A DNA stretch of 64,000 bases from Bacteriovoracaceae bacterium. GTDB lineage: Bacteria > Bdellovibrionota > Bacteriovoracia > Bacteriovoracales > Bacteriovoracaceae. Location: positions 124,001 through 188,000 of the forward strand of contig JAMPXB010000005.1 in assembly GCA_023701435.1 (NCBI GenBank), written 5' to 3'. Shown here piece after piece: positions 1-64,000 of this stretch. The notes under the pieces are model-generated. The model saw nothing but the letters and a program-made list of their open reading frames with translations, was not told where the DNA came from and did no database searches. The first letter of the stretch is position 1. Every line of letters starts with the position of its first letter. The translations under genes were made by a program, and so were the position numbers.

Positions 1-627
1 ATGGTCACGAATCTCAGGAAAGGTTTGGAGAAACTCATCACGCTTTTGCCAAATCTCCACTATTTGAAAATAATCAGCAGCATTAAAAAGTTTTTCTTTT
101 AATTTAATTTTTTTCTCGCGAGCAGCCTTCTTTAAAGCCAGCTGCTTACGATACTTTATGACTGCGTACAATCCAGTCAACAATCCTAATGATATTAGGA
201 CCCACAGGAGAATCTTCTTTCTGGATGGTATTTCAAACTGCCCAAAAATTAGTTCTTTCGCACCTTCCGTCGGTAGAATTTCAATCTGCGGCCAAGCTAC
301 GATAATTTCCTCATTACCTAATTTATGAATAAGTTTGGGCGATTCAGGAATTTTGAGAAAGATAACCTGGGCATCAGCGATGAAATAGTCCCCGCCATCT
401 TTTTTTATCAAGGGACCCAATTCATAAAAATAGAGAGTATCAGCTACGGAAGCCCCTCTTAATTTCTGTAAATTGATATTTTGGGCAGCATCAGCTGCCA
501 TTGTAACTTTGGCTGCTTCCAGCTGACCTTGCTTCAAATTGGTATCGAAAAAATCCAATTGAACACTAACAGCTGCCAGCGCCGGTTGAATTATTATGAA
601 TAGGAGGAATAAAGCAAATATCTTCAC
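1..627 (-). CDS. BatD-like membrane-anchored protein (3' end outside window)
   Basis: Partial gene; about 209 residues are visible and it runs off the left edge. The GTG start at 627 overlaps the stop of the DUF58 gene (GTGA), so translational coupling is likely. The N-terminus (MKIFALFLLFIIIQPALA) is a signal peptide. A secreted domain of about 100 residues follows, then one membrane segment (ILLWVLISLGLLTGLYAV) and a basic cytoplasmic tail. MoxR, DUF58 and a BatD-type protein commonly form one operon (Bat/CoxR-like systems), which matches this position. Sequence similarity to BatD itself cannot be confirmed by eye. An alternative is an unrelated single-pass protein specific to this lineage. 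Confidence 0.6.
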   Translation of the reverse strand, partial: MKIFALFLLFIIIQPALAAVSVQLDFFDTNLKQGQLEAAKVTMAADAAQNINLQKLRGASVADTLYFYELGPLIKKDGGDYFIADAQVIFLKIPESPKLIHKLGNEEIIVAWPQIEILPTEGAKELIFGQFEIPSRKKILLWVLISLGLLTGLYAVIKYRKQLALKKAAREKKIKLKEKLFNAADYFQIVEIWQKRDEFLQTFPEIRDH

Positions 628-1466
628 ACTAGCTCTTTTACAAATTTTTCCAGATAACGTTCATGAACTCCAATTTCCTTAAATCTTTGTTTCAGGAAAA
701 GAGGATCATTCTCATCACCTTTAAGGTCGCGAACCAGGCCCTTTCCGGTGATGGGACTTTTAACTTTGAATAAAAAGGGGATGTCGTTGTTTTTATCAAC
801 CGGTGAGTAGATACGAAAACAATGCATGTTCTTCTTATCTAAAATCTTTTTCCAGATTTCTCTATCCTTCACCAGGCTTAAATCTCCCAGATAAATCACT
901 TCTTTTCTGCGCGCCAGGAAAGACTTAATTTGGACAATTTTATTGTCTTCTGTATGAGTGTTGAGTGGACGATCTTGCTTTAGAATGACTTTACCGTCTT
1001 TGTCCAACAAGCCTAGCTTCTCCAGCATGGAGATAAACAAGGTTAGTCCTTCCCGACCTTTTTTAGGAGGAAGGTTGAATGTTTTCTCAGACCAGATAAC
1101 AACTCTCACCAGGTCATGAGTTTCTCCGGCAAGAAGGTAGAGCAAACCGGCAATTTCAATCATCGCCTGCAGTTTGGATACGCCCTCATAGCCATACAGC
1201 AACGTATGTGACAAATCGAAGAAAACAACTATTTCAACGTTTCGTTCTTCTTCAAAAGTCTTGATATAAATATTGGGTGAGCGGGCGGAAAGCTTCCAGT
1301 CAATAAATCGAACATCATCACCGGGAACATAGATTTGATGTTCTCTGAACTGAAGTCCAGATCCGCGAAAATGAGATTTCAGCATGCCCGCAGAATAGGC
1401 ATTGGAGTTGCGGAAAATGTGGGTCTGGATCATTCCAACGACCCGTTCGATTTCCTTCAGATTCAT
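624..1466 (-). CDS. DUF58 domain protein of the MoxR operon
   Basis: About 280 residues. The DUF58 hallmark is present near residues 45-65 (VPGDDVRFIDWKLSARSP) and is followed by KTFEEERN. A VWA-like strand (VEIVVFFDLSHTL) comes next, as usual in this family. I chose the ATG at 1466, one base after the moxR stop; a TTG at 1487 would overlap moxR by 20 bases and adds only seven residues. Members of the family work with MoxR AAA+ ATPases, probably as metal-binding adaptors in the assembly of surface or periplasmic complexes. The target here is unknown. Confidence 0.85.
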   Translation of the reverse strand: MNLKEIERVVGMIQTHIFRNSNAYSAGMLKSHFRGSGLQFREHQIYVPGDDVRFIDWKLSARSPNIYIKTFEEERNVEIVVFFDLSHTLLYGYEGVSKLQAMIEIAGLLYLLAGETHDLVRVVIWSEKTFNLPPKKGREGLTLFISMLEKLGLLDKDGKVILKQDRPLNTHTEDNKIVQIKSFLARRKEVIYLGDLSLVKDREIWKKILDKKNMHCFRIYSPVDKNNDIPFLFKVKSPITGKGLVRDLKGDENDPLFLKQRFKEIGVHERYLEKFVKELV

Positions 1467-1467
1467 G

Positions 1468-2409
1468 TCAGATGACACTCGCTGCAATAGTCGCCACTAA
1501 GTTCCTAGTATTGAGTTTATCGATTTGGGCTTCATAAGAAGGTATTACCCGGTGACCCAACACCGAGGGGACAATAGAGAGAAGGTGTTCAGGAGAAACA
1601 AAATCCTTTCCATCCATGAAGGCCTTAAATTTAGCGATTTTAAAAAGCCAAATGGAAGCTCGGGGAGAAGCACCGGCGGTGATAGCACCATCATATTTCT
1701 TTAAGAAATACTTACTGCCCGGACGGGTAGCGTGCACAATCCGGATAATCATGTCCTTTATTTTTTCATCCACGTAAATCGATTCAACCTTCTCTTTCAT
1801 GGCAAACAAATCATTCTGATCAATGATCGGCTTAAGATCAAGCTGTGATGGTTTTAGACCAAGCACACTTTTTTCAGCTTCAAAATCAGGATAATCCACC
1901 GAGATCTTCATCATGAATCGGTCTAATTGAGCTTCGGGCAGGTTATAGGTACCTTCTTGCTCAATCGGGTTTTGGGTGGCCAAGACCACAAAAGGTGTTG
2001 GTAACTTATGTGTTTTATCCCCAATGGTAACCTGCTTCTCGGCCATGGCCTCCAATAGCGCTGCCTGCACTTTGGCGGGCGAACGGTTAATTTCATCGGC
2101 CAAAACCAACTGAGTAAAGATCGGTCCAAACTTAGTCGTAAATTCCTGCTTCTGTTGATTGTACATCATGGTACCAATCAAGTCAGAAGGCAAAAGGTCA
2201 GGGGTAAATTGAATACGCTGGAAGTGCAGGTCGCAAAGCTTACTCATGACCGATACACTGAGAGTTTTACCCAGTCCGGGTAAGCCCTCAATCAGCAAGT
2301 GCCCTTCACAAACCAAAGCGGCAACAATCGATTCCAGCAGTTCATCCTGTCCGAAGATAATACTTTGAGCTTGCTTGATAACGCTTTGTACTTTTTCCTG
2401 CAAAACCAT
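1468..2409 (-). CDS. MoxR-family AAA+ ATPase
   Basis: 313 residues, the normal length for a MoxR ATPase. Walker A (GLPGLGKT) lies near residue 43, Walker B (LADEINR) near 103, and sensor 1 (LATQNPIEQEGTY) near 143, followed by the LPEAQLDRF arginine-finger region. MoxR proteins are chaperone-like ATPases that mature protein complexes together with VWA or DUF58 partners, here the next gene. It starts with ATG three bases downstream of the methyltransferase stop, so it probably shares that gene's promoter. Confidence 0.93.
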   Translation of the reverse strand: MVLQEKVQSVIKQAQSIIFGQDELLESIVAALVCEGHLLIEGLPGLGKTLSVSVMSKLCDLHFQRIQFTPDLLPSDLIGTMMYNQQKQEFTTKFGPIFTQLVLADEINRSPAKVQAALLEAMAEKQVTIGDKTHKLPTPFVVLATQNPIEQEGTYNLPEAQLDRFMMKISVDYPDFEAEKSVLGLKPSQLDLKPIIDQNDLFAMKEKVESIYVDEKIKDMIIRIVHATRPGSKYFLKKYDGAITAGASPRASIWLFKIAKFKAFMDGKDFVSPEHLLSIVPSVLGHRVIPSYEAQIDKLNTRNLVATIAASVI

Positions 2410-2412
2410 AAT

Positions 2413-3603
2413 TTACTCCACAATATAAAAATAACTTTTAATGTAATTTGAACGATCCTCAAGTGACTTCACTGGATGATCAAGTCCCTGGATACCACAG
2501 TAAAGCAATTGAACTTTTCTATTTTCCTTAGTTGCCGCATCTTGAATATTTTTCTGAAATTCTTCATGACTTACATAATGGGTACAAGAAGAGAAGGCGA
2601 CGAGGCTGTCGGGTCCGAGTGACTTAAAAACTTTTCGATGAAGCTTACTGTAACCTTCCAGTGCTTGCGGCTTATGCAGGGCACTTTTGGCAAAGGCTGG
2701 CGGATCACAAAGAATAAGATCAAATTTTTTATTCTTACTAATGGCATCGTCCAGAAACTTAAAGACGTCACCGCGATGGAAAGTTCCGCGTCCTTCAAAC
2801 TTATTAAGCTTCAAGGCTTCTTCCACTTCAAAAGCAAAATCACCCTGATCTACAAATTCTACCTTCTCCACACCGGCCTTTAAGGCACTCATGCCCCAAG
2901 CCCCGGCGTAACTGAATAAATCAAGACCCGTCTTCAAGCTCTTATTTATTCGAGATAGCAAAAGCATTAATTGATAGCGATTTTCCCGATGGTCATAATA
3001 GAAGCCTACTTTTTGCAAAACTTCCGAACGGATACCGTACTGAAGACCATTTTCAGAAACTTGCAGATCAGGCAATTGGTTATTTTCAAAAGTCGGTAAG
3101 TATTCCTTCTCCCGGTATTTAGGATTATCCAGAAGATAGGCTTCGGTTTTCATCAGACTACCGACTGTTTCTTTAATCAATTCACGATATCGATCGACAC
3201 CGGCAGTATTAATTTGAATGATGGAGGCATTTTCGAACTGATCAATAATTAGTCCCGGCAGACCATCACTAACCCCATAAAAAATCCTGGCGTTCTTTTC
3301 ATAACCCTTGATGCGGGTTCTTTTTTCCTGAGCTGTTTTAATTTTCTGAACAATGAATTTCTCAACCGAGAAATCCTTCAAATCGTCCTTAGACAGTTTG
3401 GCGACCAATTGAGCGCAAGAATATTTTTCTTCAATCAAAGGGTTCACAAAACCCACGCCTATTTCCTGAGGACTTAAAAGCATTAAGCACCATTCACCAG
3501 GTGGAATAGACTTTATTGAATCTTCAAAGTCTAAAACTTTTAGTTCCAGTTGTTGACTGCGAATTTTATTAATTCCGCTTTTTGACAGAGATATTGAGCG
3601 CAC
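2413..3603 (-). CDS. RlmI-like class I rRNA (cytosine-C5) methyltransferase
   Basis: 396 residues, the size of the RlmI/RlmO family (23S rRNA m5C methylation). The N-terminal 70 residues fit a PUA-like RNA-binding domain. The Rossmann domain shows the SAM motif LDLFSYAGAWG near residue 229, the acidic VEFVDQ strand, the substrate motif LILCDPPAFAKS near 297, and SSCTHYVS near 341, where the catalytic Cys of the family would sit. The start is GTG at 3603 with an AGGTGT ribosome site just upstream. It is the first gene of the methyltransferase-moxR-DUF58-BatD-like run. Which rRNA base it modifies is inference. Confidence 0.82.
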   Translation of the reverse strand: MRSISLSKSGINKIRSQQLELKVLDFEDSIKSIPPGEWCLMLLSPQEIGVGFVNPLIEEKYSCAQLVAKLSKDDLKDFSVEKFIVQKIKTAQEKRTRIKGYEKNARIFYGVSDGLPGLIIDQFENASIIQINTAGVDRYRELIKETVGSLMKTEAYLLDNPKYREKEYLPTFENNQLPDLQVSENGLQYGIRSEVLQKVGFYYDHRENRYQLMLLLSRINKSLKTGLDLFSYAGAWGMSALKAGVEKVEFVDQGDFAFEVEEALKLNKFEGRGTFHRGDVFKFLDDAISKNKKFDLILCDPPAFAKSALHKPQALEGYSKLHRKVFKSLGPDSLVAFSSCTHYVSHEEFQKNIQDAATKENRKVQLLYCGIQGLDHPVKSLEDRSNYIKSYFYIVE

Positions 3604-3628
3604 GTGACACCTACAAAGTTGTTTATTT

Positions 3629-3656
3629 ATTATAACTTGTAACTGAGTCCACTCAA
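3629..3656 (-). promoter_or_regulatory. Sigma70-like promoter of the methyltransferase-moxR operon
   Basis: On the minus strand a -35 TTGAGT (3656-3651) and a perfect -10 TATAAT (3634-3629) are separated by 16 bases. Transcription would begin near 3622, about 20 bases before the GTG start. The position is read directly; promoter activity is inference. Confidence 0.55.
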
Positions 3657-3699
3657 GAAAGAACCAGAATTATTTTAAAGAAACTATATTAATCGGATA

Positions 3700-4506
3700 C
3701 TATTTTTTGACCGGTGCAGCTTTGGCTTCGCCCAAGAAATATTTAAGTGCGTCACCCGTATTGATTTTATAATTTTTGAAATTAACAGTTTCTTTGGTTG
3801 TTAATGTTTTAGTTTCAGGTCGTTCTGATTTCTGGGTGGTTTCCACTTCGACTTCTGTTAACACGCCTATTCCCTGTGAATCTCCGTACTCCAGTTCTTT
3901 GGAGACGATCAATGTTTGACCATTTTCCATAGAAGTCGTCGTTTGCTCTTTCAGTACCAGCTTTCCATCGGAAAAAGATTCTTTTTCATATTGAGGCTTA
4001 ACCACCATGGTCCCAATAGGCTTAATGGCACTGATTTCAGTTAATTTGTTTTGTTCATTAAACTTTAAAATGAAGGTAGGAACAGGGGCTACACCGGTTG
4101 TGTCCTGGGCCTGAATTTCTCGAGGTTTTATACCCGCCACAAATTTATAACCCGCAAAGCGCTGAGCACTGGTCTGAGGTAATAGGTTATCCATCATGCC
4201 CAGAATATTCATCTTTAATTCTTCTTTTACTTCTTTGAAACCTTCAGGCAAACCGATCACTTCAATTGCTAGTCGTTCAGGAGTCGCGGTCCAGTAAGTT
4301 CTAAAAACCACTTCTTCGACTTTACCAAATAGCTGCTGGTCATTCAGGTATTTAGTCAGTCCTGAACTCTCAATATCTACCACAAAGTCTTTAACACCTT
4401 TATTTTTCAAAGAGTAAATCTTTGCATCAAAATTACTCAAATAGGCAGTTGGATCCTGGGCATAAGCAGAAGAGATAATGAGCAATAAGCAAAATAAGGT
4501 CTTCAT
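3700..4506 (-). CDS. Hypothetical secreted protein
   Basis: 268 residues with a classical signal peptide (MKTLFCLLLIISSAYA) and a likely cleavage after AYA. The mature part is about 250 residues of alternating polar and hydrophobic strands with no Cys-rich or enzyme motif that I recognise, and a short lysine-rich end. It starts two bases from the end of the NFACT gene upstream on the same strand, so the two are probably co-transcribed. The function is unknown; a periplasmic, mostly beta-structured protein is the most that can be said. Confidence 0.8.
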   Translation of the reverse strand: MKTLFCLLLIISSAYAQDPTAYLSNFDAKIYSLKNKGVKDFVVDIESSGLTKYLNDQQLFGKVEEVVFRTYWTATPERLAIEVIGLPEGFKEVKEELKMNILGMMDNLLPQTSAQRFAGYKFVAGIKPREIQAQDTTGVAPVPTFILKFNEQNKLTEISAIKPIGTMVVKPQYEKESFSDGKLVLKEQTTTSMENGQTLIVSKELEYGDSQGIGVLTEVEVETTQKSERPETKTLTTKETVNFKNYKINTGDALKYFLGEAKAAPVKK

Positions 4507-4507
4507 A

Positions 4508-5842
4508 TTATTCCTTGATCAAATGATCCAATGCCGTCTTGGGGCATCTAAGATGTTTTTCTTTTTTGTATGTTACCATACCAGCCGCTCCGGAAACACC
4601 TTTCAAATTTTTCACCTGGGTGTAAATGATCGGTATCCACTCATCATTAAAATGAGAAAAATGGGCAACTATTGATGCCCCCAAATTTAAGAGCTCAGCA
4701 CTTATCGTCTGTCCCGAGGTTAACTTTATAATGGCATGGGTACTTTTAATCCCATCCAAATGAATCCAATGATCTTCCTTGGATGCCCAACGATTTCTAA
4801 GTTGGTCATTTCCTTGGGCATTTAGACCCACCCCGATTTGAAGACCCTCTAAGACAAATACCTTATATTCATCTTCCTGCTTTTTAGGGGCCATTACCTG
4901 GAGGGTTTTCTCTTCCCCCCAGATCGGCTTTATGATGGGGATTTTCGACTCCCGGGCCTTAGTAAGGTTTTTGCCTGCCAGCTGTTCAACCACATTCCCC
5001 AGACGTTCCTTGAGAATAGTTTCTCCCCGTTTCAACTTTTTGATTTTCTGAAATAGCAGATTTCTTCTTTCAAAAGGATTCAGTTCGCCTTCAAACTTGA
5101 TCTTCTGATCACCGACCTTTAATTCATAAATATTTTCCAGCGGTTCTTCTTTATCTAGAATCGATTGAAGTTTTTCCCACTGACGGGCCCGTCTTAAATC
5201 GTCCTCAATGTTTTCTTTTTTTCGCTGGAGAAAGGTTGGGGCGGAAGTAACGTCCTTGAGCTCAGAAGTCTTAAGTTCATCTTCTAACAGCTTGTTCATC
5301 GAGATTAATTCCGGCGAGGCCAAATCGTGGTTCATATCATGATGGCGACCGATCTCGTCAAAATATTCAAATAAATCAGATTGCTCTACCCCGGGAAAAA
5401 AAGCCTTTCCCCGCCAACTGAGAAGTACTTTAAAAGGGGATTCCGGTTGATCCATATAATGGTGAAGGAAGTATAGTTTGCGGCCCTTCCAAAACCATAA
5501 AAAGGACTGCTCTTGGCCGAATTTTTGATAAGTTAATTTAACTATTCTGTCATAGCGATCAAGATCCACATCAAGAAAACTGCAAGAGCTTAAATGCCTT
5601 CTTAAATACTCCAGAAAATTATCTTTTCTACGAAGTACAGAGGGTGGTGGAGAACCATGCAACCAGACTCCTTCGTATCCACCACCTCGACCAAAAAATA
5701 AATGCCAGGTTTTACCGGGGGCCCGAACAGACAGAGAAATATAGTAGGCCGTACTATAAAGTTTCTGGATTTGCCCTTGGGAGAGCGCCTTTTCTTTGAT
5801 ATTTTTGACCTGTTTTTCTAAATCAAGATAATATTGGATCAT
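4508..5842 (-). CDS. NFACT (RqcH/FbpA-like) ribosome-quality-control protein
   Basis: About 444 residues from ATG 5842. The N-terminal part resembles NFACT-N (YYISLSVRAPGKTWHLFF near residue 30). A lysine- and glutamate-rich coiled-coil middle follows. The C-terminal NFACT-R (DUF814) domain shows GLQIGVGLNAQGNDQLRNRW and DHWIHLDG near residues 345-385. Family members bind the 50S subunit with peptidyl-tRNA and extend stalled chains. At 444 residues it is shorter than the roughly 570 of Firmicutes proteins. In-frame GTG 5884 or ATG 5872 would extend it into the divergent mutS2 start. Shorter homologues may have other roles. Confidence 0.78.
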   Translation of the reverse strand: MIQYYLDLEKQVKNIKEKALSQGQIQKLYSTAYYISLSVRAPGKTWHLFFGRGGGYEGVWLHGSPPPSVLRRKDNFLEYLRRHLSSCSFLDVDLDRYDRIVKLTYQKFGQEQSFLWFWKGRKLYFLHHYMDQPESPFKVLLSWRGKAFFPGVEQSDLFEYFDEIGRHHDMNHDLASPELISMNKLLEDELKTSELKDVTSAPTFLQRKKENIEDDLRRARQWEKLQSILDKEEPLENIYELKVGDQKIKFEGELNPFERRNLLFQKIKKLKRGETILKERLGNVVEQLAGKNLTKARESKIPIIKPIWGEEKTLQVMAPKKQEDEYKVFVLEGLQIGVGLNAQGNDQLRNRWASKEDHWIHLDGIKSTHAIIKLTSGQTISAELLNLGASIVAHFSHFNDEWIPIIYTQVKNLKGVSGAAGMVTYKKEKHLRCPKTALDHLIKE

Positions 5843-8212
5843 ATGACTATAAATCTTATTACCACTCAACATTCTGTGCACCACACACAGGTCGAATGGG
5901 ATGTCCTTTCAGGCATTATAGCTCAGTTTGCTTATTTTGAGAGTAATAAGAAGGACCTTACTGAGCACCTATTTGTGGGACGCTGGGAAGAACTCACCGA
6001 AGAACTGGTAAGAACACAATCTTACCTTCATGAGTTCAAGGATGAATATCGCCAGCTGGTGAACCAAATCATCAGTAAATTACCGGAAAATAATTCACTT
6101 GAGCGCCACATAAAACATATGGTCAAAGAAGGCGTTCTTTCATTTGCAGAACTTAACAAAGTAACCCTCCTGGTTGAAAGCGCGCTCTTTATCAAGCAGG
6201 ACCTACCTGCCTTCAGACTTCCTGAATTCCATAAGATTGCAGCAATAGATTTTCAACCAGTGCAGCGTAAGTTCTTAAGAGAATTCAGACATCTCGTCGA
6301 CAGTTCGGGTGAAGTTCACTTCGACAGACATCCTGAACTTTCAGAGCTTAATCAGCGCCTTCGCGAACTAGAAGATCGGATCAGGAGAACTGTTCAGGAC
6401 TGGCTTAATCAATCGGCCCATCAAAAGCTTCTTCAATATAATAGCTATGATGTTCATTATGACCGGTTTGTTGTTCCTGTTCGTTCTGATTCCTACCGCT
6501 CAGACATTGGTCTCATCGTTTCCAGATCAGAATCTGGACAAACACTCTTTGTAGAGCCCTTTGAAATTAGAGAAGCTTGTAACCGTAGATTAGAGTTAAT
6601 TGCCAAGATTGATGAACTTATCAATCAGCTGGCGATGAAGTTTTCCCGTCAGCTCAATGAATTCTCTCCGCTCATTATTGAGGCCCTGGAACAAATTAAA
6701 AAAATAGATTTTTATCTGGCAAAAACTGATTTTGCTCATCGCTATAATTTAGAATGCCCTATCATTAGATCCAACCCGGGCTTTAAGTTCACCCAGCTTT
6801 TTCATCCTCTGCTAAAAAATGCTGTTAAAAACAATGCCGATTGCCACTCAAGTGATCATGGAATAGTTATTTCAGGTCCCAATACCGGCGGTAAGACCGT
6901 CTTTCTAAAATCTATCACACTTTCGTATCTGCTTTTTTATCATGGCTTTTTTGTACCAGCCGCCGAAGCTGAAATGTACCCTTACGAAGGGCTTTTCTAC
7001 TTTGGTAATGACCTTCAAGACCTAAAAACAGGTCTCAGCTCCTTCTCGGGAGAAGTAAAAAATTACATCGAACTGATGGAGAATATTCTTCCTTCAAATC
7101 TCATTTTGATTGATGAAATTTTCAACTCAACTTCCTCAGATGAAGCCTCCGCCTTGTCTCTGGCCTATTTTGATGAATTACATAAAAAGGCTACCTGCCA
7201 CATCGTGGTTTCTACCCACCATCAGATGTTTAAAACTTTAATTCATCAGGATCGAAACTATATTTCCTGCCATGTCGGTTTTGATACATCCAGTATGAAA
7301 CCCACTTATAAAATTCAGTGGGGCACTCCCGGTGCTTCTATGGCGATTGATATTTTTAAGATCCTGGCACACGGACATGAGGAAGTTAGTGATGTTCCCT
7401 CCAAGGCGCTCTCCCATTTAAGTGCTAAGAATGTCAGCTATGAGACCCTTTTACAGAGAGTCTCTCAAAAGCAAATTGAGCTGGATAAAGTTCTTCACTC
7501 CAATCGCCTGTTAGAGGTTGAGCTTAGGAACCAAAAAGGTGCGATGGAAGGCATCCTCAATCTCAAAATGAAGGAAGAGCTCACAAAGGCTCGACAGGAA
7601 GTTGATAAGATCTTAAATGAGGCGCGCAACTTAGTGGAAGAGGCGCGCCGAAATGAGATTCAAAAAGTTAGAAAGATCGATGAAAAATCCCATCAGCTCA
7701 AAACCCAAATAAGTAAGCTGGCGGGGGTATCCGAAGTTAAAGAGCATGAAGAGCTGCCGACCGGTGACCTGGATATCGAAGCCGTTAGAAAAGGGGATGT
7801 GGTTTATTCTCATATCCTGAAGAAAGAATTTTCCGTCCAGGGAATTGATCTGCGCCGAAAAGAAGTTACCATCGCAAAAGGTCCCATCAAAATGGCCGTT
7901 CCCATTCATACTTTAGGCAAATCTAAACGAGCCCCGCTACAAGCGAAGGTCTCGGTTAGTTTTACCAAAACCTCCAATAGCCAGCTGGAGTTCGATGTCC
8001 GAGGTATGAGACTCAATGAATTTCAGAACCTCATTGAAAAAGCGTTGGGTGACCTTTTATCAGGGGACATTCCCTATATCAGTGTCGTCCATGGCCATGG
8101 TGATGGAGTCTTGAAGAACTGGTTGCGGGATTATTTAAAACGCTCTCGGGATTTCCAGGGTGGACCACCAGAAAATGGCAATGATGGTGAAACCAAAATT
8201 ACTTTAAAATAG
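5843..8212 (+). CDS. mutS2: MutS2 ATPase/endonuclease
   Basis: About 789 residues, the usual MutS2 length. There is no mismatch-recognition domain. The core/clamp region contains YDRFVVPVRSDSYRSDIG. The ATPase has Walker A GPNTGGKT near residue 349 and Walker B LILIDEIFNSTSSDE. A long coiled coil follows, and the Smr nuclease domain at the C-terminus shows FDVRGMRLNE and VVHGHGDGVLKNWLRDYL. MutS2 acts in suppression of recombination or in rescue of collided ribosomes. A collision-splitting role would fit the divergent NFACT gene, but that link is inference. The ATG at 5843 is used; TTG 5834 is an alternative. Confidence 0.93.
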   Translation: MTINLITTQHSVHHTQVEWDVLSGIIAQFAYFESNKKDLTEHLFVGRWEELTEELVRTQSYLHEFKDEYRQLVNQIISKLPENNSLERHIKHMVKEGVLSFAELNKVTLLVESALFIKQDLPAFRLPEFHKIAAIDFQPVQRKFLREFRHLVDSSGEVHFDRHPELSELNQRLRELEDRIRRTVQDWLNQSAHQKLLQYNSYDVHYDRFVVPVRSDSYRSDIGLIVSRSESGQTLFVEPFEIREACNRRLELIAKIDELINQLAMKFSRQLNEFSPLIIEALEQIKKIDFYLAKTDFAHRYNLECPIIRSNPGFKFTQLFHPLLKNAVKNNADCHSSDHGIVISGPNTGGKTVFLKSITLSYLLFYHGFFVPAAEAEMYPYEGLFYFGNDLQDLKTGLSSFSGEVKNYIELMENILPSNLILIDEIFNSTSSDEASALSLAYFDELHKKATCHIVVSTHHQMFKTLIHQDRNYISCHVGFDTSSMKPTYKIQWGTPGASMAIDIFKILAHGHEEVSDVPSKALSHLSAKNVSYETLLQRVSQKQIELDKVLHSNRLLEVELRNQKGAMEGILNLKMKEELTKARQEVDKILNEARNLVEEARRNEIQKVRKIDEKSHQLKTQISKLAGVSEVKEHEELPTGDLDIEAVRKGDVVYSHILKKEFSVQGIDLRRKEVTIAKGPIKMAVPIHTLGKSKRAPLQAKVSVSFTKTSNSQLEFDVRGMRLNEFQNLIEKALGDLLSGDIPYISVVHGHGDGVLKNWLRDYLKRSRDFQGGPPENGNDGETKITLK

Positions 8213-8215
8213 ACA

Positions 8216-8247
8216 TAAAAAAAGGCTCCCAAAGGAGCCTTTTTTTT
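8216..8247. terminator. Bidirectional intrinsic terminator between mutS2 and lepB
   Basis: A GC-rich stem, GGCTCC (8224-8229) with GGAGCC (8234-8239) and a CAAA loop, is flanked by an A-run on the left and eight T on the right. It can therefore end both the plus-strand mutS2 transcript and the minus-strand lepB transcript. Confidence 0.9.
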
Positions 8248-9049
8248 AATCAATAATTTTTCCAATTCGCCAAGGTCTGAACTTCCATGATTCTTGTTCA
8301 TCTTCACTCCAAGGCCAAGGCACAGAAAGCGAGAACCAGATCATGATCGCTTTTCCCTTGATATGACCGAAAGGGACAGTTCCCCAACGGCGTGAATCTG
8401 CAGAGAAATCGCGGTTATCACCCATTACGAAGAAATTATCCTTCGGCACAGTGAACTTGTAGTAGTTAGCAAAATAATCATTGCCCATATCAACTTGGGT
8501 TACATGGGTTTCATCACCAGTCTTGGTTTCCATAAACTTAAACTGGTAAGCCTTATAGCGGTCATCCATATCTTCGATAATTTCTTTACCGTCGATTTCT
8601 TTGGTTTCAATCGGCTTGTTGTTCACATAAACAACCTTATCAATCACTTCAATGGTGTCCCCAGGAAGGCCAATCACGCGCTTGATGTAATTAAGGTTTG
8701 TGTCTTTTGGATACTTGAAAACTATCACATCTCCGCGCTCTGGATAATCCGGGCCGGTAAGATAAACAGGATCAGTGAACCAATCACTGAATGGCACTTT
8801 GAATCCATAAGAGAATTTATTAACCAGGATAAAGTCACCAATCAACAAAGTAGGAATCATTGAACCAGAAGGAATTTTAAATGGTTCAAAGAGGACTGAT
8901 CTAAAAATTAAAACGGAAAGAATGATAAAAGTGAATGACTTCACTTCTTTGATAAACTTATCTTTTTTAGAAATTAAAGGCGCAGCTGCACCAGCATTCT
9001 CCTGAGGATTAACAGTTTGCACTGCCTCAGGATTTGAATTTTCTTCCAT
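8246..9049 (-). CDS. lepB: Signal peptidase I
   Basis: About 267 residues. A single N-terminal membrane segment lies near residue 40 (FTFIILSVLIFRSVLF). The catalytic Ser is in PSGSMIPTL, the general-base Lys in YIKRVIGLPGDTIE, and the box MGDNRDFSADSRRWG follows. This inner-membrane serine protease removes signal peptides from Sec substrates. ATG 9049 is preferred because AAAGGTGG sits five to six bases before it; GTG 9058 would overlap that ribosome site. It lies downstream of a PBP gene, 12 bases apart, and ends in the shared terminator. Confidence 0.93.
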   Translation of the reverse strand: MEENSNPEAVQTVNPQENAGAAAPLISKKDKFIKEVKSFTFIILSVLIFRSVLFEPFKIPSGSMIPTLLIGDFILVNKFSYGFKVPFSDWFTDPVYLTGPDYPERGDVIVFKYPKDTNLNYIKRVIGLPGDTIEVIDKVVYVNNKPIETKEIDGKEIIEDMDDRYKAYQFKFMETKTGDETHVTQVDMGNDYFANYYKFTVPKDNFFVMGDNRDFSADSRRWGTVPFGHIKGKAIMIWFSLSVPWPWSEDEQESWKFRPWRIGKIID

Positions 9050-9061
9050 CGAGTCCACCTT

Positions 9062-10312
9062 TTATTTTTTCTGTGGATAAAGAGTTGAGTAATAGTATTC
9101 CATGATGTTTTTGGCCAGGAGTGGGGATTTGATATACCACTTCTTCTGATTAACGATCATGACACAAATTGAAATACCTTTATCGTTCTTATCTTCTAAT
9201 GATTTGGCATAACTGACAAACCAGTCACGCTTACCAAAAGGTTCTCCACCTGTTAGGCTTCCAGTTTTACCCCCAATTTCCAGTTTTTCCAATAGATACT
9301 TACTCCGTCTAAATGAAGAGCGGGCCGTACCATTGGTGACTGTACCCATGAAGAGCGTTCGAAGATCTTCAGAAGTGCTTGGGGTAAGAACGATTTCATC
9401 TTTTTTAAGGCTAGGATAGATGATCTTTTTATCATCATGGCTTTCGAGAGATTTAATAACAATTGGGTATCTGAGCACTCCGCCATTGGCGACGATGGAT
9501 CCGATGACTGCGCCATGAACGGGACTCATGAGTGTTTGCGTATTAAGACCGGAAGAGTATTCTGCAAGATTGTATTGATCTTTGGCCAAATTAAAGACCG
9601 AAGGTTTCAGATTCACGCCTTCAACAAGCTTTTTGTTAAATCCAAACTTTTCAGCCATTTTTTTAAGACCTGCAGGAGTGAGGTTCTCAATGGCAGTTCT
9701 TCCAAAAATAACATTATTAGAGGTCGCAAAAGCTTTCTTTAGATCAAGACTTCTGGTCCAGCGATGGCGACCATTCGGTTCTTTCAATTGGTGTTTATAA
9801 AGAGTAGTTGAGCGGCCAGTGAAGTGAAATTCAGAATCCGTCTTGATATGGGTATTTTCCAATAGATCAGCAGCGGTAATAACTTTAAAAATACTGGCAG
9901 CAGGGTGAGTGTTGGTGAAGGCTAGATCTCGGCCGAACACTTTATGCTTTCGGGAGTAATCAACGGCTGCCAGGATATGTCCCGTTTCATTATCCATCAC
10001 TACGACAGAAGTATAGTCAGGTCGATAAAGCGAAAGCTGCTTTTGAATAAAATCTTCCAACTCAGCATTGAATGTATATTGCACATTGTACTTAGAGCTA
10101 TCGTAATCAACTTGTTCTACCCAATCTTGATGATTAGAAAGAATCTTCTTAAAATCATCCGCTTCTTTCTCAACCACCGCTTTGGGTGCCTCAACAGCTT
10201 GAGAGAACAATGTATTGTCTTTAATAAAATTGAGATTTCCCCACGCAGGGAAGGTAACCAGTGCTAAGACCAGCAAAAAGAGAACTTTTCGGTTTAAATC
10301 CTTAAAAACCAT
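9062..10312 (-). CDS. Single-domain penicillin-binding transpeptidase
   Basis: About 416 residues from ATG 10312. One N-terminal membrane or signal segment (KVLFLLVLALVTFPAWG) precedes a transpeptidase domain with the serine motif ASIFK, a second motif SNN (ATSNNVIFG) and KTGS (GGKTGSLTG). The large N-terminal dimerisation domain of class B PBPs is absent, so it is closer to stand-alone D,D-transpeptidase or carboxypeptidase-like PBPs. It lies between rlmE, whose stop is eight bases upstream of the ATG, and lepB. Which peptidoglycan step it serves is unknown. It is distinct from the FtsI encoded at 45.5-47.4 kb. Confidence 0.85.
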   Translation of the reverse strand: MVFKDLNRKVLFLLVLALVTFPAWGNLNFIKDNTLFSQAVEAPKAVVEKEADDFKKILSNHQDWVEQVDYDSSKYNVQYTFNAELEDFIQKQLSLYRPDYTSVVVMDNETGHILAAVDYSRKHKVFGRDLAFTNTHPAASIFKVITAADLLENTHIKTDSEFHFTGRSTTLYKHQLKEPNGRHRWTRSLDLKKAFATSNNVIFGRTAIENLTPAGLKKMAEKFGFNKKLVEGVNLKPSVFNLAKDQYNLAEYSSGLNTQTLMSPVHGAVIGSIVANGGVLRYPIVIKSLESHDDKKIIYPSLKKDEIVLTPSTSEDLRTLFMGTVTNGTARSSFRRSKYLLEKLEIGGKTGSLTGGEPFGKRDWFVSYAKSLEDKNDKGISICVMIVNQKKWYIKSPLLAKNIMEYYYSTLYPQKK

Positions 10313-10319
10313 GAAAGCA

Positions 10320-10916
10320 TTATGCCTTAAAGTTCTTTCCAATGACAAAAAATTCTTTGCTAATACTTCTAGTAGATTTCGGTTTTAAATATTGGAACTC
10401 TTTAAACAGGTTCTTCTGCTCTTTCAGAAAGTTCTGAGCATGTTGTGAATCAAAGACCTTAATGACAAAATTCCCACCCGGTCTTAGAAACTTAGGAAGA
10501 AGACCAAACACTGATTCCACTAAGTTAAGACTGCGGTCCTGATCCAAGGACTTAATCCCGGTTGTATTTGGCGCCATGTCAGACAAGACCACATCGAACT
10601 GTCCTTCAACACCCAACTGCCTGAGATCATGAACATCAAAGATATCTTTTTCATAAACGCGAACGTTTTTAATCCCCACAAGCTTCTTATTGAGTTCACG
10701 AATATCAATACCCACCACCAGGCCATCGTCTCCAATAATCCGGCTGGTGTACTGAATCCATGATCCTGGGTGATAACCAAAGTCAACCACTTGCATTCCC
10801 GGCTTCAGAATCTTGTACTTTTCATCAATCTCTTCAAGCTTATATACACTTCGGGCAAGAAAGTTCTCATTTTTTGCCTTATTAAAATAGTGGTCTTTAA
10901 CTTTGAAATTACTCAT
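10320..10916 (-). CDS. rlmE: RlmE/FtsJ 23S rRNA 2'-O-methyltransferase
   Basis: 198 residues, the family length. The KDKE catalytic tetrad appears as Lys in SVYKLEEID, Asp in LSDMAPNTTG, Lys in FVIKVFDS and Glu in SISKEFFV. The SAM loop is VVDFGYHPGSW, where many relatives have DLGAAPGGW, a moderate deviation in the second half. RlmE methylates U2552 in the A-loop of 23S rRNA. The gene heads an rlmE-PBP-lepB minus-strand run and is divergent from nth across 54 bases. Confidence 0.9.
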   Translation of the reverse strand: MSNFKVKDHYFNKAKNENFLARSVYKLEEIDEKYKILKPGMQVVDFGYHPGSWIQYTSRIIGDDGLVVGIDIRELNKKLVGIKNVRVYEKDIFDVHDLRQLGVEGQFDVVLSDMAPNTTGIKSLDQDRSLNLVESVFGLLPKFLRPGGNFVIKVFDSQHAQNFLKEQKNLFKEFQYLKPKSTRSISKEFFVIGKNFKA

Positions 10917-10970
10917 GGTCTTTTCTTAGCAATCTTTGATGAAATAGGCCAATTTTGCTAGGATCACACT

Positions 10971-11675
10971 ATGAAAAAAAGTGATTTAGCTGCCGTTGTT
11001 TATGAAAGACTAAAAAAAGTTCATCCCGATGCCCATTGTGAGCTCAATCATTCCAACCCTTTTGAATTGCTCCTGGCCACCATTTTGTCCGCCCAATGTA
11101 CAGATGCGCGAGTGAATATAGTCACCCCGGCCCTCTTTAAAAGATTCCCCACCCCCGAAAAACTGGCCAAAGCTCGTCTGGAAGAGGTGGAGGACATCAT
11201 CAAATCTATCAACTTTTTCAGAAATAAGAGTAAAAGCCTGATTGGATGCGCTCAAATGCTGGTGGAAAAACACCAAAGTGATATTCCCCGAACAGTGGAA
11301 GAATTAAGTGAGCTGCCGGGTGTGGGTAGAAAAACGGCAAACGTGGTTCTGGGCAATGCCTTCAATATCAATACTGGTATTGTTGTTGATACCCATGTGA
11401 AAAGAACCGCGCACCTACTGGGACTCACTAAGCAAACGGATCCGGTTAAAGTCGAAATCGATTTGATGAAACTATTCCCCAATGAACAATGGACTGATCT
11501 CTCCCATTTATTGATATTTCTAGGCAGAAGAACCTGTGTGGCCCGCCGTCCGCAATGCGATTTATGTAATCTAAAAGATGTTTGTGCTTCTAAGGATAAA
11601 CTTCTGAAAGCTTCGAAAAAAGCTCCTCGTGACACCAAATCAAAGGTGGTTCGTAAAGCTGCTTCACCGAAGTAA
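10971..11675 (+). CDS. nth: Endonuclease III
   Basis: 234 residues. A helix-hairpin-helix LPGVGRKTANVV carries the catalytic Lys and VVDTHVKR the catalytic Asp. The 4Fe-4S loop is C-x6-C-x2-C-x5-C (CVARRPQCDLCNLKDVC). It is a bifunctional glycosylase/AP lyase for oxidised pyrimidines in base-excision repair. Beyond the cluster there is a basic tail of about 25 residues (KASKKAP...KVVRK), and this tail is encoded on DNA that is also the 3' end of the opposite-strand phosphatase gene. Confidence 0.95.
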   Translation: MKKSDLAAVVYERLKKVHPDAHCELNHSNPFELLLATILSAQCTDARVNIVTPALFKRFPTPEKLAKARLEEVEDIIKSINFFRNKSKSLIGCAQMLVEKHQSDIPRTVEELSELPGVGRKTANVVLGNAFNINTGIVVDTHVKRTAHLLGLTKQTDPVKVEIDLMKLFPNEQWTDLSHLLIFLGRRTCVARRPQCDLCNLKDVCASKDKLLKASKKAPRDTKSKVVRKAASPK

Positions 11676-12324
11676 CTTCTTTTCCCTGAGAGTAAAATTT
11701 AAGGCCAGCCGCATGACAAAGTAATGTGCCTCCGGCGATGTCCCAGATATTTTTCGGTCGTAAACTGACGACATAATCACATTTTCCGGCAGAGAGCCTC
11801 CCCAACTTATAGGCAATGCTGCCAACTGGTCTCAGGGTAAATTGCGCTGTGGTTTTGTTGGTAAATAGACCATTTTTCCACTCATTCCCGGAAACCTCTC
11901 CACAGTAGGAGGCTTTTTGATGGAAGACCTGTTCCTTGGCTTCAGTAAAACATTCTTTCGTTTTGGGATTATAAACCCAACCTTCACCCGAAAAATCAGC
12001 TGTGGGAAAAACTCCGATAGAAATGGACCATTCATCTCGTCCTTCAATGTACTCACGGGTTCCGTCCAGGGGATCGAGGGCCACCAAGGGAAACTGCCAC
12101 TCCGAAAATTTTTCTTCAGAATAGAAGGTATAGGTGGGAAAGTGCCTTTCTATTATTTGCTCAACGTGAGCGGAGAGGAGTAAATCCAACTCTGTAACAG
12201 GGGAGCCATCGGCCTTAATCGTAATTTCGGCTCGGGGAAAACGACGCACTAAAGCATCAATCCCTGGAATTTCATCAACCATAATTCTGGCCAAATATTT
12301 TATCAATAAAGATTTTTTATCCAC
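11590..12324 (-). CDS. CysQ-like inositol monophosphatase family protein
   Basis: 244 residues. The metal-binding motifs are FYSEEKFSEW near residue 67, DPLDGTREYIEG near residue 81 and WDIAGGTLLCHAAG near residue 193. The DGTREYI wording is that of 3'(2'),5'-bisphosphate nucleotidases (CysQ), which remove PAP from sulfate assimilation and lipid metabolism. The C-terminus PPLIWCHEELFSKL resembles the normal family end, so the 86-base antisense overlap with nth (11590-11675) looks real rather than a read-through. Substrate specificity is inferred. Confidence 0.85.
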   Translation of the reverse strand: MDKKSLLIKYLARIMVDEIPGIDALVRRFPRAEITIKADGSPVTELDLLLSAHVEQIIERHFPTYTFYSEEKFSEWQFPLVALDPLDGTREYIEGRDEWSISIGVFPTADFSGEGWVYNPKTKECFTEAKEQVFHQKASYCGEVSGNEWKNGLFTNKTTAQFTLRPVGSIAYKLGRLSAGKCDYVVSLRPKNIWDIAGGTLLCHAAGLKFYSQGKEVTSVKQLYEPPLIWCHEELFSKLSEVYP

Positions 12325-12415
12325 AATTTTCCCCTAGTTTTCCACAACGTATTTTGTTGTAGAATTCCCCATCCGAGCCTCGATCATACTTAATAATCAT
12401 AATAATTTTAAGTAC

Positions 12416-12443
12416 ATAAAAAAAGGGAACCCGAAGGTTCCCT
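12416..12443 (-). terminator. Intrinsic terminator after the 12.5-kb small gene
   Basis: An eight-base-pair stem AGGGAACC/GGTTCCCT with a CGAA tetraloop (12424-12443) is followed on the minus strand by eight T (12423-12416). It lies downstream of the small ORF ending at 12501 and upstream of the phosphatase start. It therefore separates the two units. Confidence 0.88.
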
Positions 12444-12500
12444 AAACTTTTTTTCATTAACAATGGTTGACTAATTTAGTTTTCCCCAAAAAATAGATAG

Positions 12501-12740
12501 TTAACTCGCTTCATACATGGCCAACATTTCAACCCAACCGTCCTGGGCCACCGACAAGGCAAATACTCCATCTGATGCTGAGTTTTCTTCGCTAACGACA
12601 TTCGTTACAAGCTTCACTCCGGACTCATCAACGTAGACAAATGGCTGTTGTTCGGGGGCATGGGAAGACTGAGAAGAAAACTGGGAATAGCAGGAAGAAA
12701 AATCTTTAAAAACGGTAGCGGTTAAGGGTGCCTTGTACAA
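12501..12740 (-). CDS. Small acidic protein of unknown function
   Basis: 79 residues, starting at TTG 12740 behind a perfect AAGGAGGA ribosome site (12751-12744, spacing of about four). It has its own terminator and an upstream inverted repeat GAAGAGA/TCTCTTC (12760-12778) in the leader. The protein is soluble and acidic with no membrane segment. It has a Ser/Gln stretch near the start and ends DGWVEMLAMYEAS. I recognise no family. The strong ribosome site and self-contained transcription unit argue that it is a real and possibly abundant protein. Confidence 0.75.
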   Translation of the reverse strand: MYKAPLTATVFKDFSSCYSQFSSQSSHAPEQQPFVYVDESGVKLVTNVVSEENSASDGVFALSVAQDGWVEMLAMYEAS

Positions 12741-12863
12741 AAGTCCTCCTTGATCGCGTGAAGAGATCCATTCTCTTCTCGATTCTTACTAATAAGTGTA
12801 TCAAGCGAACACCGAACGCCGCAAAAGAATTCTTTAAAAAGTAAGCAAATCTAAGATCTTAAC

Positions 12864-14405
12864 CTATTTCTCACGATGGATTAGATCAACTATATCCGGA
12901 GGAGATTGATAAAAATTATAAAGAATTCTGACCCGACCTTCAAAGTGTGAGTCTAGTAGGCACATCAGCACATAGATAACGTAAATGAAGTTGCGTCGTG
13001 AACGGAGACGCGAAATCGATTGAAAAATCCACTCTAAAGGCAGGACCGAGAGGAAAACGACAAACCATAAAAAACCAAAGCTATAAATCAGGTCTTTTTC
13101 GACCAGTAAGGCCATTACTACCAGGCAAAGTACCAAAAGGCTAAATTCCCGCAAGCGCTTCACGTCTAAGGTTAATACCGCCAGGGTCTTTCTCTGGGGC
13201 TTGAAAATCATAATTAATAAAGTGCACAGACCAATAATAGAAAGTGAATAGAATGCTTTCCTATTAAGTACCACTGACAAATAAGAACTAAATTCTTTTA
13301 AGGTCATGGCGTCTTCAAAAAACCGTAAGTCGATATGGGTGATCATGCTGATCAATATGAGAAACATCCCCAGCGAAGTATATTTTACAAACTGTCCTCG
13401 ATACCATTCGGTGTTTTCATTTAAGAATGAAAAATAGAGCAGCGCCAGACCCACCGGAAACAGGAAACCAAAATTAAAGTTAAGAACGACACCAGTATAA
13501 CAAAGCAGCCCATACATGAGACCAGAACGATAAGTGGAACTTTTAATACACCAAAGAATTGACCAGACCCAGAGCACAGAAAAACAGGTCGTGGCAGATA
13601 AGTAAGGGTCTTTTTTCAGGAATAGAGAGAATGACCAGGTGGAAACGAGGGCAAAGAGTCCCAGCATCGAAAGCCGGCGCGACAAGAAGAAGCGCATGAT
13701 TCCATAAAAAGCGAGCAGGTAAAGTCCAAAGCTCACAAAGTAAAAGTGCATACTCCAACCAAGATTGATGAGATGAGGAAATCTCCTGAATGGAATAAAA
13801 TTCATTTGCAGATAATTCCACAACTGACCATGCATCTTCTCTTCTGGGTCCACAATGAGTTTAAGGGTTTCAAGGTTACTGAGGAATGGAAAGCTAGGCA
13901 TGCTGACAACAAACATCGCTAGCGTCAGGAACAAAACAGTTTTTTCAAACGAATCAAGATATTTGTATTCGGTAAATTGTGTGGATACAGATTCTTCAAT
14001 AATCTTTCCGCGAGTAGGCCAGGAATAGAAAAGACCGACAACGACAAAAAATCCCCAGAAAAAATGTCGAACAATGTCTTCTGGAATAAAGGACATCAAA
14101 TTAAAAATCAGCATCATGGTGGCGTTACCTATAATGACCCGATAAAGAACACGATCAATACTGGAATTGGCCCGGAAATAGATCTTTAATCGATGATCGA
14201 TTTCTTTACCTAATAAATACCACTGGCCTGCCATAAACAGCAGGTAGGCCAACATCAGCAAGGACTGTACAAAAATATTTATTTCCAGCGTTTTCTGAAT
14301 CCAGACCGGCAAGAGTAAAAAAGAAAAGTAGATAAGCAGCCGATTTATAAAGAATTTCGACTTAGCCCAGATAATATTTGAATTTTTTACTAAAGCTTTT
14401 TCCAT
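12864..14405 (-). CDS. Polytopic membrane protein, possibly GT-C-like
   Basis: 513 residues with roughly eleven or twelve hydrophobic segments, beginning INRLLIYFSFLLLPVW near residue 20. A larger loop of about 60 residues near positions 175-230 (FLSNLETLKLIVDPEEKMHGQLWNYLQ) separates the first helices from the rest. This layout resembles GT-C glycosyltransferases or polymer flippases, but I do not see a clear DxD or EED motif. No soluble domain is present. It is monocistronic as far as can be seen, starting next to the 14.4-kb hairpin. The function is not assigned. Confidence 0.75.
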   Translation of the reverse strand: MEKALVKNSNIIWAKSKFFINRLLIYFSFLLLPVWIQKTLEINIFVQSLLMLAYLLFMAGQWYLLGKEIDHRLKIYFRANSSIDRVLYRVIIGNATMMLIFNLMSFIPEDIVRHFFWGFFVVVGLFYSWPTRGKIIEESVSTQFTEYKYLDSFEKTVLFLTLAMFVVSMPSFPFLSNLETLKLIVDPEEKMHGQLWNYLQMNFIPFRRFPHLINLGWSMHFYFVSFGLYLLAFYGIMRFFLSRRLSMLGLFALVSTWSFSLFLKKDPYLSATTCFSVLWVWSILWCIKSSTYRSGLMYGLLCYTGVVLNFNFGFLFPVGLALLYFSFLNENTEWYRGQFVKYTSLGMFLILISMITHIDLRFFEDAMTLKEFSSYLSVVLNRKAFYSLSIIGLCTLLIMIFKPQRKTLAVLTLDVKRLREFSLLVLCLVVMALLVEKDLIYSFGFLWFVVFLSVLPLEWIFQSISRLRSRRNFIYVIYVLMCLLDSHFEGRVRILYNFYQSPPDIVDLIHREK

Positions 14406-14464
14406 AATATCCGATCAGAACAGTGGAGCTTATCAAAAGGCTCCAGACCCTTAGACTAGATTCG

Positions 14465-14501
14465 AAAAAGAGAGAAGGAGTTGTTCACCTTCTCTCTTTT
14501 T
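14465..14501. terminator. Strong bidirectional hairpin between the membrane-protein gene and fliD
   Basis: A perfect 14-base-pair stem (14465-14478 with 14488-14501) closes a nine-base loop and runs into a T-rich stretch on the plus strand. It is shaped like an intrinsic terminator. The flanking genes are divergent (start at 14405 minus, start at 14634 plus), so no annotated gene ends here. It may end a short unannotated plus-strand transcript or insulate the fliD promoter. Confidence 0.7.
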
Positions 14502-14633
14502 CTTTTTATTCAAACTTGATCGTAGCTCACTTTCTTCCCACTTGCGACAACAATGTCCCATGCTACTCTTATATTGGGTTCACAAGATGTAAACCCGACT
14601 CCAATCGTCCGCTAACTTTCATGGAGGAAAGAT

Positions 14634-16019
14634 TTGGGGATCTCGTTCGGATCAATTAATTCAGGTCTACCTAAGGACATTGTTCAGCAGATCGTTGAGG
14701 CTGAGAAGATTCCTATTCAACAAATGGAAGCCCGTAAAGGTAAGATCACCGATAAAAAAGCGCTCGTGCAGCAGCTCACTTCGCTGGTCGAAAATATGCG
14801 CGGTGAAGTCCTGAAGAATAAAAACGCCCGAAGTTTACGGGAACTCGCCATCAATACTGGAGACAGCACCAACATTGCGGTTAGCGCCGACAAAAACGTA
14901 GCTGATCCTGGAAAATATCAATTAGAAGTTGTTCAATTGGCCCAAAAATCTTCCGCCATCAGTAACGGTGTGGAAGACAAGGACAAGACATACGTTGGAG
15001 TGGGTTATATCCGCGCCATTCTTCCCAATGGGGAAGAAAAAGAAATTTACGTTGATGAGAAGAGCGCTACCCTGTCCGGGATAGCTAAGCTTATTAATGG
15101 CGATAGTGAATTAGGTATGAAAGCCACTGTAGTAAATGATGGTAAGGGCTCAGATGAACCATGGCGAATTATGATTTCCATGTCGGACACCGGTGACGGT
15201 AACCGGGTGGAATTTCCCTATCTCTACCTGGTTGATGGTGAAGTCGATCTTTACTTTGAACAGGAAAGACCGGCACAGGATGCTAAAATCAAGCTCGATG
15301 GATTCGAGATCGAAGTTCCCAATAATAAAGTTACTGATCTTATTCCCGGTGTGACCATTGATTTAAAGAAGGCTAAACCCGGAGAAGAAATCAACCTTGA
15401 GATTACCGAAGATGTGCAAAAGATCGGAGGTAAATTCAGCAGCCTGATAGATAATATCAACAACGTTTTAAAATTTATTAAAGATCAGAACACCCTGGAT
15501 GAGAAAACTGATACTTCCCGAACTTTGGGTGGTGACTTAACTCTTACCACTATTGAAAGCAGAATTCGGACAGCGGTTTTCACCTCCATACAGACAGATG
15601 CTGGTCCCATGCGTATGGGCGATCTGGGTGTGACTTTCCAACGTGATGGTTTACTGAAGTTCGATCAGGCAAAATTTGAAGCAGCCTTATCCAAAGATTA
15701 CAAAGCTGTTACCCAGACTCTGACCGGTAAATACTCTATTGAGGGTGGCAAATCTAATGGCTTTATCGATATTTTGGATGACACCGCCAAGACTCTTTTA
15801 ACACAGCCCAATGGGATTTTAACAACCCGAAAGAGCGGTCTTCAAAGCCAAATCAACCAGATCGACCGCCAGATCAACAACAGGCAACGGCATATTCAGC
15901 AAAAAGAAGAAGTGCTGAAGAATAAATTTGCCCGACTAGAAGAGACCATTTCTAAAATCCGAGGTCAGGGTGCTGGACTTGCAGGATTTGCCGCTCCTCC
16001 GGGAGCGATTCAATTATGA
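14634..16019 (+). CDS. fliD: Flagellar hook-associated protein 2 (filament cap)
   Basis: 461 residues. The FliD N-terminal domain (GLPKDIVQQIVEAEKIPIQQM) is followed by the beta-rich central region. The FliD C-terminal domain (SLIDNINNVLKFIKDQN near residue 273) ends in heptad-like coiled coil (IDRQINNRQRHIQQKEE). It caps the growing filament and folds flagellin. The start is TTG 14634, with GGAGG seven bases upstream; no in-frame ATG lies nearby. It heads a plus-strand run with fliS and a FliT-like gene, the usual filament-assembly set. Confidence 0.93.
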   Translation: MGISFGSINSGLPKDIVQQIVEAEKIPIQQMEARKGKITDKKALVQQLTSLVENMRGEVLKNKNARSLRELAINTGDSTNIAVSADKNVADPGKYQLEVVQLAQKSSAISNGVEDKDKTYVGVGYIRAILPNGEEKEIYVDEKSATLSGIAKLINGDSELGMKATVVNDGKGSDEPWRIMISMSDTGDGNRVEFPYLYLVDGEVDLYFEQERPAQDAKIKLDGFEIEVPNNKVTDLIPGVTIDLKKAKPGEEINLEITEDVQKIGGKFSSLIDNINNVLKFIKDQNTLDEKTDTSRTLGGDLTLTTIESRIRTAVFTSIQTDAGPMRMGDLGVTFQRDGLLKFDQAKFEAALSKDYKAVTQTLTGKYSIEGGKSNGFIDILDDTAKTLLTQPNGILTTRKSGLQSQINQIDRQINNRQRHIQQKEEVLKNKFARLEETISKIRGQGAGLAGFAAPPGAIQL

Positions 16020-16051
16020 TAAAATTATAAGCGACACAGGAGGAGGGTCCT

Positions 16052-16450
16052 ATGAGCTACGGTTTAGGTGCATATAAGAAAACGTCTGTCGAAACTGCCA
16101 GTAAGGAGCAAATCCTACTAATGCTTTATCAGGCAGCCATTAAGAATTGTAAAAAAGCAATGGAAGCCATTGACCAAAAGAATCTTGCCAAGAAAGGCGA
16201 GTACATTGGGAAAATGCAGGACATTGTTGTTGAACTATCCAATAGTCTGGACTTTGAAGTTGGTGGAGAAGTTGCCAAGGAATTAGCATCACTCTACGAC
16301 TACATTCTCTACTCAAGCACCCAGGCAAACATTAAAATCGAAAAAACCCATCTCGAAGGTTGTTTAAAAGTATTAAACACTCTTTACGAGGGCTGGGCGG
16401 AAGCCATTAAGAATCTTAAAACGCAAACAAGCACAAACAAGAGCGCCTAA
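16052..16450 (+). CDS. fliS: Flagellin export chaperone FliS
   Basis: 132 residues, the family length. It opens with the typical GAYKKTSVETASKEQILLMLY and has the family's four-helix pattern (KGEYIGKMQDIVVELSNSLDFEVGGEVA). FliS binds the flagellin C-terminus in the cytosol before export. A strong AGGAGGAGG site precedes ATG 16052. The gene follows fliD by 32 bases and its stop overlaps the next start (TAATG). Confidence 0.93.
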   Translation: MSYGLGAYKKTSVETASKEQILLMLYQAAIKNCKKAMEAIDQKNLAKKGEYIGKMQDIVVELSNSLDFEVGGEVAKELASLYDYILYSSTQANIKIEKTHLEGCLKVLNTLYEGWAEAIKNLKTQTSTNKSA

Positions 16451-16797
16451 TGGAAAAATTCACCCTCCTCTTTGAAGAATTCATTATGAAAGCAATCACC
16501 ATGACTGAGAACATGATTGCCAGCGAATTTACTCAAGACACTAACTTTGAACACTTCACTTCTAATCGTGAAAGGTTATTTCAAATCCTCGACCAGATTT
16601 CCAACAAAATCGAGTGGAACGAGGTCGCTCCTGAAAAACGCACTGAGCTTAATCGCCAGATCGACTACATCAAAAAGCTGGACGAAAAACTTCTGGTGAA
16701 ACTACAGGAACATCAGGAAGAAGTTCGTACTGAAATTGAAAGAACAGTTCGTCAAAAAGAAAACATCAAGGGTTATAATCTAAGTGATGTGAAATAA
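16450..16797 (+). CDS. FliT-like small helical chaperone (putative)
   Basis: 115 residues, all predicted helix, with no Cys and no membrane segment. The C-terminal half (IDYIKKLDEKLLVKLQEH then KENIKGY) has the length, heptads and aromatic end seen in FliT-type chaperones, which hold FliD before export. ATG 16450 shares a base with the fliS stop, so translation is coupled. The position after fliD-fliS is where fliT normally lies. Identity is inferred from position and shape rather than a diagnostic motif. Confidence 0.6.
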   Translation: MEKFTLLFEEFIMKAITMTENMIASEFTQDTNFEHFTSNRERLFQILDQISNKIEWNEVAPEKRTELNRQIDYIKKLDEKLLVKLQEHQEEVRTEIERTVRQKENIKGYNLSDVK

Positions 16798-18141
16798 GTG
16801 AAAAAACTATTGATCATCCAGCAAGATGAAGCCTATTTTCTCTTTGAGACCCTGCGGGTCCTTGAAAAAAATACTGTAGCTTTAAAAGATTTTGACCTCA
16901 CGATATTAGTAGAAGAAAAAGCATATCGTGACGTTTATGATGACTCAAATCCCGTAATCACTGGGCTAACCTGGAACAAAAATCTTGTCCAAGAAACCTC
17001 CTTTGATGTTTCTGTAAATCTATCAATGAATGAAGAAAGTTGGGACTTTCACTCATCAGTAACATCTCAGAACAAAATCGGACCTTACCGCATCTCAGGT
17101 CAAACTTACGTTAAAGACCTGTGGTCTTCTTATCTGCTGACCCTGAAGGCTAAGGCTCCTTTTCTGACTTTCCACTTCCAGGATCTTTATAAAAACATTC
17201 TGGGAATTAAGGGTTTTCAATATCAGCCTCACGAAAAAACAACTATCAGGCAGATTGCTTTTGCCATGACTGCGGTTCACCTTTTTCCGGCAACTGAACA
17301 GGAGTTGCTGGTTCAAGAGATTTCTCAGAATTATCCCAACGTATCATTAATCGATATTTCTGAGATTGATCTGATATCAGACCTTTCTCAGACTCTTTAT
17401 ATCGGCCCCGCCAACTTAAATGCCTTAAAATTATGCGAAGCTGGGGGCAAAGGGATTTTTCTCTCCGGCAATTTTCAGGGATTTAATCTGCTTCCACATG
17501 GTTTCGACCATCTTTTTGTAAGTTCACGAGACCAAAAGTTTAAGGCGCGGGAGCTGTTAAAGTTAATCGGTACCTCTATGCGAGCTGAATCAACAGTAGA
17601 ATCTGCTTATTCCGTTTATCGAATTGAACATGAGAATATCTTCGGATCTTATTTAAAAAGCCTCAATACCAGTGACGACAACTATCCTTTTTACCAGGCC
17701 CATGTAGTCTTATGGAATTTCCTGCTTAATCTTTTCGATGTTAATCTGGACATTATTAAATGTAGCATTTCACAAGTTACCTTACTTAAAACCCACCAGG
17801 AAGTTTTGCGAAAGCTCATCCGCCTACATGACTATGCCATGGTTTCAGTTGATACCATTTACCATGAAGCTAAATCTCCCAAAGCCGATGGCGCCAAAAT
17901 CGAAGGGCATTTAAAAAATATCCGGGAGATTGATAGAATTTTCGATCAAATTGCCCAGTCCCATTCCTTACTCAGACCTATCCTGGACTTTTATCGCATC
18001 CACCGTGGCCAGAATGAAGGTTCTACTCTGGCAGAACAAGCTCAGGACAGTTTCCTGGCCTATTCGGAAGAGCATCAGGCGCTGGAAGCTCTGTTGGAAT
18101 TATTTTCTGTGACATTAAAACAAAACGAAGTTAGCATTTGA
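16798..18141 (+). CDS. GT9/heptosyltransferase-like protein in the flagellar operon
   Basis: 447 residues, GTG start immediately after the previous stop. The N-terminal half follows the pattern of family 9 glycosyltransferases: an initial KKLLIIQQDE strand, FDVSVNLSMNEES with KIGPYR near residues 68-100 (compare FDLVINLQ..RIGY), and a nucleotide-sugar-like region with IGPANLNALKLCEAGGKGIFLSG near 200. The last 170 residues are helical and unlike GT9. It could modify flagellin or have lost activity and become structural. Assignment to GT9 is by eye and moderate. Confidence 0.5.
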   Translation: MKKLLIIQQDEAYFLFETLRVLEKNTVALKDFDLTILVEEKAYRDVYDDSNPVITGLTWNKNLVQETSFDVSVNLSMNEESWDFHSSVTSQNKIGPYRISGQTYVKDLWSSYLLTLKAKAPFLTFHFQDLYKNILGIKGFQYQPHEKTTIRQIAFAMTAVHLFPATEQELLVQEISQNYPNVSLIDISEIDLISDLSQTLYIGPANLNALKLCEAGGKGIFLSGNFQGFNLLPHGFDHLFVSSRDQKFKARELLKLIGTSMRAESTVESAYSVYRIEHENIFGSYLKSLNTSDDNYPFYQAHVVLWNFLLNLFDVNLDIIKCSISQVTLLKTHQEVLRKLIRLHDYAMVSVDTIYHEAKSPKADGAKIEGHLKNIREIDRIFDQIAQSHSLLRPILDFYRIHRGQNEGSTLAEQAQDSFLAYSEEHQALEALLELFSVTLKQNEVSI

Positions 18142-18162
18142 TTATACATATCAAGGATGAGT

Positions 18163-18576
18163 ATGTCAGGGATGACCACACCTTCTTATAATCAAGACTT
18201 CCTTTTAAGTACCATTGGGTTAACTCAGGAATATTTATCGGATATCATTATCGATATTCAGGACATTGGGGAATTCAGCGTCGCCCGTGAGTTTTTTTGG
18301 AATCGTCGGCTCTCTAAGCTCACTTCGGACATCAGCCAGTTTGTGGAATTAACCACCCTTTTATCAAAGACCCTGACGCTCAAAACCAATAAAACCATCT
18401 CCGGGATCAAGGAATCTCACATTCACTTATTATTTATTCTTAAGGCCATGAACCAGGCCCAGATGAAACAAGACTATGTGGCACTGGAAGAATTGATTAA
18501 GTATGAATTAAAAGATAACTTAACCCAGTGGAAAATAGATCTCATCCCTCAAACCAAGAAACTTCTGAATACGTAA
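18163..18576 (+). CDS. Hypothetical helical protein of the flagellar operon
   Basis: 137 residues from ATG 18163, chosen because AAGGA lies five bases before it (ATG 18157 overlaps that site). The predicted fold is all helix, with an ending LKDNLTQWKIDLIPQTKKLL. No motif is recognised. It sits between the GT9-like gene and a histidine kinase and may overlap the kinase start by 49 bases. A chaperone or kinase-associated role would fit the neighbourhood but is not supported by sequence. Confidence 0.65.
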   Translation: MSGMTTPSYNQDFLLSTIGLTQEYLSDIIIDIQDIGEFSVAREFFWNRRLSKLTSDISQFVELTTLLSKTLTLKTNKTISGIKESHIHLLFILKAMNQAQMKQDYVALEELIKYELKDNLTQWKIDLIPQTKKLLNT

Positions 18577-20240
18577 AACTATTCATCGACCCTCAAATCC
18601 TTTTGGATTTTGACTCACTGGATACTGCTTTTTTTACTCTAACTCCCGCAAGCGAGGCCAAAGTCTCGCTTTTAAAACGGGGAGACCGCCTGTGGGTGAA
18701 CTTTGCTGACGGTGAGCATTGTGATTTCCCCTATTATTTAAAAAACATTAGAACGCTGCTTGATGGAATGAGACTTGATCATTCTATAAAGGCAATCACG
18801 ACTGAGGCTTTTGATGGTTTTATAAAGACCACTCAGGGGATCGAAAAAAAGGTCTTCTCCCGGGTTTCCTTAAGTCCCGGTGAGAATGTGAAAGATCTTT
18901 GGGACGAAATTATCAAGAAAGTTAATCTCATCTCCAGTGAATCACATAGCCTTAGAAGCTTGATGGAGAAGTTACTGGATGTCCCTTTTCTGCAAAAGTT
19001 TGAAAGCTCCCTGATTGTTTTACACTTGAAGGGACAAACCAAGGCTGAGCTGCTGGGAATAATCTGGCGTAGCGAAAAAACTCAAAGTTTAATTGAAGTA
19101 AAAGATTTTAATTCTTTCTTTAACTCCATTAAAAAATCAAAAATTAAATCTTTTTCTTCAGAAACCTTCTCCAAGATGAATCTTCCTTTCAATGGAAGTT
19201 TTCTGGCCAAAGAGATCATGTCTAAAAAATATAGTATGGTAGCCATTGTTTCTCGCCATGATTTCTTGAACTACAGCAAGGATGAGGTCGAACTTTTCGA
19301 AACCTGTATTGACCTTCTTCAGCCGCACTTTGAACGATTAATCGATCAGGAATTTTCAGATAAAAGAATCTCAGAGCTGAGAGTCTGTCTCAAAGACTTT
19401 CCGCTTCCACTTAGAATAAAAGATGGCGTTACTGGTGCCTCATTTCTAAACGATCTTTACACCAGTGAACTTCAGGACAAGGACATCTTCTTTAATAAGA
19501 AGGTTCAGGGTCCGTTTACGATTGATCTTTATGACAGTGACGAACTTAGGCACTACGCTTTTGATCTCTTTCATTTTCAAAGGATCTCACTTTTGGGCGA
19601 ATTGCTGAATACTTTGAGGCACGAACTAAGTAATCCTCTCTTTGGTCTGAAACTTGGCTCACAGCTTTTTTCCATGATGGACGTTAATTCCGACAGTAAA
19701 GAGCTGATGCATGAGATTGAAAAAAATATCAATCGTTGCCAGGTCATCATTGAGAACTTCTCGAACCTTTATCAGGTTCAATCAGAGAATAAACCGGTCT
19801 CTATCAAAAAAATCATAGACGAGGCGATTGTTCTTTCTAAAAGCGAGGGACGGGAAGTCAGAAAGTCTATCGTCTTCCAGAACAATACCCAAGAAGTCCT
19901 ATTGGATGTCCCTTTGATTTTTGTGGTGCAAATTATTTTCAATCTTATAGTCAACGCGGCCCAAGCGATGAAAGCACAACCACAACCACAGGAACTTAAG
20001 CTCATTATTGATGCTGAAGATCAGATGGTTCACATTGATATTATCGATAATGGCCCCGGTATTTCCCAGGATAAGATTTCTCAGCTGTTTAAACCCTTTT
20101 TTACAACGAAGCCTCAAGGTACTGGATTAGGTCTTGTCCTCTCCCGTAATCTTGCTTTAAAAATGGGTGGAAATCTGGAATATTTGGTGAATAATAGCGA
20201 TAAAGGGGCCCATTTCAGGCTTACATTACCCAAAACATGA
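18528..20240 (+). CDS. Histidine kinase with a GAF-like sensor region
   Basis: Up to 570 residues. The phospho-acceptor box is LRHELSNPLFGLKLG with His near residue 365. The N box is FNLIVNAAQAM, G1 is IDNGPGIS, the F box is LFKPFFTTK, and G2 is GTGLGLVLSRNLA. The upstream half has no membrane segment and contains a GAF-like stretch (SMVAIVSRHDFLNYSKDEVELFETC), so the kinase is cytoplasmic. The start is unclear: GTG 18528 overlaps the previous gene, and TTG near 18602 is possible. The stop overlaps the receiver gene (ATGA), so they are a coupled pair. Confidence 0.88.
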   Translation: MENRSHPSNQETSEYVKLFIDPQILLDFDSLDTAFFTLTPASEAKVSLLKRGDRLWVNFADGEHCDFPYYLKNIRTLLDGMRLDHSIKAITTEAFDGFIKTTQGIEKKVFSRVSLSPGENVKDLWDEIIKKVNLISSESHSLRSLMEKLLDVPFLQKFESSLIVLHLKGQTKAELLGIIWRSEKTQSLIEVKDFNSFFNSIKKSKIKSFSSETFSKMNLPFNGSFLAKEIMSKKYSMVAIVSRHDFLNYSKDEVELFETCIDLLQPHFERLIDQEFSDKRISELRVCLKDFPLPLRIKDGVTGASFLNDLYTSELQDKDIFFNKKVQGPFTIDLYDSDELRHYAFDLFHFQRISLLGELLNTLRHELSNPLFGLKLGSQLFSMMDVNSDSKELMHEIEKNINRCQVIIENFSNLYQVQSENKPVSIKKIIDEAIVLSKSEGREVRKSIVFQNNTQEVLLDVPLIFVVQIIFNLIVNAAQAMKAQPQPQELKLIIDAEDQMVHIDIIDNGPGISQDKISQLFKPFFTTKPQGTGLGLVLSRNLALKMGGNLEYLVNNSDKGAHFRLTLPKT

Positions 20241-20596
20241 ATCAAATTCTCATAATTGAAGACGAAATCCTTATCCAGCAATCGTTAAAAAAACTCTTTG
20301 AGCGTAAAGGATTAAAAGTAGATGTATCGGCCAGTGGTAAACTGGCAATAGATCTTATTTTGGCCAACAATTATGACCGGATTATTTGTGACCTTATGTT
20401 GCAGGATATTTCAGGATTTGATGTAATAGAGGAGTCTAAAAGAAAATATTCTCCTGAAGAGATCAGTCATAAATTTGTCATCATGACTGCCTATAATTCT
20501 CCTCAGGTTCTATCGCGGGCCAATGCTTATAAGTGCCGCCTTCTCAATAAACCATTCGATGACCTTGCTGAGGCCATGCGAATCATGACGGAATAG
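20237..20596 (+). CDS. Single-domain response regulator
   Basis: 119 residues and only a receiver domain. The acidic pair is in IIEDE, the phospho-acceptor Asp52 is in ICDLML, Thr84 in IMTAY, and Lys105 in LNKPF. There is no DNA-binding domain, so it probably acts by protein contact, like CheY or Spo0F. The four-base overlap with the kinase and the upstream fliD-fliS set suggest an input to flagellar output. The target is unknown. Confidence 0.92.
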   Translation: MNQILIIEDEILIQQSLKKLFERKGLKVDVSASGKLAIDLILANNYDRIICDLMLQDISGFDVIEESKRKYSPEEISHKFVIMTAYNSPQVLSRANAYKCRLLNKPFDDLAEAMRIMTE

Positions 20597-20598
20597 AA

Positions 20599-21501
20599 AT
20601 GAAAAAGAAGATCATGAAAACAATTGGGATCACTTTAAAGCCAAACTCCACTCCTGAGTTCTACAGCATTCTTCCCAATCTCTGCGCCTGGCTACAGCGT
20701 CGAAAAAAACAAGTTGTCTTCAGAGAAGAGGATAAAGAACGGGTTATTAAGTTTTTCAAGCAAAAGTCCACTGACAATCTTTTGTTCTGGAACTCCAAAA
20801 ATTTTCACAATGAAGTTGATATCATGTTTTCACTCGGTGGTGATGGAACACTCATAGGTGTTTGCCGCCGAATTAATACCAAAATCCCAGTCCTCGGTAT
20901 CAACCTTGGACGATTGGGCTTCATCACTGAATTTAATAAGAACGAATATTTTGATGGTCTGGGAGACATTCTCGACGGACATTATGAACTCACCATTAAG
21001 CCCCTGTGCCATGTAAAAGTCATACGAAAAGGGGAGACGCACTTTAGAGATTATTTTTTTAACGATGCCGTACTTGCCAAAAATGATATCGCCCGGATGA
21101 TTTATCTCCGTGCCGAGCTAGCTGAAGAGCATATTTATAATCTGGCCGGCGATGGAATCATTATTTCTACGCCAATGGGCTCAACTGCCTATTCTATGGC
21201 AGCAGGCGGCCCCATAGTCCATCCGGATGTTAGAGGCCTGGTCCTGACTCCTATTTGCCCGCATTCCTTGATTCATCGCCCCTTTGTAGTACCTGACACC
21301 TCACCCATTACTTTAAAGATCCTTCCCCCACATCATTCAGTAACCTTGACCCTAGATGGCCAGGTCGCCCTTAACATTGATGAACAGGATGTGGTGATCA
21401 TAAACAGCTCCCGGGTCAAAAAGGTCTCCCTTATTAAGAATCCTGAGCGTTTGTACTTTGAAACAATCCGCGACAAATTTATCAATTCTAAAAAAGATTA
21501 G
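20599..21501 (+). CDS. nadK: NAD kinase
   Basis: 300 residues. The NAD-kinase signatures are SLGGDGTLIGVCRR near residue 78, then NLGRLGFITEF, NDAVLAK, and the Gly-rich STPMGSTAYSMAAGGP. The enzyme phosphorylates NAD to NADP in the cytosol. It begins three bases after the receiver stop. ATG 20599 is used; ATG 20614 is an alternative with a slightly better upstream purine stretch. It is followed by a 75-base gap carrying palindromes before recN. Confidence 0.94.
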   Translation: MKKKIMKTIGITLKPNSTPEFYSILPNLCAWLQRRKKQVVFREEDKERVIKFFKQKSTDNLLFWNSKNFHNEVDIMFSLGGDGTLIGVCRRINTKIPVLGINLGRLGFITEFNKNEYFDGLGDILDGHYELTIKPLCHVKVIRKGETHFRDYFFNDAVLAKNDIARMIYLRAELAEEHIYNLAGDGIIISTPMGSTAYSMAAGGPIVHPDVRGLVLTPICPHSLIHRPFVVPDTSPITLKILPPHHSVTLTLDGQVALNIDEQDVVIINSSRVKKVSLIKNPERLYFETIRDKFINSKKD

Positions 21502-21548
21502 CCTCTATACGGAAATAATACGTATTTTATTGCACGTCCGTAAATTAT

Positions 21549-21569
21549 CCGTAATACTTAAATTACGGA
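21549..21569 (+). promoter_or_regulatory. Palindromic operator/hairpin overlapping the recN ribosome site
   Basis: CCGTAAT and ATTACGG form a perfect inverted repeat (7-base arms, 6-base spacer), whose right arm merges into the GGAGG ribosome site of recN. A further CCGTAA lies about ten bases upstream, and TACGGAAATAATACGTA lies near 21507-21523. The arrangement could be a repressor operator, an SD-sequestering hairpin, or both. It does not match TTAC-N3-GTAA, the LexA box I recall for Bdellovibrio. Confidence 0.5.
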
Positions 21570-21576
21570 GGATCTT

Positions 21577-23205
21577 ATGGATGCTAATTTTTATCTTAAA
21601 AATCTCATCATTCAGAATTTTGCCACTTTCAAAAATCAGTCCATTAGCTTTAAGCCTGGGTTTAATGCCATCATTGGTGAAACCGGTTCAGGTAAAAGCT
21701 TAGTTTTAGACGCCCTTCAACTCATCTTGGGTGGCAGAGCTGACAAGAAGGTAGTGCGAAGAGAAACGGATTACTCCTTAATAGAAGCCGCTTTTTATTG
21801 TGATGATAAAAAGGTCCGGGCCTTTCTCGAAGCTGAAGGCTTTCCATTGGAGTGTCAGGAAATCATCATTAAACGTCTCATATATAAAAATGGCACGACC
21901 AAGAATTATATCAACCACCTCTCCTGTACCGTGACTTTTCTGGCCTCGTTTGCCCGAAAGTTCATTGATCTGGTGGGCCAGTTTGAGAATCAAAAATTGT
22001 TATCAGAGGCTTATCAGCTCTATCTACTGGACCATTTTTCCAAACAACTGGAGCAAGTTAATGAGTATCAGCTCCAGCTTAAAGAATATAAACAAAACAA
22101 AAAAGAACAAGACGAACTGATTAAATCGAAATCGCTGCGCGAGCAACGATTAGATTATTTAAATTTTCAACTTCAGGAGATCGAAAAACTGAATCCATCC
22201 TCCCAGGACGAAGAGGATCTCCTGAAGATGAAAAATTTAATGATGAACATGGAAAGAACCCAAAAACTTTGTTTTCAAGTCAAAGAAAGTCTCGAGGGAA
22301 ATGAAAATCACTCAGGTCTTTTGGGACAAATGAAATTTTTAAATCATGTCTTCAATAAGAATCCAGACCTCTTCTTTGAACAGGCTGATCTTTTAGCGGA
22401 AATTGACGATAAGTTGCAGTTTCTCCAGTCACAAGTAGAGCAAAAACTCAATATGGAAGCCGATCCACAAGACCTTGAAAAGGTGCTCGATCGATTAGAT
22501 AGTTACCAGAAGTTAAAAAAGAAATTCGGTGGTACGGTTGAGACTATTTTGCAGACTCAGGTTGATTTTCTAAAAGAAAAAAACCAACTTGAGGGACTGG
22601 ATATCAATCTTGATGAACTGGAGAAGAGGATCGAAGCCTATAGTGAAAAACTTCAGGCGAGGGCAAACCAGCTCCATTTAAAAAGAGTCCAATATGCCAG
22701 GGAACTGGGAGAAGCACTTACCAGTAAAGTCCGCACTCTTAAAATGAATGGTGCGACTTTAAAACTGGAAGTGGAGAAACTAGAAGAATTAAATGAAAGC
22801 GGGCTCTCCAGGGCCTACTTCATTGCAGAAACCAATCCAGGGGAAGGTTATTTTAAAATTAAGGATATTGCTTCGGGTGGAGAACTGTCACGAATACTGC
22901 TCAGCCTTAGACAGATCTTATCTAGTCATGATTCCATCAGTATTTTCCTCTTTGATGAAATAGATACGGGCATTGGAGGCGAGACAGGGACATGTATTGG
23001 CAAGGCCCTAGCCGAGGTAGCACTCAATGGGCAGGTAATTGCCATTACCCATCTTCCTCAAATTGCCCAATTTGCTGAGGCCCTTATTATCGTCAATAAA
23101 GACATTCAATCTGATGATAAAAAGTCTCGTACAGAATCAACCATCAAGGAGATTTACGGTAAAATGGTTCTCAAAGAAGTTAAGGCGATGGCGCAACTAA
23201 GTTAA
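21577..23205 (+). CDS. recN: DNA repair protein RecN
   Basis: 542 residues, the family length. Walker A GETGSGKS is at residues 34-41. A long central coiled coil follows. The ABC signature is DIASGGELSRILLSLR, Walker B is FLFDEIDTGIGG, and the H-loop region is VIAITHLPQIAQ. It is an SMC-like ATPase of double-strand-break repair. The start ATG 21577 has GGAGG upstream. Its last nine bases overlap the convergent LpxH-like gene. Confidence 0.95.
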   Translation: MDANFYLKNLIIQNFATFKNQSISFKPGFNAIIGETGSGKSLVLDALQLILGGRADKKVVRRETDYSLIEAAFYCDDKKVRAFLEAEGFPLECQEIIIKRLIYKNGTTKNYINHLSCTVTFLASFARKFIDLVGQFENQKLLSEAYQLYLLDHFSKQLEQVNEYQLQLKEYKQNKKEQDELIKSKSLREQRLDYLNFQLQEIEKLNPSSQDEEDLLKMKNLMMNMERTQKLCFQVKESLEGNENHSGLLGQMKFLNHVFNKNPDLFFEQADLLAEIDDKLQFLQSQVEQKLNMEADPQDLEKVLDRLDSYQKLKKKFGGTVETILQTQVDFLKEKNQLEGLDINLDELEKRIEAYSEKLQARANQLHLKRVQYARELGEALTSKVRTLKMNGATLKLEVEKLEELNESGLSRAYFIAETNPGEGYFKIKDIASGGELSRILLSLRQILSSHDSISIFLFDEIDTGIGGETGTCIGKALAEVALNGQVIAITHLPQIAQFAEALIIVNKDIQSDDKKSRTESTIKEIYGKMVLKEVKAMAQLS

Positions 23206-23931
23206 AGAGATAAATTTAACAGTGTGATTTTCAATTAGAATAAAGCTTTGGGAATTCAGGGCATAGCCATTATTAATGTAAGTGGAAGTCGTTCCAGGAA
23301 TTGTATATTCATCCTTAACATGGCTATGTCCACCGAGAATAAAGTTATATTCTCCCTTAGTGGTCACATGGACGCCCTGACGGAAACGATCACGAACTTT
23401 TTCTGCATTAAAAATTCGGGATCCTTTTTTTCGGGACATTTTAGAGGCTCGCTCTCCAATGAAATTTAAAACCAGGTAAGGCATCAGATGATCAGCGACA
23501 AATTTTAACGGCTTTGACCTGATTAACTTCATGTAACGGTGATAAGAATAATTATCGACCTCATGCTCATCACCATGAGAAAAGTAGTACTTTCGCCCTT
23601 CTATTTCCTCAATGACCGGTTTCTGGGTAAGCGTGACCTGATCCTGGGCCCACAATTTTTTAAATAGTTTTTCCAGATGAACATCATGATTCCCTTCAAA
23701 GAAATATATCTTCTTTCCTTTTTTCTGAAGCTCAGTCAGGGCAGAAAAAATATGGGAATAGGATGCGAGGTATTCATCATGGGGACCGCACATGAGATCA
23801 AAAATGTCCCCTAATAAAACCACATAATCAGAATCCTGCACCTGCGGGTGTTCTAAAAATGACATTAGAAGCTTATCAGCTTCATCGCGAGGTGATTTAA
23901 CATGAACGTCGGAAATAGCAGCTATCTTCAT
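23197..23931 (-). CDS. LpxH-like calcineurin-fold metallophosphoesterase
   Basis: 244 residues. The five metal-site blocks are AAISDVH, LLGDIFDL, FEGNHDVH, FSHGDEHE and GGHSHVKD. The spacing and the RSKPLKF...ASKMSRKKGS region resemble the UDP-2,3-diacylglucosamine hydrolase (LpxH/LpxI-function) branch used in lipid A synthesis. Other calcineurin-fold hydrolases cannot be excluded. The gene lies two bases downstream of the PilZ gene on the same strand and converges on recN with a nine-base overlap. Confidence 0.78.
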   Translation of the reverse strand: MKIAAISDVHVKSPRDEADKLLMSFLEHPQVQDSDYVVLLGDIFDLMCGPHDEYLASYSHIFSALTELQKKGKKIYFFEGNHDVHLEKLFKKLWAQDQVTLTQKPVIEEIEGRKYYFSHGDEHEVDNYSYHRYMKLIRSKPLKFVADHLMPYLVLNFIGERASKMSRKKGSRIFNAEKVRDRFRQGVHVTTKGEYNFILGGHSHVKDEYTIPGTTSTYINNGYALNSQSFILIENHTVKFISLT

Positions 23932-23933
23932 GG

Positions 23934-24683
23934 TTATTCATTTATAACATGAAGCTCATCCTTTATCCGCTCAAAAATAAATTTCTCCAGATACTTCTTA
24001 CTAATCTGATCAATCTGGCTAAAACGACAACTTACGCGCCAGACTTTATAGGTAAATCCATTATATTCATCAGGTTCAATTTCCCTGATCATTACAATTT
24101 CGGCAGCCGCTTTAGTCGACCAATCACCAGCCTTTATATCAATTTTGGGAATTTGATCATTTACCTGAAAAAACTTGTTTTCCATTTTTGAGACGAAAAA
24201 TGAAAAACCACCCGTACTTACGTCATAGCAGTCCTTTAAAAAATGCTGGCTCATTGGACGGGGCAAATTCACCGATTTACCAAAGCTAATTTTTACTTCC
24301 GAGGTATTGTGGACATTCAGTCTGAAACTTTTTCGTCTATCCACCTGGGCTACAAAATCCGGTAACTGAAGATAATAACGAAAGGGGGCATCGGTTTGTT
24401 TGATATTACAACGAAGGAGAAGTGCTGAATGTGGGATATAGAGATCAACGTAACTATGGCTTCCCATTAAGTCTTGAACCAGGCGATTCTGACCTTCGGC
24501 GGGTATAATACAAAAGTCTTTACGGGCCTTTCTGATGGATTCAATTCTGACTTGACCGAGATGCTTGGTATTACCAATGAGCTTCCACAGAAAAACCTCA
24601 GCGTTGTTTTCTTTGGCACCAGATAAAAGACTTAAAATAGTCGCTTCATCTTTAACTTTTTTAAGCTTGTTACCATTCACCAA
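23934..24683 (-). CDS. PilZ (YcgR-like) domain protein
   Basis: About 250 residues. The C-terminal half looks like PilZ: RKSFRLNVHNTSEV near residue 120 (RxxxR motif) and DVSTGGFSFFVS (D/NxSxxG motif), which bind cyclic-di-GMP. The N-terminal half fits the YcgR-N layout. The first in-frame start (TTG 24746) would place the flagellin terminator inside the coding region, so I prefer TTG 24683, which has GGAG six bases upstream. The position between flagellin and other genes fits a c-di-GMP effector of motility, which is inference. Confidence 0.8.
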   Translation of the reverse strand: MVNGNKLKKVKDEATILSLLSGAKENNAEVFLWKLIGNTKHLGQVRIESIRKARKDFCIIPAEGQNRLVQDLMGSHSYVDLYIPHSALLLRCNIKQTDAPFRYYLQLPDFVAQVDRRKSFRLNVHNTSEVKISFGKSVNLPRPMSQHFLKDCYDVSTGGFSFFVSKMENKFFQVNDQIPKIDIKAGDWSTKAAAEIVMIREIEPDEYNGFTYKVWRVSCRFSQIDQISKKYLEKFIFERIKDELHVINE

Positions 24684-24693
24684 AATATTCTCC

Positions 24694-24729
24694 AAAAAGG
24701 CCTCCCGAGTCTTAGACTCGAGAGGCTTT
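24694..24729 (-). terminator. Flagellin transcription terminator
   Basis: A 12-base stem with one mismatch (24700-24711 with 24715-24726, three-base loop) is followed on the minus strand by TTTTT (24698-24694). It lies about 45 bases past the flagellin stop. Confidence 0.8.
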
Positions 24730-24771
24730 GGGCTTAAGTAAAACAATACCGATCAAAGAGTACTTAAAATC

Positions 24772-25602
24772 TTAACCAATCAAGCGAAGAGCACTATTGC
24801 CGAGCTGATTGGCCTGGGAAAGAGTTGCTGTACCAGCAGCATTCTTGATCTGAGCAGATGCAAGCTTCGCTGTAGATTCAGCAACGTCGACGTCTTCAAT
24901 ACGTGAACGAGCTGCTTCTTGGTTAACTACTGCAACATCAAGGTTATTAATGGTCGTTTGCAATCGTGATTGAATAGAACCGAAGTTCGCACGAAATGCA
25001 CTGACCTTGTTAATGGCATTATCAATTCTTTCGAGGTTACCAATTGCTTCAGTCTTATCCCTGACATTACTTCCCGAGAGACCTAAGCTTTCGGAAGAAG
25101 CATCAGTGGAAGCCGAATCAAACTCAATTCGGTTGTCCTCACCGCCGTAAGCACCTACTTGGAATGAAAGTGTATCGCCTTCACCTTGCAGTAGTTTACG
25201 ACCGTTAAACTGAGTCGTTTTAGAAATACGATCAGCCTCTTGTACGAGTTGCTCATACTCCAATGAAAGATAACCACGCTCGGCTTCCCCCACTGTGTCT
25301 GAACCGGCCTGGATCGATAGTTCCCGCAAACGAGTCAAGATGTTACTCGTTTCGTTCAGGCCACCTTCGGCAACTTGAACCATCGAAATAGCATCATTGG
25401 CGTTTCGGGATGCTACTCGCAAGCCCTTGGTTTCTGCGCCCAGTTTATTCGCAATCGCTAAACCTGCAGCATCATCCGCAGATTTAGTAATACGCTTACC
25501 GGACGAGAGTTTTGAAAACTCCAGTTCCTGTTGGGCATTACTGGCCCTCAGGTTCTTTTGTACCTCTTGCGAGGCAATGTTGGTGTTGATTCTTAAGCCC
25601 AT
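24772..25602 (-). CDS. Flagellin
   Basis: 276 residues. The conserved N-terminal D0/D1 helices (GLRINTNIASQEVQ, FSKLSSGKRITKSADDAAGLAIA) and C-terminal helices (ARSRIEDVDVAESTAKLAS, NQLGNSALRLI) are complete. The variable D2/D3 region is almost absent, giving a short filament protein. ATG 25602 is chosen over TTG 25605; AAGGAG lies seven bases before it. The gene is monocistronic, with a sigma28-like promoter upstream and its own terminator. Assembly would use the FliD/FliS encoded at 14.6-16.5 kb. Confidence 0.96.
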   Translation of the reverse strand: MGLRINTNIASQEVQKNLRASNAQQELEFSKLSSGKRITKSADDAAGLAIANKLGAETKGLRVASRNANDAISMVQVAEGGLNETSNILTRLRELSIQAGSDTVGEAERGYLSLEYEQLVQEADRISKTTQFNGRKLLQGEGDTLSFQVGAYGGEDNRIEFDSASTDASSESLGLSGSNVRDKTEAIGNLERIDNAINKVSAFRANFGSIQSRLQTTINNLDVAVVNQEAARSRIEDVDVAESTAKLASAQIKNAAGTATLSQANQLGNSALRLIG

Positions 25603-25639
25603 CAACGTACTCCTTGAAAAAGAATCTTGAAAAGTTACA

Positions 25640-25658
25640 CCTGATCACAATGATCGGG
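25640..25658 (-). promoter_or_regulatory. Inverted repeat at the 5' end of the flagellin transcript
   Basis: CCTGATCA and TGATCGGG pair with one mismatch around a CAA loop. It would fall within the first 25 bases of the flagellin mRNA if the promoter at 25669-25695 is used, so it may stabilise the transcript or be a regulator site. Confidence 0.45.
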
Positions 25659-25668
25659 TTCGCTTTCC

Positions 25669-25695
25669 TTATCGAAAGACTCAGATATTATTTGA
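25669..25695 (-). promoter_or_regulatory. Sigma28-like flagellin promoter
   Basis: On the minus strand TCAAATAA (25695-25688) and TTCGATAA (25676-25669) are 11 bases apart. This matches the spacing and CGATAA core of the flagellar sigma28 consensus (TAAA-N15-GCCGATAA). The -35 half matches poorly, so confidence is modest. Confidence 0.45.
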
Positions 25696-25746
25696 GGGCA
25701 AATCGACATTTCGCAGGAAAAAAATCAATAAATTAAACAAATTTAG

Positions 25747-26082
25747 CTACTTGGAACCTTTTAAGAACGTCTTAAAAAGTGGATAAGTCATGATTAAATC
25801 AACATTTGCCTCTATAAGAGTGCTCAAACTGCGAGGGGCGAGCCAGATCCAATGCTCACCTGTAACCCATCTTTTACTGTTATCCCAGGCAGGATAATCA
25901 GTCGCCCCAGCTTCCAGAATGAGCACTTCATGCTTCATTCGCAGCGAGGTACAGAGAGATTCAAACCAAAGTTCAGAAGGACAACAAACAGAATGGGGTG
26001 AAGAAAAAAAGCAAAACACATCCAGTTTCTCTCGGGGTTGAAAGATAAAATCTTTTTTAACTTCCGAGAGAGAGAAGATCAT
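25747..26082 (-). CDS. Hypothetical protein, last gene of the prmA-rfaE2 run
   Basis: 111 residues with no signal peptide or membrane segment. The first half has beta-strand-like runs ([19 protein letters not shown]) with three Cys; the end ([19 protein letters not shown]) looks helical. The start overlaps the rfaE2 stop (ATGA), so it is coupled to that gene. I recognise no family. A small alpha/beta protein tied to heptose or envelope metabolism is possible but unsupported. Confidence 0.65.
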
Positions 26083-26531
26083 GTTTCTTGAATTTTATGA
26101 ATGATGTTCGTGGTGGAGTAACCGTCGACAAAATTTAAAGAGAAGACATCTCCTCCTGATTTTATAACTTCTTTACCACCAACGATTTGGTCGATCTTCC
26201 AGTCTCCGCCCTTAACCAGTACATTTGGTTTGACCTTTAAGATCAATTCCAGGGGGGTGTCCTCAGTGAAAATTTCAACAAAGTCGACCGACTTCAACTG
26301 AGACAAAACATACTGCCTGTCATTTTCATTATTAATCGGACGCTCCGGACCCTTGAGTCTTTTTACACTGGCATCAGAGTTGAGGCCTATCACCAAAAGG
26401 TCACCTAATTTTCTGGCTTCCGCCAGATAAGTCACGTGTCCACGATGAAGAATATCAAAGCAACCGTTTGTAAAAACAATACGCTTACCTTCGTTATCTT
26501 TTAAAAACTTCTCAAGGGCTTCGGAAAACAT
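26079..26531 (-). CDS. rfaE2: D-glycero-beta-D-manno-heptose 1-phosphate adenylyltransferase
   Basis: 150 residues, a stand-alone nucleotidyltransferase equal to the C-terminal half of HldE. The HxGH-type motif is [12 protein letters not shown], followed by [17 protein letters not shown] and the VKGGDW block. It makes ADP-heptose for the LPS inner core, in the cytosol. It lies between the RDD gene, with which it shares one base, and a hypothetical gene. The kinase half is not in this window. Confidence 0.93.
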
Positions 26532-27226
26532 TATTTAATCCTGATAACTTTTGAATGAGTAATTTTATTCTGCAGATCAAAGTAAGAGAAAAGTCCCAGA
26601 CTGATAAAATTAAGAAGACTGACTGTCGAACGTACAAAGAGTGAAGAAAGGGTCAGTGGTTTATCATCCAACCCCATGACTCTTAAACCGAACATGCTCT
26701 TACCCAGAGTTGATTGGCTGGTCTTTTCAAAGACTGAAAAATAAATCAAATAGAAACCACAAAAGAGAGTTAACACTAGTGGGGTAATTTCATTTGGGTA
26801 CTGCATCCACACTTCCAACAGATCCATGCTAATGGTTCTTGCCATCACTGTTAGCACCATGCCAAGAACAGCTGCCACCGAAAACAAATCGAACAGGTAA
26901 GCAAATACGCGCGGGGCTTTATCCGCAAGGCGATAATATTTTTCCTCTTCTACTTTTTCTTCTGGAAGAAGATCTTCAGGAGCTGCCTGGTTTTGACCAT
27001 AAAAGAGTGAAAGATCATTTTGATATAAATTCATTTCTTTCTTGGGTGCAGTATGGGCCTGAGGCATAGGACTGGCCGTCACGGTTCTTTCAGTAAAAAC
27101 AGGTTTGATCTCAGTGGCTTTTTGATGATGAAAGCCGAGACCGGAAGTAATCGGCTTGAATTCAAATTCAATGTCCTCAATGGGAGTATGAGTATTATTC
27201 GTTTTCTTGACTTGTTCTAAATTCAT
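26531..27226 (-). CDS. RDD-family membrane protein
   Basis: 231 residues. About 100 hydrophilic residues lead to an RDD domain: [18 protein letters not shown] (normally xRxxAxxxD), a second membrane helix ([19 protein letters not shown]) and [20 protein letters not shown], the typical loop. Three or four membrane spans are present. The long polar N-terminus is unusual for the family. The role of RDD proteins is mostly unknown; some act in ion exchange. It follows rsmE by 40 bases. Confidence 0.88.
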
Positions 27227-27266
27227 AATGTGTCCTTGTTACCCTTTAATCATATCAAGCCAAACT

Positions 27267-27959
27267 TCACTTAAGCAAACTTTCGATCATAAGACCTGCC
27301 CCTACTGCCAAGGCCGTTGGTGTTCGCAAAATGGGTGTAGGCAAGTTAACAACCCGGACTCGCTCTTTCGAATGGAGAAACTGTAATTCTCCGGAAGAAA
27401 AACCACCTTCTGGTCCGATAATCAACAAACGAGGGGACAAGCTATCGCTCGTCTTTTTTGGGGCCTGAATTTTGGTCTGGGAATCCATGAGGATCGCCTC
27501 TGAATACTGATCCCAGGGAATTGATTTCCAGTCAGCTTCCTGAACCTGTGGCAAGTAAGGTGCATTTGATTGCTCAAGAGCAGAAACTAAAAGTTTTTCC
27601 ACCCGGTCAGCTTCGGGGAAACGCATTTGGGAAAAATCCGACCGTACCAAATAAATATTCCTGAAACCCAATTCGGTTGCTTGCTTCAGGCACAACTCCA
27701 GAGCATCCCGCTTCGGCATACCCAAGGCCAGATCAAAATTAAAGGAACGCTGGTCCTCGATTTTTTCTTTAAATTTTAATTTCAATTCTCTTTTACTGAT
27801 GGACTCAACGGTAGTTACGACCATTAGTCCGGCACCGCTTAAAAGCATTAGCTCTTCACCAGCTTCAATCCTAACTACATTCACCAGGTGATGCAGAGAT
27901 TGGTCTTTCAGGACGTAGCTATCTTGCTCAATAAGATCTTTTACCCAATGGGCCCTCAT
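27267..27959 (-). CDS. rsmE: 16S rRNA m3U1498 methyltransferase
   Basis: 230 residues, a SPOUT-fold protein. An N-terminal PUA-like part (HHLVNVVRIEAGEELMLL) leads to the knotted domain with LALGMPKRDALELCLKQATELG, LLIIGPEGGFSSGEL and LPTPILRTPTALAVGAGL. These are the diagnostic RsmE blocks. Its ATG overlaps the prmA stop (ATGA), the common prmA-rsmE pairing of Proteobacteria and relatives. Confidence 0.95.
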   Translation of the reverse strand: MRAHWVKDLIEQDSYVLKDQSLHHLVNVVRIEAGEELMLLSGAGLMVVTTVESISKRELKLKFKEKIEDQRSFNFDLALGMPKRDALELCLKQATELGFRNIYLVRSDFSQMRFPEADRVEKLLVSALEQSNAPYLPQVQEADWKSIPWDQYSEAILMDSQTKIQAPKKTSDSLSPRLLIIGPEGGFSSGELQFLHSKERVRVVNLPTPILRTPTALAVGAGLMIESLLK

Positions 27960-28918
27960 GAATGACCTTTTTTAAAGAGCACTGCCGCCCAGTCACCTTT
28001 TTCTAAATGACTGATCATTTGCATGCCCGCCTTGCTATAAGATTCAATAATCCCCGGGGCCTGATGCTTTAAAAGTCCGGAAAGAATCAAGGCTCCGCCA
28101 TTTTTGGTGTGTCCAATCAGAGCTTCTTGTTCTTGAATCAGGATACTTTCCAGGATATTAGCGAAAACCAAATCATATTCCTGGAGAAGCTTTTCCCGCA
28201 CTTCCGGAAGCAATAATCGAAACGAATGATTTTCTAAGTGATTCGTTTCCGCATTTTGATAACAGTTTTTGTTGGCCTCTGGATCAATGTCATAAAAATC
28301 CACTTTGGCATCAGGAAAAAACTTAAAAACAGAAAGACCCAAAATTCCTGAACCAGACCCGAAGTCCAATACCTTTTCTATTTTCTGATTAAGAAGGAAT
28401 TCGGTAAAAAGTTTTAAGCACAGAAAGGTGGTCTCATGACTGCCGGTGCCGAAGCCCATTCCGGGATAAATATATATCTGCTCTTTACTCTCGGACTTGA
28501 AGTCTTGTTTCCAGGAAGGAATAATTTCCAACTGCTCATTAACCCTGATCGGTGAATAATGCTTTTTCCATTCTGCATTCCAGTCTTGCACTGGTTGTTC
28601 TTCTAACTGTGATTCACAGAGGAATTCGGTCCGCACTCTATTATAGAAGCTTTCTGCTTGTTCTGGATCGGCAAAGAAAAAACGATAATTGATAGGAGTT
28701 CCCAAAACCCGGGATTCAACTTCATCAATGACCTCTTGGGGAAGATCGCCACCCGAATAAGAACGCTCTCCCAGAAGGGCATCCACTTCTGCTTCATTTA
28801 ATGAAAATTCTTCAATCCCCATGGCCTCAAAATCATTGAGCGCCATGGATTCAACTGTTTGCCACTGATCCCCGGTAGGCTGAAAATGAAAAAGTGTTAC
28901 GACCCAAAATACATCCAT
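27956..28918 (-). CDS. prmA: Ribosomal protein L11 methyltransferase
   Basis: 320 residues. The N-terminal substrate domain (WQTVESMALNDFEAMGIEEF) leads to the SAM domain: YIYPGMGFGTGSHETTFLCL, VLDFGSGSGILGLSVF, VDFYDIDPEA, and the NILE motif in VFANILESIL. It trimethylates L11 in the cytosol. As first gene of prmA-rsmE-RDD-rfaE2-unknown it should carry the promoter in the 91-base divergent gap shared with udk. Confidence 0.94.
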   Translation of the reverse strand: MDVFWVVTLFHFQPTGDQWQTVESMALNDFEAMGIEEFSLNEAEVDALLGERSYSGGDLPQEVIDEVESRVLGTPINYRFFFADPEQAESFYNRVRTEFLCESQLEEQPVQDWNAEWKKHYSPIRVNEQLEIIPSWKQDFKSESKEQIYIYPGMGFGTGSHETTFLCLKLFTEFLLNQKIEKVLDFGSGSGILGLSVFKFFPDAKVDFYDIDPEANKNCYQNAETNHLENHSFRLLLPEVREKLLQEYDLVFANILESILIQEQEALIGHTKNGGALILSGLLKHQAPGIIESYSKAGMQMISHLEKGDWAAVLFKKGHS

Positions 28919-29009
28919 AAAAATCCTTTAATAAAGAGTGGATTTATAGCTTAAGTTTCGGGTTATGTGAGGCTAAAAAAATTACATTCTGAAAGGTTTT
29001 CTTGGGCAG

Positions 29010-29681
29010 ATGGCAGATTATTTGTTAAAGATTTCAACTCATATGCAGCAAAATATCTTCCTTATTGGTATCGCAGGTGGCTCAGGCTCTGGTAAAACTA
29101 CTTTTGCCAAAAAAGTCATGAAGGGCATTAATAGCTCTAATTCTAAAATCCTTCACATGGATTCCTATTACTTACCGACGGTCCCTAAGATCAACGGTAA
29201 ACCCAATTATGATCACCCTGATGCCTTTGACTGGGTTTTACTCAGACAGCATCTGATTGAACTAAAGAAAGGGCATGCAATCCAGGTCCCTAAATACGAC
29301 TTTGCGACCTCCAGCCGTACCGGGGAATTTGAAACAGTTGGTCCTTGCAAAGTAGTACTCTTTGAAGGGATTTTTTCACTCTATGATCAGGAAATCAGAA
29401 ATATTCTGGATATTAAGTGCTTTTTGCATGTTGATTCAGACATTCGATTTACCAGAAGACTCCACCGTGACGTAAAGGAACGTGGAAGATCATTGGAATC
29501 AGTTATCGCTCAGTACTATGATTCTGTACGTCCAATGTATCAAAAATACCTGGACCCCCAGAAGCAATATGCTGACTTTACTGTAGGCGAAGAGACGGAT
29601 GTTGCTGCCCTGATATTAGCAGCTCGAATTAAGCAATTATTGCATCCTGAAGCAGATGCTCCTGCACATCAGCACATCTAA
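29010..29681 (+). CDS. udk: Uridine kinase
   Basis: 223 residues. The P-loop is GGSGSGKTTFAKKV near residue 20, followed by LHMDSYYL, NYDHPDAFDW, KYDFATSSRT and VLFEGIFSLYD, the uridine/cytidine kinase blocks. DSDIRFTRRLHRDVKERGR is the lid. It phosphorylates uridine and cytidine in pyrimidine salvage. ATG 29010 follows GGGCAG; ATG 29043 would give a shorter protein that still holds the P-loop. Confidence 0.93.
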   Translation: MADYLLKISTHMQQNIFLIGIAGGSGSGKTTFAKKVMKGINSSNSKILHMDSYYLPTVPKINGKPNYDHPDAFDWVLLRQHLIELKKGHAIQVPKYDFATSSRTGEFETVGPCKVVLFEGIFSLYDQEIRNILDIKCFLHVDSDIRFTRRLHRDVKERGRSLESVIAQYYDSVRPMYQKYLDPQKQYADFTVGEETDVAALILAARIKQLLHPEADAPAHQHI

Positions 29682-29703
29682 TCGTTTAAAAGAATCATTT
29701 ATC

Positions 29704-29726
29704 TGATATAATTCCTTTAAAGGAAT
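29704..29726 (+). promoter_or_regulatory. Extended -10 promoter with palindrome before the RNase J-like gene
   Basis: TGA-TATAAT (29704-29712) is an extended -10 element. It runs into the perfect 16-base palindrome ATTCCTTTAAAGGAAT (29711-29726), which covers the predicted transcription start and the AAAGGA ribosome site. The -35 region is poor. The palindrome could be an operator. Confidence 0.5.
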
Positions 29727-29733
29727 TACTGTC

Positions 29734-31350
29734 TTGAAAAATAAATATTTTAGCGTTTTACCAATTGGCGGTGTTGAAGAGATCGGGTCAAACATGACCT
29801 TAATCAGCACTCCTGAAGAACAAATTGTCATCGACTGCGGAATGCTCTTTCCTTATGAAGAGTGCTTTGCCATCAACTACCTGATTCCTGATTTTTCACT
29901 TTTGGATTCAAGCAAACTCACCTCTATCGTGATCACTCATGGACATGAAGACCACATTGGCGGCTTAGCGCATCTCCTGATGGCATTTCCGAACATTACC
30001 GTCTATGCCACAAACTTCACACTCCATCTAATTCAGAAAAAACTGGAAGAACATAAGATTAATTTTAAATACAAAGTATACGATCCGGATTCGGAGCTCA
30101 CTTTTAAGGGAGTGGACATTTGTCCCGTACATGTAAATCACTCGATTCCAGAAACTTGTGGACTCATCATACGCTCTAAAGACCGAAAATGGGGAGCCCT
30201 CTACATTTCTGACTTCAAGGTTGACCTGTATTCCAAGCATGAAAGACCAATTGATTTAAAACGAATTAATGAAAAACTTTCTGAATGTGAACAAACTGCG
30301 TTCTTCATGGACTCAACCAATATTTTAAATGATGGCAAAACAGTTTCCGAAGGGGAGCTGCTGACCGATTTAAAATCACTGTTAGAACGAGATGAGAATC
30401 GCATTTATATCACTCTCTTTGCTTCTAACGTTCACCGTATGAACACTATCGCTAAAATGGCGGTGGCCACAGGCAGAAAAGTGGTCATCATGGGTCGATC
30501 ACTCAAAACTTATATGGAAGCAGCTTTCGAAACGGGTCATGCACAGATTCCGCCAGAAGACCTATTTCTCCCTGATCAAGTAAAGGGTCAAAGCGGTAAG
30601 ATGTTAATCTTTCTCTCTGGTTGTCAGGGTGATTTTCTTTCAGCACTAAGACGCTTTAGCTATGGAGAAGATGGGACTTTTAAACCGGGTCCGGGTGATC
30701 TGGTTATCTTTAGTTCGAAAGTTATTCCCGGCAACGAAAAAAAGATTTCCCGCATTTACAACAAACTAACTGAGTTTGGGGCCGAAATTATCACTGCCAA
30801 TGACCAACTCATTCATGCTTCCGGTCACCCTGGCAAAGAGGACCTTAACATCCTTTTAAAAAGCTTCACCCCTAATTTCTATTTTCCCATCCATGGTGAA
30901 TCTTACTTTCTAAAAAAACACTATGAATTCATCCAGGCAAATTATCCCAAAGTTTCAGCGCGGCTGATTTATAACTATCAGGAAGTCATCCTGGGTGATG
31001 GCACTGTAAAAATTGAAGAACATGAGTCCCAAGAACCTCATCTTATTCACGGCAAAGCACTGGAAATCGAAAAAACTCAGGTCAGCCAACGCCGCAAGAT
31101 GGCCACTCAAGGTGCTGTCTTCATCAGTTATCATCGCAGTATGGGTCATATTGAAATCACGACTCTTGGCCTGCCATTGATCTTTCAAGATAACATTGAG
31201 CAATTAAAGAAACGGCTTCTCCAACAGATTCGATCAGATTTAATCAGTCGAGAGGAGAACTACTTTAAGGACCAGCTGAAGATCTCGGCTCGTCAGTTTT
31301 GCAATAACTTACTGGGCTATAAACCGGTAACGGAAGTTCATTTATACTAG
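29734..31350 (+). CDS. RNase J-family metallo-beta-lactamase ribonuclease
   Basis: 538 residues from TTG 29734. The metal motif is HGHEDHIGG near residue 69. Other RNase J blocks are NHSIPETCGLIIRS, SDFKVDL (usually GDFK), FASNVHRMNTIAKMA, SSKVIPGNEKKISR, LIHASGHPGKEDL and FPIHGE. The C-terminal domain is present. RNase J enzymes are 5'-3' exo- and endoribonucleases of mRNA turnover. The Gly-to-Ser change in the SDFK block is a small deviation. No in-frame ATG lies closer than the TTG; AAGGA lies upstream inside a palindrome. Confidence 0.85.
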   Translation: MKNKYFSVLPIGGVEEIGSNMTLISTPEEQIVIDCGMLFPYEECFAINYLIPDFSLLDSSKLTSIVITHGHEDHIGGLAHLLMAFPNITVYATNFTLHLIQKKLEEHKINFKYKVYDPDSELTFKGVDICPVHVNHSIPETCGLIIRSKDRKWGALYISDFKVDLYSKHERPIDLKRINEKLSECEQTAFFMDSTNILNDGKTVSEGELLTDLKSLLERDENRIYITLFASNVHRMNTIAKMAVATGRKVVIMGRSLKTYMEAAFETGHAQIPPEDLFLPDQVKGQSGKMLIFLSGCQGDFLSALRRFSYGEDGTFKPGPGDLVIFSSKVIPGNEKKISRIYNKLTEFGAEIITANDQLIHASGHPGKEDLNILLKSFTPNFYFPIHGESYFLKKHYEFIQANYPKVSARLIYNYQEVILGDGTVKIEEHESQEPHLIHGKALEIEKTQVSQRRKMATQGAVFISYHRSMGHIEITTLGLPLIFQDNIEQLKKRLLQQIRSDLISREENYFKDQLKISARQFCNNLLGYKPVTEVHLY

Positions 31351-31373
31351 CCAATTATTTGGGATGATTTACA

Positions 31374-31985
31374 ATGGCTATGATGGAAAATACGGCAATC
31401 GTTCTCATCGTCATCACTTTGTTCTTCCTAGTCATCATTGTGGGGCTACTGACAGTTCTTATTTTTAAATTAACTAAAGGCTCCACTAATCTAGTTAATA
31501 GCAGTCAGCCCAATTCTGGAGAGGCACCTCATCCAGATGTTTCGAAAACAGAATTTCATCCCGGCATTATTGAGAGAATGAAGGAAATGGAAAGATTCAA
31601 ACCTAAGCGGTCTGAACTTTTTTGTCCCAATCATCCTGATGAGCCTGGAGAGGTCACCTGTGGTATTTGTGACATGTTATTCTGCAAGGCTTGCATTAAG
31701 CCCTTTAAGTCTCTTCATTTTTGCAAGGAGCACATTCCTTTAATCATGCGGCACGAATGGGAAGAAGTGATGACCGTTAAGACTTCAACTCAGAATCCGG
31801 AAGAAGGGGTTGAACTGTTTGAAGCAAAAAAGAGATTATTCGTAGATAAGAAAATTCCCACCTATATAGAGACTCATTACAAAATCAATGTCGACCAGGA
31901 TTACATAGAAACTTATCTGGTGGTGCTGGCCATTCGTGAAAACGTGGACTCAGTCAAAAAGTATCTGATCGAATCACATCCATAA
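31374..31985 (+). CDS. Membrane-anchored B-box-like zinc-finger protein
   Basis: 203 residues. One N-terminal membrane helix (IVLIVITLFFLVIIVGLLTVLIF) is followed by a linker and a Cys/His cluster near residues 80-120: CPNHP, CGICDMLFCKAC, FCKEH. The spacing suits two zinc ions as in B-box fingers. The C-terminal 80 residues have no motif I know. It lies 23 bases after the RNase J-like gene on the same strand. Such zinc modules usually mediate protein contacts; a partner role for the nuclease is speculation. Confidence 0.8.
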   Translation: MAMMENTAIVLIVITLFFLVIIVGLLTVLIFKLTKGSTNLVNSSQPNSGEAPHPDVSKTEFHPGIIERMKEMERFKPKRSELFCPNHPDEPGEVTCGICDMLFCKACIKPFKSLHFCKEHIPLIMRHEWEEVMTVKTSTQNPEEGVELFEAKKRLFVDKKIPTYIETHYKINVDQDYIETYLVVLAIRENVDSVKKYLIESHP

Positions 31986-32013
31986 ATAAAAAACCCCACT
32001 CTCAAGGTGGGGT
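31985..32013 (-). terminator. Terminator at the end of the dcw cluster
   Basis: A seven-base stem ACCCCAC/GTGGGGT (31993-31999 with 32007-32013) is followed on the minus strand by TTTTTTATTT. It ends the ftsZ transcript; on the plus strand the T-run is weak, so it probably works less well for the B-box gene. Confidence 0.8.
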
Positions 32014-32039
32014 CTTCTAACTGTAAATTTTAACTTTTA

Positions 32040-33629
32040 TTAAATTTGCGAGTCGTGATTGCGCTCATTCTTTTTCATGAAAGAAGGAGTATCAAATTCG
32101 TCTTCGTCAAAGTTGAAGAAGCCTAATTTCTCAGCGATCGACTTAATACGGCTTTCACGAGTTTGAGCTGCTTGAGCTGTAACATTACCAGTAGGAGCTT
32201 CTGAATTATCAAAGTGAGAATATTCCTGACGCTCAACAACCGCAGGAGCTTTTGGTGCTACTGGAGCTGCTACTGTATTAGAGTCAAAGTTCTTCTGAGA
32301 CTCATATTTTGAAGCTGCACTCTGAAGCTTTTCCGCCCAATTGATTTTAGGCTTAGCAGTTTCAGTTCTGGCATCTTCAAGATCAAAGCTGATTTCTGAT
32401 TTTACAGCATAATCAGTATTCTTCGCCATCATTGGAGCTTCTTCTCTGACAGGAGCTGGAGCAGCTTCCATTTTAGGAACTTCAACTCTCGGAGTTTCCA
32501 TGCGAGGAGCTTCAGTTCTTACCGGAGCAGGAGTTTCAACTCGAGCAGGAGCTTCAGTTCTTACAGGAGCAGGAGTTTCAACTCGGGCTGGAGCAGCCTG
32601 ATAAGCTGGTACTTCCGGGGCAGCTGTGCGAGAGATGTGAGACGCTGGAGCCATCACTTCTTTGCGAGCCGTCTGTAAACCAGTAGCAATCACAGTTACT
32701 TTGATATCTTCACCCATTGAATCATCAATGACAGTACCAAAAATAATTTCAGCATCTTCATCAGCTGCTTCCATGATCAGAGTTACAGCTTGGTTAGTTT
32801 CATGAGTAGTAAGGGAACCATTTCCAGTGATGTTGATGATGATACCAGTAGCACCTTCAATTGAAACATCCTCAAGAAGTGGAGAACTGATCGCCTGACG
32901 AGCAGCTACCAGAGCTCTGTCTGTGCCAGAAGCAGAGCCTGTACCCATAAGAGATAGGCCCTTATTTGTCATAACGGTTGATACGTCGGCAAAGTCAGCA
33001 TTGATCAGACCTGTATTGTTAATTAAGTCTGAGATACCTTGAACAGCATTAAGAAGAACTTCATCAGCTGCTTTAAAAGTATCAACTAGTGAAAGGTTCT
33101 CACCGGCCAATTGAAGCAGGCGCTGGTTAGGAATACAAATCAAAGAATCCACTGATTCTTCAAGGGAACGAATACCTTCGTCAGCTTGGCGTGAACGCTT
33201 TTTACCTTCAAAGATAAACGGTTTAGTTACAACGCCAACTGTAAGCGCACCCATTTCGCGGGCAAGCTTAGCAATAACTGGAGCTGCACCAGTTCCTGTT
33301 CCACCGCCCATTCCGGCAGTAACAAAAACCATATCTGCACCATCTAGAACTTCAGATAGTTTTTCATAGTCTTCAATGGCGGCCTTACGTCCAACTTCCG
33401 GGTTAGCACCAGCTCCCAGACCTTTTGTAACGTTTCCACCAAGCTGAATTTTTGTTCCGGCAAGGTTAGCGGCCAGGGCCTGAGAATCAGTGTTGGCAAC
33501 AATGTACTCCACACCTGTAAGGCCTGAACGAATCATAGTGTTGACAGCATTACATCCGCCTCCACCTACACCAATGACTTTAATCTTGGCTCCAATTGAT
33601 GGATTTTGGTTGTCAGCAATATCGAACAT
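32040..33629 (-). CDS. ftsZ: Cell division GTPase FtsZ with extended Pro/Ala linker
   Basis: 529 residues, well above the roughly 380 of E. coli. The N-terminal GTPase is intact: [13 protein letters not shown], the tubulin signature [10 protein letters not shown] and NADFADV (T7 loop). After residue 320 a linker of about 180 residues is rich in Pro, Ala, Val and Glu. It carries a 14-residue tandem repeat and ends in the conserved tail DTPSFMKK, which binds FtsA. The start ATG 33629 has GGAGG inside a small inverted repeat. It is the last gene of the dcw run. Confidence 0.97.
32508..32591 (-). repeat. 42-bp tandem repeat (two copies) in ftsZ
   Basis: Two adjacent 42-base units (32508-32549 and 32550-32591) differ at about three bases. 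They encode the repeated linker segment [14 protein letters not shown]. Length variation between strains would be expected. Confidence 0.85.
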
Positions 33630-33632
33630 AAG

Positions 33633-33649
33633 AATTTCCTCCGGAAATT
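33633..33649 (-). promoter_or_regulatory. Inverted repeat around the ftsZ ribosome site
   Basis: AATTTCC and GGAAATT pair perfectly around a three-base loop. The GGAGG of ftsZ spans loop and right arm, and the left arm overlaps the ftsA stop codon. It could couple ftsZ initiation to ribosomes ending ftsA. Confidence 0.45.
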
Positions 33650-34883
33650 AAAAAATTTCTTTCCATACATTTTTCAATGATTTACCTAATTTATCAAACA
33701 TATCTACTTCATCTTGTACTTTTTCTTCACGAGTTACAGCTTGTGAAGCATGCTGAGATTCCTGGAGAAGGCCAAGCACAGTTGAAAATTTTGGATGTTG
33801 CATGGCCGTAGTCATACCACCAAAAGCCGAAGGGTAACCCAGCTTTACCGGCTTCTCTAAAATGTATTCTGCTAGTTCCGGCAAATTTTTAATAAGAGCA
33901 CCACCACCAGTAAGGACAAATCCTCCAGTAATAGCTCCTTGCAAGTTCTTCTCCAAAATCAACTCGCGCACTACTTGAAAGAGCTCATCCGCTCTAGCTC
34001 CAAGGACTTCCGAGACAAAACTCAATGGAACTTCACGAGGCTTGGTGCCAGAAAGGCCCTGAACAGTTAGATAAGTTTCGTTTAAACGAGTGTCTTTTAG
34101 AACCGTCCCGTGGGTCAATTTGATCCTCTCCGCTTCGTTGTGAGGGATCTTTAGTGCTACCGCCAGATCGTTAGTGAAATGATTTCCACCTAGTGGAATA
34201 ATCTGTGAATGCAACAAACTGCCTTCTTTCCAGACAGCAACATCTGTTGTTCCACCACCGATATCAATCAGTACAACTCCCAATTCTTTTTCTTCATTTG
34301 AAAGAACAGAACGTGAAGAAGCAATCGGCTGCAATATAATAGAGTTGGCGGCCAGACCGGCCTGCTCAACACATTTAATTAAATTATGAATAAGCGGAGT
34401 TTTTCCAGTAACAATATGAACGTTTACTTCCAAACGGGAACCGCACATGCCTATCGGATTTTTAATTCCAACAGTATTATCTACCTTGAATTCTTGTGGA
34501 ATGACGTGAAGGATTTCACGATCTGAAGGAATCAATACAGCTTTGGCTGCTTCGATCACTCGATCAACATCGGCTTGTTTAATTTCTTTGTTCTTAACGG
34601 GAACAACACCAGACGAATTGAAACAATAAATGTGATTACCGGCGATGCCGATAGTGGCCGATTCCAATTCTTCAATCCCTGCCATGAGTTTTGCTTCTTC
34701 AATGGAAGAGCGGATACTCTCAACAGTTTTTTCAATATTTACTACGGAGCCTTTTTTAAGACCATGACTAGGGTGTGATCCTACTCCGAGAATTTCAAGA
34801 TTTTTAGCAGATTTATGCGCGATAAGGGTGCAGACTTTTGTTGTCCCGATATCCAAAGCGACAATTACACTTTTGGTGCTCAT
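33648..34883 (-). CDS. ftsA: Cell division protein FtsA
   Basis: 411 residues. Actin-fold phosphate motifs are ALDIGTTKVCTLIA at the start and VLIDIGGGTTDVAVW near residue 205; TGGFVLTGGGALIKNL forms the adenosine motif. The C-terminal amphipathic helix LGKSLKNVWKEIF is the membrane-targeting sequence. It tethers FtsZ to the membrane. The ATG follows an 87-base gap with two hairpins; AAGGG lies about seven bases upstream. It is separated from ftsZ by 18 bases. Confidence 0.96.
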   Translation of the reverse strand: MSTKSVIVALDIGTTKVCTLIAHKSAKNLEILGVGSHPSHGLKKGSVVNIEKTVESIRSSIEEAKLMAGIEELESATIGIAGNHIYCFNSSGVVPVKNKEIKQADVDRVIEAAKAVLIPSDREILHVIPQEFKVDNTVGIKNPIGMCGSRLEVNVHIVTGKTPLIHNLIKCVEQAGLAANSIILQPIASSRSVLSNEEKELGVVLIDIGGGTTDVAVWKEGSLLHSQIIPLGGNHFTNDLAVALKIPHNEAERIKLTHGTVLKDTRLNETYLTVQGLSGTKPREVPLSFVSEVLGARADELFQVVRELILEKNLQGAITGGFVLTGGGALIKNLPELAEYILEKPVKLGYPSAFGGMTTAMQHPKFSTVLGLLQESQHASQAVTREEKVQDEVDMFDKLGKSLKNVWKEIF

Positions 34884-34902
34884 GAGATTCCCTTCTCAAA
34901 AA

Positions 34903-34961
34903 CTCTTCTCAATGGAAGAGGGCAGATTCATTCTGACTAGAAACGAGGCGTTCATCGCCTC
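34903..34961 (-). promoter_or_regulatory. Two hairpins in the ftsQ-like/ftsA gap
   Basis: In transcription order, GAGGCG/CGCCTC with a five-base loop (34945-34961) precedes CTCTTC/GAAGAG with a six-base loop (34903-34920). Neither is followed by a proper T-run, so they are not typical terminators. They lie in the longest non-coding gap of the dcw cluster, before ftsAZ. Confidence 0.45.
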
Positions 34962-34970
34962 TCTAAAATT

Positions 34971-35723
34971 CTAGATTTTGTCAGAAAACTTGACAACAAC
35001 CTTTTTCGTATTTACCAGGTTAATACTCGTTGGGTAGCGTTTATTCTTTCCAACGTAGCCGACGATCTTCGTGAGCTTGTTTAATTTTTCATCCCACAAA
35101 TCAGTTCCCATAAATACGCTGGTGGCTTTTCCACCGAGAGCAAAGATTATTGTTAACTCGTTGTTTTTGCTGATAATGATTTCAGAAATTTGTTTTCTCA
35201 AATCAACTTCCATTTTTTTTATGAATTGGGCCAGCTCAATAGGGGCAGCTGCTTCAAGTTGCTCCATCGAAATTGCCAGCAAGGGAAGTGGATAATTTAT
35301 TCTCTTTTCCGCCCTCATAAGATTTTCATACTGGGGCTCATACATCTTGGCATTTTCCGCTAAAATGGCCGAGTAATGTTCTTCACCATTGGCCTTATAA
35401 ACTTGAACCTTAGCCAGTGGTTCTGGGCATTCCAATTGGATGCTGAGAGTTTTAATCACTGGATTGTAGGAAATGCGGTAATCAGAGAGAAAGTACTTCT
35501 CATCCAGTTTCTCATGAAGAATTTTTTCTTTTACGCTTTTTAAGGACTTCTCTTTTTCAAATTCTTTCATCAAGAGAAGAGTCAACATACCGGATGATTT
35601 CGAAGGGCATTCTCCAAAATATGTTCGATAGTTAATATTTTTCTGAGTAAAAGACTCAGGAACATTTGCCCAAGAGGCAAAGGATGGAAGGATCAAGAAA
35701 GATACTAAAATTATTCTCAACAT
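34971..35723 (-). CDS. Divergent FtsQ/DivIB-like division protein
   Basis: 250 residues at the ftsQ position between murB and ftsA. The second half follows the FtsQ beta domain: YPLPLLAI, a helical insert, LTIIFALGGKATSVFMG, DEKLNKLTKIVGYV and a final INLVNTKKVVVKF, as in the family ending (iDLR...vvV). A POTRA-like part may lie near residues 75-115. The N-terminus (MLRIILVSFLILPSFASWA) looks like a signal peptide with no cytoplasmic tail, unlike canonical FtsQ. Assignment rests on position plus this pattern. Confidence 0.6.
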   Translation of the reverse strand: MLRIILVSFLILPSFASWANVPESFTQKNINYRTYFGECPSKSSGMLTLLLMKEFEKEKSLKSVKEKILHEKLDEKYFLSDYRISYNPVIKTLSIQLECPEPLAKVQVYKANGEEHYSAILAENAKMYEPQYENLMRAEKRINYPLPLLAISMEQLEAAAPIELAQFIKKMEVDLRKQISEIIISKNNELTIIFALGGKATSVFMGTDLWDEKLNKLTKIVGYVGKNKRYPTSINLVNTKKVVVKFSDKI

Positions 35724-35726
35724 AGA

Positions 35727-36626
35727 TTAATGATAGGGGATTTTCACTTCCAATTCAAACTCAATTCCATAGAAGCAATCCATGTTAGATTTTATAATAC
35801 TCACCAGGGATTCAAATTGATCCCAATTTGAATTGCCGGTGTTCTCTATAAAATTGGCATGCTTTGGGCTTATACGGAGTCCACCGACTGTTAATCCCTT
35901 CAAACCCATGAGATCAATCAAACGACCCGCTTGTAATTCTTTATGGGGATTTTTAAAAACACAGCCACAGTTCTTAGTAGCAAGAGGCTGGGTTTTCTTT
36001 CGATATTCCAGATAGTCTTTTATCTTCTGAGAAATTGCCGGGTCGATTCCTAAATGGATGAGAGTAGCCCCGACAATGACGTCGCCAGGTTTTACAAAAT
36101 GATTATGCCGGTAGGTAAAGCTGTCAGCAGTCATCTTCTCTTCTCGAAGAACACCATCAACTCCCACAAGCGTGACTGATTTAATCAAGTTTCCAATTTC
36201 GCCCAGGTTGGTTCCGGCATTCATATAAATGGCGCCACCTAGAGAAGCCGGGATACCAGTGAAGACCTCCCAACCCTTAAGACCAAACTTCACTGCATGG
36301 GAAGTTAAGTAATTAAGACCCAGCGATGCCGGCAGATGATATTCCTCCCGCTCTACATCCAGATAAGAGAGATCAAAGGAAAAATCCAAATGAATGATTA
36401 ACTCTTCACAGATGGAGGGAAGAATTTGATTCGCTCCCCAGCCAACTACCAAATATTTTTTATGATGAGAATTTAACAGAGGCAATAATTGTTGAAGCGC
36501 CTTAATGTCAGTCACTTCAACCAGGTCACCACGAGAACTCAGTCTCATGGTGGTGTATTTCGTAAGATCGTAATCCTGGTAAAAAAGGCAGCCCGGGATC
36601 TTTTTAATCTGTTCTGCAATATTCAT
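35727..36626 (-). CDS. murB: UDP-N-acetylenolpyruvoylglucosamine reductase
   Basis: 299 residues, a type II MurB. The FAD loop reads VVGWGANQIL (usually GGGSN), followed by TGIPASLGGAIYMNAGTN, FTYRHNHF with the conserved Arg, GCVFKNP and FELEVKI with the catalytic Glu. The Ser normally found in GSVFKNP is a Cys here. It reduces UDP-GlcNAc-enolpyruvate to UDP-MurNAc. The start overlaps the murC stop by four bases. Confidence 0.92.
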   Translation of the reverse strand: MNIAEQIKKIPGCLFYQDYDLTKYTTMRLSSRGDLVEVTDIKALQQLLPLLNSHHKKYLVVGWGANQILPSICEELIIHLDFSFDLSYLDVEREEYHLPASLGLNYLTSHAVKFGLKGWEVFTGIPASLGGAIYMNAGTNLGEIGNLIKSVTLVGVDGVLREEKMTADSFTYRHNHFVKPGDVIVGATLIHLGIDPAISQKIKDYLEYRKKTQPLATKNCGCVFKNPHKELQAGRLIDLMGLKGLTVGGLRISPKHANFIENTGNSNWDQFESLVSIIKSNMDCFYGIEFELEVKIPYH

Positions 36627-37999
36627 AGCGATTTTACGAGTTCTTTAATTTTTTTAGAAATGGCTCCCGCACCCAAAGTGACAAAGACACAGGATGTGTC
36701 TTTCTTGGCCTGAAGAATGTCCTTCATGCCATCAAGTGACGGCAAGAGGCTTACGTTTTTTCCCTTCGCCTTCATTTCAATGACCATCGCTTCAGAAGTA
36801 ATCCCCGCTATCGGTTTCTCCGAAGCTGCATATATAGGAGTAATGTAAACTTCATCAGCGCCTTCAAAACATTCCTGGAATTCTTTCCAGAAGTTCTGAG
36901 TACGAGAGTAGCGATGAGGTTCAAAGACTACACATAAAGGACGGGGATCAACTCTTCGCAAGGTTGAAATAGTCGCCTTAACTTCGGTCGGGTGATGGCC
37001 GTAATCATCAATCACCACAAAGGATTTATTTTCATGTAGCTTTTCCAGACGTCTACCAACACCCTGAAAGCTTAACAGCCCTTTCTGGATGACTTCCCAA
37101 TCAAGGCCAGTTTCATGTGAGATAGAAATGGCAGCAAGAGTATTAGAAATATTATGGAGGCCCATGAGATGAGTTTTAAATCTGGAGACTTTCTCACCTC
37201 GATAGTAGAGATCAAACTCGCTTCCCGAGGCAGACAATTCAACTTTCTTGGCAACATAATCAGCCGCATCCTTGTCGACTTCAATTCCATACCAGGTAAC
37301 AGGTCGTTTAACTTGTGACTTAATTGACACTGATGACGGATCATCAGCATTAAGTGCAACTCTTCCGTAAAAAGGCAGTCTATTAACAAATTCAACAAAG
37401 GCATCAACGATCTTATCTTTGCTGCCATAATGATCAAGGTGATCATTATCAATGTTGGTCACGGCTGCCATGATGGGATTAAGTAGGAGAAATGAGCCAT
37501 CAGATTCATCTGCTTCCGCAATCAAATACTGACCATCACCCTTTTTAGCATTGCCGCCAAGGTTTCTGACAATACCGCCGATAATATGAGTCGCATCCAG
37601 CTTAGCTTCCTGAAAGATTGTCGCAATCAAGCTGGTGGTAGTCGTTTTTCCATGGGAACCGGCAACAGCTATCCCGAATTTTAAGCGCATTAATTCGGCC
37701 AGCATCTCTGCTCGCCTGATCATGGGAATCTCAAGTTCCTGTGCACGAATGAATTCCGGATTCAAGGGATCAATCGCCGAACTGTAAACAATCAGGGTCG
37801 AACCTTCCACATTGGAGGCTTGATGCCCGATAAATATCTGAGCACCTTTTTTTTGCAGATTTTCAGTAACGGGAGAAGCATTCAAATCAGAACCAGAGAC
37901 CTGATAGCCTAAATCCAACAGGACCTCGGCAATGCCGCTCATACCTATTCCACCAATGCCAATGAAATGTAATTTTGTAGTCTTAAGCCATCCCAACAT
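36623..37999 (-). CDS. murC: UDP-N-acetylmuramate-L-alanine ligase
   Basis: 458 residues. The N-terminal Rossmann GIGGIGMSGIAEVL, the P-loop GSHGKTTTTSLI near residue 117, TNIDNDHLDHYG, and the C-terminal DDYGHHPTEVKAT and EPHRYSRTQNF are all canonical. It adds L-Ala to UDP-MurNAc. It overlaps murG by 17 bases and murB by four. Confidence 0.97.
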   Translation of the reverse strand: MLGWLKTTKLHFIGIGGIGMSGIAEVLLDLGYQVSGSDLNASPVTENLQKKGAQIFIGHQASNVEGSTLIVYSSAIDPLNPEFIRAQELEIPMIRRAEMLAELMRLKFGIAVAGSHGKTTTTSLIATIFQEAKLDATHIIGGIVRNLGGNAKKGDGQYLIAEADESDGSFLLLNPIMAAVTNIDNDHLDHYGSKDKIVDAFVEFVNRLPFYGRVALNADDPSSVSIKSQVKRPVTWYGIEVDKDAADYVAKKVELSASGSEFDLYYRGEKVSRFKTHLMGLHNISNTLAAISISHETGLDWEVIQKGLLSFQGVGRRLEKLHENKSFVVIDDYGHHPTEVKATISTLRRVDPRPLCVVFEPHRYSRTQNFWKEFQECFEGADEVYITPIYAASEKPIAGITSEAMVIEMKAKGKNVSLLPSLDGMKDILQAKKDTSCVFVTLGAGAISKKIKELVKSL

Positions 38000-39038
38000 G
38001 TGTTTTTATCTCTCTCAAAATATCATCACAGGTATGATTACCGGCAGATGCATTTTGCGTGTAATTTAACTCTTGGCGGAAAGCCTTGACCAGAAATTCC
38101 TGGGTCCTTTTTAAGCTTTCCTCGTGACTTAGTTTAGGCTCTACAATCTCAACTGTAAAATCAGCTTCGGCCTTAAATATTTGAGCATTATAGACCTGGT
38201 GATTATCAGTCGCTGCGGGATAAGGAAAAATCAGCACCGGCTTACGAATAATCGCCAATTCCGAAACAGTACTGGCGCCTGATCGAGCAATGATCACATC
38301 ACACCATTCATACTCTTTTTGCATGTCATCGATGTATTCCATCGGCACATAGTTAACCGATGTTTGTATTTCCGGAACCTTTTGATTTCCACCCAACTGA
38401 TGATGAATGGTCAGTGCGGGAACTTTAGGATCTTTAAGGACATCAAAAATTACCTGATTAATCTGAGAGGCTCCCAAGCTTCCACCAAATACCAACACCT
38501 TTAATTCGCCATCAAAACTTTTTGCAGGTACTGGCTGGATTGATTTCCGGGTGGGATTTCCCACCACTCTGACTTTCTTGGCCAGACTCTTGGACAGCCC
38601 TCGGGTTTCAGTAAAATGAACGAATATACGGGATGAAATCCAGCCCAGAATCCGATTAGTCAGTCCCATCACGGCGTTTTGTTCAATAATAAAGACCGGT
38701 ATTAAGAGTAAGTATCCCGCCAGTAAAGTCGGCCCGCAAACATAGCCCCCGGCCCCTACGATAAAGTTCGGTCGCTCTTTTATAAAGGCTATAAAGATGG
38801 ATAAAAAACTCATCAAGTTCAAAAGAACATTGCTGATGAATTGCAGGGGATTTTTAGTCCGCAGGGGTTTTGAATCCAGATGACGGACTTTCTGATTTTT
38901 AAAAAGTTTGTAATCTAAAGGACGTTTACCTGTCAGATAGTGAATATCCCATCCTTCCTGAGCAAAAGCTTCTCCAACTGCTAAGGCCGCATTGATATGC
39001 CCACCGGTTCCTCCGGCTACCAAGATTGCACGTTTCAT
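37983..39038 (-). CDS. murG: Lipid II synthase (GlcNAc transferase) MurG
   Basis: 351 residues, GT28 family. N-terminal VAGGTGGHINAALAVGEAF, FIVGAGGYVCGPTLLAGYL, IEQNAVMGLTNR, VFGGSLGASQINQ and C-terminal CDVIIARSGASTVSELAI are all present. It is a peripheral inner-membrane enzyme that adds GlcNAc to lipid I. It shares one base with ftsW. Confidence 0.97.
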   Translation of the reverse strand: MKRAILVAGGTGGHINAALAVGEAFAQEGWDIHYLTGKRPLDYKLFKNQKVRHLDSKPLRTKNPLQFISNVLLNLMSFLSIFIAFIKERPNFIVGAGGYVCGPTLLAGYLLLIPVFIIEQNAVMGLTNRILGWISSRIFVHFTETRGLSKSLAKKVRVVGNPTRKSIQPVPAKSFDGELKVLVFGGSLGASQINQVIFDVLKDPKVPALTIHHQLGGNQKVPEIQTSVNYVPMEYIDDMQKEYEWCDVIIARSGASTVSELAIIRKPVLIFPYPAATDNHQVYNAQIFKAEADFTVEIVEPKLSHEESLKRTQEFLVKAFRQELNYTQNASAGNHTCDDILREIKTHVGMA

Positions 39039-40201
39039 TAATTAAACACACTTTTAAGAGCTGCTACTGGTGACTGCTTGCCCTTGCTTTTTACTTCTTT
39101 AGCGTCACCAGGTTGAATACGTATGCAAGCAAAGACCAGTCCTAGTGCCGCCAGATTGGCCACCATGGATGATCCCCCATAACTAATGAAAGGCAGGTTT
39201 AAACCCTTGGTTGGCAGAACCCCCAACACCACTCCCATATTCATGAAAGCTTGAAAACCAATTGAGAAAATAATGGTGGCCACCATAATGCTGCCCACTC
39301 GCGACTTAAGAGATATGGCCATCTTAAAACCGATGAAAATAAAACTAACAAACATCACAGCGGTGACGAACACTCCTATGAAACCCAATTCTTCACCGAC
39401 CACGGAAAAAATGAAATCGTTATAAGCTTCCGGCAAATAGAATAACTTTTCATTACTATTTCCCAAACCCTGTCCAAAGAATGAGCCATTGGCGAAGGCT
39501 AAAAAAGATTGAATCACCTGAAAACCACTGCCACGAGGATCCTTCCAAGGATCAAGGAAAGTGAGCAGTCGTTTCACTCGATAAGGAGCGGAAATCAGGA
39601 TTCCAAAAGCACCAATCATTCCCATAACTAACACTGAGTAAAAATACTTTCGCGGAAATGAACTCAAAAAGGCAATGAAGCCAATAATAAGGGAGGCAAT
39701 AAAGAAAGTTCCGAAATCGGGCTGAAGAACAAAAACCGCTAAGGGATACACAAGACCAGAAAGGTATACCAACCGCTGCTTGGGAGTGTAATGGTTGAAA
39801 TTTTCAAAATAGCGGATAGCTGCCAACATCAAAGTATATTTTAAAAACTCCCCTGGCTGCAGATTCATAAAGCCCAGATTTAACCAGCGCTTGGAACCTT
39901 TGATCACAACACTTAATCCAGGAACCAGGGTGAGTGTTAACAAAAGCCCGAAGAAGGCATTTACTTTGTAAGCATGCTTATAAAGATAGAGGATTTTAAA
40001 CTTGGAGAAAATCAAAGCGATGGTTAATCCGAGAGCGATGAACACTAACTGTTTGATCAAAAAGAAATAGCTACTTCCCATGTTTTCAGTGGCGTACATG
40101 TAGCTGGCGGAAAACACCATGATGACGCCAAATAGTATTAAAAAGAAGACATTAATCAGGAAGTAATTAGTTAACTTTTCTAGTCTGTTATTTTCATTCA
40201 T
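39038..40201 (-). CDS. ftsW: SEDS glycosyltransferase FtsW
   Basis: 387 residues with about ten membrane helices. Family blocks are VVIKGSKRWLNLGFMNLQPGEFLKY, LQPDFGTFFI, GFQVIQSFLAFANGSFFGQGLGNS, EAYNDFIFSVVGEELGFIG and NLPFISYGGSS near the end. It polymerises septal glycan with FtsI. Two hairpins fill the gap before its ATG, and no good ribosome site is exposed (only GGTG inside a stem). Confidence 0.96.
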   Translation of the reverse strand: MNENNRLEKLTNYFLINVFFLILFGVIMVFSASYMYATENMGSSYFFLIKQLVFIALGLTIALIFSKFKILYLYKHAYKVNAFFGLLLTLTLVPGLSVVIKGSKRWLNLGFMNLQPGEFLKYTLMLAAIRYFENFNHYTPKQRLVYLSGLVYPLAVFVLQPDFGTFFIASLIIGFIAFLSSFPRKYFYSVLVMGMIGAFGILISAPYRVKRLLTFLDPWKDPRGSGFQVIQSFLAFANGSFFGQGLGNSNEKLFYLPEAYNDFIFSVVGEELGFIGVFVTAVMFVSFIFIGFKMAISLKSRVGSIMVATIIFSIGFQAFMNMGVVLGVLPTKGLNLPFISYGGSSMVANLAALGLVFACIRIQPGDAKEVKSKGKQSPVAALKSVFN

Positions 40202-40203
40202 GA

Positions 40204-40258
40204 GTTACACCGGAAGAAGGGTTTCTTCCAGTGTAACGTATGCTCCCTAAACGGAGCA
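40204..40258 (-). promoter_or_regulatory. Tandem hairpins between murD and ftsW
   Basis: In transcription order, TGCTCC/GGAGCA with a six-base loop (40241-40258) is followed by a long stem GTTACAC-x-GGAAGAA/TTCTTCC-x-GTGTAAC with a four-base loop (40204-40237, 14 of 15 pairs). The second stem ends two bases before the ftsW ATG and contains its only purine-rich stretch. There is no T-run, so it is more likely a translational control or processing element than a terminator. Confidence 0.6.
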
Positions 40259-40266
40259 ATAATGAT

Positions 40267-41649
40267 TTAGAGTTGGAAGATGAGTTTCTTGTAGTAGTTA
40301 CCTTTTTCTTCAAAATCACGGAACACATCAGTGCTCTCGTTACCCGGACAAAGGAGAATCGTATCTCCAGTACGGGATTTTTGATAGGCCAACAGAACAG
40401 ATTCATCAAATGAACCTACCAGATAAGTTTGAGTCACATCTCCAAGAATACGGTTCATACTCTCTTTAACTTCCCCAACCAGTACTAGAACGCGCACTTT
40501 CTCATGAATAATATTGGCGTACTTATCAAAAGGAATACCTTCAATTTCTTTACCACCGGCAATTAAAATGACGGGATCTTTGAAAGCTTCCAATGAAACT
40601 TTAAGTTCATCCATGGTCTCAGACTTTGAGTCGTTATAAAAACGGACACCGTTCTTTTCAACCACGAACTCCAGGCGGTGAGGGATACCAGGGAATTTCT
40701 CAATACAGTGTTGGATAGCGTGATCAGAAACTTTAAGCGCTTTACAAGCAGTAATTGAAGCCATCAAGTTTTCACGGTTATTTACACCCACAATTCTCAT
40801 ATCTGTAACTTTGAACTCAGAATGAAAATGAATATTGGAATGAATACGTTTGTCATGGAAATGGGTCCCTTGAATTTCAGAGATCACACCCATGGTTACA
40901 AATGACTTTCTTGAATACCAGAAAGTCTGTGCTTTAGAACTTCTAAGAACAGAGTTAGAAGCCAGTTTATCAAAATTAACAACCAGATAGTCCTCAGGAC
41001 CCAAATTACGGGCGACCTTCAAGGCGGTATCCAGATACTCCGCAGATGTTTTGAAACGACCCAATAAGTTCTTCTCTTCCAGGTTTGGATAGACGGCCAG
41101 CAACGGCTTGAAATTATCTACCGTTTGAAGCTGTTGAGGAGAAACCTCGATTACGCAGTAATCAATTTCTTCATTATTTGGAAGAGAAAGAAAGTTAATG
41201 AATGGCTCTTCTGATGTGCCACCGATGAAAACATTCTTCTTATCAATTTTAAGGGTATAGCCGATCATGTGAGCGGTAATAGTGCGACCATGGCTGCCAC
41301 ATACAGCAACAATGGGCTTAGTACAATTTTCATAAGCAAAGGCAAAGTCTGAATAAACAGCACGACCGTGCTCTCTGGCCACCTTCAACTGAGGAAGATT
41401 AGGATCAACAGAGGAAGAATAAACAATGATGTCGGCTTCAATGAAGTCTTCATCCTTGTGCTCTCCGAGAGTCATCGTCGGAGTTGGGTTGATCTTCTTC
41501 AATCTCTTCACTTGTTTATTCAAGTCAAAGATCGGCTTAATATCTGTTACTTTGATATCACAGCCCCATTGAGTGAAGAGGTTAACCAAAGCAAAACCAG
41601 TTTTACCGAGGCCAACAACCAGGACTTTCTTCCCTTTATATTTTTCCAT
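40267..41649 (-). CDS. murD: MurD-type ligase with degenerate catalytic motifs
   Basis: 460 residues in the murD slot between mraY and ftsW. The overall fold is MurD: an initial VLVVGLGKTGFALVN, HRLEFVVEKNGVRFYNDSKS, ILIAGGKEIEG and DVFRDFEEKGNYY. The central ATPase deviates strongly. The P-loop is CGSHGRTIT with Arg122 (codon CGC at 41286-41284) for the essential Lys, EVSPQQL replaces ESSFQL, and PNLEEKNLLGRF replaces NxxxDHLDRH. The carbamylated-Lys position reads Ala near 209, and CPGNESTDVF replaces SPACASFDMF. It may be inactive or repurposed, with the working MurD elsewhere. Confidence 0.8.
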   Translation of the reverse strand: MEKYKGKKVLVVGLGKTGFALVNLFTQWGCDIKVTDIKPIFDLNKQVKRLKKINPTPTMTLGEHKDEDFIEADIIVYSSSVDPNLPQLKVAREHGRAVYSDFAFAYENCTKPIVAVCGSHGRTITAHMIGYTLKIDKKNVFIGGTSEEPFINFLSLPNNEEIDYCVIEVSPQQLQTVDNFKPLLAVYPNLEEKNLLGRFKTSAEYLDTALKVARNLGPEDYLVVNFDKLASNSVLRSSKAQTFWYSRKSFVTMGVISEIQGTHFHDKRIHSNIHFHSEFKVTDMRIVGVNNRENLMASITACKALKVSDHAIQHCIEKFPGIPHRLEFVVEKNGVRFYNDSKSETMDELKVSLEAFKDPVILIAGGKEIEGIPFDKYANIIHEKVRVLVLVGEVKESMNRILGDVTQTYLVGSFDESVLLAYQKSRTGDTILLCPGNESTDVFRDFEEKGNYYKKLIFQL

Positions 41650-41665
41650 AAAAACTCCTTAAGAA

Positions 41666-42742
41666 TTATCTAAGTTTAAGAGTCGCAAGAGCAAGAATCG
41701 CAAAAACCAGACTTATGATCCAGAATCTGACGATTACTTTCGTTTCAGGCCAGCCCATCAACTCAAAATGATGATGAATAGGAGCCATTTTAAAAATTCT
41801 CTTTCCTCTGGTTTTAAAAGAAGCAACCTGCAGGATTACTGAAACAGCTTCAATAACAAAAATCCCCCCGATAAGAACAAAGAGGAATTCATTTTTAGTT
41901 AAAACAGCAATTGTACCAAGGCATCCGCCCAAAGAAAGAGATCCAACATCACCCATGAAAATTTCAGCAGGGTAAGCATTATACCACAAGAAGCCCACGC
42001 CAGCGCCAATAATGGCTGAAACCAAAACCAGTAACTCACCAACATCAGGCACATGAGGAATCAACAAATAATTAGCTAACTCAGAGTGACCGGCCAGATA
42101 GGCCAAGAAACCCAGGGTAGCAGCTGAGATAATTGTAGGGCCAATCGCCAAACCATCCAAACCGTCAGTCAAATTTAGTGCATTAGAAGAACCGACGATG
42201 ACAAAAGCCGCAAATGGCACATAGAACCAGCCGATATCCAACACGGGATCTTTAACAAATGGGATATAAATTTGTGAATCTGTAATTCCCCAACGAATCA
42301 TTACGTAGCTTGCCACTAATGCTGTAGAGAACTGCCACACCAGCTTTTGTCTGGCACTGACACCTTTGGTATTTTTCTTCAGGACCTTTAAATAATCATC
42401 CAATCCGCCCAGGAAGAAATAGGAGATAGTCACAAACAAGGCGATGAGAAACGGAAATGAAACAAAGTTACCGCAAATAGCACAGGCGAATACGGCGCTA
42501 CCCAAAATAAAAACCCCACCAAAGGTAGGAGTTCCTTTTTTCTTCTTATGACTTTCGGGCCCTTCTTCACGTATGGTCTGGCCAAATTGTCTTAACTTCA
42601 TCAGAGCTATAAAGCGCTTGCCCCAAATAATGGAAACCAAGGTCGCTATTATGAACGCCAAAAATGAGCGAAAAGTAATATATTTGAAGACATTGAAAAG
42701 CTGAAAGTCCTGACTTAGCGGGTAAAGCCAATGATAGAGCAT
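41666..42742 (-). CDS. mraY: Phospho-MurNAc-pentapeptide transferase
   Basis: 358 residues with ten membrane helices. Catalytic blocks are GGLDDYLKVLKKNTKGVSARQK, NALNLTDGLDGLAIGP and EIFMGDVGSLSLGG, then IHHHFELMGWPETK. It makes lipid I at the inner membrane. Its ribosome site (AAAGGGA) lies inside an inverted repeat that fills the murF-mraY gap. Confidence 0.97.
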   Translation of the reverse strand: MLYHWLYPLSQDFQLFNVFKYITFRSFLAFIIATLVSIIWGKRFIALMKLRQFGQTIREEGPESHKKKKGTPTFGGVFILGSAVFACAICGNFVSFPFLIALFVTISYFFLGGLDDYLKVLKKNTKGVSARQKLVWQFSTALVASYVMIRWGITDSQIYIPFVKDPVLDIGWFYVPFAAFVIVGSSNALNLTDGLDGLAIGPTIISAATLGFLAYLAGHSELANYLLIPHVPDVGELLVLVSAIIGAGVGFLWYNAYPAEIFMGDVGSLSLGGCLGTIAVLTKNEFLFVLIGGIFVIEAVSVILQVASFKTRGKRIFKMAPIHHHFELMGWPETKVIVRFWIISLVFAILALATLKLR

Positions 42743-42767
42743 GTTTATCCCTTTAAAAAAGATAAAC
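42743..42767 (-). promoter_or_regulatory. Inverted repeat filling the murF-mraY gap
   Basis: GTTTATC and GATAAAC pair perfectly across an 11-base spacer and exactly fill the 25 bases between the murF stop and the mraY ATG. The mraY ribosome site AAAGGGA spans loop and right arm. Confidence 0.45.
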
Positions 42768-44165
42768 TTAAGTTATATCGAACAAAGACTCCAATTGTAA
42801 AGAGCGCGACCCCTTTATAAAGTGAATAGGATATTTCTTTAAACATTGCCCTCTGTACTCACTCTTAAAATCAGCACTGGTGGCCTTAGGATGACCTTCA
42901 GGATATCCGCTTAAATAATGATGTGAGAAGCGACCTACAAAATACACATTCGGGAAGCCTAATTCTTTCACATATTGACCAACCTCTACATGATACTGGG
43001 GAGTTGAATCACCCAGCTCATTCATGTCCCCTAGCACAATACATGCTTCACTTAGCTTGAATCCTTGCTCCAAAAGACTTTCTTTAAAGCCTTGTAAGGC
43101 AGCTTTCATGGAAGAAGGATTGGCATTATAGGCATCAAGGTAAACTGAACGATCCTCAAACTGAATCCATTCTGAACGATTTTTCGTCGGACGAAAGTTT
43201 TTACACGCCTCAATAAAAAGATGGCGATGTTCAGGATAGAAGTGAGTCGCAATGAACAAGCAGGTAATAAGATTGAGCTTGTTGTGGCGGCCAGTAATAT
43301 GCTGGTTTACGGCCAGCAGATTCTGTCCCTTAAAATGGATCTCTGCTCCGTCCTCAACATACTTAATATGGGCCATCGCTGATGGTGCTTCACCGTAAGT
43401 AATCGAGCCTGCCGTCGGGGCAAGATTCTTTAAGAACTTATCGTCGACATTGATAAGATAGAATCCCTTACCAGAGGTGACTTCTTTAACTGCATGATAA
43501 AGGTAGCCTTCTTCTTCAAATACTTTTTCTTCATCACCAAAAAATTCCAAATGGGTGGCACCAATATTAGTGGTGAGTCCAGCATTGGGACTGGCAATAT
43601 CACAAAGAACTTTGATTTCACCTGGATGATTACTGCCTAATTCCAGCACTACAATTTCTGTGTGCTCACTGACTGTTAATAAAGTAAGCGGTACACCCAG
43701 GTGATTATTGTTATTTTTCTCGGTAGCAATGACCTTACCCGGTAGCACTTCTCTTAGGATAAAAGACAGCATCTCTTTGTGGGTGGTTTTACCATTAGAA
43801 CCGGAAATGGCAAAAATTGTATTTCTAGGATTCTTGCTTTTCCATTCCTTGATGTGCTGGTGAGACAGTTCTTGAAGGAAGGTAATACTGTCTGAAACAG
43901 GAACAAATTCAGTCTTGGGAAAGCGGGTCTTAAGTGAAGTTACTTTCTCATTATTGATTTCATCTTGTTGAAAAAAGACCAGCGGACATCCAGCGGATAA
44001 TAATTCCGATATCACATCCAAAGGATTAACCTTCGCGCCAGGAATAGCAACAAAAGCTGAGGGATGATGATATCTTCTGGTGTCTGTGCAAAAATTCAAG
44101 TGGCCAGTCTGCTCGACAGGTTTCTTTATAGAGGGGCACTTACTGAGAAGTGATAGGTTAATCAT
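42768..44165 (-). CDS. murF: UDP-MurNAc-tripeptide-D-Ala-D-Ala ligase
   Basis: 465 residues. The P-loop GSNGKTTHKEM is intact near residue 122. NNNNHLGVPLTLL, LELGSNHPGEI and GATHLEFFG follow, and the C-terminal domain has YNANPSSMKAAL and VLGDMNELGD. After HLEFFG the family has a carbamylated Lys (AKxE); here the aligned residue is Glu219 (VFEEEGYL). It adds D-Ala-D-Ala to the UDP-MurNAc-tripeptide. The start overlaps the murE stop (ATGA). Confidence 0.92.
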   Translation of the reverse strand: MINLSLLSKCPSIKKPVEQTGHLNFCTDTRRYHHPSAFVAIPGAKVNPLDVISELLSAGCPLVFFQQDEINNEKVTSLKTRFPKTEFVPVSDSITFLQELSHQHIKEWKSKNPRNTIFAISGSNGKTTHKEMLSFILREVLPGKVIATEKNNNNHLGVPLTLLTVSEHTEIVVLELGSNHPGEIKVLCDIASPNAGLTTNIGATHLEFFGDEEKVFEEEGYLYHAVKEVTSGKGFYLINVDDKFLKNLAPTAGSITYGEAPSAMAHIKYVEDGAEIHFKGQNLLAVNQHITGRHNKLNLITCLFIATHFYPEHRHLFIEACKNFRPTKNRSEWIQFEDRSVYLDAYNANPSSMKAALQGFKESLLEQGFKLSEACIVLGDMNELGDSTPQYHVEVGQYVKELGFPNVYFVGRFSHHYLSGYPEGHPKATSADFKSEYRGQCLKKYPIHFIKGSRSLQLESLFDIT

Positions 44166-45538
44166 ACATTTTTCCTTGCTAGAAATTTCTCCACTTCCTC
44201 AATGTCACTATAAGGATGTTTTACACCATTAATCAGGATGTAACCCTCATGACCTTTTCCGGCGAGAAGGAGAATTTCATTTTCTGTTAGTTCGCCAAAA
44301 GCTGTTTCAACCGCCTTTGGTCGTTCAACGATCTTTTGAATATGGGCAGAGGACATGCCTGCTACAATATCCTCAATAATCTGTTTCGGATCTTCAGAAC
44401 GGGGATTATCACTTGTAACATAGATTTCACTGCCCCAGGTCTCGGCAATTTTTCCCATCAAAGGGCGCTTCTTCCGGTCGCGATCACCACCACAACCAAA
44501 CAGAACCTTTAACTTGTGATGGGGGAAAGATGCTCTGATTCCCTGACAGATATTATCCAAAGCGTCGGGTGTATGGGCAAAATCAACGATGATGTAATTA
44601 CTTCGGTAAGGCTTGATATAAAAACGACCATCTGGTGGAATGATCTTATCAAAAACGGGTGGAACTGAAAGATTGAAAGTCTTTTCAATGATGGCGACGG
44701 CCACTTCCAGATTGTTCCGATTAAAGTCGGTAGAAAAGAAGAGCGGCAGTTTACCCTCTATTGTTTTGGCTTGGGCTACTTTAGAAGTTACTTTAGTCAG
44801 TTTATTAAAGAGTTCGCCTTGAGCTTCAGGCAAAAAAACCTTAGCGTCGTCTTTTAAATAATCAAAGAGCAAAGCTTTTGCTGCAAAATACTCTTCCATG
44901 GTCTGGTGATAATCGAGGTGATCCTGCGAGAATGATAACCAACCACCCATGTCAAATTTTAAACCACAAAGTCGGTGCTGAATCAAAGCATGAGAGCTAG
45001 CCTCTAACACACAAAAATCTTTACCACGACCATAACGGTTTAAATATTTTCTCAAATCAATTAGAGGAGGGGAGGTGAGACCGAAATCCAGAACTGTTCT
45101 TAGATTTTCCCGCACTCCCAAAGTGCCAATACTGATACCTTTTTTTCCACACAATTCACCCAACTGAAGCACGAGGTCCGCAGTGGTAGTTTTGCCATTA
45201 GTGCCAGTTAAGGCAATAAGTTTTAAATTGGGCAGGGGGTATAAAATATCGAGTATTTGTTTTTGTATTTCAGGCCAGTTCTTCTCGGCAATGATCGAAC
45301 TATTCATGGGGCGGGATGGATGATCTTCGTTAATTATCAGCCACCCGTATTGGGCCTTATCAATTCTCTCTGTGAAGAGCTGTTGAGACTTCTCATCCTT
45401 GCCAATCTTATAAAAAAGAATGGAGTCCTTGTCTGATTCCTGCGTAGTCCAATGAATATCTTTAATCGTCAGGTGAGGAATTTGGGTTTCTAAAATTTTT
45501 CCAAGTTGTTGTTCATTCAGCATAAGTTGGGGCTTCAA
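44162..45538 (-). CDS. murE: UDP-MurNAc-dipeptide-meso-diaminopimelate ligase
   Basis: 458 residues. The P-loop is TGTNGKTTTADLV near residue 112. DHLDYHQTMEEYFAAKALLF holds the carbamylated Lys, and TSDNPRSEDP carries DNPR, the marker of meso-DAP specificity. LLAGKGHEGY closes the C-terminal domain. The murein stem peptide should therefore contain meso-DAP, as in other Gram-negative bacteria. It overlaps ftsI by 26 bases. Confidence 0.96.
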   Translation of the reverse strand: MKPQLMLNEQQLGKILETQIPHLTIKDIHWTTQESDKDSILFYKIGKDEKSQQLFTERIDKAQYGWLIINEDHPSRPMNSSIIAEKNWPEIQKQILDILYPLPNLKLIALTGTNGKTTTADLVLQLGELCGKKGISIGTLGVRENLRTVLDFGLTSPPLIDLRKYLNRYGRGKDFCVLEASSHALIQHRLCGLKFDMGGWLSFSQDHLDYHQTMEEYFAAKALLFDYLKDDAKVFLPEAQGELFNKLTKVTSKVAQAKTIEGKLPLFFSTDFNRNNLEVAVAIIEKTFNLSVPPVFDKIIPPDGRFYIKPYRSNYIIVDFAHTPDALDNICQGIRASFPHHKLKVLFGCGGDRDRKKRPLMGKIAETWGSEIYVTSDNPRSEDPKQIIEDIVAGMSSAHIQKIVERPKAVETAFGELTENEILLLAGKGHEGYILINGVKHPYSDIEEVEKFLARKNV

Positions 45539-47432
45539 ATTGCAGTCTTAAACTTGTATTCCCCACAGCACTGGTGCCTGGTGGAATTGATTGTTTGGTT
45601 ACGACACCAAAGCCATTAAATTGTAGCGTAATGTTTCTTTCTTCGGCCAGTTGCATGGCACTTGCCTTATCGAGTCCGGTAAAATCCGGCATGTAACCGG
45701 GTGCAAAGTAGCGTGTCTGTTGCGCTTGTTGAGTTTTTACTTCGTCCAAATTTTTAGTATTCGATTTTTCATCATATTTGGCGAATTGAGCAAAATCTTT
45801 TTTCTTATAGAGAATGTATTGAGTAATCTTTTTAAAGATCGGTCCAGCTACTTTTCCTCCGTAGTAACCGTTTTCAGTCGGATTATCCACATAGGCCAAC
45901 ACTACAAACTTACGGTTAACATTCACAGGGAAACCCACAAAGTTAGCGACATAACCAGAATATCCACCGGTAGGAGAAACTCTTTGAGCGGTACCAGTTT
46001 TACCAGCAACAACATAATGTGGAATTTTAGCTATTGTTCCAGTTCCATCATCTACTGCTCCCACTAGCATTTTAGTTACTTCATTAGCAGTTTTCTCTGA
46101 AATAATTCTATTTTCCGGTTTCAGCTGGCTTTCGTTAGTGCGAATTAAGGTTGGTTTAACCAAATAACCGCCATTAGCAACGGCTGCATATGAACGAAGC
46201 ATTTGGATAGCAGTGGTGGCCACACCTTGACCAAAACTAATGGTACTTAAGGTCAGTGGTCGAACCTTAGCATCGGCCTTATAACTTAAGATGCCCTTGG
46301 ATTCACCCTTGATTTCAATTCCTGTCTTTTGACCAATTTGAAATTTATCAAGAGTTCCTCTGAATTTAGGGTACTTTAAGCTGAAAGCAATTTTAGTGGT
46401 CCCAACGTTGGAACTAAATTTCAAAATATCGGAGACTGTTAGCCACTCAAACTTCTCATGAGTTTCGGCTTCGGAAACCCAGTGGTTCTGAATTTTAATT
46501 TTACCGTATTCACAAAAAAACTTGGTTTCTGGGGTAGCAATTTTGTTTTCCAGTGCTGATGCCACAGTCAGCATCTTAAAGATTGAACCAGGCTCAAACG
46601 GATCTGTCACAAAAGGCAATTTTCTATATTCCTGCGGAAAAGTTGAAGCCTTGTTAGGATCAAAAGTAGGGTAGTTGGCTATCGCCAGAATTTCTCCGGT
46701 CTCGGCATCCATTACCCCGGCACCACCACGAAAAGCCTTATGGGTGGTAACGGCATCTTTTAAATAACTCTCAAGAGCACCCTGGATATCTTTATCAATA
46801 GAAAGATGGACGTCGGGAGAAGCAACCTCTGAAGCCTTCGTTTCATATTTAATCGGTCGCCCCTTGGCATCCCGGATATACTTAACAACCTGAGGTTTCC
46901 CTTTAAGTTGAGTATTGAGGCTGTTTTCTAAACCGGCGAGACCGGTATTATCAATACCGACATATCCCAGTGTTTGGGCCAGGAGTTCCCGGTTAGGATA
47001 AACTCGTTGGGAATGGGACTCAAAAAATATCCCTTCCAGCTTTTTGATCTTTTTAAGTTGTTCTTCATTAAGAGTAATTTTTCTGGCCAGCCAGGTATAA
47101 CGATTACGCTTTTGAACCAAATTACGGAGCTTTTGATAGGGAAGTTCCGGAACAATTTGGGAAAGACTCTTTAATTGTCTGTAAAATTCAGCATTTTTGT
47201 TTTTAGGAATGGTGAAGAGATTGTAAACGTGAACGTTGATCGCCAAAGGGTTTCCATTGCGATCAAAAATATTTCCACGATTGGGATACTCTTTAACTTC
47301 ACGAATAAATTGTGATTTGGCGTAGGCCAACAGCTTGGCCTTGTTCACAACTTGAATATAGAAAGCCTTACTGACGACGACAGCAAACAGAAAAGCAAAA
47401 ACAATAAAGCTAAAAAAAATACGATTTTTCAA
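45513..47432 (-). CDS. ftsI: FtsI/PBP3 with C-terminal PASTA domain
   Basis: 639 residues. One N-terminal membrane helix (IFFSFIVFAFLFAVVVSKAFY) and a dimerisation domain (PNRGNIFDRNGNPLAIN) precede a transpeptidase with SIFK (GSIFKMLTVAS), SSN and AGKTGTAQRVS. The last 60 residues (MPDFTGLDKASAMQLAEERN) are one PASTA domain, known from Gram-positive and some deltaproteobacterial PBPs. It cross-links septal murein together with FtsW. Confidence 0.95.
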   Translation of the reverse strand: MKNRIFFSFIVFAFLFAVVVSKAFYIQVVNKAKLLAYAKSQFIREVKEYPNRGNIFDRNGNPLAINVHVYNLFTIPKNKNAEFYRQLKSLSQIVPELPYQKLRNLVQKRNRYTWLARKITLNEEQLKKIKKLEGIFFESHSQRVYPNRELLAQTLGYVGIDNTGLAGLENSLNTQLKGKPQVVKYIRDAKGRPIKYETKASEVASPDVHLSIDKDIQGALESYLKDAVTTHKAFRGGAGVMDAETGEILAIANYPTFDPNKASTFPQEYRKLPFVTDPFEPGSIFKMLTVASALENKIATPETKFFCEYGKIKIQNHWVSEAETHEKFEWLTVSDILKFSSNVGTTKIAFSLKYPKFRGTLDKFQIGQKTGIEIKGESKGILSYKADAKVRPLTLSTISFGQGVATTAIQMLRSYAAVANGGYLVKPTLIRTNESQLKPENRIISEKTANEVTKMLVGAVDDGTGTIAKIPHYVVAGKTGTAQRVSPTGGYSGYVANFVGFPVNVNRKFVVLAYVDNPTENGYYGGKVAGPIFKKITQYILYKKKDFAQFAKYDEKSNTKNLDEVKTQQAQQTRYFAPGYMPDFTGLDKASAMQLAEERNITLQFNGFGVVTKQSIPPGTSAVGNTSLRLQFEAPTYAE

Positions 47433-47440
47433 CTGGCACC

Positions 47441-47755
47441 TTAGGGAATTAAAATGATTTGTTCAGGGCCTGGTTCTTTAAGATCATATTTCACAGCAAA
47501 CTCACGTAAACGTGGAACTGACATCTCCCGGGCCCTTTGGGCCTTGAGCTCTTTATTTCTGATGGTCGATTTATAAATGTCTTGATCGATGTTGTTGAGT
47601 AGGTAGGCTTGCTCAATTCCCTTCATTCGAAAGCCAACAAACAAAATGGCCAGGGTGGTGAAGGTCAAAGTAAAAGGCAAAGCTTTAGGATTGAAAAGAA
47701 ATTCCAATAGTCGGTTATTAAATTTGAAACTGCTGCCTTTTTTTCTTAGCGCCAT
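47441..47755 (-). CDS. ftsL: FtsL-like division protein
   Basis: About 104 residues. A short cytoplasmic part is followed by one membrane helix (FTLTFTTLAILFVGF), a periplasmic coiled coil and the ending RLREFAVKYDLKEPGPEQIILI, which matches the FtsL consensus of an LG/P-type end. The position between rsmH and ftsI is that of ftsL. ATG 47755 has GGGAGG about five bases upstream; TTG 47758 is too close. It overlaps rsmH by 38 bases. Confidence 0.88.
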   Translation of the reverse strand: MALRKKGSSFKFNNRLLEFLFNPKALPFTLTFTTLAILFVGFRMKGIEQAYLLNNIDQDIYKSTIRNKELKAQRAREMSVPRLREFAVKYDLKEPGPEQIILIP

Positions 47756-48698
47756 CAACCCTCCCTAGTTGAGACCCTCGTTGTAATAAGCGAAGTTTTG
47801 CACTTCGTGAACGAGAGTTCTGTGACAGCTCTTCTTCCGTGGCTGTTAGTGGCTTCTTAGTTAAAATTGTAGCAGGAAAATCTTCTTTCTCCACTATTTC
47901 TTTAAATGTGTGTTTTACAATTCTATCTTCCAACGAATGGAAACTGATCACCGCCAGCACTCCACCTTCTGCTAAATACGGCAACAATTTTGGTAAGGTA
48001 TTTTCCAGCACCGTCAGTTCTTCGTTCACCGCAATTCTTAGTGCCTGAAAAGAACGGGTCGCCGGATGGGTCTTCCCATGACGATCCTTTGGTGGATAAG
48101 CATGAAAACAAATGTCTTCTAATTCACCAGTGGTTTCGATTTTTTTCTTCTGGCGAAGCTCACAAATCCGGGCCGCAATCTTACGCGAGAGGCGCTCCTC
48201 TCCATAGTTAAAAAGCATATCGGCAATCTCTTTTTCAGAGAGGGAATTGAGTAAATCGGCAGCTGTGGGAGTGTTAGGGTCCCCATAATTCATGCGCATA
48301 TCGAGAGGAGCATCGGCCCTGAAACTAAAGCCTCTTTCCATCTTATCAAACTGATGGGAAGACACCCCTAGATCCATCAAAATACCGGCCAGCTTACCGT
48401 GCATTTGATTTTTTTCACACCATTCCGGGAAGTCCTGAAAGTTCATCGGCAAGAGATGAACACTTCCTTCTTTGCCCCTACGGCGAATATTTTCTTCGCC
48501 ATTTTTCAGCGCATCCGGGTCCTGATCAGTGGAGTAGACCGTAGAACCACTCACGTGGTCCGACAGAGCAAAAGTGTGTCCACCGGCCCCAAAGGTCAGG
48601 TCGGCAAAAATTAAAGAGCCAGAAACTTTAGAACCAAGTTCCAAAGCCTCCAGGCATTCTTTTAACATCACTGAATAGTGCGATAGGTATTCGGTCAT
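47718..48698 (-). CDS. rsmH: 16S rRNA m4C1402 methyltransferase (MraW)
   Basis: 326 residues. HYSVMLKECLEAL at the start, then ADLTFGAGGHTFAL, GILMDLGVSSHQFD, RGFSFRADAPLDMRMN, FQALRIAVNEEL and FHSLEDRIVKHTF are all diagnostic. It opens the dcw cluster; mraZ, which usually precedes it, is absent here and mtnP stands in its place. The start overlaps the mtnP stop (ATGA). Confidence 0.97.
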   Translation of the reverse strand: MTEYLSHYSVMLKECLEALELGSKVSGSLIFADLTFGAGGHTFALSDHVSGSTVYSTDQDPDALKNGEENIRRRGKEGSVHLLPMNFQDFPEWCEKNQMHGKLAGILMDLGVSSHQFDKMERGFSFRADAPLDMRMNYGDPNTPTAADLLNSLSEKEIADMLFNYGEERLSRKIAARICELRQKKKIETTGELEDICFHAYPPKDRHGKTHPATRSFQALRIAVNEELTVLENTLPKLLPYLAEGGVLAVISFHSLEDRIVKHTFKEIVEKEDFPATILTKKPLTATEEELSQNSRSRSAKLRLLQRGSQLGRVDGAKKKRQQFQI

Positions 48699-49543
48699 TT
48701 TTTTAAAACAACTTCTAGAATTTCTTTGTGTGAAGGCTGGATCAATGAAGGATCAGTCATCACAGCATATTCATTTTCAGGAACAAACTTAACCGGATTC
48801 TTAACCAGGTCAGGAATAGCTTCCACTACAAATTTCTGGGCAGAGGTGTAATTGGACTTCATAACATCCATGATTTCCTGAACAGTACAATGCTCTTCCT
48901 TCCAGCAATCATAGTCTGTCACCATTGCCACCGTGGCATAGGCCATGCCAGCTTCTTTGGCGAGGAAAGCTTCCGGTACGTTAGTCATACCAATAACAGA
49001 AGCTCCGAAACTGCGATAAATTTTGGATTCCGCTTTAGTTGAAAACTGCGGGCCTTCAATACAAATATAAGTTCCCCCTAAATGAGAGGCAACTCCAGCT
49101 CTTTGACAAGCTTCATAGAGTCTCGTCTGCAGCGAGGTCTCAATCGGATTGGCCGTTGAAACGTGACCAACGATTCCATTATCAAAAAAGCTTCTTTTTC
49201 TCAGACCTTTGGTCCAGTCAATAAATTGATCAACCAAAACAAAACTCTTAGGAGCATATTCTTCCTGGAGTGACCCTACGGCAGAAATACTGACGATGGT
49301 ATTCACGCCCAGTTTTTTCAAGGCAAAAATATTGGCACGATAGTTAACTTCACTGGGAGTAAAATGATGTCCATGGCCGTGGCGTGGAAGGAAGTAAAAG
49401 GAATTTCCATCTACTTCACATTCCATGATCTCAGCACTTGGATTACCAAAGGGTGTGCTTACCTTGATTTGATTTTTAACTTTGATGGCATCAAGCTTAT
49501 AAATGCCGCTGCCACCAATAATCGCAACTTTAATTTCGGACAC
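48695..49543 (-). CDS. mtnP: S-methyl-5'-thioadenosine phosphorylase
   Basis: 282 residues of the purine phosphorylase family. GGSGIYKLD binds phosphate. PRHGHGHHFTPSEVNYRANI, ICIEGPQFSTKAES, GMTNVPEAFLAKEAGMAYATVAMVTDYDCW are the MTAP blocks. It recycles methylthioadenosine from polyamine synthesis and SAM use. It is not a usual dcw neighbour and lies between the DksA-type gene and rsmH, coupled to the latter. Confidence 0.93.
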   Translation of the reverse strand: MSEIKVAIIGGSGIYKLDAIKVKNQIKVSTPFGNPSAEIMECEVDGNSFYFLPRHGHGHHFTPSEVNYRANIFALKKLGVNTIVSISAVGSLQEEYAPKSFVLVDQFIDWTKGLRKRSFFDNGIVGHVSTANPIETSLQTRLYEACQRAGVASHLGGTYICIEGPQFSTKAESKIYRSFGASVIGMTNVPEAFLAKEAGMAYATVAMVTDYDCWKEEHCTVQEIMDVMKSNYTSAQKFVVEAIPDLVKNPVKFVPENEYAVMTDPSLIQPSHKEILEVVLKK

Positions 49544-49552
49544 GAGTCCTCC

Positions 49553-49993
49553 TTATGCCATCATTCCTGTAAGGTCGACCACTTTTCCAAGAGACTTGGA
49601 TTGTCTGCCCATGAAGCTGTTTGATTCGTCTCTTTCAGACTCTTCCTTGCAAACAATACATTGTTCAGCAGTTGGGCGAGCTAAAAGACGCTCAAACTTG
49701 ATCCAACATCCACACTCTGAACAAAGTCCATACTCATTAACTTCAAATTTCTTCAATGCTTTATCAATCTTCTTAGCATAGAAGACTTCACGATTTCTAA
49801 ATCTCAACTGATGTGAGTTGTTGTAATCAGTAATTGATTGCTCTACATCATCGCCACCATCGGGCAATGTAAGACTTAATTCGCTAGCACTTTCCTTATC
49901 GCTAAAAACCATACCCTGTTTTTCTTCCAGCAGTTTGTTCTTGAGCGTCTCAAGTTGTTTCTTAGTAAGGGCTTTGTTGTTGTTGTCGGCCAT
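49553..49993 (-). CDS. DksA/TraR-type zinc-finger RNA polymerase-binding protein
   Basis: 146 residues. An N-terminal coiled coil (KKQLETLKNKLLEEKQG) with acidic DGGDDVEQS at the predicted tip leads to the C4 zinc finger CSECG...CIVC. YGLCSECGCWIKFERLLARPTAEQC is the family signature. Such proteins enter the RNA polymerase secondary channel and work with ppGpp. This location could tie mglBA and dcw expression to growth state, which is inference. Confidence 0.9.
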   Translation of the reverse strand: MADNNNKALTKKQLETLKNKLLEEKQGMVFSDKESASELSLTLPDGGDDVEQSITDYNNSHQLRFRNREVFYAKKIDKALKKFEVNEYGLCSECGCWIKFERLLARPTAEQCIVCKEESERDESNSFMGRQSKSLGKVVDLTGMMA

Positions 49994-50020
49994 GAGAAAT
50001 AACTCCTATTCGAGAATAAA

Positions 50021-50611
50021 CTATTCCAATCCACCCTTAATATTAAGGAGGACTGATTTAGATACCATTTTTAATGTTTCAAATACGCCCTGTCCGTTTG
50101 TGGCCACTGCCTCAAACGCAGGAAACTTTCTTTTATTCAATTGAAATTGAAGATCTTCAACTGGAACGATGTTGGGAAGATCCCGCTTATTCCATTGCAT
50201 AACCATTGGAACCTTAGAGATATCATATCCTTGATCGGTGAGATTTCTCTCCAGCCCCTGATAGGACTCGAGATTGGCCTCCATTCTTTCCACCTGAGAA
50301 TCGGCCACGAAAACCAAACCATCAACCCCTCGCAGGATCAACTTGCGGCTGGCTTCATAAAAAACCTGTCCAGGCACGGTATAAAGATGAAATCGCGTTT
50401 TAAAACCACGGATCTCACCCAAATCAAGAGGAAGAAAATCGAAAAACAAAGTTCTTTCATTCTCAGTATTGAGAGTGATCATTTGCCCTTTGTTGTTAGA
50501 GCTCGTCTTTTGATAAATATATTGAATGTTGGTTGTTTTCCCACCAAGCCCTGGTCCGTAATAGACAATTTTACAGTTAATTTCTTTAGTGTGGTAATTT
50601 ACGAATGACAT
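50021..50611 (-). CDS. mglA: MglA Ras-like polarity GTPase
   Basis: 195 residues from ATG 50611; the longer frame to 50725 only overlaps the roadblock gene, and AGGTGG lies eight bases before 50611. The opening [26 protein letters not shown] holds the P-loop. Switch/G3 is YTVPGQ, G4 is NKRD, and [14 protein letters not shown] contains G5. These match Myxococcus MglA, which sets cell polarity and gliding; MglA also controls predation in Bdellovibrio. The adjacent roadblock gene should encode its GAP. Confidence 0.96.
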
Positions 50612-50612
50612 A

Positions 50613-51110
50613 TTAGTTTCCACCTGCTGAAAAGAGACGATCAATTTCATCGTCTGAAATTTCCGTGAAAAGAAATCCTTCCCGGCTGCTGGTTTTAGTT
50701 TTTTGAGGCTGCGTTGCGACCTCATTTAAAAATAATCGATCCATTTCTTCCTTGATCAATGCTACCTGGCGCTTAAGCTGTCCGGGATTTATGCAATTAT
50801 TGTAAATCGCCCCTAAAAAATAGCGCTTACCAGTGAGAGTGAAAGGGAAAAGATAAATACCCTGCGAAGATGTATCAAAGGCCAGTCTGAACTCCATTAC
50901 ATCCTGGTTAGGATGAGCGAGCCCCATCAGGGCTTCAGAAGCTTGCCAAACACCGCTTACCAGAGCTGATACAGAGGTGGTCGTCTGGTTTTGAACGGAA
51001 TCATAAATAGTTATCCCGTCTTCACGGGTAACAAAGAGACGAGCATTCACTCCAGCCTTTTTGGGCTCAAGTATCAGCTTCATTCTTTCAGTAACATTCA
51101 TCTGCTTCAT
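50613..51110 (-). CDS. mglB: MglB-like roadblock/LC7 GTPase-activating protein
   Basis: 165 residues. The roadblock/LC7 fold is suggested by [37 protein letters not shown] and [20 protein letters not shown]. The C-terminal 50 residues form a polar tail ([13 protein letters not shown]). It lies one base before mglA on the same strand, as in Myxococcus, where MglB stimulates GTP hydrolysis by MglA. Its ATG overlaps the recR stop. Confidence 0.85.
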
Positions 51111-51706
51111 TAAAATCTTTTCCGGTTTTCTAGTGCCTTGGTAATCGTCATGGGATCAAGGTACTCAAGGCTTCCGCCAATTGGCACCCCAAACCCGATG
51201 CGCTCTACTCTGATTGTTTCAGGCACAAGAGTTTTAAAATATGAGCAGGTAGCGTCTCCCTCGACGGATGGATTGATGGCGAGAATAATTTCCTGAATAT
51301 CTTTTTCAATAATCCGGTTCTTAAGCTCGTCCATTTTCAACTCGTCAGGTCCAACTCCCAGGAGCGGATTTAAAACTCCGCCCAGGATATGATAGACACC
51401 ACGAAAGTTTCCGCTCTTTTCAATGGCCATAAGATCCGAAGCATTCTCCACCACACAAAGTGCTTTAAGAGACTGCCGGTCTTCATCGACGCAAATTGAA
51501 CAAAGGGACTCGTCTGCAAACATTCCACATTCTTCACACAACTTGAGATCTTTAAGTGAGATCAGTGCGTTTCCAACAGTATTCAATTCCTGCGCTTTCC
51601 AATGAGTCATACTCATAACCATACGAAAGGCGGTTTTTTCACCCACACCTGGTAGTTTGGTTAAGGCCTCAACTGCATTTTTGATGACTTCAGGAAGTTG
51701 AATCAT
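51110..51706 (-). CDS. recR: Recombination mediator RecR
   Basis: 198 residues. The HhH part LTKLPGVGEKTAFRMVM leads to a C4 zinc finger (CEECGMFADESLCSIC), a Toprim domain (LCVVENASDLMAIEKSG, LAINPSVEGDATCSYF) and the C-terminal RIGFGVPIGGSLEYLDPMT. It works with RecO and RecF at gaps. It sits directly after ybaB, the classical dnaX-ybaB-recR order. Confidence 0.97.
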   Translation of the reverse strand: MIQLPEVIKNAVEALTKLPGVGEKTAFRMVMSMTHWKAQELNTVGNALISLKDLKLCEECGMFADESLCSICVDEDRQSLKALCVVENASDLMAIEKSGNFRGVYHILGGVLNPLLGVGPDELKMDELKNRIIEKDIQEIILAINPSVEGDATCSYFKTLVPETIRVERIGFGVPIGGSLEYLDPMTITKALENRKRF

Positions 51707-52015
51707 TTAGAAAAGACCCGGGATATTCATTCCGCCGGTAACCTTGGACATTGCTTGCTGAACCATGTCCTGAGATTCTTTCATCGCCTGGTTAACTGCA
51801 GTGAAAACCAATTCTTCCAATGAAGCGACATCATTAGGATCTACACACTCTTTATTAATAGAGATGCTAAGCAGTTGCTGCTTGCCGTTTACTTTTACTT
51901 TTACCATTCCGCCGCCGGCAGAAGATTCAACTTCTCTCTCGGCTAATTCATTTTGAAGCATTGCCAGTTTTGCCTGCATTTGTTGAGCTTGCTTCATGAG
52001 ATTGTTCATATTCAT
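51707..52015 (-). CDS. ybaB: YbaB/EbfC nucleoid-associated protein
   Basis: 102 residues. NNLMKQAQQMQAKLAMLQNEL, GMVKVKVNGKQQLLSISI and LVFTAVNQAMKESQDMVQ are the EbfC/YbaB blocks. It is a small dimeric DNA-binding protein. TTAGGAG precedes the ATG; recR follows with no gap. Confidence 0.95.
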   Translation of the reverse strand: MNMNNLMKQAQQMQAKLAMLQNELAEREVESSAGGGMVKVKVNGKQQLLSISINKECVDPNDVASLEELVFTAVNQAMKESQDMVQQAMSKVTGGMNIPGLF

Positions 52016-52024
52016 AGTAGTCTC

Positions 52025-53629
52025 CTAATCTTTTAAAATAATCTTATCAATTTTACTGTTAAACAATTTCTCCGCTTCTTTTACATACGGATCATTTAAA
52101 ATTCTCTGACGACGTTCTTCTTCAATGTTGATTTTTCTTTCGTCATCAATTTCGACTTTCGTCTTAAAATTTTTATCCAGCTTCTCTTCATCGCTAATCA
52201 ACTGAGTCCGAAACTGGATCTTCTCGATATCAATTTCAAAGAAGTCGGCCAAGTGATTTTTTAATCTGGCGTAAACATCTTTTTCGTCCACGTATTCCTT
52301 AAACACCACGGCATTTTCAGGAAATGCGATGGAAACAATTAAAGGTACGGATACGGTATCTATTTCTTCAAAAAGATTTCCGTGCTCGATATTGGCCGCT
52401 GTTGCCGGAGACGTTTGTCGTAAATAGACCAAAAAATCATTCCAGGTTTTCACTGGAGCTTTTGGTGCTGCTACAACTTCAACCGTTCCGGCTTCAAGCT
52501 TTCCCGGCTGTGGAATCTCGCTTAGCTTTAAATCCTCTCCTGTCAAAATAGACCTGCGCAAGCAGATTTTTTGAAGCAAGATGAGTACTACTTTTTCCGG
52601 ATTCATGGTGGTGAGTGCCCAGTTAAGGTCTTTCACCAAGGTTTCATAAATCCAAAATAGTTCCGCAATCGTGATGTCTTTCAGACTATTGGCGGCTAAA
52701 ACTTCTTCTTTATAAAGTCTTTCTTGTTCATCAATCGAATTAATAACCTGGTAAAACCCGTCCAGAATCTGGTCACAAAGTTTCTTCAGATCAATATTTT
52801 CATCAATCAACTGTTTATAGATTTTAGAAGTGGTCTTGGTATCACCGGTCAGGATCCCCGATAAAACTTCCTTCATGGCGGAAGTTCCGGCCAGACCCAA
52901 GGCTTGAGTGAGGGACTCTTCAGTCACCACATTGTTACCAGAAAGACCCAGGACCTGATCAAAGATCGACAAGGTGTCGCGAACTGAGCCCTGTCCAAGC
53001 TCTGCTAGTTTGGTGGCGATTTTTGGGTGTGAGAAACTTATACCTTCGGCCTTAGCAATGTTCAGCACATGCTGGGCAAGTGTTTCTACTGCTACATTTT
53101 TGAAGTCATAGCGCTGACAACGAGAAATAACTGTTCCTAACAATTTATGAGGATCAGTCGTCGCCAGAATAAAGATGGCGTGTGCCGGCGGTTCTTCCAA
53201 AGTCTTAAGGAGAGCATTGAAGGCAGAAACCGACAGCATGTGAACTTCATCGATTACATAAATTTTATGCTTTCCACGAGTTGGCAGATACTGCACGTTC
53301 TCAATAAGGGCACGGACATCGTCCACGCTGTTATTAGAAGCGCCATCAATTTCTGTGTAGTCCATTGAACTACCGGAATCAATATCTCTGCAGGTTTCAC
53401 AAACCAGGCAAGGATTAAAATCCGGCTTACGGTTTTCGCAACGAATGGCCTTGGCAAACAACCTTGCAATGGATGTTTTGCCTACGCCGCGCGTTCCGGT
53501 AAAAAGATAAGCATGGGCAAGCTTATCTTGCTTGATCGCATTTTGCAGGGTCCGGGTAACGTGGCCTTGTCCGACAACTTCTTCAAATTGCTTGGGACGC
53601 CACTTCCTGGCCAACACTTGATAGGCCAT
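52025..53629 (-). CDS. dnaX: DNA polymerase III subunit gamma/tau
   Basis: About 534 residues. AYQVLARKWRPKQFEEVVGQ, Walker A TGTRGVGKT near residue 47, the zinc-binding C-x8-C-x2-C-x2-C (CENRKPDFNPCLVCETC) and IDEVHMLS are canonical. The tau C-terminal part is long and acidic. It is the clamp-loader ATPase. ATG 53629 is chosen because GGAG lies just before it and the conserved N-terminus begins there; the frame is open to 53683. The SRP RNA gene lies upstream. Confidence 0.96.
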   Translation of the reverse strand: MAYQVLARKWRPKQFEEVVGQGHVTRTLQNAIKQDKLAHAYLFTGTRGVGKTSIARLFAKAIRCENRKPDFNPCLVCETCRDIDSGSSMDYTEIDGASNNSVDDVRALIENVQYLPTRGKHKIYVIDEVHMLSVSAFNALLKTLEEPPAHAIFILATTDPHKLLGTVISRCQRYDFKNVAVETLAQHVLNIAKAEGISFSHPKIATKLAELGQGSVRDTLSIFDQVLGLSGNNVVTEESLTQALGLAGTSAMKEVLSGILTGDTKTTSKIYKQLIDENIDLKKLCDQILDGFYQVINSIDEQERLYKEEVLAANSLKDITIAELFWIYETLVKDLNWALTTMNPEKVVLILLQKICLRRSILTGEDLKLSEIPQPGKLEAGTVEVVAAPKAPVKTWNDFLVYLRQTSPATAANIEHGNLFEEIDTVSVPLIVSIAFPENAVVFKEYVDEKDVYARLKNHLADFFEIDIEKIQFRTQLISDEEKLDKNFKTKVEIDDERKINIEEERRQRILNDPYVKEAEKLFNSKIDKIILKD

Positions 53630-53736
53630 AACACTCCAAAAATTTTGGGTTTTGAGAGTCGCAAAATAGGGGAGTAAGGACACTAAGTCATGGCGCAGAT
53701 GCTAGGGATTTCCAATAAAACATTGATGTAAGAACT

Positions 53737-53762
53737 TATCAGAATCGATAAGATTTATCGCC
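53737..53762 (-). promoter_or_regulatory. Overlapping inverted repeats in the SRP RNA-dnaX spacer
   Basis: CTTATC/GATAAG (53737-53754) and CGATAA/TTATCG (53748-53762) share the GATAA segment, so only one hairpin can form at a time. The rest of the spacer 53630-53880 shows no gene. It may be an operator or a small switch in a dnaX leader. Confidence 0.35.
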
Positions 53763-53880
53763 ATTCCCTTGGCCTTTTACTCTCGAAAAAGAAACTCTCG
53801 TTATAATTGTTCCATCCCAGATAAATCTTAAGCTTTTACTACGATTCAAGAATTTAGAAGGGATTTGGAGAAATATTAGT

Positions 53881-53979
53881 AGCAGCCTGAACTTAAACAC
53901 AACATCCCAAACCGCTACCGTTGCTCCATTCCTGGCCTGGCGGGGTTGACGGCGAAACGCTCATCTAAGACAGACTGCC
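53881..53979 (-). ncRNA. ffs: Signal recognition particle RNA (small bacterial type)
   Basis: About 99 bases. Domain IV is diagnostic: CAGG (53939-53936) and AGCA (53925-53922) form the symmetric loop, CCA/TGG the stem and GGAA (53932-53929) the tetraloop. The ends GGCAGTCTG and CAGGCTGCT pair over nine positions, with CTTAGA/TTTAAG inside. AGCAACGGTAGCGG after domain IV is typical. The RNA binds Ffh for membrane-protein targeting. ffs upstream of dnaX-ybaB-recR is also known from Firmicutes. No terminator is seen before dnaX, so processing or read-through is possible. The exact 3' end is uncertain. Confidence 0.9.
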
Positions 53980-53986
53980 GAGAGAG

Positions 53987-54015
53987 ATACTAGACGGGAA
54001 GTAGCCCCTTGTAAA
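53987..54015 (-). promoter_or_regulatory. Sigma70-like promoter of the SRP RNA
   Basis: TTTACA (54015-54010) and TAGTAT (53992-53987) are 17 bases apart. The predicted start at 53980-53979 coincides with the first G of the folded SRP RNA, which supports both calls. Confidence 0.75.
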
Positions 54016-54041
54016 GAGATGATGGGGGGCACCAAGAAGAC

Positions 54042-55211
54042 TTAGTTCTCGGTGCTGAGAATTCTATTTGATATATCTAATTGTTCCTGAAGATAAGACT
54101 CAACCATGGAGCCTTTTTGTTCTGGACCAAGAGCGTTCAATAAGCGGCCATAACGTTCTACCCACATTTCGGCATTAGCACGCAACCCGCTATTGGCAGC
54201 GGTCATATATTTCTGTTCATATTTTTCCGGAGTCATCAGAAGCTTAAGTGGTTTCCTGATTCTCGGGGCAGTTAAAACACTTAAGCCTTCAGTTAAAAAC
54301 TTCACACCGCTGGGGTAAGCCGGATAATTGTTCATTAAAGAGCCCACCTGTACCGGATGAAAACCTCTCTCAGGCAAGACCTTGGCCAGCAGCTTATTAC
54401 TTGGCATCTTCGCCAGCACCGCCAAATCGGCGTACATCAAAAAAGTATTGGATGGTAAGGCCAGGTTAGTTAATTTTTGAATGAACTTTTGATCAACTTT
54501 GATCTTTTCATTAATCCCCAGCACATTGGAACTATTAATGGAAAGGTGAGCACAGTTATTAGTTAATTTGTCCCAAACATAAGCAGGACCGCTCTTATAT
54601 TGCAGATTCGCCTCATTTAAATACTGAGCGAGTGCTGGCAGTGATTCTTTAGGAGTAGGTATACGGACACAATGAAGCTCCCGCGCCCAATTGACTGCAT
54701 ATTCAGTCCCGAGGGTGGCGTCGGCTACCGCCGTCAGGTATTCGGGAGAATTGTAGGCCAAACTCGCAGGAACTGCGCCCTTATGAACCACATCTTGAAA
54801 GACTTTAAGATCAGTCACTTTTTGAATGACCTCTTTAACATCTTCATTGGTAATAGCCTTCATTTCTTTGTCGCCAAAGAAAGTCAGATCACGACCTGGA
54901 ACTGCCACCCACATGACATTGGAAAAGTTTTTATCCAAAGAAATGCCCACACCTTCATGGGGATATTGCTCCCGCAACTGAGGCTCAACCTCAGAACATG
55001 GAATCACTTGGGGATATGAGGAGCGGTAGTCTTTACATAAACCATGGATATAGGTGAAGCCGTGACCAGGACTTCCTCCCTCTTCACCATTTTGGAGCTT
55101 CCACTGGGTGCCAGTACAGTATTCAAAATAGGTTGGGAAATGGTCCTCATAAGCGGCGGACGCTAAAGAAGAAACCATCAAGAGAGAGAAGGATAAAAAT
55201 AATTTATTCAT
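54042..55211 (-). CDS. Hypothetical secreted protein
   Basis: 389 residues with signal peptide MNKLFLSFSLLMVSSLASA and cleavage near ASA-AYEDH. The N-terminal half has four Cys (CTGTQW, CKDYRSSY, IPCSEVEP, LHCVRIP). Near residue 220 WDKLTNNCAHLSINSSNVLG resembles the NC-H motif of DUF4105 or NlpC-like proteins, but no catalytic set can be shown. The C-terminal part is helical. It is monocistronic, upstream of the SRP promoter. Periplasmic or exported; function unknown. Confidence 0.8.
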   Translation of the reverse strand: MNKLFLSFSLLMVSSLASAAYEDHFPTYFEYCTGTQWKLQNGEEGGSPGHGFTYIHGLCKDYRSSYPQVIPCSEVEPQLREQYPHEGVGISLDKNFSNVMWVAVPGRDLTFFGDKEMKAITNEDVKEVIQKVTDLKVFQDVVHKGAVPASLAYNSPEYLTAVADATLGTEYAVNWARELHCVRIPTPKESLPALAQYLNEANLQYKSGPAYVWDKLTNNCAHLSINSSNVLGINEKIKVDQKFIQKLTNLALPSNTFLMYADLAVLAKMPSNKLLAKVLPERGFHPVQVGSLMNNYPAYPSGVKFLTEGLSVLTAPRIRKPLKLLMTPEKYEQKYMTAANSGLRANAEMWVERYGRLLNALGPEQKGSMVESYLQEQLDISNRILSTEN

Positions 55212-55310
55212 AGAGGTATTTTAACTGCTTCCTGAGTAATGAGGAGTAGTCCTGAAAATATTACAAATGGCACTGGTTATGCACCTTTATTTAAGTGCCA
55301 GGAGGTCATT

Positions 55311-55448
55311 ATGAATAAAGAAGAGCTTAAGAACAAATTTGGTAACGTAAAATCCAAGATTAAGGATGCCGTGAATAAGGAGGTTCGCAATAAAGACGTC
55401 GAGATGGTTAAGGATAAGAAAACAGGAAAAACTGAAAAATCAAAGTAA
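55311..55448 (+). CDS. Small CsbD-like stress protein
   Basis: 45 residues, very lysine-rich and predicted helical (NKEELKNKFGNVKSKIKDAV). Length and the K-x-GxxK rhythm resemble the CsbD family of stress-induced proteins, though the usual DD motif is missing. The ATG 55311 lies five bases after AGGAGG; the frame is open upstream but has no other ribosome site. A strong terminator follows immediately, so it is a single-gene unit. Confidence 0.75.
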   Translation: MNKEELKNKFGNVKSKIKDAVNKEVRNKDVEMVKDKKTGKTEKSK

Positions 55449-55474
55449 GGAAAGCCGTTTGGCTTTCCTTTTTT
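55447..55474 (+). terminator. Intrinsic terminator of the CsbD-like gene
   Basis: A perfect ten-base stem AAGGAAAGCC/GGCTTTCCTT with a GTTT loop is followed by TTTT. The left arm overlaps the stop codon. Confidence 0.92.
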
Positions 55475-55481
55475 ATAAAAC

Positions 55482-55844
55482 TTACTCAGCTATACATTCG
55501 ATGGGAGACTCAATATCCCCATTGATAAAAACTCCCTCGTGAACAGATTCTTTTTCGTCATGTTCGACCGTTTTGTTTAACTTTACAGTAAAACGGTAAC
55601 CTTCATGATCGCGGTACTTGAATGTCAGTGTATTTTTAGTTCTCTTTTCCACAGTGATCACTGATTTTGATTGGCCAAAATAGAGTGGATTCTTGGAATT
55701 AAGACCAGCCAGATAAAAGCCCCCAATGGCCCTAGAGCGGCACATGAGATTATTAATTTTAGACAGATCTATTGTTGATCCTGCACTTGCAAAAACTTGT
55801 ACGCTTGATAGAAAAAGTGTGACGGCTAAAAACCATATTTTCAT
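55482..55844 (-). CDS. Small hypothetical secreted protein
   Basis: 120 residues with signal peptide MKIWFLAVTLFLSSVQVFA. Two Cys (LMCRSRA and the near-terminal IECIAE) may form a disulfide. The body is beta-rich (KNTLTFKYRDHEGYRFTVKL). No known family. It converges with the CsbD-like gene, 33 bases apart. Confidence 0.72.
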   Translation of the reverse strand: MKIWFLAVTLFLSSVQVFASAGSTIDLSKINNLMCRSRAIGGFYLAGLNSKNPLYFGQSKSVITVEKRTKNTLTFKYRDHEGYRFTVKLNKTVEHDEKESVHEGVFINGDIESPIECIAE

Positions 55845-55920
55845 AAAGACTCCTGGGTTTGCCGCAGGGTAACATGTGGAAGAAATCCATGGATTTTATT
55901 TGAAAAATTTACAGGGAAAA

Positions 55921-56010
55921 TGGCGGAGTTGGAGAGATTCGAACTCTCGAATGGCTTTCACCATTACACGCTTTCCAAGCGTGCTCCTTCGACCGCACGG
56001 ACAATTCTCC
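55921..56010 (-). tRNA. tRNA-Ser (GGA anticodon), atypical acceptor stem
   Basis: 90 bases with encoded CCA. The anticodon arm CACGC-TTGGAAA-GCGTG reads GGA (codons UCU/UCC). The variable arm AATGG/CCATT and the T arm GAGAG-TTCGAAT-CTCTC are perfect. The acceptor 5' strand GGAGAAT does not match the 3' strand CAACTCC at positions 5-7 (A-A, A-A, T-C); only the outer four pairs form. A bulged pairing of GGAG and TTG with CAACTCC is possible but would consume positions 8-9. It could be functional, or altered by an integration event, given the integrase remnant upstream. Confidence 0.85.
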
Positions 56011-56108
56011 ATTGAGTGCGATATTTAATTATTAACAACTTATGAGGTTTTTGTCTCAAACCTTCCCGCAATAATCTAATCCATCACCTTGATGGCCTCT
56101 TCACTGTC

Positions 56109-56585
56109 TCAGCAATTAATGTCTAAATTAAGTAATTTACTCTTACGAATTCTTGTCGAATAAAACAACCAAATGATGGCAGTATAAAGCGCCCGAAAAT
56201 GTGGATACTTAGTCTTAAAAAACTGTTCAAAAATTTTCTGAAGATTACTATGATAATTCTTAGAAATCTTCCTCGTGTTATTCAACCTAGTCCTGTCACC
56301 CAGCGAAGAGGATTCTGAACCAAAGCCCATTCTCAACAAGAAACCACCTGTTGATCGTAGAGCACCAATGATAGCGCAGGAAGATGCTTTAGATAAAAAC
56401 GTCGTTCTTGATTTGATGTATTCGTGAATGAGATCAAGATCAATATCTTCAATCTTAGGAGTCAGCTTTCTTCGCTTAAGCCATATACCAAATTTTGCGA
56501 GTTCTCTTTCTCTGTTTCTAACCTGGTTAATTGAGATGTCGCGAACTGCATACTCTTTCAAAAACCATAAACTAAATTTTCCCAT
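56109..56585 (-). pseudogene. Truncated tyrosine recombinase (integrase remnant)
   Basis: 158 residues. The N-terminal SAM-like core-binding domain is present (LAKFGIWLKRRKLTPKIEDIDLDLIHEYIK). The catalytic domain begins with LYTAIIWLFYSTRIRKSKLLNLDI, which contains the first catalytic Arg region (usually STGLRxSEL), and stops right there. The HxxR and Tyr motifs are missing. No continuing frame with those motifs was seen in the 100 bases to the tRNA. It therefore looks like the broken integrase of a lost element next to tRNA-Ser. Confidence 0.75.
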
Positions 56586-56894
56586 CTCCTCATTTTGTGC
56601 TCCTAATCTGGGTTAAAAACCGCGAATCTTACATCTTGCAAGATATTGAAACCAGGAGGCTTGATGAATTTCCAATAAGTTGAATGAACTAAACGATATA
56701 TTTTTTGAAGATATGACGATTTGTATGATGCTTTCGGGCCTTGATAAACCCCGGCAACACGACAGAATTTTTTAGATTTCTGGTTATAGGGAGTCTTGGG
56801 ACCAAATTGCCAAAGTTCTCAAAAATTTTTGTAGTTTCGAGAATTTTTTGGCAAAAATTTGGCACAGAGGTGGGGGCTGAGGTGTAAGAAAGTA
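56586..56894. other. Non-coding stretch with a long imperfect inverted repeat
   Basis: No gene is seen in these 309 bases. An inverted repeat spans 56802-56862: CCAAATT-GCCAAA-TTCTC on the left and GAGAA-TTTGGC-AATTTGG on the right, with short offsets. TTTGGCA is also repeated directly near 56847-56864. It could be a terminator-like remnant or an element end; the flanking integrase fragment makes the latter plausible. Confidence 0.45.
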
Positions 56895-57422
56895 TTATTT
56901 CGCATCTTCAACTTTAGGCATTGGCATCATTTGCTTTTTATCTTTCGTCATATTCAAGATGAAAGCCTCGCCCCCACTCGTCCTAAAGTACATTTTTCGG
57001 AGAGGTGCTTTAAAACTAAAATCAATGCGTCCTAAGGCCTCAGAAGATTTGAGGAATACACTAGACTCTTTTTTAGCTTCCATAGTTCCTGTTGGTTTAA
57101 AACTGACTAATCTTTTTTTCTTTTTAGTAAAAATTTCAATAGTCAATTCTTTCTCGGTATTGTCGCATCTAAAATCCAAAATAGCTTTACCGTATAATTT
57201 GCCTTTTTTTTCATAGTAAGCCCCGGAATAGTGCCCCTTCAAAAGTAAGCAGGTCTTTGAGCTTAATGGCATTAATCCCATGCCTACACCTTCTAAAAAT
57301 GCAACCTCTTGGAGACTTCCTTTCTCGAGAGATGCACATTTTTCTTGTACTTTAGATAATCCAGGTTCAAAGGCGAAAACATGACCCAAGGTAAAAAGAT
57401 AAATCCATATTAAAGTTTTCAT
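56895..57422 (-). CDS. Exported partner protein of the RHS gene
   Basis: 175 residues with signal peptide MKTLIWIYLFTLGHVFA. The mature protein is about 158 residues, beta-rich and basic, with Cys residues in EKCASL, KTCLLL and FRCDN. Its ATG overlaps the stop of the giant RHS gene (ATGA), so it is translated with it. No known family is recognised. Small genes coupled to the 3' end of RHS genes are often immunity proteins, and an export signal would suit protection in the periplasm. A chaperone or structural partner is equally possible. Confidence 0.7.
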   Translation of the reverse strand: MKTLIWIYLFTLGHVFAFEPGLSKVQEKCASLEKGSLQEVAFLEGVGMGLMPLSSKTCLLLKGHYSGAYYEKKGKLYGKAILDFRCDNTEKELTIEIFTKKKKRLVSFKPTGTMEAKKESSVFLKSSEALGRIDFSFKAPLRKMYFRTSGGEAFILNMTKDKKQMMPMPKVEDAK

Positions 57423-60400
57423 TTTGGTATCACCTTATCAATATCAATGCCTATTTGAGTGTCAAAATCGTTATAAATATTTCTACCAGCATCATCGATA
57501 TTTATGCCCTCTAATTCTTCGAGAGAACAAGTACGTCCTTCAAGGCAATCGGTTTGGCTTTCTAAAGCATCCCTTGTAATGTCGGTCTCGCTGGCTAATT
57601 CTTCATTTGCCTCGTAAGCAGATGGATTTCTTCCGGCCAAAGAAGAACCTACTCGATATCCTGCAATTCCTCCAGCAATGGCGCCACCTATAAACCCTTC
57701 TTTAAAGCTTCCAACTCCAAAAGCTTCATAACCAATACCACCAACCGCGCCGCCTACAATTGCGCCAATAACCATCCCGGACCATGCCCCCGTTGCAAAA
57801 GCTCCAGCAGCTAGACCTCCAGTGTATCCAGCGGCAATAAGAATTCCAACTTTTATTAAGGTTTGCTGATCTTGCTTAGAAAGTGTTATCCTTGGCAGTT
57901 TAAAGAATCTTCCAGTGGGGTCGATCAGGTTAATCGGATTGTTCGCAGCATAGATGTACTTGCTATTAAACGTTTTCGGGCTGGCGCGTCTTCCGGGGTG
58001 AGGATCCTCTGTAAGAAACCGACCTAGACCAGGGTCATAATATCTCGCTCTATAGTAATAAAGCCCTGTCTCCGAATCAATCTCCCGACCAGTATAGGTG
58101 AAATTCGGAGTAATAAGAGGACTTCCTGTTATGTCATTACCGTTTCCATCTTTTATGGCTAGTATTCGTCCAAAAGACGAGTAGGAATAGTGCTGGACTA
58201 CCGCTCCACTTGCGTCTGTGATATCAACAATAGATCCCAGATCATCTTTAAGATAGAAATAGCTTCCTTCTGTGGTGGCAAGCTTCTTTGATCTTATATC
58301 CGCACTTAGAATATCATCCATTCTAAGTGAAGAGTGGGTATAGATAGCCAATGTATTATCGGATTCATCCAGCTCTGCCAGGATGTCTTGACCGTTGTAC
58401 AGGTACTTACGCGAGAACTCATTTAGCTTTTCAAAGTCTTTAACTACCTTGGCCGTTCTTCTTCCAAGAGCATCGTAAAAGTAGTCGGAAGATTTAATTA
58501 AAATACCGTTTTTGTATTCAGTAACCTTGATAAGTTGATTTTCTGAAGAGTAATCGTAGTTTACAAAATTGCCATTAATTACCTTTTCGGTCTTCTTAAT
58601 GAGATTGCCGTTATTGTCGTAAAAATAGTCGTATTTCCAATCTCGCACAAGTCTTTGTGATTTTTCATCGTACGCTGAACTACCAAACTGGTCTGCAAGG
58701 CGATTGCCCAATGAATCGTAGTTAAATACCTCGTTCTGATATTCAGTTGGAAGTTCAGTATTGGTAGATGACACTAATTGTGAATTAGAATCATAACCCC
58801 AGTTCGATATTCCACTTTGTGTGACCAGAGATGTCTTGTTTCCAATAAAGTCCCTGGTATATGCATATGAATTTAGAAGTTGGTTCCCTGTCTTGTGAGT
58901 AATGGATGAAATGGTGCTATTCTTATCAAACGCAAATCCGGAAACGCTTTGAGGTCGGCTAATAGCTATCAGGCGGTTAGCAGAGTCATAACTAAACCCA
59001 AAATTCTCACCAATATGATTTTTGAGATTAGTGAGCCTTCCTTCATTGTCACGAGAATAAGTGAAAGTACCAAAACTACTTCCCATTGAAATTAAATAGC
59101 CCAGCTTGTTATAAGAATAGCTTAAAGTTGCAGTTGGAAGAATAGAGCCACTAGCGATTGTTGATGTAACAAAGTATTTACTTCCAATCTTATTATAACT
59201 GAAATTGATTTCTGAATCATTGTCTGAAATAGCCGTCATGTTCCCGTAATCATCATAAATCATCTCGTACGTATTATCTGGAAGAATCTTCTTTATGAGC
59301 TGATTGCTTTCATCATATACAAAAATTTTTACATTTCCGTTCGGGTCGACCTCTTTAATGACATTTGAGCTTTCATCGTAAGCCAATGAATAAACTTGAC
59401 CAACAGGTGAAATCTTTTTCACCATACGATCCATAGAATCATATTCGAATATCGTTTTATTACCCTTTGGATCAGAGATGAGAGATAGTTGTCCTGTTAA
59501 TGTATATTGATAGGCAGTAGTATCTCCAATAGGGGTACTGGAAGTTACGCCTGTAGTAACAGATAGGAGACGGTTAAAGAGATCAAAAGAGTATAAGGTC
59601 GAAATTCCTTTAGCCGAGACTTTTTCAATAAGGTTCCCTGCGGCATCCCGTATGAAACTTGTTTTTTCTTCCTGAGGACTGGTTAGAACAATTAGGTTTC
59701 CAACATCATCATATTCAAAAGAAGTCGTGTTCCCTTGAGCATTAGTAGCAGAATTTAATAGACCATTTGGCAAATATGATTTGAAGACAGAGTTTCCGTT
59801 AAAATCTTTTTCTTGTGTAGCTCGACCTAGCTGATCATAGAAGACTTCATTTGTGGCTCCTAAAGCATTTGTGAATTTTGTAAGAAGGCCTAAGTGGTTG
59901 TAGACAAATGATTCAGCATGATCTGCAGCTGAATCATATTTGTAGATCAGATCGCCATATTGGTTATAGTTAAACTCAGTATAGGTACCATCAAATTTCA
60001 CGATCTTTGTTGGACGACCGTTTAAGTCTCTTTCAATTGTTGTCGTCCTGTCCTTGTGGTCAGTAATAGATGTAACTACACCTGTCTTATCTTTTGTAAG
60101 ATGGGTCTCTACACCTTTGGCATCTTTGTAGACATCAACAATTTCTCTGTCTTCATTGACTGGAGCTTTTGTCTCTTGGCTGTAGTTGCCTGATACATAT
60201 GTCTTGCCCAAACCATCTACGACTTTTTGTGAAGAATTGTCTGGAAGAATAACTTCGCTCAATTTGTTCCATTGATTATACAAATATCGAGTCTTGGCAC
60301 CTTTCTGGTCTGTTTCATTCTGTAAGAGACCGTCTTCGGAATACTGATAGTATTTATTTGTTCCATCAGGAAATGTCACAGAGGCCAAAAAGTTGCCATT

Positions 60401-63400
60401 ATAATTGAAGCGAGTAATACGACCAGTAGGGTCTTCAATGGATTCTAAAAGCCCATTATTATAAAAGAATGAGGTAGTTTTACCTGCAGGATCAGTCATT
60501 CCTGTAAGAAAGCCATTTTCGTAAATAAACGACTGTGTATTGCCAAAACGGTCAGAAGACGAGACATGATGTCCGTCGTTTGTATATTTTGAGACACTAC
60601 CATCTCGATGTTTTCTTTCAAAAGATCCATCTGCTAATCTTGTGACTATAGCGGTGTCATTGATATTGACGGAAGCAAATCTCGCTACACCTGTTGAGGA
60701 TAAGCCGAAGTTAACTTTTCGGATCATTTTGTTAGTTCTATCAAGATAGATGAGGTTTCCATCAACATCCACAAGGATATCCCTTGGGGAACATAGAGAA
60801 ATATTGAGTGCTCCTTTTCCTTCGGCAATATCATTGGCGACACATGTATTATTACCTAGCACGGTTTTAGCATTACCCGTCTCAAGATCTAATTGAACAA
60901 CCCTATGGTTTTCAGTATCTGCCACATAAAGAAGTCCTCTTTCGCTATCTATTGCTAATCCTTGGGGGTTACGAAAATTCATTTGACTCATCGGAGCCTG
61001 GTCTTTAAAAACGCCACCTTCAGAAATCTTTTTACCGGCGATTCTTTGGATAATTCCATCTGGGCTTATCTTTCTGATATAACCGTTTTCTGAAGCTACA
61101 TAGATGTTTCCATAACTATCTCTCGCAAGCGCATTTGGATGGTAGATGCTTGCTAGTATGGCCTTTCCACCGTCGCCATTATCAAAGGTTTGCCTTGTTC
61201 CCGCAAAGTTTTGGACATTGTTTTGGGCAATATTAATTTTTCGGATTAGGTTGTTCCCTCGATCGGCAACAAGAAATTCATCAGCGTTTATTTGAATGAT
61301 GCTTTTGGGTTGGTTGAACTGGGAAGAAGTAATTGTTCCGCCAGCGTAGCCCACAGATGGAACAGTACCGGATTGAACGTAGGCTCCATTTCCAATGACA
61401 ACACATCCTGAGGCAATTTGCCAATCGTTGTGTGTGTAGTTGTACAGAACGTTGTAGTATAGAGAAGAACCACACCCAGTTGCTGAATATTCATTACATC
61501 TAATATTTGGATTGGGGAAATTGTATGAATCAGTTAGTTTACCAATTTCACCCTTGGTATCTACTAAGCTAATAGATTTTTTTGCTCCAGCAGCAAGGGT
61601 AGTTGAAAAGTTGTTACTCAAAACAAATCTCGAATCAGTATCAACTGTTAGTATTCGACCCCCATCAACGATAGCTGATGTAGGAATAACTGCTGAGTCA
61701 CCTTTATACTTGGAGAATATGCATTTATAGTATGCCCAGTCCCCGCGAATTGTTTGATAGTATCGATTCAGGCCAATTGTGATTGGTTGATACGGAAGAC
61801 TTCCTACTGGAGAATAGCTACCATTTTCTACAACTCCAACATCTCGCTTATTTTTAAAGAGATATAATTTACCATCAGCTCCATGAGAGATGGTATTTAC
61901 GTTGCCATCTGAGTGATAGAGGGTTTCGACTGATGTTTGCAGTACATAAGGACTTAATTTACCATTAGTTTCTTCAACGACAATTTTATCAGAGTTAGGT
62001 TGTAAAATCTTTTCATTCAAGTTCAATTTCCATCCAGATCCATACTCACTATTAATCTTATTTTGAACGTAAAGATTAGTTTGAAGGGGAGGAGGAAAAA
62101 TTGCGTCCATGAGGCCACTTTGCTCACTATTATAATATTTAGTATGAGTACCCCCAAATGTTCTCTCTTTTCTTACTCGAATTCTTTGAACTGTAAGATA
62201 CTTGTACTGGAGTACATAAGTAGCATTGGCAGGGTAGGCACCACTCTCTTGGTACGACATATCGACGGAAAATGAAACAGTTGATTGCTTGGGAGGATTT
62301 GTTACATCAAAATAAAGCCAAGGAGTGCTAACATCTCCGGAAATAAATTGTGTCTTTAGATATTCAGGTCTTTGCCACGTTTCGATATAGCCATCGACTT
62401 TTACTTTTGTACCCCAGCCACCTCCAGATGCACTTACATTTCTTTTTACGTGGTACGTGGGTGTATTTATAGAATTAGTTACGAATACTGAAGGTTTGGC
62501 CCAAAGACTATTATAAGTCAGGTTAACCCCAAGGTCCTTACCGAATACTTTATAAGTAGGCAGACCAATTTGAATCTGAACAGCTCCTTCTTCATTGTAC
62601 ATCCCTGGACGATGTGACGGCGCATATTCTTCAAGTTTTAAGCCATATGGAGTAGCATAAACTTCGGAGAAGTGAGTAATTCCTTGACCTTCTTTTGTTT
62701 CAATTTTGTCACCAACTACTTCTGCAACACCATCAGGTTCCCAGTATCCAGTTTCGCTGTTCTTGGACATGATCATTAGTTCCATACCATCTGGAAACTC
62801 GTTAAGATTTGGTAGAGTCAGTTTAACTGGTTCTGAGAACGTAACTCCTGATGGTTCTAAGGCGTAGACTTCCGTTGGTTTTGAAAATTCTAGAAGATCA
62901 ATGGAAGTCTTATCCGAGGGTATCGTCATCATGTTAATTTTCTGAGGTACACCTGCTGGAAAAGTTGCTGTATGAGCAGGAATGGTGATCGTGACTCCTG
63001 GTGCGTTCACAGATGTTACTAAAACCTCTTGATCTGGAATCACTTCCGTTTCTGAACCGTCTAACAAGGTCGGCACTAAATAAATAACACGATCAAAAAC
63101 ATTTCTTTGTAAATTTCCTAGGGAAACGTTAAGAGTTAAGCGAGAGTATTTTTTGAGGCCCTGAGTATAGATTTCTGAAACTGCAGTTCCATCAATAATT
63201 ACTTTTTGGTCACCAGTAGCTGGTTTTGCAATAGCAAAAACTCCATTACCATCAGTTAATGCATATTGTCCTGTGCTTTGAATGGTTACTTTTACGCCAG
63301 GAATAGCTATGTCGTTAACATCTTTTACGATACCCGTGAAGGTTGTGTCGGCATTATAGTTAACAAGATATGATTCTGATTTATTGATTTCCGGATCGGT

Positions 63401-64000
63401 TGCAGAAAGTCTGTAACTGGACGAGTAACCTAATAGTGCTGCAAAAGAACCATCAACTTCCACTGTAGCTACTTCAGAGTTTAAAAAGCCACCTGTTATA
63501 TCAATCTCTAGACCACTCCTTGCGGCCCCGGGCAACCCTTTTACTAGGATTTGCCCATCCTTTGGCTCAAGTGAGACAAGTTCAATTCGGATAAGTTTCA
63601 AAACGATTCTGAAATCGATAGCAAATGTGGACGAATTTCCATACAAATCTGTAGCAATAATTTCAGAGGTATATTCACCTTCAACTGGGCGAGAATCTGA
63701 GATCTCAAAATTCTTAGTATTTAGAGCAGTCTCTTTACCGTCAATGATGATTTTAGAGAGAAGTTCATTGGAATTTCCCGAGACTTTGAAGTTCAAAGAG
63801 GTCAGAACTTGTCCATTATTGGGAAAAATATCAGATAAGATTGGAGGAGTTGTATCAACATAAATTGGTGGAAGATTTAGAGTTGAAGAATTTCCAGCCT
63901 CATCAATAGCCATGAAGGTTATGAAGTTCACACCTTCAGAAAGTTGAAATGGTACAGATTCTGAAAAAATACCATTAGATGCAGTCACTTCATATTGAGG
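57419..64000 (-). CDS. Giant RHS/YD-repeat, teneurin-like surface protein (5' end outside window)
   Basis: At least 2190 residues; the frame is open to the window edge. In order: Ig-like repeats (DTTPPILSDIFP), a carboxypeptidase-regulatory-like module (FTGIVKDVNDIAIPGVKVTI), a ZU5-like stretch (VTITIPAHTATFPAGVP), NHL-type propeller repeats (FLVADRGNNLIRKINI, LLYVADTENHRVVQLD), more than 20 YD repeats, and the RHS core end (YDPGLGRFLTEDP...NPINLIDPTG). About 165 variable C-terminal residues follow, with a glycine-zipper region (AGAFATGAWSGMVIGAIVGGAVGG) and an acidic end. The order resembles teneurins and Tc toxin shells. No nuclease or deaminase motif is seen in the tip. Confidence 0.93.
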   Translation of the reverse strand, partial: PQYEVTASNGIFSESVPFQLSEGVNFITFMAIDEAGNSSTLNLPPIYVDTTPPILSDIFPNNGQVLTSLNFKVSGNSNELLSKIIIDGKETALNTKNFEISDSRPVEGEYTSEIIATDLYGNSSTFAIDFRIVLKLIRIELVSLEPKDGQILVKGLPGAARSGLEIDITGGFLNSEVATVEVDGSFAALLGYSSSYRLSATDPEINKSESYLVNYNADTTFTGIVKDVNDIAIPGVKVTIQSTGQYALTDGNGVFAIAKPATGDQKVIIDGTAVSEIYTQGLKKYSRLTLNVSLGNLQRNVFDRVIYLVPTLLDGSETEVIPDQEVLVTSVNAPGVTITIPAHTATFPAGVPQKINMMTIPSDKTSIDLLEFSKPTEVYALEPSGVTFSEPVKLTLPNLNEFPDGMELMIMSKNSETGYWEPDGVAEVVGDKIETKEGQGITHFSEVYATPYGLKLEEYAPSHRPGMYNEEGAVQIQIGLPTYKVFGKDLGVNLTYNSLWAKPSVFVTNSINTPTYHVKRNVSASGGGWGTKVKVDGYIETWQRPEYLKTQFISGDVSTPWLYFDVTNPPKQSTVSFSVDMSYQESGAYPANATYVLQYKYLTVQRIRVRKERTFGGTHTKYYNSEQSGLMDAIFPPPLQTNLYVQNKINSEYGSGWKLNLNEKILQPNSDKIVVEETNGKLSPYVLQTSVETLYHSDGNVNTISHGADGKLYLFKNKRDVGVVENGSYSPVGSLPYQPITIGLNRYYQTIRGDWAYYKCIFSKYKGDSAVIPTSAIVDGGRILTVDTDSRFVLSNNFSTTLAAGAKKSISLVDTKGEIGKLTDSYNFPNPNIRCNEYSATGCGSSLYYNVLYNYTHNDWQIASGCVVIGNGAYVQSGTVPSVGYAGGTITSSQFNQPKSIIQINADEFLVADRGNNLIRKINIAQNNVQNFAGTRQTFDNGDGGKAILASIYHPNALARDSYGNIYVASENGYIRKISPDGIIQRIAGKKISEGGVFKDQAPMSQMNFRNPQGLAIDSERGLLYVADTENHRVVQLDLETGNAKTVLGNNTCVANDIAEGKGALNISLCSPRDILVDVDGNLIYLDRTNKMIRKVNFGLSSTGVARFASVNINDTAIVTRLADGSFERKHRDGSVSKYTNDGHHVSSSDRFGNTQSFIYENGFLTGMTDPAGKTTSFFYNNGLLESIEDPTGRITRFNYNGNFLASVTFPDGTNKYYQYSEDGLLQNETDQKGAKTRYLYNQWNKLSEVILPDNSSQKVVDGLGKTYVSGNYSQETKAPVNEDREIVDVYKDAKGVETHLTKDKTGVVTSITDHKDRTTTIERDLNGRPTKIVKFDGTYTEFNYNQYGDLIYKYDSAADHAESFVYNHLGLLTKFTNALGATNEVFYDQLGRATQEKDFNGNSVFKSYLPNGLLNSATNAQGNTTSFEYDDVGNLIVLTSPQEEKTSFIRDAAGNLIEKVSAKGISTLYSFDLFNRLLSVTTGVTSSTPIGDTTAYQYTLTGQLSLISDPKGNKTIFEYDSMDRMVKKISPVGQVYSLAYDESSNVIKEVDPNGNVKIFVYDESNQLIKKILPDNTYEMIYDDYGNMTAISDNDSEINFSYNKIGSKYFVTSTIASGSILPTATLSYSYNKLGYLISMGSSFGTFTYSRDNEGRLTNLKNHIGENFGFSYDSANRLIAISRPQSVSGFAFDKNSTISSITHKTGNQLLNSYAYTRDFIGNKTSLVTQSGISNWGYDSNSQLVSSTNTELPTEYQNEVFNYDSLGNRLADQFGSSAYDEKSQRLVRDWKYDYFYDNNGNLIKKTEKVINGNFVNYDYSSENQLIKVTEYKNGILIKSSDYFYDALGRRTAKVVKDFEKLNEFSRKYLYNGQDILAELDESDNTLAIYTHSSLRMDDILSADIRSKKLATTEGSYFYLKDDLGSIVDITDASGAVVQHYSYSSFGRILAIKDGNGNDITGSPLITPNFTYTGREIDSETGLYYYRARYYDPGLGRFLTEDPHPGRRASPKTFNSKYIYAANNPINLIDPTGRFFKLPRITLSKQDQQTLIKVGILIAAGYTGGLAAGAFATGAWSGMVIGAIVGGAVGGIGYEAFGVGSFKEGFIGGAIAGGIAGYRVGSSLAGRNPSAYEANEELASETDITRDALESQTDCLEGRTCSLEELEGINIDDAGRNIYNDFDTQIGIDIDKVIPK

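Follow-up and report, generated by a model that had tools for sequence, protein, structure and literature searches.

The window, by which we mean the whole stretch of 64,000 nucleotides analysed, comes from a member of the Bacteriovoracaceae, a family known for predatory bacteria, and carries a dcw cluster in which a murD-like gene lies between mraY and ftsW (Table 1), as murD likewise does in E. coli. This gene order is fixed in the family: MraY is encoded upstream on the same strand in 114/114 loci (80 on named and 34 on unnamed contigs, with organisms overlapping between the two groups) and FtsW downstream in 109 of them. The exceptions for FtsW are two loci that leave no room for the gene, two in which it was not found (L217 and L086) and L109, in which it lies on the other strand. 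In 7 of the 10 family genomes examined, murG is gone from between ftsW and murC and sits elsewhere; the dcw clusters at L122 (genome G043) and L123 (G004) are without it in this interval. For the 250-aa ORF at the position expected for ftsQ, no Pfam match was obtained up to E 0.01. The dcw MurF, one of the least conserved proteins of the cluster, reaches 257 bits with TIGR01143, short of the cut-off of 289.

Table 1. Features of the window at and around the MurD-like gene. Column names such as K115 follow E. coli MurD; counts refer to distinct family sequences.
Feature	Position	Strand	Remark
ORF, 250 aa	34971-35723		between murB and ftsA
ftsW	39038..40201	(-)	directly downstream of the MurD-like gene
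MurD-like gene, putative pseudoenzyme, 460 aa	40267..41649	(-)	dcw cluster, mraY–ftsW interval
E344 at the T321 column	40618..40620	(-)	Glu in 89/97
HR...DSK region, residues 324-342	40624..40680	(-)	mostly kept; H301, R302, D317, K319 equivalents
Family-specific conserved segment, residues 244-281	40807..40920	(-)	W244, Y245, R247, H263, H265, R268, H270, H276
A209 at the carbamylated Lys198 column	41023..41025	(-)	family: Ala 31/97, Lys 53/97
NLEEKNLLGRF, residues 189-199	41053..41085	(-)	DH metal motif gone
SPQQL for SSFQL, residues 170-174	41128..41142	(-)	preceding Glu E168 (= E157) retained
T145 at the N138 column	41215..41217	(-)	Thr in 94/97
Degenerate P-loop GSHGRT, residues 118-123	41281..41298	(-)	R122 at E. 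coli MurD K115
R122 codon CGC	41284-41286	(-)	
mraY	41666..42742	(-)	directly upstream of the MurD-like gene
dcw MurF	42768-44165		

The dcw protein is predicted to adopt the MurD fold with its three domains over the full length and, like canonical MurD in length too, scores above the curated TIGR01087 cut-off (258.4 vs 211.95 bits). It differs from canonical MurD by the exchange of the P-loop Lys for Arg, the loss of the Mg-binding His, N138T, T321E and the segment 244-281. We take the roles in E. coli MurD to be those of a P-loop Lys for K115, of Mg ligands for H183 and E157, and of ATP-site residues for R302, D317 and K319. The window copy has neither K115 nor H183 nor the carbamylated K198, and carries Lys at position 182. 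The original prediction, made from the window alone, had described an intact frame, a GSHGRT P-loop with Arg122 encoded by CGC, and SPQQL and NLEEKNLLGRF in place of the usual motifs, and all of this is borne out, the motifs reading EVSPQQL and NLEEKNLLGRF. The Lys-to-Arg column is identical in a MAFFT alignment to E. coli MurD and a HMMER profile alignment to solved MurDs. Canonical P-loops had also been claimed correctly for the neighbouring MurC (GSHGKT), MurF (GSNGKT) and MurE (GTNGKT). The Ala reported at the carbamylated-Lys column is right for the window, but the loss of this Lys is confined to some genera, with Lys kept in 53/97 family sequences, and the statement that most catalytic residues are lost holds for K115 and H183 but is too strong, as E157, S/T116, N271, R302, D317 and K319 are kept.

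Our survey covered one family with 129 genomes. A dcw-type copy was found in 120 of them (E <= 1e-46), including all 73 that are >= 90% complete and <= 5% contaminated; the sequences read represent fewer genomes than these 120. Arg122 is present in 97/97 distinct family sequences, Cys117 and Gly121 are equally invariant, and His at the H183 column occurs in 0/97, its place being taken by nine different residues. E157 is kept in 96/97 copies, S/T116 in 97, N271 in 96, R302 in 95, D317 and K319 in 96 each and H301 in 82. Further residues that presumably line the UDP/adenine site together with N271 and R302 are D35 (97/97) and N268 (94/97). The positions N120, S171 and F172 vary. Given that E157, S/T116, N271, R302, D317 and K319 remain, ATP might still bind. 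Within the D-Glu site, which we take to comprise T321, K348, S415, L416 and F422, position 415 is Ser in 40/63 dcw copies and 422 is Phe or Tyr in 63/63, and the K348 loop aligns poorly. K348 and L416 are named among the MurD specificity residues in the available text of one study (PMC8788868), and K198 mutants of E. coli MurD were reported to have much lower activity (PMC4816537). Four loci (L230, L233, L235 and L254) are absent from the 97 sequences as a simple ORF filter missed them; they are among the 80/80 named-contig loci with the GR motif. The smaller alignment set (63 dcw and 48 second copies) omitted seven matches, six being second loci of included genomes and the seventh, L123 (G004), a distinct sequence that is counted among the 97.

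The genome of the window has six Mur-ligase matches, namely the dcw MurC, MurE, MurF and MurD-like proteins, a gene that is nearest to Mpl and scores under the Mpl cut-off, and a second MurD. A second MurD had been predicted as a requirement for murein synthesis, and the one found (G000:C31:131998-133326, locus L004) has an intact P-loop and metal His: it reads GTNGKT, EVSSFQL and NHSERY, with Asn for Asp182 and the His retained, possesses the K198 equivalent and reaches 332 bits with TIGR01087 vs 258 for the dcw copy. K115, H183 and K198 are present in 48/48 family second copies read, all longer than 400 aa (a set that excludes the partial L061 and L066, both shorter than this). At E <= 1e-55 a second copy was detected in 68/73 high-quality family genomes (72 of 234 less four from other families), in some cases in pieces, e.g. 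in G091. G034 and G075 gave partial matches, and no second MurD was found in G011, G064 and G077 (3/73), whose assemblies consist of about 300, 220 and 310 contigs; if it is truly absent from these three, the dcw copy would need to work there. The second copies carry Arg at the K348 column in 48/48, in a loop that aligns less surely, Pro at A414 in 47/48 and Phe at L416 in 46/48. Position 182 is Asn in 35/48. Glutamate racemase (TIGR00067) matches were obtained in 10/12 family genomes examined, that of the window included and one of them just under the cut-off; none was found in G063 and G021 of these twelve, nor in the sister-family genomes G319 and G303.

The dcw copy is under stronger constraint than the second MurD. 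In 253/253 pairs from 23 genomes the dcw copies are more alike than the second copies, with a mean identity of 0.67 vs 0.37. Between the window and G043, the dcw MurD-like protein is 64% identical, compared with 70% for MraY, 68% for FtsA, 60% for FtsZ, 54% for FtsW, 53% for FtsI, 52% for MurC, 39% for MurE and 35% for MurF. Its dN between the window and G086 is 0.028, the same level as MraY and FtsA, vs 0.120 for the second MurD. We used dN and identity rather than dN/dS because dS is saturated (pS 0.61-0.86). Catalytic residues have been lost from a protein that is still conserved, which is the pattern of a pseudoenzyme.

Part of this conservation is specific to the family. Compared with 39 sister-family MurDs (five with altered motifs set aside), ten columns are fixed differently, including T117C, K122R, T344E and V346M, and a further pattern emerges in 38 columns that are conserved in the family yet variable in the sisters, 14 of which fall in residues 241-300. 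H263, H265 and R268 are each present in 97/97 family sequences, H276 in 95 and H270 in 92; sister MurDs mostly have other residues at these positions, H270 being His in six of them. Three short strands are predicted for the segment (261-265, 268-271 and 277-280), and our guess would be that its His residues form a metal or ligand site.

In a tree built without the catalytic columns, the dcw copies of the family form one clade (100/100) with a long stem (1.09), nested in the dcw-type MurDs of the phylum (99/98). The second copies of the family group apart in a clade of their own (100/99), as do those of f3, f20 and f21 together (100/100). Although the tree parts the two copies of the family, an AU test with both in one clade gave p 0.073, and in-family duplication as the source of the second MurD is left open. 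Two MurDs occur in f1 (the family of the window), f2, f3, f20, f21, f25 and f29, where 'dcw-type' in the sister families is assigned by similarity and tree, with the gene place read in G138 and G319. The dcw-type copy is without catalytic residues in f1, f20 (two genomes), f21 (one) and f29 (four), and partial losses are seen in f2 (one genome; K198Q) and f25 (one; altered SSFQ). In f20, f21 and f29 the P-loop Lys is kept and H183, K198, E157 or K319 are lost, and the rows examined from f20 and f29 are without the His/Arg segment. The dcw-type copy of f3, probably the Bdellovibrionaceae, is intact in six rows, so a second MurD need not always bring decay. MurD is intact in 21 single-MurD families, f28 included, with one to seven rows sampled each and f17 left out; in a few single genomes (G223, G329) two MurDs were counted. 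Decay was thus seen in 4/7 two-MurD vs 0/21 one-MurD families (Fisher p 0.0017), or 6/7 vs 0/21 with the partial cases added (p 2e-5), in a test that was devised after seeing the data and treats families that are not independent. A single origin of decay in f1, f20, f21 and f29 is compatible with the data (p 0.37), and the fewest changes needed are 2 (strict) or 4 (lenient); for these reasons we make no case for numerous full losses that arose independently. One origin of all decayed dcw-type MurDs including f25 and f2 is rejected (p 4e-8). Two observations from other families may be added: in G174 (f3; single contig, 99% complete) TIGR01087 matches a single protein at E <= 1e-30, which belongs to the second type, with no dcw-type MurD at E <= 1e-40, and the MurD matches of f28 (G359-G362) are short and divergent and, in a quick tree, group close to second copies from other families.

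On balance, we favor the view that the dcw gene encodes a pseudoenzyme with a role tied to its dcw position, most likely as a docking subunit, and that catalysis falls to the second MurD. The dcw protein would retain the full-length MurD fold and would most likely have lost acyl-phosphate formation and D-glutamate ligation, since it has neither the P-loop Lys nor the Mg-binding His. The separate MurD, which we infer to be the working enzyme because its motifs are intact, would carry out the D-Glu reaction and may thereby have released the dcw copy from catalysis. Retained for another job between mraY and ftsW, the dcw protein could serve as a subunit with a structural role, a ligand-sensing role or both, at which the soluble Mur enzymes dock to reach the membrane steps of MraY and FtsW; candidate contact surfaces are the family-specific His/Arg segment and the conserved N-terminal block. 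Nucleotide or UDP-sugar binding may persist; a scaffold rather than a sensor, and these partners in particular, are what we infer. MurD of T. maritima is reported to bind MurG and MreB (PMC6420597), and MurD, MurE and MurF were reported to show no mutual binding without MreB or MurG (PMC4929429). The plant MurE-like PAP11 is described as a Mur ligase homologue acting as a subunit of a larger complex, the plastid RNA polymerase (PMC9456514), although it derives from another Mur ligase and belongs to a chloroplast transcription complex. The dcw-type MurDs of f20, f21 and f29 are similar in that catalytic residues are lost where a second MurD is present. Among the matches listed from the open-licence literature, titles and the starts of abstracts make no mention of an inactive bacterial MurD.

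The original prediction had left the choice between an inactive, a regulatory and a chemically changed protein, and the conservation pattern favors the first two. Allosteric regulation, in which the protein as a sensor would bind a nucleotide, UDP-MurNAc-Ala or a metal and thereby switch either the canonical MurD or a different Mur enzyme, with no scaffold involved, has a smaller but real share of the probability. Retention of D35, N268, N271 and R302, taken here as UDP/adenine-site residues, and the conserved His cluster would fit such a sensor, but with N138 and H183 lost and T321 mostly Glu, classical substrate binding should suffer. It seems improbable to us that the protein is still an ATP-dependent ligase or phosphotransferase, acting on another substrate by means of Arg122 and the kept Glu157: the invariant Arg122, Cys117 and Gly121 and the nearly invariant E157 and K319 would suit an active site, yet a metal His replaced by so many residues and a Lys at K198 in little more than half of the copies are unlike an active metal site, and the positions of N120, S171 and F172 vary.

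It is very improbable that the dcw protein still works as MurD through an unorthodox mechanism and that the second copy ligates L-Glu in the manner of Xanthomonas MurD2, the ligase that acts with MurL. MurD2 likewise belongs to the MurD family and has an altered active site, the changes being reported as D182E plus Arg, Pro and Phe at the K348, A414 and L416 columns (PMC8788868). Three of these four changes are present in the second copies of the family, and the three high-quality genomes in which no second copy was found would agree with a working dcw protein. However, D182E is not shared, the genome of the window and most family genomes examined have glutamate racemase matches, and S. mutans MurD is reported to have the same Arg (PMC8788868). 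MurD2 is moreover an active ligase, whereas the dcw protein is without the catalytic Lys and His. That the dcw copy is a non-functional relic awaiting deletion, or an artefact of sequencing, can practically be dismissed: the lost catalytic residues would be expected of a relic, but the gene is found in nearly all genomes of the class and is the more conserved of the two copies in every pair compared. A sequencing error at the Arg122 codon, which had been named as a possible refutation, or a local pseudogene is ruled out by the Arg in all distinct family sequences together with the low dN.

Returning to the pseudoenzyme with a docking role, one practical consequence is that annotation by family score would name the probably inactive dcw copy as the enzyme, as it passes the MurD equivalog cut-off. 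More tentatively, and with less confidence than we place in the pseudoenzyme itself, a murein enzyme may have turned into an adaptor or sensor at the root of the Bacteriovoracaceae, its new His/Arg surface coupling the Mur enzymes to MraY and FtsW, and a like drift may affect the dcw-type MurDs of other families in the phylum where a second MurD frees them. Since cells depend on Mur ligases, any structural role of these enzymes is difficult to test. In this family, evolution seems to have split the roles, leaving one gene for the reaction and one for what is needed at the dcw position.
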